Source: Micrococcales bacterium
GTDB lineage: Bacteria; Actinomycetota; Actinomycetes; Actinomycetales; Cellulomonadaceae
Length of the DNA: 12,524 nt
NCBI GenBank assembly: GCA_009783975.1
Contig: WRCL01000019.1
Coordinates: 1-12,524, forward strand
Reading direction: 5' to 3'
Of the stretch, positions 1 through 12,524 are shown in pieces. Each line of letters starts with the position of its first letter. Within the stretch, counting starts at the first letter, position 1. A program made the translations under genes and the position numbers. A model generated the notes under the pieces. That model had not been told where the DNA came from. It did not search any database and saw only the letters and a list, made by a program, of their open reading frames with translations.

Positions 1-582
1 CACGATCATCCATGTGCCAAGGCCCAAGGTCGCGAGCAGGTCGTAGTGCTCGGCGCTGACCGCCTGCGCCAGGCGGGCGGCGTCCATCGCCCGGGGCATG
101 AGCACGTCCTCGGGGGCGGCGTGCACCGCCTCGCGGATCGTCTCAGAGCGCGCCAGCCAGGTGTGGTCAAGCTTTTCCAGGGTGCGTGCCACATGGGCCC
201 TGCCCGGGTGGGTCGTGGCGATCCGCAGGTGCTCGAACCCTCCGCGTTCGTCGAGCAGCGCGACGAACCCCCACTCGGCCAGCGGCGGGATGGCGATATC
301 GGCGAGCGCGTCGGCGGCCCGGCGGTAGTCCAGGTGCTCGGTGACAGCGTCCGAGACGCGGGCGAGCAGGGCCAGGCGCTCGGCGGTCACCTGTTCGGCT
401 TCGAGCTCGGCCTGCATGTCGGCGGCGAGCATCTCGTCGAACGTCTGTGCCTCGCGCCGGATGCTCATCTGGTCGTCGTCGGTGACCACGAGCGACAGCC
501 GGGACGTGACGGGGTGCGCCGCAGGCTCGGCTCCATCGCCGAGCAACGGCGGCGATCTGCGGTCTGGATCCCGGTCGCCCAT
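1..582 (-). CDS. GAF-domain sensor protein, partial (3' end beyond window)
   Basis: The minus-strand reading frame is open from the stop of the upstream phosphatase gene to base 1, so 194 codons are visible and the C-terminus is missing. Residues 1-40 are polar and look disordered. Residues 41-75 form a charged helix (SIRREAQTFDEM... ERLALLARVSDAV). From about residue 80 a GAF-like domain begins (TEHLDYRRAADALAD, LAEWGFVALLDERG, LATLGLGTWMIV). The block from ERLALLARV to the edge aligns without major gaps to the linker and GAF domain of the neighbouring PAS-GAF-PP2C protein, so the two genes are paralogous here. No PAS domain is present. Start ATG 582 is preferred because GAGGTG lies six bases upstream; ATG 588 and GTG 591 are alternatives. 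Whether a SpoIIE phosphatase or another output domain follows cannot be seen. It is a probable cytoplasmic signalling protein with unknown ligand. Confidence 0.82.
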   Translation of the reverse strand, partial: MGDRDPDRRSPPLLGDGAEPAAHPVTSRLSLVVTDDDQMSIRREAQTFDEMLAADMQAELEAEQVTAERLALLARVSDAVTEHLDYRRAADALADIAIPPLAEWGFVALLDERGGFEHLRIATTHPGRAHVARTLEKLDHTWLARSETIREAVHAAPEDVLMPRAMDAARLAQAVSAEHYDLLATLGLGTWMIV

Positions 583-601
583 CTCCATCACCTCGAAGGC
601 T

Positions 602-607
602 ACCGTA
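602..607 (-). promoter_or_regulatory. possible -10 box (TACGGT) for the GAF gene
   Basis: TACGGT fits the TAnnnT pattern seen before other genes here. It would place a transcript start near base 595, just upstream of the GAGGTG ribosome site and ATG 582. No clear -35 is visible. The gene may instead be co-transcribed with the phosphatase gene, whose stop is about 94 bases upstream of the start. Confidence 0.3.
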
Positions 608-675
608 ACGTGCTGGCGCAACCACGCCAGGGCGGCGCACTGGCCTGGGCCTTGAGGTGGCCGCACTGGTGCTGG

Positions 676-2526
676 TCAGCGCGAACGTGCGGGCACGACC
701 TTGCCGGTGTCGTCCAACGGCAGCAGCGGGGCGGGCACATGGTTCACCCGCCGGTCCGCGCGGACGGCTGTGCCACGTTCACGCACGACGAGCAGGCACA
801 CGTCGTCCTCGGGTTTGTCCTGGACCAAGGTGGCGAGCAGGTGGTCGCGGATCTGCGCGGCGGTCCCGTCAGGGGCGCTGCGCAACGCGCAGGCCAAGGC
901 GGCCAGGCCGTCTTGCAGGGGACGGTCACGACGTTCGACCAGACCGTCGGTGTACAGCACGACCACCGACCCGGCGGGCAGGTCCATCTCGTCCTGGCCG
1001 ACCTCGGCCTTGGGGTCGTGCAGCCCCAGCGGCGCCCCACGGGCCGGGCTCATCTGGTAGACGCTGCCGTCGGGCAGGCGCACGAACGGGGCGGGGTGCC
1101 CAAGGTTCGCGTACTCCACGTGCCCGCCGGTGGGGGTCGACAACCACCGCATGCACGTGACCGAGGCCACGTCGTTCCAGTGCATCCCGTGCAGGGCTTC
1201 GGCGATGAGCTGGAACACCTCCGACGGCGACCCGCCGTTCCAGCTGCGGGCGCGCAGCAGCACCGACAGCTGGCCCATCGTCGCCGCAGCGCTCATATCG
1301 TGCCCGACGACGTCGCCGACGGCGAGCATCGTCCCGCGCTCGCCGAGGGGGAACACGTCGTACCAGTCGCCGCCGATCTCCGCCGAGTTGCCCGACGGGC
1401 GGTACGTCGCCGCAGTGTCCAGGTCGGTGACGGTCACCGCAGAGGGCAAGAACCGGTGCTGGAGCGTCAAGGCCGCGGCCCGTTCGGCCCGGTACAGGCG
1501 GGTGTTGTCCAACGCGATGCCGACCCGCGCGCGCAGCAACGTCGTGGTCACCACAGCGGGCACGTCGAACCGGTCAGGGTCACGCGCTTCGAGGGCCATG
1601 AGCCCGAGCAGGCGGTTGCGTGCGAACAGCGGCACCGACAACCGGGTGCCGATCCCCAGGTCGAACAGCGCGTCGAGGTGCCGTTTGGCCGGGACGAGCT
1701 GCCCGAGCATCCCCAGGTCCACGACCTGCGGCAGCAGCAGGTCTTCGTGCCCGGCGTGCAAGGTCTCGTACACCCACGAGGCTTGGGTCGCCAGGGCGCG
1801 GGCCACCCAGTGGGGAAGGTTCTGCTGCACCAGGCGCGCCGAGTCCGACTCCCGCTTGGACGCGTCGGACACAGCCAGGCAGCAGTGCTCAGGCCGGTTG
1901 TGCTCGTCGAACAGCACGACGAAACCCCAGTCCGCGAGCTCGGGGACCACCGCGTGGGCCATCGCGTCGGCAGCCTCGTGGTAGTCGGTGTGCTCGGTCA
2001 TCGCGTCGACGACCCGCGTGATCAGGGCCAGACGGTCGGCCTGGTTCGCCACCGCTGCTTCAGCGGCCCGCGCCCGGTCGGTCACGACGTCAGCGGTCGC
2101 GTCGACGAGCACCGCGGCATGGTGGGTGACCTTGTCGGCGTCGTCGCAGATCGGGGTGATGACCAGACGGTTCCAGAACGCTGTGCCGTCCTTGCGGTAG
2201 TTGAGCAGGGCGGTCGTCACCGGGTTGCCCGCCGCGAGCTCGGTCTGCATACGCTGCACCGCTGCGGCGTCGGTGTGCGGACCGTGCAAGAACCGTGGGC
2301 TGCGTCCGATGACCTCGCTGCGTGAGTACCCGGTGAGCGTCGTGAACCCCGTGTTCGCCCACACGATCAGGTTGTCTCCGCAGGCTTGCGTGATGACCAC
2401 TGCTGTTCGGGCCGAGTTCAGCACACGTCCGGCAAGGCCGGACAAGGCCGTGGAGTCCCACAGGGGCACCGGCTCGGACACATGATCACCTTGTTCGGTC
2501 AGGTCAGGGGTGTCCGACGGCGGCAT
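676..2526 (-). CDS. PAS(LOV-like)-GAF-SpoIIE PP2C serine/threonine phosphatase
   Basis: Residues are counted from the upstream GTG at 2556. PAS of LOV type, about 35-157: WANTGFTTLTGYSRSEVIG, RFLHGP, NYRKDGTAFWNRLVITPI. Linker helix 158-185. GAF about 190-350, ending DNTRLYRAER. PP2C/SpoIIE domain about 365-594 with the metal-site motifs GGDWYD (395-400), GDVVGHD (414-420), NLGHP (484-488), YTDGLVE (535-541) and EDD (583-585). The catalytic set looks complete. Such proteins dephosphorylate anti-sigma-factor antagonists (STAS proteins) in partner-switching control of stress sigma factors; the substrate here is unknown and none is encoded nearby. The photoactive cysteine expected in LOV (GxNCRFLQ) is replaced: the sequence reads GRSPRFLH. 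I prefer ATG 2526 (residue 11) because GGGAG lies eight bases upstream and a -10 box overlaps the GTG at 2556; a start at 2556 would add ten residues. A polar tail of about 30 residues follows the PP2C domain. Confidence 0.95.
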   Translation of the reverse strand: MPPSDTPDLTEQGDHVSEPVPLWDSTALSGLAGRVLNSARTAVVITQACGDNLIVWANTGFTTLTGYSRSEVIGRSPRFLHGPHTDAAAVQRMQTELAAGNPVTTALLNYRKDGTAFWNRLVITPICDDADKVTHHAAVLVDATADVVTDRARAAEAAVANQADRLALITRVVDAMTEHTDYHEAADAMAHAVVPELADWGFVVLFDEHNRPEHCCLAVSDASKRESDSARLVQQNLPHWVARALATQASWVYETLHAGHEDLLLPQVVDLGMLGQLVPAKRHLDALFDLGIGTRLSVPLFARNRLLGLMALEARDPDRFDVPAVVTTTLLRARVGIALDNTRLYRAERAAALTLQHRFLPSAVTVTDLDTAATYRPSGNSAEIGGDWYDVFPLGERGTMLAVGDVVGHDMSAAATMGQLSVLLRARSWNGGSPSEVFQLIAEALHGMHWNDVASVTCMRWLSTPTGGHVEYANLGHPAPFVRLPDGSVYQMSPARGAPLGLHDPKAEVGQDEMDLPAGSVVVLYTDGLVERRDRPLQDGLAALACALRSAPDGTAAQIRDHLLATLVQDKPEDDVCLLVVRERGTAVRADRRVNHVPAPLLPLDDTGKVVPARSR

Positions 2527-2554
2527 GTCGTCCACTCCCGGTGAATCGGTCGCC

Positions 2555-2560
2555 ACTCTA
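2555..2560 (-). promoter_or_regulatory. possible -10 box (TAGAGT) for the PP2C gene
   Basis: TAGAGT lies about 30 bases upstream of ATG 2526 and overlaps the alternative GTG 2556. A start near base 2548 would give a leader of about 22 nt carrying the GGGAG site. This is the main reason for choosing the shorter reading. The -35 region is weak. Confidence 0.4.
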
Positions 2561-2681
2561 CGGCGCGTGCCCGCGGGGCGCAGAACCTCGCACCCGGCTG
2601 CGACGGACCTCCTGGCCAGCGACGAAACACCTGGTCACAGCCAAAAACGGCGACAACTCACATAAGTCGGGCATCGTGTGC

Positions 2682-4139
2682 TCACCGGACGTCAACCGCC
2701 GGACGTGGCACGGTGCGGTACGCCAAGGCGACGACGAGGTACCCGGCAGCCAGGACGACGAACACAGGTGCCGACCACCCGGTGTCGGGCAGCACGAGCG
2801 CCGCGGCGCCTGCGGCAACGACGAACGCCGCGTTGAACGTCATGTCGTACACGGCGAACGCCCGCCCACGGAACTGGTCGTGGGTGTCGCGCTGGACGAT
2901 CGTGTCCACGGCGATCTTCGTCCCCTGCACCGAGACGCCCAGCAGCACGGCGGCGGCGACGACCGCGCCGAGCCGCGGCCCGGTCGCCAGCACCCCCTGG
3001 CTCGTGGCCCCCACCGCCAGGCACACCATGACCCACCGCGCCGGGTCGGTGTGCACCAGTGGGGTGACCAGCACCGCCAGCCCGTTGCCTGCGAACGACA
3101 CCGCCGCCAGCAGCGCGAAGGTCCGCAGCCCCGCGTCGGCGTCGCCCGGGTCCGACAGCAAGTTCCGGCTCAGCAGCACCAACGCGAGAAAGTTCGCCCC
3201 ATACACGAACCGTTGCGCCCCGATGACCGCCAGCGCCGCACCAGGGGTGCGCCGTGCGAGGAGGTACCGCGCCGCCGCCGCAAGGTCAGCCGACGTCGCG
3301 CGCAGGTCACCACCCAGCGTGCGTGTCCAGTCGGTCCGGGCGTCAGCCGGGGTTGGACGTCGGTCGTCAATCGGAGCCCGGCCCTTCTGCGTCGGGTGTT
3401 GGCTCGTGTGGTGTCCGAGGGGGTCGGCCGGGGTGTCACAGCCGTCCGCGCGATCACCGTCGCCCACCGGTCTGTCGCTGCGCCGTCTGTCCGGACCAAG
3501 CTGGCCGGGCCCCAGGCGCAGCGCGAGCAGCGCAGCGGCCCCGAACACGGCTGCGGCGCCAGCCAACGTCCACCCGTTGCGGACGGTCCCCGCGGGCAAC
3601 AACCGCCCGACGACGAACCCGACCGTGGCCCCCGTGACCGCGGCGACCGCCCCCAGCGTCGGTGTCAGCGAGTTCGCGGTGAGCAGCAGCGGTGCTGGCA
3701 CGACCAGCGGCTGCCCGGCCGACAGCGCCGACAGCAAGAACCGGTTGACCCCCAAGACCACCAGCGCGAGCACATACACCGCCACGCCCACCCCCGTCGT
3801 GGCGATGACCACAGCGAGCACCCCCGTGAGCACCATCCGCACCAGGTTCGCCACGAGCAGCACCTGGCGCCGCCTCCACCGGTCGAGCAACGGCCCGGCG
3901 AACGGCCCGACGACGGTGAACGGCACGAGCAGCACCGCGAACGCCCCAGCGACCCCCGCCGCCGTCGTCATCTGTTCTGGCGAGAAGAAGAACAGTGTCG
4001 CCAGCCCCACCTGGAACACCCCGTCCCCCGCCTGCGAGACGACCCGCACAGTGAACAACCGCCGGAACCCGGACGTGCGCAACAACGCCCCCAGGTCCGC
4101 CACGACCGGGACCCGCACACCGAACCTGCCACGCACCAC
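2682..4139 (-). CDS. MFS transporter, probable exporter
   Basis: A 485-residue, strongly hydrophobic protein of the major facilitator superfamily, placed in the cytoplasmic membrane. About twelve hydrophobic stretches fall into two halves (about 25-207 and 290-475). MFS motif A is visible between TM2 and TM3 (GPFAGPLLDRWRRRQ, 78-92). In the C-terminal half, VDTIVQRDTHDQFRGRAFAVY (about 411-431) corresponds to the loop seen in drug- and siderophore-exporter-like MFS proteins of actinobacteria. The central cytoplasmic loop (about 208-290) is long, arginine/aspartate/proline-rich and low in complexity. Substrate cannot be inferred. GTG 4139 is used because a TAGCCT box ends six bases before it, suggesting a leaderless message; GTG 4136, one codon on, has GGAG five bases upstream. 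The gene ends about 125-155 bases before the PP2C gene, with no convincing terminator between them. Confidence 0.9.
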   Translation of the reverse strand: MVRGRFGVRVPVVADLGALLRTSGFRRLFTVRVVSQAGDGVFQVGLATLFFFSPEQMTTAAGVAGAFAVLLVPFTVVGPFAGPLLDRWRRRQVLLVANLVRMVLTGVLAVVIATTGVGVAVYVLALVVLGVNRFLLSALSAGQPLVVPAPLLLTANSLTPTLGAVAAVTGATVGFVVGRLLPAGTVRNGWTLAGAAAVFGAAALLALRLGPGQLGPDRRRSDRPVGDGDRADGCDTPADPLGHHTSQHPTQKGRAPIDDRRPTPADARTDWTRTLGGDLRATSADLAAAARYLLARRTPGAALAVIGAQRFVYGANFLALVLLSRNLLSDPGDADAGLRTFALLAAVSFAGNGLAVLVTPLVHTDPARWVMVCLAVGATSQGVLATGPRLGAVVAAAVLLGVSVQGTKIAVDTIVQRDTHDQFRGRAFAVYDMTFNAAFVVAAGAAALVLPDTGWSAPVFVVLAAGYLVVALAYRTVPRPAVDVR

Positions 4140-4145
4140 TGCTCC

Positions 4146-4151
4146 AGGCTA
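4146..4151 (-). promoter_or_regulatory. -10 box (TAGCCT) for the MFS gene, leaderless arrangement
   Basis: TAGCCT is followed by six bases and then GTG 4139, so transcription would begin at or next to the start codon. The same spacing recurs before the STAND and antiporter genes in this window. Confidence 0.45.
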
Positions 4152-4175
4152 CGGCCGCCGGCAGACCCCCGAGCT

Positions 4176-4249
4176 CATCGAGCGCCACGGTTCGACGCGA
4201 CAGCCACGGTTCTACCTGCTGCCGTCGATGCGAACCGTGTCCCTCGACG
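4176..4249. repeat. degenerate copy of the palindromic repeat (copy C)
   Basis: Arms 4176-4201 and 4224-4249 match as an inverted repeat at about 20 of 26 positions around a 22-base loop. The right arm shares TCGATGCGAACCG exactly with copy A (5616-5649). The left arm shares CATCGAG and ACGGTTCG with both full copies. GCCACGGTTC is also repeated directly about 19 bases apart, which echoes the 19-base period inside the full copies. I read it as a decayed member of the same family, upstream of the MFS promoter. Confidence 0.6.
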
Positions 4250-4388
4250 TCAACCGCAGTCAACTACCATCTCAAGCATGACGCTGTCCTCCACCTCGGG
4301 AGCGATGACCCACGATGACCCGTAACCCCCGCCTGGACGAGGCAGTCGCAATCTTCGGTGAGCTGGGCTGGGGCGACGCCACCTTTGC

Positions 4389-5519
4389 TCAGGCGCCGAC
4401 ATTGCCGCTGGGAACCGAAGCCCAGCGCAAGGCCAGTCCAGGCGACGGGCGACCGCCGTTGACCAGGCAAGACGCTAGGAGCCGGTCCCATCGTCCTGTT
4501 TCTCGATGTGCCGCTGGGCGCGTTTGAGGGACTCCAGGTAGGCGGTCTCGACGTCGGACGGTTGGTCGTCGAGGCCGGCGCGGTACTCGGTACTCGGTCG
4601 TGGCCTTGTCAACAGCCTCGCGGTGGCTGACGGTGCCGCGCCCCTCGAGGCTCGGGGCGTCCATGGCCACGATGAGGCGGTCCAGGTGTGCCAACCAGTC
4701 GGCCATATATGTCACCTGGTGGTTCTGGGCCCGGAACTCGGCGGCGTCGAAGTACGCCGAGACCAACGTGTTCAGCCGCTGCAGCTCACGTTCGTCCAGG
4801 TAGTTCTTCGCCACGGTCACCTCGGCCTTCGTCGGGCGCTGACCCGTGAACGACAGCAAACCCATGAAGGGCTTGCCCGCGTCGGCCCGTGCGGCGATGA
4901 CCTCCGCTGCGGTGTGCCCGTGCGCCGCGTAGTGCAGCTTGTTCTGCACAGCCGCGAAGAACGTCGTGCTGGTCGGGCTCGCCTGGTCGTAGTCCGCGGA
5001 CGTCGCGTACAAGTCCAGCACTTGTCGGTACAGCACCTTCTCGCTGGACCGGATGTCGCGGATCCGGTCGAGCAGCTCGCGCCAGTACCCCCCACCCCCG
5101 AGCTCCTTGAGCCGCGCGTCATCCATGGCGAACCCTTTGACCAGGTACTCCCGCAGCCGCTGGGTCGCCCAGATCCGGAACTGCGTCCCGCGCAGCGACC
5201 TCACCCGGTACCCCACCGAGATGATCACGTCGAGGTTGTAGTAGGCAACGTCCCGAGACACCTCCCGGGTGCCCTCGGCTTGAACTGTTCGGAATTTCCG
5301 AACAGTTGCCTCCTGCTCCAGCTCGCCCTCGTCGAAGACGTGCCTGATGTGCTCGCTGACGTTGGCCTTGCTCGACCTGAACAGGTCGACCATCTGCGCC
5401 TGCGTCAACCACACGGTCTCGCCGTCGAGGCGGACCGAGATGGCGGGCAGGCCGTCGGCGTCACGCTGGTACAGCAGGATCTCGCTTGGGGTCGCTGGTT
5501 CGCTCATGGAGACCATCAT
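4389..5519 (-). CDS. RhuM-family protein, 3' end frameshifted
   Basis: The N-terminal part carries the RhuM signature: EILLYQ, then DGETVWLTQAQMVDLF (about 32-47), NVSEHIRHVFDEGEL, RDVAYYNLDVIISVGYRV (about 89-106) and FRIWATQRLREYL. The first about 130 residues look like a winged-helix/KilA-N-like DNA-binding region; the rest is helical. The family is named after a Salmonella pathogenicity-island gene; its biochemical role is not established, and members are common in mobile and accessory DNA. The family pattern holds to KATTEYR (residue 311), then a 7-bp tandem duplication (4582-4595) shifts the frame. The product then carries an arginine/proline-rich tail to 376 residues. Removing one copy restores a normal end (ETAYLESLKRAQ..., stop at 4475-4477, about 345 residues). 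ATG 5519 has GGGTGG eight bases upstream; ATG 5507, in frame, resembles the family N-terminus. The gene is divergent from the STAND gene, with palindrome A between them. Confidence 0.88.
   Translation of the reverse strand: MMVSMSEPATPSEILLYQRDADGLPAISVRLDGETVWLTQAQMVDLFRSSKANVSEHIRHVFDEGELEQEATVRKFRTVQAEGTREVSRDVAYYNLDVIISVGYRVRSLRGTQFRIWATQRLREYLVKGFAMDDARLKELGGGGYWRELLDRIRDIRSSEKVLYRQVLDLYATSADYDQASPTSTTFFAAVQNKLHYAAHGHTAAEVIAARADAGKPFMGLLSFTGQRPTKAEVTVAKNYLDERELQRLNTLVSAYFDAAEFRAQNHQVTYMADWLAHLDRLIVAMDAPSLEGRGTVSHREAVDKATTEYRVPRRPRRPTVRRRDRLPGVPQTRPAAHRETGRWDRLLASCLVNGGRPSPGLALRWASVPSGNVGA
4582..4595 (-). repeat. 7-bp tandem duplication causing frameshift in the RhuM gene
   Basis: The coding strand reads GAGTACC twice in a row. 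With one copy, ACC GAG TAC CGC GCC continues as a sensible RhuM C-terminus ending at TAG 4477-4475. With two copies the reading moves to a non-homologous frame ending at 4389. Seven bases is not a multiple of three, so gain or loss of a unit toggles the C-terminus. Confidence 0.85.
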
Positions 5520-5575
5520 GGCGGTGACCACCCACGCCGCTCTCGCATCTCGTACGCCCTTGCTTCCGCATGAAC

Positions 5576-5649
5576 CATCGAGGTCAACGGTTCGCGTCGA
5601 GGTCAACGTGTCTATACGTTGACCTCGATGCGAACCGTTGACCTCGATG
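5576..5649. repeat. large palindromic repeat, copy A
   Basis: Two 34-base arms (5576-5609 and 5616-5649) flank a 6-base loop (GTCTAT). They match at 33 of 34 positions, and the single mismatch (G5596 opposite T5629) would be a G-U pair in plus-strand RNA. Each arm contains the 12-mer TCGAGGTCAACG twice at a 19-base period, joined by GTTCGC, so the whole element carries four copies. It lies in the 189-base divergent gap, 56 bases from the RhuM start and 59 from the STAND start. It could be a regulatory site, an insulating hairpin, or the end of a mobile cassette. Confidence 0.93.
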
Positions 5650-5696
5650 CTTCACGTGCAGCCAGGCTCATCCTGGAGTCGCCGCGCAACGCTGAC

Positions 5697-5702
5697 TAGG
5701 GT
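5697..5702 (+). promoter_or_regulatory. -10 box (TAGGGT) for the STAND gene, leaderless arrangement
   Basis: TAGGGT is followed by exactly six bases and then ATG 5709. AGGG within the same box could alternatively act as a ribosome site at seven bases. The -35 region (near 5673-5679, TGGAG) is weak. A short inverted repeat CCAGG/CCTGG (5662-5676) lies just upstream. Confidence 0.45.
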
Positions 5703-5708
5703 TGTCGC

Positions 5709-8357
5709 ATGAGCGTCGGTGCTGGTGGGGTCCGCTTGGGGCTGCGTTGGCGCTGGTGGCTGTGGGGTGGGTGGGCACTGTTGGCGGGTGGGGCCGCAGC
5801 GGCGTGGGTGGCGAGCTCAGAGTCGGCGAAGACCGTCGTTGTGCTGTGGACCTCGATGCCGCTGGCGGTGCTGGCGCTGGCGCTCGCAGTGGTGCCGTTG
5901 GTCGGGCGGGTGCGGCCCGAGGCGCCGGGCGGGCTGGTGCGGGTGCTCGTGGGCAACCCGCCGCGTCGACCCCCGGCGTTCCAGCCGCGCAGGCGCTACC
6001 GCGAGCGGATCGACGCGGCGTGGGGCAGCTCGGCAACAGTGGTGCTGTCGCACACGCAGGTGCTGCACGGCGACGGTGGGGTGGGTAAGTCCCAGCTCGC
6101 CAGGGAGTGCTACGAGGGGTCCGACGCGCAGGTCAAGGTGTGGGTCGACGCGTCGAGCATCGACGGGATCGTCACCGCGTGCTCGCGGGCGGCGACGGCG
6201 GTCGGCCGTGAGCACATGGGGGTGGACGCCGCCGAGACCAACGCCGTGGTGCTCGCCGAGGCGTTCAGGCAGTGGCTGCGGACCGCGACGTCGTGGCTGG
6301 TGGTCTTCGACGACCTGGACGTCGAACCGGACGCCCTGGAACGCTGGTGGCCGTCGGGTCCGGGCCAGGTCCTGGTCACCACGCGCCGCGACGACATCGG
6401 GTACGAGGTGTTCTTCCGCGTCGACGACGTCGTCGACCTTGACGTGTTCAGCGCAGACGAAGCGGAGACCTACGTCGCCGAACGGCTCGCCCCGTACACC
6501 GCCACGATGCCCGCCGGCGCCCTCGACGAGGTCGGCGCCCTGGTCCAGGCCCTGGGCTACCACCCTGTGGCGCTCAACCAGGCGACCGCTGTGGCCATCG
6601 ACGAAAAGCTCACCACTGCGGGCTACCTCGCCCGGTTCTGCGACCGCACCCGGACCTTGTCCGACGTGCTCGCCCAAGCCGATATCGCCTACGACCGCCG
6701 CACCGTCGCCGCGACCTGGTCCATCGCCTTGGACCGCGCCGCGACCCACTGTGACCATGCCGGCGCGATGGCCGTCTTGGTCTCGGTGGCCCACCCCACC
6801 GCCACGCCGCGCTGCTTGTTCACCACCGCCGCGGCCCGCCGGTACCTGTGCGACCACGGCGAGCCGGACGCCGACGCGGCGTTACGTGCGCTGGAACGGG
6901 TCGCCCTGGTCCGTCTTGGCCCGCAGGCGTGGGACCCGGTCGCTGTGCACGCCCTGGCCCAGCGCGCGATCGGCGACCTGGCCGCTGACCGGTCCGGCGC
7001 CATCGTCGCGCTGGCCGACGCTGCCGTCGACGTGTGGCCTGACAGCAACCTCGACCTGGTCGAAGGCCCACAGCTGCGCAGCGTCGTGGAGCACCTGTGG
7101 TCGGTGGGCGAACCGGCGCTCCTGGCTGACGGGATCCACGCTGCGCTGTTCCGCGCGGGGCGGTCGGTCGCGCAGAGCGGCGCTGTGAAGGAGGCGGTGG
7201 TCTACCACAAGGCCCTGCTCGTGGCGTCACGACGTGCGATGGGACCCGACCACCGCGACACCCTGCGCGCCTGGAACCACTTCGCCTGGTGGCTGGGCGA
7301 GACCGGTGACACGTTCGGGGCGGTGCGCGAGCTTGAGCAGCTGTTGACCGAGTACCGCGGGACGCACGGCGACGACCACCACGACATCATGCTCGCCCGC
7401 AACGAGCTCGCGTACTACCTCGCCGAGGCAGGCGACGTGCGCAACGCCGTGGAGTTTCTCGACACGGTCCTGGCCGACCGGGTGCGCACCCTCGGGCCCG
7501 ACGACCCCGAGACGCTGGTCACACGGTCGTACCACGCGCGGTTGCGCGGCAAGGCCGGCGACGCGCTCGGTGCGGTGCACGAGCTGGAGCAGGTGCTCGC
7601 CGCCACCATCGCCGTCCTGGGGCCCGACCACCCCAGGACGCTGTCGGTGCGTCAGCACGCAGCCGAGCTCCGTGCCAAGTCCGGTGACGTCCCGCGCGCG
7701 CTGCGTGACCTTCAGGCGGTGCGCGCTGACCGGGTACGGGTGCTCGGGCGCGACCACCCCGGAACCTTGAAGACCCGGCGGAGCATCGCCCGGTGGCACG
7801 GAGAGGCCGGCGACCTGGCCCGCGCGGTGCCAGAGATGGAAGCAGTCCTGGCCGACACGGTCCGTATCATGGGCAAAGACCATCCTGCGACCTTGAAGAC
7901 CCGCGGGATCCTCGCAGGGTGGCGCGGCCGCGCTGGGGACCCGGCCGCGGCCGTGCGCGAGCTTGATGGGCTGCTCGCCGACAGCACGCGCGTGTTCGGC
8001 CGCGACCACCCCGAGATCCTCACCACCCGGCACCATCTGGCTTGGTGGACCGGTGAGGCCGGTGACCCCGCGGGGGCTGTGCGTGAGCTGGCCGACGTCC
8101 TGCGCGACGCCGTCGACGTGTTCGGACGCGACCACCGCGAAACCTTGACGATCCGCTACCGCCTCGCCTGGTGGACCGGTGAGGCCGGCGACGCCCCCAC
8201 CGCCGTCGACCAGCTGTGGAGCGTCCTGGCCGACCGCCTGCACGTCCTGGGCGGCACAGACCCGCAGACCACCGCCACCCGCGAGGCCATCACGCACTGG
8301 TCAGCGACGGCGTGCCGCGACCATCGAGGTCAACGGTTCGCGTCGAGGTCAACGTAA
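5709..8357 (+). CDS. membrane-anchored STAND NTPase (2 TM, NB-ARC, TPR repeats)
   Basis: 882 residues. Two hydrophobic helices lie at about 14-36 and 43-66, so the N-terminus is probably a membrane hairpin. NB-ARC-type NTPase about 95-345: P-loop GDGGVGKS (121-128), Walker B WLVVFDDLD (196-204), sensor-like VLVTTRR (221-227) and GYHPVAL (283-289). A helical region to about 490 is followed by TPRs of the kinesin-light-chain/TPR_10-12 type. The motif [LMF]GxDHPxTL recurs nine times at exactly 42 residues (511, 553, 595, 637, 679, 721, 763, 805, 847), alternating with AWWxGEAGD-like segments. STAND proteins are NTP-driven switches in which the repeats sense a ligand and release an N-terminal effector; here the only visible effector candidate is the TM hairpin. 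No TIR, nuclease or protease domain is visible. The last eleven residues and the first base of the stop codon lie inside palindrome copy B. A defence or signalling role is inferred, not shown. Confidence 0.9.
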   Translation: MSVGAGGVRLGLRWRWWLWGGWALLAGGAAAAWVASSESAKTVVVLWTSMPLAVLALALAVVPLVGRVRPEAPGGLVRVLVGNPPRRPPAFQPRRRYRERIDAAWGSSATVVLSHTQVLHGDGGVGKSQLARECYEGSDAQVKVWVDASSIDGIVTACSRAATAVGREHMGVDAAETNAVVLAEAFRQWLRTATSWLVVFDDLDVEPDALERWWPSGPGQVLVTTRRDDIGYEVFFRVDDVVDLDVFSADEAETYVAERLAPYTATMPAGALDEVGALVQALGYHPVALNQATAVAIDEKLTTAGYLARFCDRTRTLSDVLAQADIAYDRRTVAATWSIALDRAATHCDHAGAMAVLVSVAHPTATPRCLFTTAAARRYLCDHGEPDADAALRALERVALVRLGPQAWDPVAVHALAQRAIGDLAADRSGAIVALADAAVDVWPDSNLDLVEGPQLRSVVEHLWSVGEPALLADGIHAALFRAGRSVAQSGAVKEAVVYHKALLVASRRAMGPDHRDTLRAWNHFAWWLGETGDTFGAVRELEQLLTEYRGTHGDDHHDIMLARNELAYYLAEAGDVRNAVEFLDTVLADRVRTLGPDDPETLVTRSYHARLRGKAGDALGAVHELEQVLAATIAVLGPDHPRTLSVRQHAAELRAKSGDVPRALRDLQAVRADRVRVLGRDHPGTLKTRRSIARWHGEAGDLARAVPEMEAVLADTVRIMGKDHPATLKTRGILAGWRGRAGDPAAAVRELDGLLADSTRVFGRDHPEILTTRHHLAWWTGEAGDPAGAVRELADVLRDAVDVFGRDHRETLTIRYRLAWWTGEAGDAPTAVDQLWSVLADRLHVLGGTDPQTTATREAITHWSATACRDHRGQRFASRST

Positions 8358-8395
8358 AGACACGTTGACCTCGACGCGAACCGTTGACCTCGATG
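8322..8395. repeat. large palindromic repeat, copy B (perfect)
   Basis: Arms 8322-8355 and 8362-8395 are perfect 34-base reverse complements around a different 6-base loop (AAAGAC). The left arm is identical to copy A's, and the right arm differs from A's by one base. Short flanks also match (AC before; GATGCnTCAC at the right). The left arm is translated as the end of the STAND protein, and the stop codon TAA spans arm and loop. It sits between two convergent genes and could act as a bidirectional terminator, though no T-run follows it. Confidence 0.95.
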
Positions 8396-8428
8396 CCTCA
8401 CTTGTCTGCGCGTGGAGGGTGGTCGCAA

Positions 8429-8449
8429 TGACCCCGGGTGACGGGGTCA
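8429..8449 (-). terminator. hairpin at the flotillin stop codon
   Basis: TGACCCCG (8429-8436) pairs with CGGGGTCA (8442-8449) around a 5-base loop. On the minus strand the flotillin stop TGA opens the stem. No T-tract follows, so this is a terminator-like hairpin without the classical tail. Together with palindrome B it separates the convergent transcripts. Confidence 0.5.
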
Positions 8450-9898
8450 GGCTTGCTGTGTGGGGGCTGGGGCGGCGGCGGTTCCGGCGTTGCGGAGCAG
8501 GGCTGACAGGTCCAGGCCGGTGAGGCTGTGCAGGACGCCGGGAAGCTCACCTGCGACCTGGGAGACGGTCTTGGTGACGGCTGAGGCGCCGTCGGTCGAC
8601 ACGACAGTGAGGTGGTCGATCGCACCCAGGGGGGTGGCGATCGCTTTGGCGATCTCAGGCAGGCGGGCGATGATCTCGGTGGCCAGGGCCGCGTCGCCAT
8701 ACTTCTTCAGGGCTTCGGCTTTGGCGTCGGTCGCGGTCGCCTCGGCCAGGCCCTCGGCGGCGATGGCGGCGGCGCGGGCTTCACCCTCGGCTTTGATACC
8801 GGCGGCCTGGGCGACCTGGCGGTCACGGTCGGCGATACCAGCCAGGCGGACCGCGGCGGCTGCGGCTTCGGCGTCCTGGACGGCGGCGACCTTGTTGGCC
8901 TCGGCGACCTTCTGGCGTTTGTAGGCCTCGGCTTCGGTGGCGGCGTTCGCGGCGTCGCGGCGGGCCTGTGCTTCTTGGACCGCGGCGTACGCGTCAGCCT
9001 CGGCGGGTTTGCGGATCTCGATGTCCAGGCGCTCTTGTTCGACGCGGGCCTTCTCGACCAGGGCCTCGCGCTCCTCGGCGGCGACGAGGCGGTCCTGCTC
9101 GGCTTTGGCGAGCTGGCCGGCGGCGTTCGCCTCGGCGTCGGCGCGGTCAGTCTCGGCCTTGATCGCGGCTTGTTTCAGGGCCAGGGCCTTGCGGCGCTCG
9201 GCGACCTGCTCGGTGGCCTCGATACGGGCGAACTCGGCAGCGCGGGCAGTCTCAGCCTCTTTGATCTCGGCGTACTGGCGGGCCAGGGCGGCTTCGCCGC
9301 GGCCCAGGTCGGCCAGGTATGTCGTGCCGGGGGTGGAGATGTCAGAGATGTTCAGCAGGTCAACCTGCAGGCCCTGCTCGGCCAGGTCGACCTTCGTCGC
9401 CTCGACGACACCCTCAGACAGCGCGGTGCGGTTGGAGATGATCTCCTGCACCGGCATGTTGCCGATGATCGAGCGCAGCGACCCTTCCAAGGACTGCTGG
9501 ATGATCTGGTTCAACGACGCCTGCTGGCTCAAGAAACGCTGGGCGGCGCGCCGCACGCCCTCAGTGGTGCCCGAGACCTTGAAGTTCACCGACGCCTGGA
9601 TCGCGAGCTTGATGAAGTTCTTGTCCACGCCCTCGACGCTGATGGCGATCTGGCGCTGCTCCAGCGACACGGCGAACCCCTGCTGGATGACCGGCCAGAC
9701 GAACGTGCGCCCACCGATGACGACTTTCTGCCCGCCGTCCTCAGTCTCACGTTCGCGGGCCCCGCGCCCGACGATCACCAGGGCCTGGTTCGGCGGCACA
9801 CGTTTGATCCGGCTGGCGATAAACCCGCCGAGGGCCAGCACGACGACGAACAGCACGACGACCGCAGCGATGATGACGGTGTCAGAGTATGAATCCAC
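8447..9898 (-). CDS. flotillin-family SPFH/band 7 membrane scaffold protein
   Basis: 483 residues, near the usual size for bacterial flotillins (FloT/YuaG). An N-terminal membrane helix (about 7-29) is followed by the SPFH/PHB domain (about 33-195: VPPNQALVIVGRG, TFVWPVIQQGFAVSLEQRQI, NMPVQEIISNR, GLQVDLLNISDI). A long alanine/glutamate-rich coiled coil (about 200-400) has the family's EA-repeat character. The end is ATPLGAIDHLTVVS followed by a short Ala/Pro/Gln tail. Flotillins oligomerise on the inner face of the membrane and organise functional microdomains. GTG 9898 is used; a purine-rich AAGGAAAGAG lies upstream (9905-9914). The gene lies 36 bases after the nfeD-like gene on the same strand, the usual arrangement for this pair. 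Confidence 0.96.
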   Translation of the reverse strand: MDSYSDTVIIAAVVVLFVVVLALGGFIASRIKRVPPNQALVIVGRGARERETEDGGQKVVIGGRTFVWPVIQQGFAVSLEQRQIAISVEGVDKNFIKLAIQASVNFKVSGTTEGVRRAAQRFLSQQASLNQIIQQSLEGSLRSIIGNMPVQEIISNRTALSEGVVEATKVDLAEQGLQVDLLNISDISTPGTTYLADLGRGEAALARQYAEIKEAETARAAEFARIEATEQVAERRKALALKQAAIKAETDRADAEANAAGQLAKAEQDRLVAAEEREALVEKARVEQERLDIEIRKPAEADAYAAVQEAQARRDAANAATEAEAYKRQKVAEANKVAAVQDAEAAAAAVRLAGIADRDRQVAQAAGIKAEGEARAAAIAAEGLAEATATDAKAEALKKYGDAALATEIIARLPEIAKAIATPLGAIDHLTVVSTDGASAVTKTVSQVAGELPGVLHSLTGLDLSALLRNAGTAAAPAPTQQA

Positions 9899-9934
9899 GT
9901 GCGTCTCTTTCCTTGGTTGGTCTCAGGTGTGGTC

Positions 9935-10435
9935 TCAACGAGGCGGTTCGTCCACGTCACCAGGCACGTCCACCGGGTCGGCCTGCGTGACCTTGACCCG
10001 GGCCCCTTGCACGTCGACGACGTGCACACGAGTTCCGGCGGCGATCTGGTAGTCGGCGAACGCCATCCGGGTCTCCATCTCGTGGGGGCCGTCAAGGCTG
10101 ACCTCGCCGGCTGCCGCGGTGATGGTCGAACGGGCCGTGCCGTACAGCCCGAGCGGCGACGGCGGGGTCCCGTCGTCGGAGCGGGACAAGGCCCGCAACG
10201 CGACAGGGACCGCGACGATCACCGCGAGGCCGAAGACGGCCGAGAAGACGTACGCGAGCACCACCGGTTTGTTGCTGGCGGTGACGATGGCGCCAACAGC
10301 GCCGAACACAGCCATCCCCGCACCAAGCCCTGCACCGGTGAGCGCACCGTCGAGCAGGTCGACCACGTCGCCGAACGCCAGTGAGGCGAACAGCAGCACC
10401 AGGCCGACCGTCCCGACGACGATGAACGGAACCAT
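9935..10435 (-). CDS. NfeD-family membrane protein (short form)
   Basis: 166 residues. Three hydrophobic segments lie at about 3-25, 36-53 and 57-80, followed by a small beta-rich domain (about 95-155; GLYGTARSTI, GARVKVTQADP) that fits the C-terminal OB-fold of NfeD proteins. It lacks the N-terminal ClpP-like protease part of long NfeD proteins, so it is the short form that accompanies flotillins and is thought to help assemble or regulate them. ATG 10435 is chosen because TAGGCT ends seven bases before it; the frame is open further upstream to 10627, but that sequence is non-hydrophobic and crosses the promoter. It leads the operon with the flotillin gene and is divergent from the antiporter gene. 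Confidence 0.87.
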   Translation of the reverse strand: MVPFIVVGTVGLVLLFASLAFGDVVDLLDGALTGAGLGAGMAVFGAVGAIVTASNKPVVLAYVFSAVFGLAVIVAVPVALRALSRSDDGTPPSPLGLYGTARSTITAAAGEVSLDGPHEMETRMAFADYQIAAGTRVHVVDVQGARVKVTQADPVDVPGDVDEPPR

Positions 10436-10442
10436 AGGCCGC

Positions 10443-10448
10443 AGCCTA
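10443..10448 (-). promoter_or_regulatory. -10 box (TAGGCT) for the nfeD-flotillin operon
   Basis: TAGGCT, then seven bases, then ATG 10435, so the message would be leaderless or have a one-base leader. The perfect 12-bp palindrome GTCCGGCCGGAC (10465-10476) lies about 17 bases upstream, in the -35 zone, where a regulator could bind. Confidence 0.45.
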
Positions 10449-10464
10449 CCGCTCATCACCGACA

Positions 10465-10529
10465 GTCCGGCCGGACCTGGTGTCGTGCTGTGCCCCCGGT
10501 TGTGTCGCGTTGCGCCCCGCGTGACGCAA
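10465..10529. promoter_or_regulatory. two palindromes in the nfeD/antiporter divergent gap
   Basis: GTCCGGCCGGAC (10465-10476) is a perfect 12-bp palindrome. TTGCG...CGCAA (10510-10529) is an imperfect 20-bp palindrome, matching itself at 16 of 20 positions. Both lie upstream of the nfeD promoter within a 241-base gap and are operator-like in size. Short GC-rich palindromes are common by chance in this composition, so the call is tentative. Confidence 0.25.
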
Positions 10530-10664
10530 TTGGTCAGATGCGGTATTCGACGGTTTTGTTCCCACCCCCCGGCGGTGTGTGCGCCGGCGCCCGGGCCGTG
10601 CCACCTGCCCAGGCGCGGCGCGCGCACCAGGGGCCGGTCCTGGGTCGATCACCTGGGAGGTCCG

Positions 10665-10670
10665 TACACT
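10665..10670 (+). promoter_or_regulatory. -10 box (TACACT) for the antiporter gene, leaderless arrangement
   Basis: TACACT, then exactly six bases, then GTG 10677. GGGAGG (10655-10660) lies too far upstream (16 bases) to serve that GTG and would not be in the transcript. This box therefore fixes the start. Confidence 0.55.
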
Positions 10671-10676
10671 ACGGGC

Positions 10677-12431
10677 GTGGAAACTGCCCTGCCCCTCATC
10701 GTCATCGGTGTGCTCGTGACAGTTGCCGTCACCGCGTTCGCCCCCAAGATCAGGTTCGCCGGCCCCCTGGCGCTCGTCGTCGTGGGGATCGGGGTGTCGA
10801 TGACGCCGTGGTGGCACGACCTGTTCGTCAACGGGTTCGAGGTCGAACCTGAGATCGTCCTGCAGCTGATCTTGCCGCCGCTGCTGTACGCCACAGCCGT
10901 GTCGATGCCGACGATGGACTTCCGGCGGAACCTGTGGATCATCTCGGGGATGGCCGTCATCCTCGTTGTGGTCTCGGCTGTTGCGGTCGGGGTGCTGCTG
11001 CACATGATCTTGGGGGTGCACCTGGCGCTGGGGATCGCTGTGGGTGCGGTCGTCAGCCCGACCGACGCCGTGGCGACGACGATCGTGAGGAAGGCGGGGC
11101 TGTCACCAAGGGTCGTCACAGTGCTCGAGGGCGAAGCCCTGCTCAACGACGCCACCGCCCTGGTGCTGCTGCGCAGCGCCAAAGGCGTCGTGGCGACCCT
11201 TGGTGTCGCCGCTGCTGTGACGACGACCGGCGACCAGGTCAGCCTCGGCGGGGTCGCCCGGGACTTCGCCTGGGCGGTCGCGGTCGCGGTCGTCATCGGG
11301 TGGGTCGTGGGCCGGCTCAACCTGTTCGCCCGGGCGTGGTTGTCCAACCCGTCGAAATCCGTCGCCGTGTCGTTGGCGACGCCGTTCGTCGCCGCTGTGC
11401 CCACCGAGCACTTCAACGGGTCAGGCCTTGTCGCGGCGGTCGTCGCCGGGCTGGTCATCGGGTACGGGTCGCCGCGGTCGCTGTCAGCCGACGAACGCCT
11501 GACAGAAAAAGCCGTGTGGGGGACGGTCAACCTCCTGCTCGAAGGCGGCATCTTCTTGCTCATGGGCCTGCAGGCCGCCGCGTTGGTCGAGCACGTCGAC
11601 GAAGCCCACGAGTCGGCGTGGCTGGCGGTGGAGATCGCCGCCCTGGTCGCCCTGGTCATCATGGTCATCCGCTCGGCGTTCATCGCCCCGGCGCTGTGGG
11701 CTCTGGACCGGCGCCGCCGACGTGGTGGCACCCGCGAACGCCTCGCCGCCTTGCAGCAGCTCGTCGACGACGACGTCCTGCGCCGCGCGTCGCAGGCGCT
11801 GCCCGGGCACGACCGCCGCCAGCAGCGGGCCAAGATCCGCATCGCCCGGCGCACCGCCGACCTGGACTACCTGGCCGACCAGCACCTGGGCCCCAAAGAA
11901 GGGGTCGTGCTGGTGTGGGCGGGGATGCGCGGGGCGATCACCCTGGCCGCAGCCCAGACCCTTCCGATGGGTGCGGAGAACCGGTCGCTGCTCGTGCTCA
12001 TCGCGTTCGTCGTCGCTGTGGGAACCCTGCTCGTCCAAGGCGCGACCCTGCCGTACCTCGTGCGCTGGCTCAACCTCGACGTGCCCACCGACAACGGTGA
12101 CGAGCGTCGTGCCCTGCGCGCCGACCTCACCGCCGCCCGGATGGCACGCCTGGAGTCGCCGGACCTCAAACGTCCCAACGGCCAACCGTTCGACGCCGAC
12201 ATGCTCGACCATTTCCGCATCGAGCTCGAACAGCTCCACGAGCACCTTCTCGAACCCACCGCAGAGTCACGCGCCTGGCGCGCCCAGTTCCGCGAGCTGC
12301 GCCAGATCCTCATCAAAGCCCAGCGCACCGAGCTCGTCCGCCAGCGCAACCTCGGCACCTACCAGTCCGAGCTGCTCGACGAGGCCCTCGACCAGCTCGA
12401 CGCGGACCAGCTTGGGCTCGACATGCACTAG
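10677..12431 (+). CDS. CPA1-family cation/proton antiporter (Na+/H+ exchanger type)
   Basis: 584 residues with about twelve hydrophobic segments in 1-465. Family motifs are visible: SPTDAVA (127-133), EGEALLNDATALVL (151-164, with the ion-site Asn157-Asp158), and WAGMRGAITLA (414-424, with Arg418). These match the CPA1 exchangers that swap Na+ or K+ for protons across the cytoplasmic membrane. A hydrophilic, arginine-rich insertion (about 344-405) precedes the last two helices. The C-terminal about 115 residues are cytoplasmic and helical, probably regulatory. GTG 10677 follows the TACACT box; the open frame extends far upstream but crosses the divergent nfeD gene and has no transporter character there. 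Ion preference cannot be read from sequence. Confidence 0.94.
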   Translation: METALPLIVIGVLVTVAVTAFAPKIRFAGPLALVVVGIGVSMTPWWHDLFVNGFEVEPEIVLQLILPPLLYATAVSMPTMDFRRNLWIISGMAVILVVVSAVAVGVLLHMILGVHLALGIAVGAVVSPTDAVATTIVRKAGLSPRVVTVLEGEALLNDATALVLLRSAKGVVATLGVAAAVTTTGDQVSLGGVARDFAWAVAVAVVIGWVVGRLNLFARAWLSNPSKSVAVSLATPFVAAVPTEHFNGSGLVAAVVAGLVIGYGSPRSLSADERLTEKAVWGTVNLLLEGGIFLLMGLQAAALVEHVDEAHESAWLAVEIAALVALVIMVIRSAFIAPALWALDRRRRRGGTRERLAALQQLVDDDVLRRASQALPGHDRRQQRAKIRIARRTADLDYLADQHLGPKEGVVLVWAGMRGAITLAAAQTLPMGAENRSLLVLIAFVVAVGTLLVQGATLPYLVRWLNLDVPTDNGDERRALRADLTAARMARLESPDLKRPNGQPFDADMLDHFRIELEQLHEHLLEPTAESRAWRAQFRELRQILIKAQRTELVRQRNLGTYQSELLDEALDQLDADQLGLDMH

Positions 12432-12438
12432 GGGGGGT

Positions 12439-12505
12439 GGGCGGTTGAGCCTTCTGCTTGGGTCGGGCGGGGGGCGGGTGAGCCTTCCTGCTTGGGTCGG
12501 GCCCG
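12439..12505. repeat. G-rich imperfect tandem repeat after the antiporter gene
   Basis: Two units of 33-34 bases (from 12439 and 12472) share TGAGCCTT and TGCTTGGGTCGGGC; the second has one extra C. The G-runs at 12460-12478 (GGG, GGG, GGGGGG, GGG with loops of 2, 1 and 1) fit a G-quadruplex pattern. It lies just downstream of the stop codon and may affect termination. No hairpin with a T-run is visible up to the window edge. Confidence 0.6.
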
Positions 12506-12524
12506 GCGGGGGGCACCAGTTCTG

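Follow-up and report, generated by a model that had tools for sequence, protein, structure and literature searches.

In integrons, attC sites are hairpin sites that lie beside single accessory genes, TA genes included, and MITEs and mobile insertion cassettes are non-autonomous elements with inverted ends around a passenger gene. REPs are dispersed repeats found downstream of coding regions, where they sometimes supply the stop codon; they form many families, with stems of 5–13 bp and a GTAG or CGTC tag, and the available part of the source describing them names no actinobacterial GTAG or CGTC family, and the word actinobacteria is absent from that source (PMC3733652). Here, we analyzed a 12,524-nt stretch of DNA (the window) from a draft assembly of a Micrococcales bacterium (the host; 68% complete, 430 contigs), in which a STAND-type gene lies between two long palindromes, A and B. 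Both palindromes belong to a REP-like class that is scattered over the genome and has a geometry of its own.

The STAND gene and its two palindromes

The order of the locus is MFS, D, RhuM, A, STAND, B and flotillin, as given below; genes were called by a simple composition script, and their starts and some contexts are rough.

2682–4139, minus strand: MFS transporter gene, the conserved anchor on the side of the site opposite to flotillin
4176–4247, no strand assigned: D, a decayed relative of A, between RhuM and MFS
4389–5507, minus strand: RhuM-family gene (PF13310; PADLOC candidate PDC-S05)
5576–5649 (core; extended 5571–5654), plus strand: palindrome A, arms of 34 bp around a GTCTAT loop, in the gap from which RhuM (minus) and STAND (plus) diverge
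5709–8357, plus strand: STAND-type gene, NB-ARC and TPR, 882 aa
8322–8395, minus strand: palindrome B, arms of 34 bp around a GTCTTT loop (in minus-strand reading), where the STAND and flotillin genes converge
8447–9898, minus strand: flotillin/SPFH gene, the conserved anchor at this end of the site

The preliminary description had reported A and B as palindromes with 34-bp arms and different loops. The palindromes are real, with identical left arms, right arms one base apart and 6-nt loops. As read along the window, the loops are indeed GTCTAT and AAAGAC, but they look different because the palindromes sit on opposite strands, and after reversing B the pair becomes GTCTAT and GTCTTT; the latter loop is also present in two further copies (C7 and C105). 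The palindromy of A continues to 5571–5654, with 37 of 39 positions paired. A and B are identical at 72 of 74 positions in the inverted orientation and at 68 of 74 in the direct one. The two face each other, and excision of the gene, for which they had been thought suitable, would need the weaker direct pairing and was thus not supported; judged from the sequence, their arrangement speaks for a recombination that would favor inversion over excision.

When folded as single-stranded DNA, A reached −45.9 kcal/mol (shuffle mean −11.9, z −16) and B −47.5 kcal/mol (z −15), and none of 200 shuffles was equally stable for either hairpin. The third element, D, showed 71% identity to A and 83% over 72 nt to a copy on contig C72 of the relative G004; D and A had further weak partial matches on a different contig of that genome, and the D hairpin was of no significant stability in the folding test (z −1.6). 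At gathering scores, the window was without a match in Rfam. The contig end GTCGGGCCCGGCGGGGGGCACCAGTTC (12496–12522) was partly repeated on another contig, L060, at 3030–3053 and, inverted, at 5606–5629.

The palindromes bracket one gene with tight spacing, as first described: the STAND ATG at 5709 lies 59 bases past A, and the stop codon (8355–8357) falls within B. The coding sequence overlaps B by 36 nt, the left arm of B encoding in the STAND frame the final 11 residues and the stop codon, and the alignment with the closest STAND relative stops at residue 870, just short of B. Against NCBIfam FxSxx_TPR the protein scored 286 bits, under the cut-off of 300, and it may be a relative of the TPR proteins of FxSxx-COOH systems.

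Dispersal and arm plan of the palindromes

The A/B family was labeled P1. An 84-bp query of A found 18 places on 14 contigs of the host genome that covered at least 59 of the 84 bases (E up to 0.09), with shorter fragments beyond these, indicating that A and B have further relatives in the genome. When two mismatches at most were allowed, the motif GAGGTCAACGGTTCGC was matched 38 times in the host genome and its reversed control once. Most P1 copies bracketed nothing obvious. The preliminary description had named, as the finding that would speak against it, an ordinary REP-like repeat at hundreds of unrelated sites; the dispersal was borne out, at a copy number of 18 and not hundreds. The family was nearly absent from relatives: 4 of 57 other genomes had a match at E 0.001, which was nearly full length only in G004. 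An exact 23-base motif had no match in the genome_contigs collection, from which near records may be omitted. In plasmid and phage searches, A was also without a match, and the plasmid search matched one family-12 and one family-1 palindrome. Contig C123 terminates inside a palindrome copy, and misjoining of contigs at repeats is a risk in a 430-contig draft.

The census of the wider class used an arm cut-off of 24 and covered 40 long contigs of the host and stretches of two relatives (G004 and G083). Palindromes with arms of at least 24 numbered 28 in 494 kb of the host, 16 in 480 kb of G004 and 30 in 452 kb of G083; none was found in 60 kb of G084, and first-order Markov versions of the 1.49 Mb of host and relatives also contained none. 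Arms were 25–54 bp long, shorter ones lying outside a scan with this cut-off, and loops measured 0–14 nt. With the contigs chosen for P1 included, 95 palindromes were grouped by sequence into 28 clusters, of which 11 had a single member and four were common to more than one genome.

Many families of unrelated sequence had the same plan, in which each arm is made of two direct repeats 19 nt apart, giving four inward-facing half-sites per palindrome; in some families, the direct repeats peaked at lag 20 rather than 19. The mean lag-19 match of the 28 cluster representatives was 0.583, compared with 0.273 for shuffled arms (maximum of 500 shuffles, 0.352), and it was at least 0.5 in 18 of the 28 clusters, with other lags at 0.21–0.39. 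A geometry common to unlike sequences, in these 18 clusters and three species, suggests one mechanism with fast-changing specificity. No 19-nt period was detected in family 2 (GGGGACGGTTCC; e.g., L098 9487–9581 and L185 8446–12658). This was the most abundant family and was present in the stretches of all three genomes, with counts of 46, 25 and 3.

Eight palindromes with arms of at least 24, three of them with a strong 19-nt period, were found in 200 kb of a further relative, G028, a sample in which one of ten stretches had been picked for its P1-like match. G036 had two palindromes in 100 kb, one of which lay inside a gene and had a lag-19 match of 0.67; neither 100 kb of G003 nor 137 kb of other Microbacteriaceae-type loci contained any with arms of at least 24. 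The literature that we searched, a partial coverage that does not prove absence, held no report of this palindrome architecture.

The locus in relatives and the position of palindromes at gene ends

On contig C54 of G083, the counterparts of the flotillin gene (87% identical to that of the window) and of the MFS gene (74%) are separated by a single family-5 palindrome only, with SpoIIE-type genes beyond, the same as in the window. The RhuM-STAND block is missing at this locus, and homologues of both genes lie elsewhere in G083. An empty site with one palindrome and no STAND gene had been proposed as a check, and this locus supplied it in part: RhuM and STAND are absent and one palindrome is present, but it belongs to another family, so exchange between like copies would be conjectural there. 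Because flotillin on one side and MFS-SpoIIE on the other are conserved, the outer joins of the RhuM-STAND block are unlikely to be assembly errors. In G004, a different small palindrome (arms of 18 bp, by eye) and other genes come after flotillin.

Among six STAND homologues of G083, G004 and G084, five had no palindrome (arms of at least 15) within 500 bp, one of these five being cut by a contig end, and the sixth had a palindrome on one side. A STAND-specific association of palindromes was rejected, as it was not seen in these homologues; in G004 (L141), the stop codon of the STAND gene at 6854 and the palindrome at 7771 are about 900 bp apart. The three RhuM loci examined in relatives had no palindrome within 600 bp.

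Two further loci could be compared. In the host, the genes after gene Y are a type II RM pair enclosed by family-5 palindromes; in G004, their place is taken by a PIN-type pair enclosed by a full and a short family-4 element. The family-5 copies share flanking letters, so that a local duplication is possible. An AbiEi-like gene on host contig C242 is bracketed by P1 copies, and its G004 homologue (83% at the nucleotide level, contig C72) lies 12 nt from the nearly full-length P1 match of G004, the only one there at E 0.001, aside from the weaker partial matches in that genome noted above. Both neighbors of the host gene were found on G004 contig C31, about 4 kb apart and rearranged.

Nine orthologous gene ends were compared. 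Four carried a palindrome of another family: those of flotillin (G083), gene Y (G004), the gene after the RM pair (G083) and the gene before the AbiEi-like gene (G004), with two family assignments made by eye (family 7 in L278 and family 10 in L286). In the other five comparisons, the cut-offs applied gave no palindrome: for the gene preceding the AbiEi-like gene (G083), the gene following it (G004 and G083), gene X ahead of gene Y (G004) and a G004 palindrome that lacks a host counterpart.

Within tandem gaps, the upstream stop was nearer than the next start for 22 of 31 palindromes, with medians of 23 nt past the stop and 79 nt ahead of the start. In convergent gaps, most of the 15 palindromes had a stop no more than a few tens of bases away, and divergent gaps, such as that of A, held 8 of the 54 intergenic palindromes of the census. 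The palindromes could act at gene ends as transcription terminators or insulators that turnover renews and that also fence off accessory modules, and their place some 20 nt past stops, as well as the other-family palindromes at four of nine orthologous ends, would fit this role. Against it, at least six T within 10 nt beyond the stem were found in 1 of 190 flanks, a criterion that addresses T-tract terminators only, and the flanks were not T-rich; neither A nor B was called as a full-stem terminator, with one partial site within B where 0.7 were expected; and A and the eight census palindromes lie in divergent gaps. We regard this explanation as unlikely.

Same-family neighbors, enclosed genes and comparison with known systems

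Adjacency was analyzed with 166 elements on 87 stretches picked regardless of palindromes (the 40 longest remaining host contigs, 24 stretches of G004 and 23 of G083), taking neighbors 250–4500 bp apart and shuffling labels within each genome. The P1-selected contigs (the window and L057–L076) were excluded, and the L161 pair fell outside the count because a family-2 element lies in between. Same-family neighbors numbered 23 over all families, against 12.9 expected (p = 0.0012). Without family 2, there were 12 against 3.3 (p = 0.0002); without families 2 and 7, 9 against 3.0 (p = 0.0016); and without family 2, an IS-split palindrome, L109 and one possible-duplicate copy of L161, 9 against 2.9 (p = 0.0007). 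An earlier test with 74 strict palindromes gave 8 against 2.8 within 4 kb (p = 0.0045), 9 against 4.8 within 8 kb (p = 0.049) and 11 against 5.2 within 20 kb (p = 0.016), the effect being weaker at longer range. A and B are closest to each other, but a pair member had its partner as nearest relative at no more than 13 of 40 pair ends, and paired insertion as a general rule was not supported on this count.

Between same-family pairs other than those of family 2, 9 of the 27 genes scanned were TA, RM, Abi-like or STAND genes, compared with 1 of 20 random genes, and that one lay itself inside such a pair (Fisher p = 0.02). These labels are family matches by sequence, and the 27 genes include three P1-selected pairs (window, L062 and L065) and one of five genes each of L095 and L215, and exclude one L109 gene, the whole L064 pair and all family-2 pairs. 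In L062 (715–1826), PIN and Phd/YefM genes lie between two family-1 copies, with a P1 palindrome inside, and the two copies have 21 bp of downstream flank in common, which would fit a duplication of this flank together with part of the palindrome. L161 (4563–7498) holds a type II methyltransferase and a restriction enzyme between two family-5 palindromes, and same-family pairs enclose PemK and DUF222-HNH genes in L157, a PIN gene (below the Pfam cut-off) with a small partner in L195, and AbiEi-like genes in L065 and, weaker, in L106, both matches below Pfam cut-offs. A PIN gene also lies between two P1 copies in L066, outside the automated list. Three of the nine unbiased pairs that make up the filtered adjacency set (L106, L157 and L195) carry TA or Abi-like genes and the remaining ones ordinary or unassigned genes, which lowers confidence that the palindromes are anchors for incoming genes. 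Ordinary genes within pairs included purine-synthesis (L209), dCTP deaminase (L100) and SCP (L213) genes, and family-2 pairs enclosed, among others, PIN (L178), HTH (L147), HAD hydrolase (L101) and GCV_T (L163) genes. Separately, a second host RhuM gene (L294/L133, G000 C300) was seen to be flanked on its two sides by a palindrome related to family 13 and by a new one.

The dispersal, the common plan, the position 3′ of stops, the same-family adjacency and the relative's locus without the block together point to A and B as copies of a scattered hairpin family that may have served as homologous anchors through which the enclosed gene was gained, a reading that we hold to have about an even chance of being correct. 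The repeats would multiply like REPs, as non-autonomous elements, and recombination of an incoming copy with a resident one from its own family would add or remove a small module; the module would then sit at the 3′ end of a gene, where harm would be little. In this sense, the cassette boundary suggested in the preliminary description gained support from the G083 site, the adjacency and the TA, RM and Abi-like genes in between. The other reading is that these are ordinary REP-like repeats with no role in gene movement and that A and B bracket the STAND gene by chance, palindromes and accessory genes sharing tolerant gaps. It would agree with the copies dispersed in unrelated gaps, many of them single, with the pairs around housekeeping genes and with a 3′-end placement that matches the one reported for REPs in the available part of PMC3733652. 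Such a repeat had been expected to show no association with gain or loss of the enclosed gene; here, same-family neighbors exceeded label shuffles that keep every position, and the enclosed modules had the TA, RM, Abi-like and STAND content given above. This reading is possible, and we find it rather doubtful.

Searches with the IS21 helper, the Y1 transposase and one IS481 protein tied no mobility gene to the palindromes. For the IS21 helper (PF01695), the host gave two matches, one over the cut-off within a 688-codon frame and a second, in a 324-codon frame, that fell short of it. Y1_Tnp (RAYT) was found once in G004 and not at all in the assembled 68% of the host, G083, G084, G008 or G093. 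In G083 (L201 15943–17649), an IS481 gene lies between family-10 arms that form a 41-bp inverted repeat; this element has its own TGT ends and its own GACATNGGTGACAG repeats, and 16 nt of the palindrome recur on either side of it (by eye). IS481 was accordingly rejected as the mobilizer, being an insertion into a family-10 palindrome with a 16-nt repeated target. That the palindromes are transposon ends, MITE-like remnants moved by a DDE or tyrosine transposase, would be in keeping with the direct repeats in their arms, which are like transposase sites, and with the two family-10 arms around the IS481 gene; but that element was inserted with ends of its own, no homologue of it was found at E 1e-15 in the host, G004 or G084, Y1_Tnp was present in one of six genomes, the host not among them, and loops of 0–14 nt leave little space between ends. 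We consider this origin highly improbable. The paired mobile element of the preliminary description likewise found no backing, as the family is dispersed, most copies bracket nothing obvious and the few searches tied no mobility gene to it.

An extension of the anchor reading, which we regard as a long shot, is that a putative trans-acting recombinase or replicase would recognize the hairpins with four half-sites and a 19-nt period and shuffle small TA, restriction and defense modules between 3′-end slots, with species-specific families of sites, much like an integron without an array. If the link with TA, RM and Abi-like genes holds in better genomes, it would offer a testable route for the exchange of small immunity-type genes between fixed chromosomal slots, and, if true, this route would be actinobacterial and without a visible transposase.

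With MITEs and mobile insertion cassettes, the palindromes share non-autonomy and inverted ends around a passenger gene; they differ in that each end is here a full palindrome, no transposase with these ends was found (the IS481 case was tested) and no target duplication was noticed at A or B. With integrons, they share a place beside single accessory genes, TA genes among them, and they differ in being near-perfect palindromes scattered over contigs with no array. The likeness is also to REPs and REPINs, as the A/B class likewise consists of dispersed, extragenic, multi-copy hairpins in many families, often just past genes. In contrast to these, no GTAG or CGTC tag was seen by eye at the palindrome ends, no Y1_Tnp gene accompanies them in the assembled part of the host or in G083, the stems measure 34 bp in A and B (25–54 bp in the class) as against 5–13 bp in the available part of PMC3733652, and many arms carry the 19-nt direct repeat.
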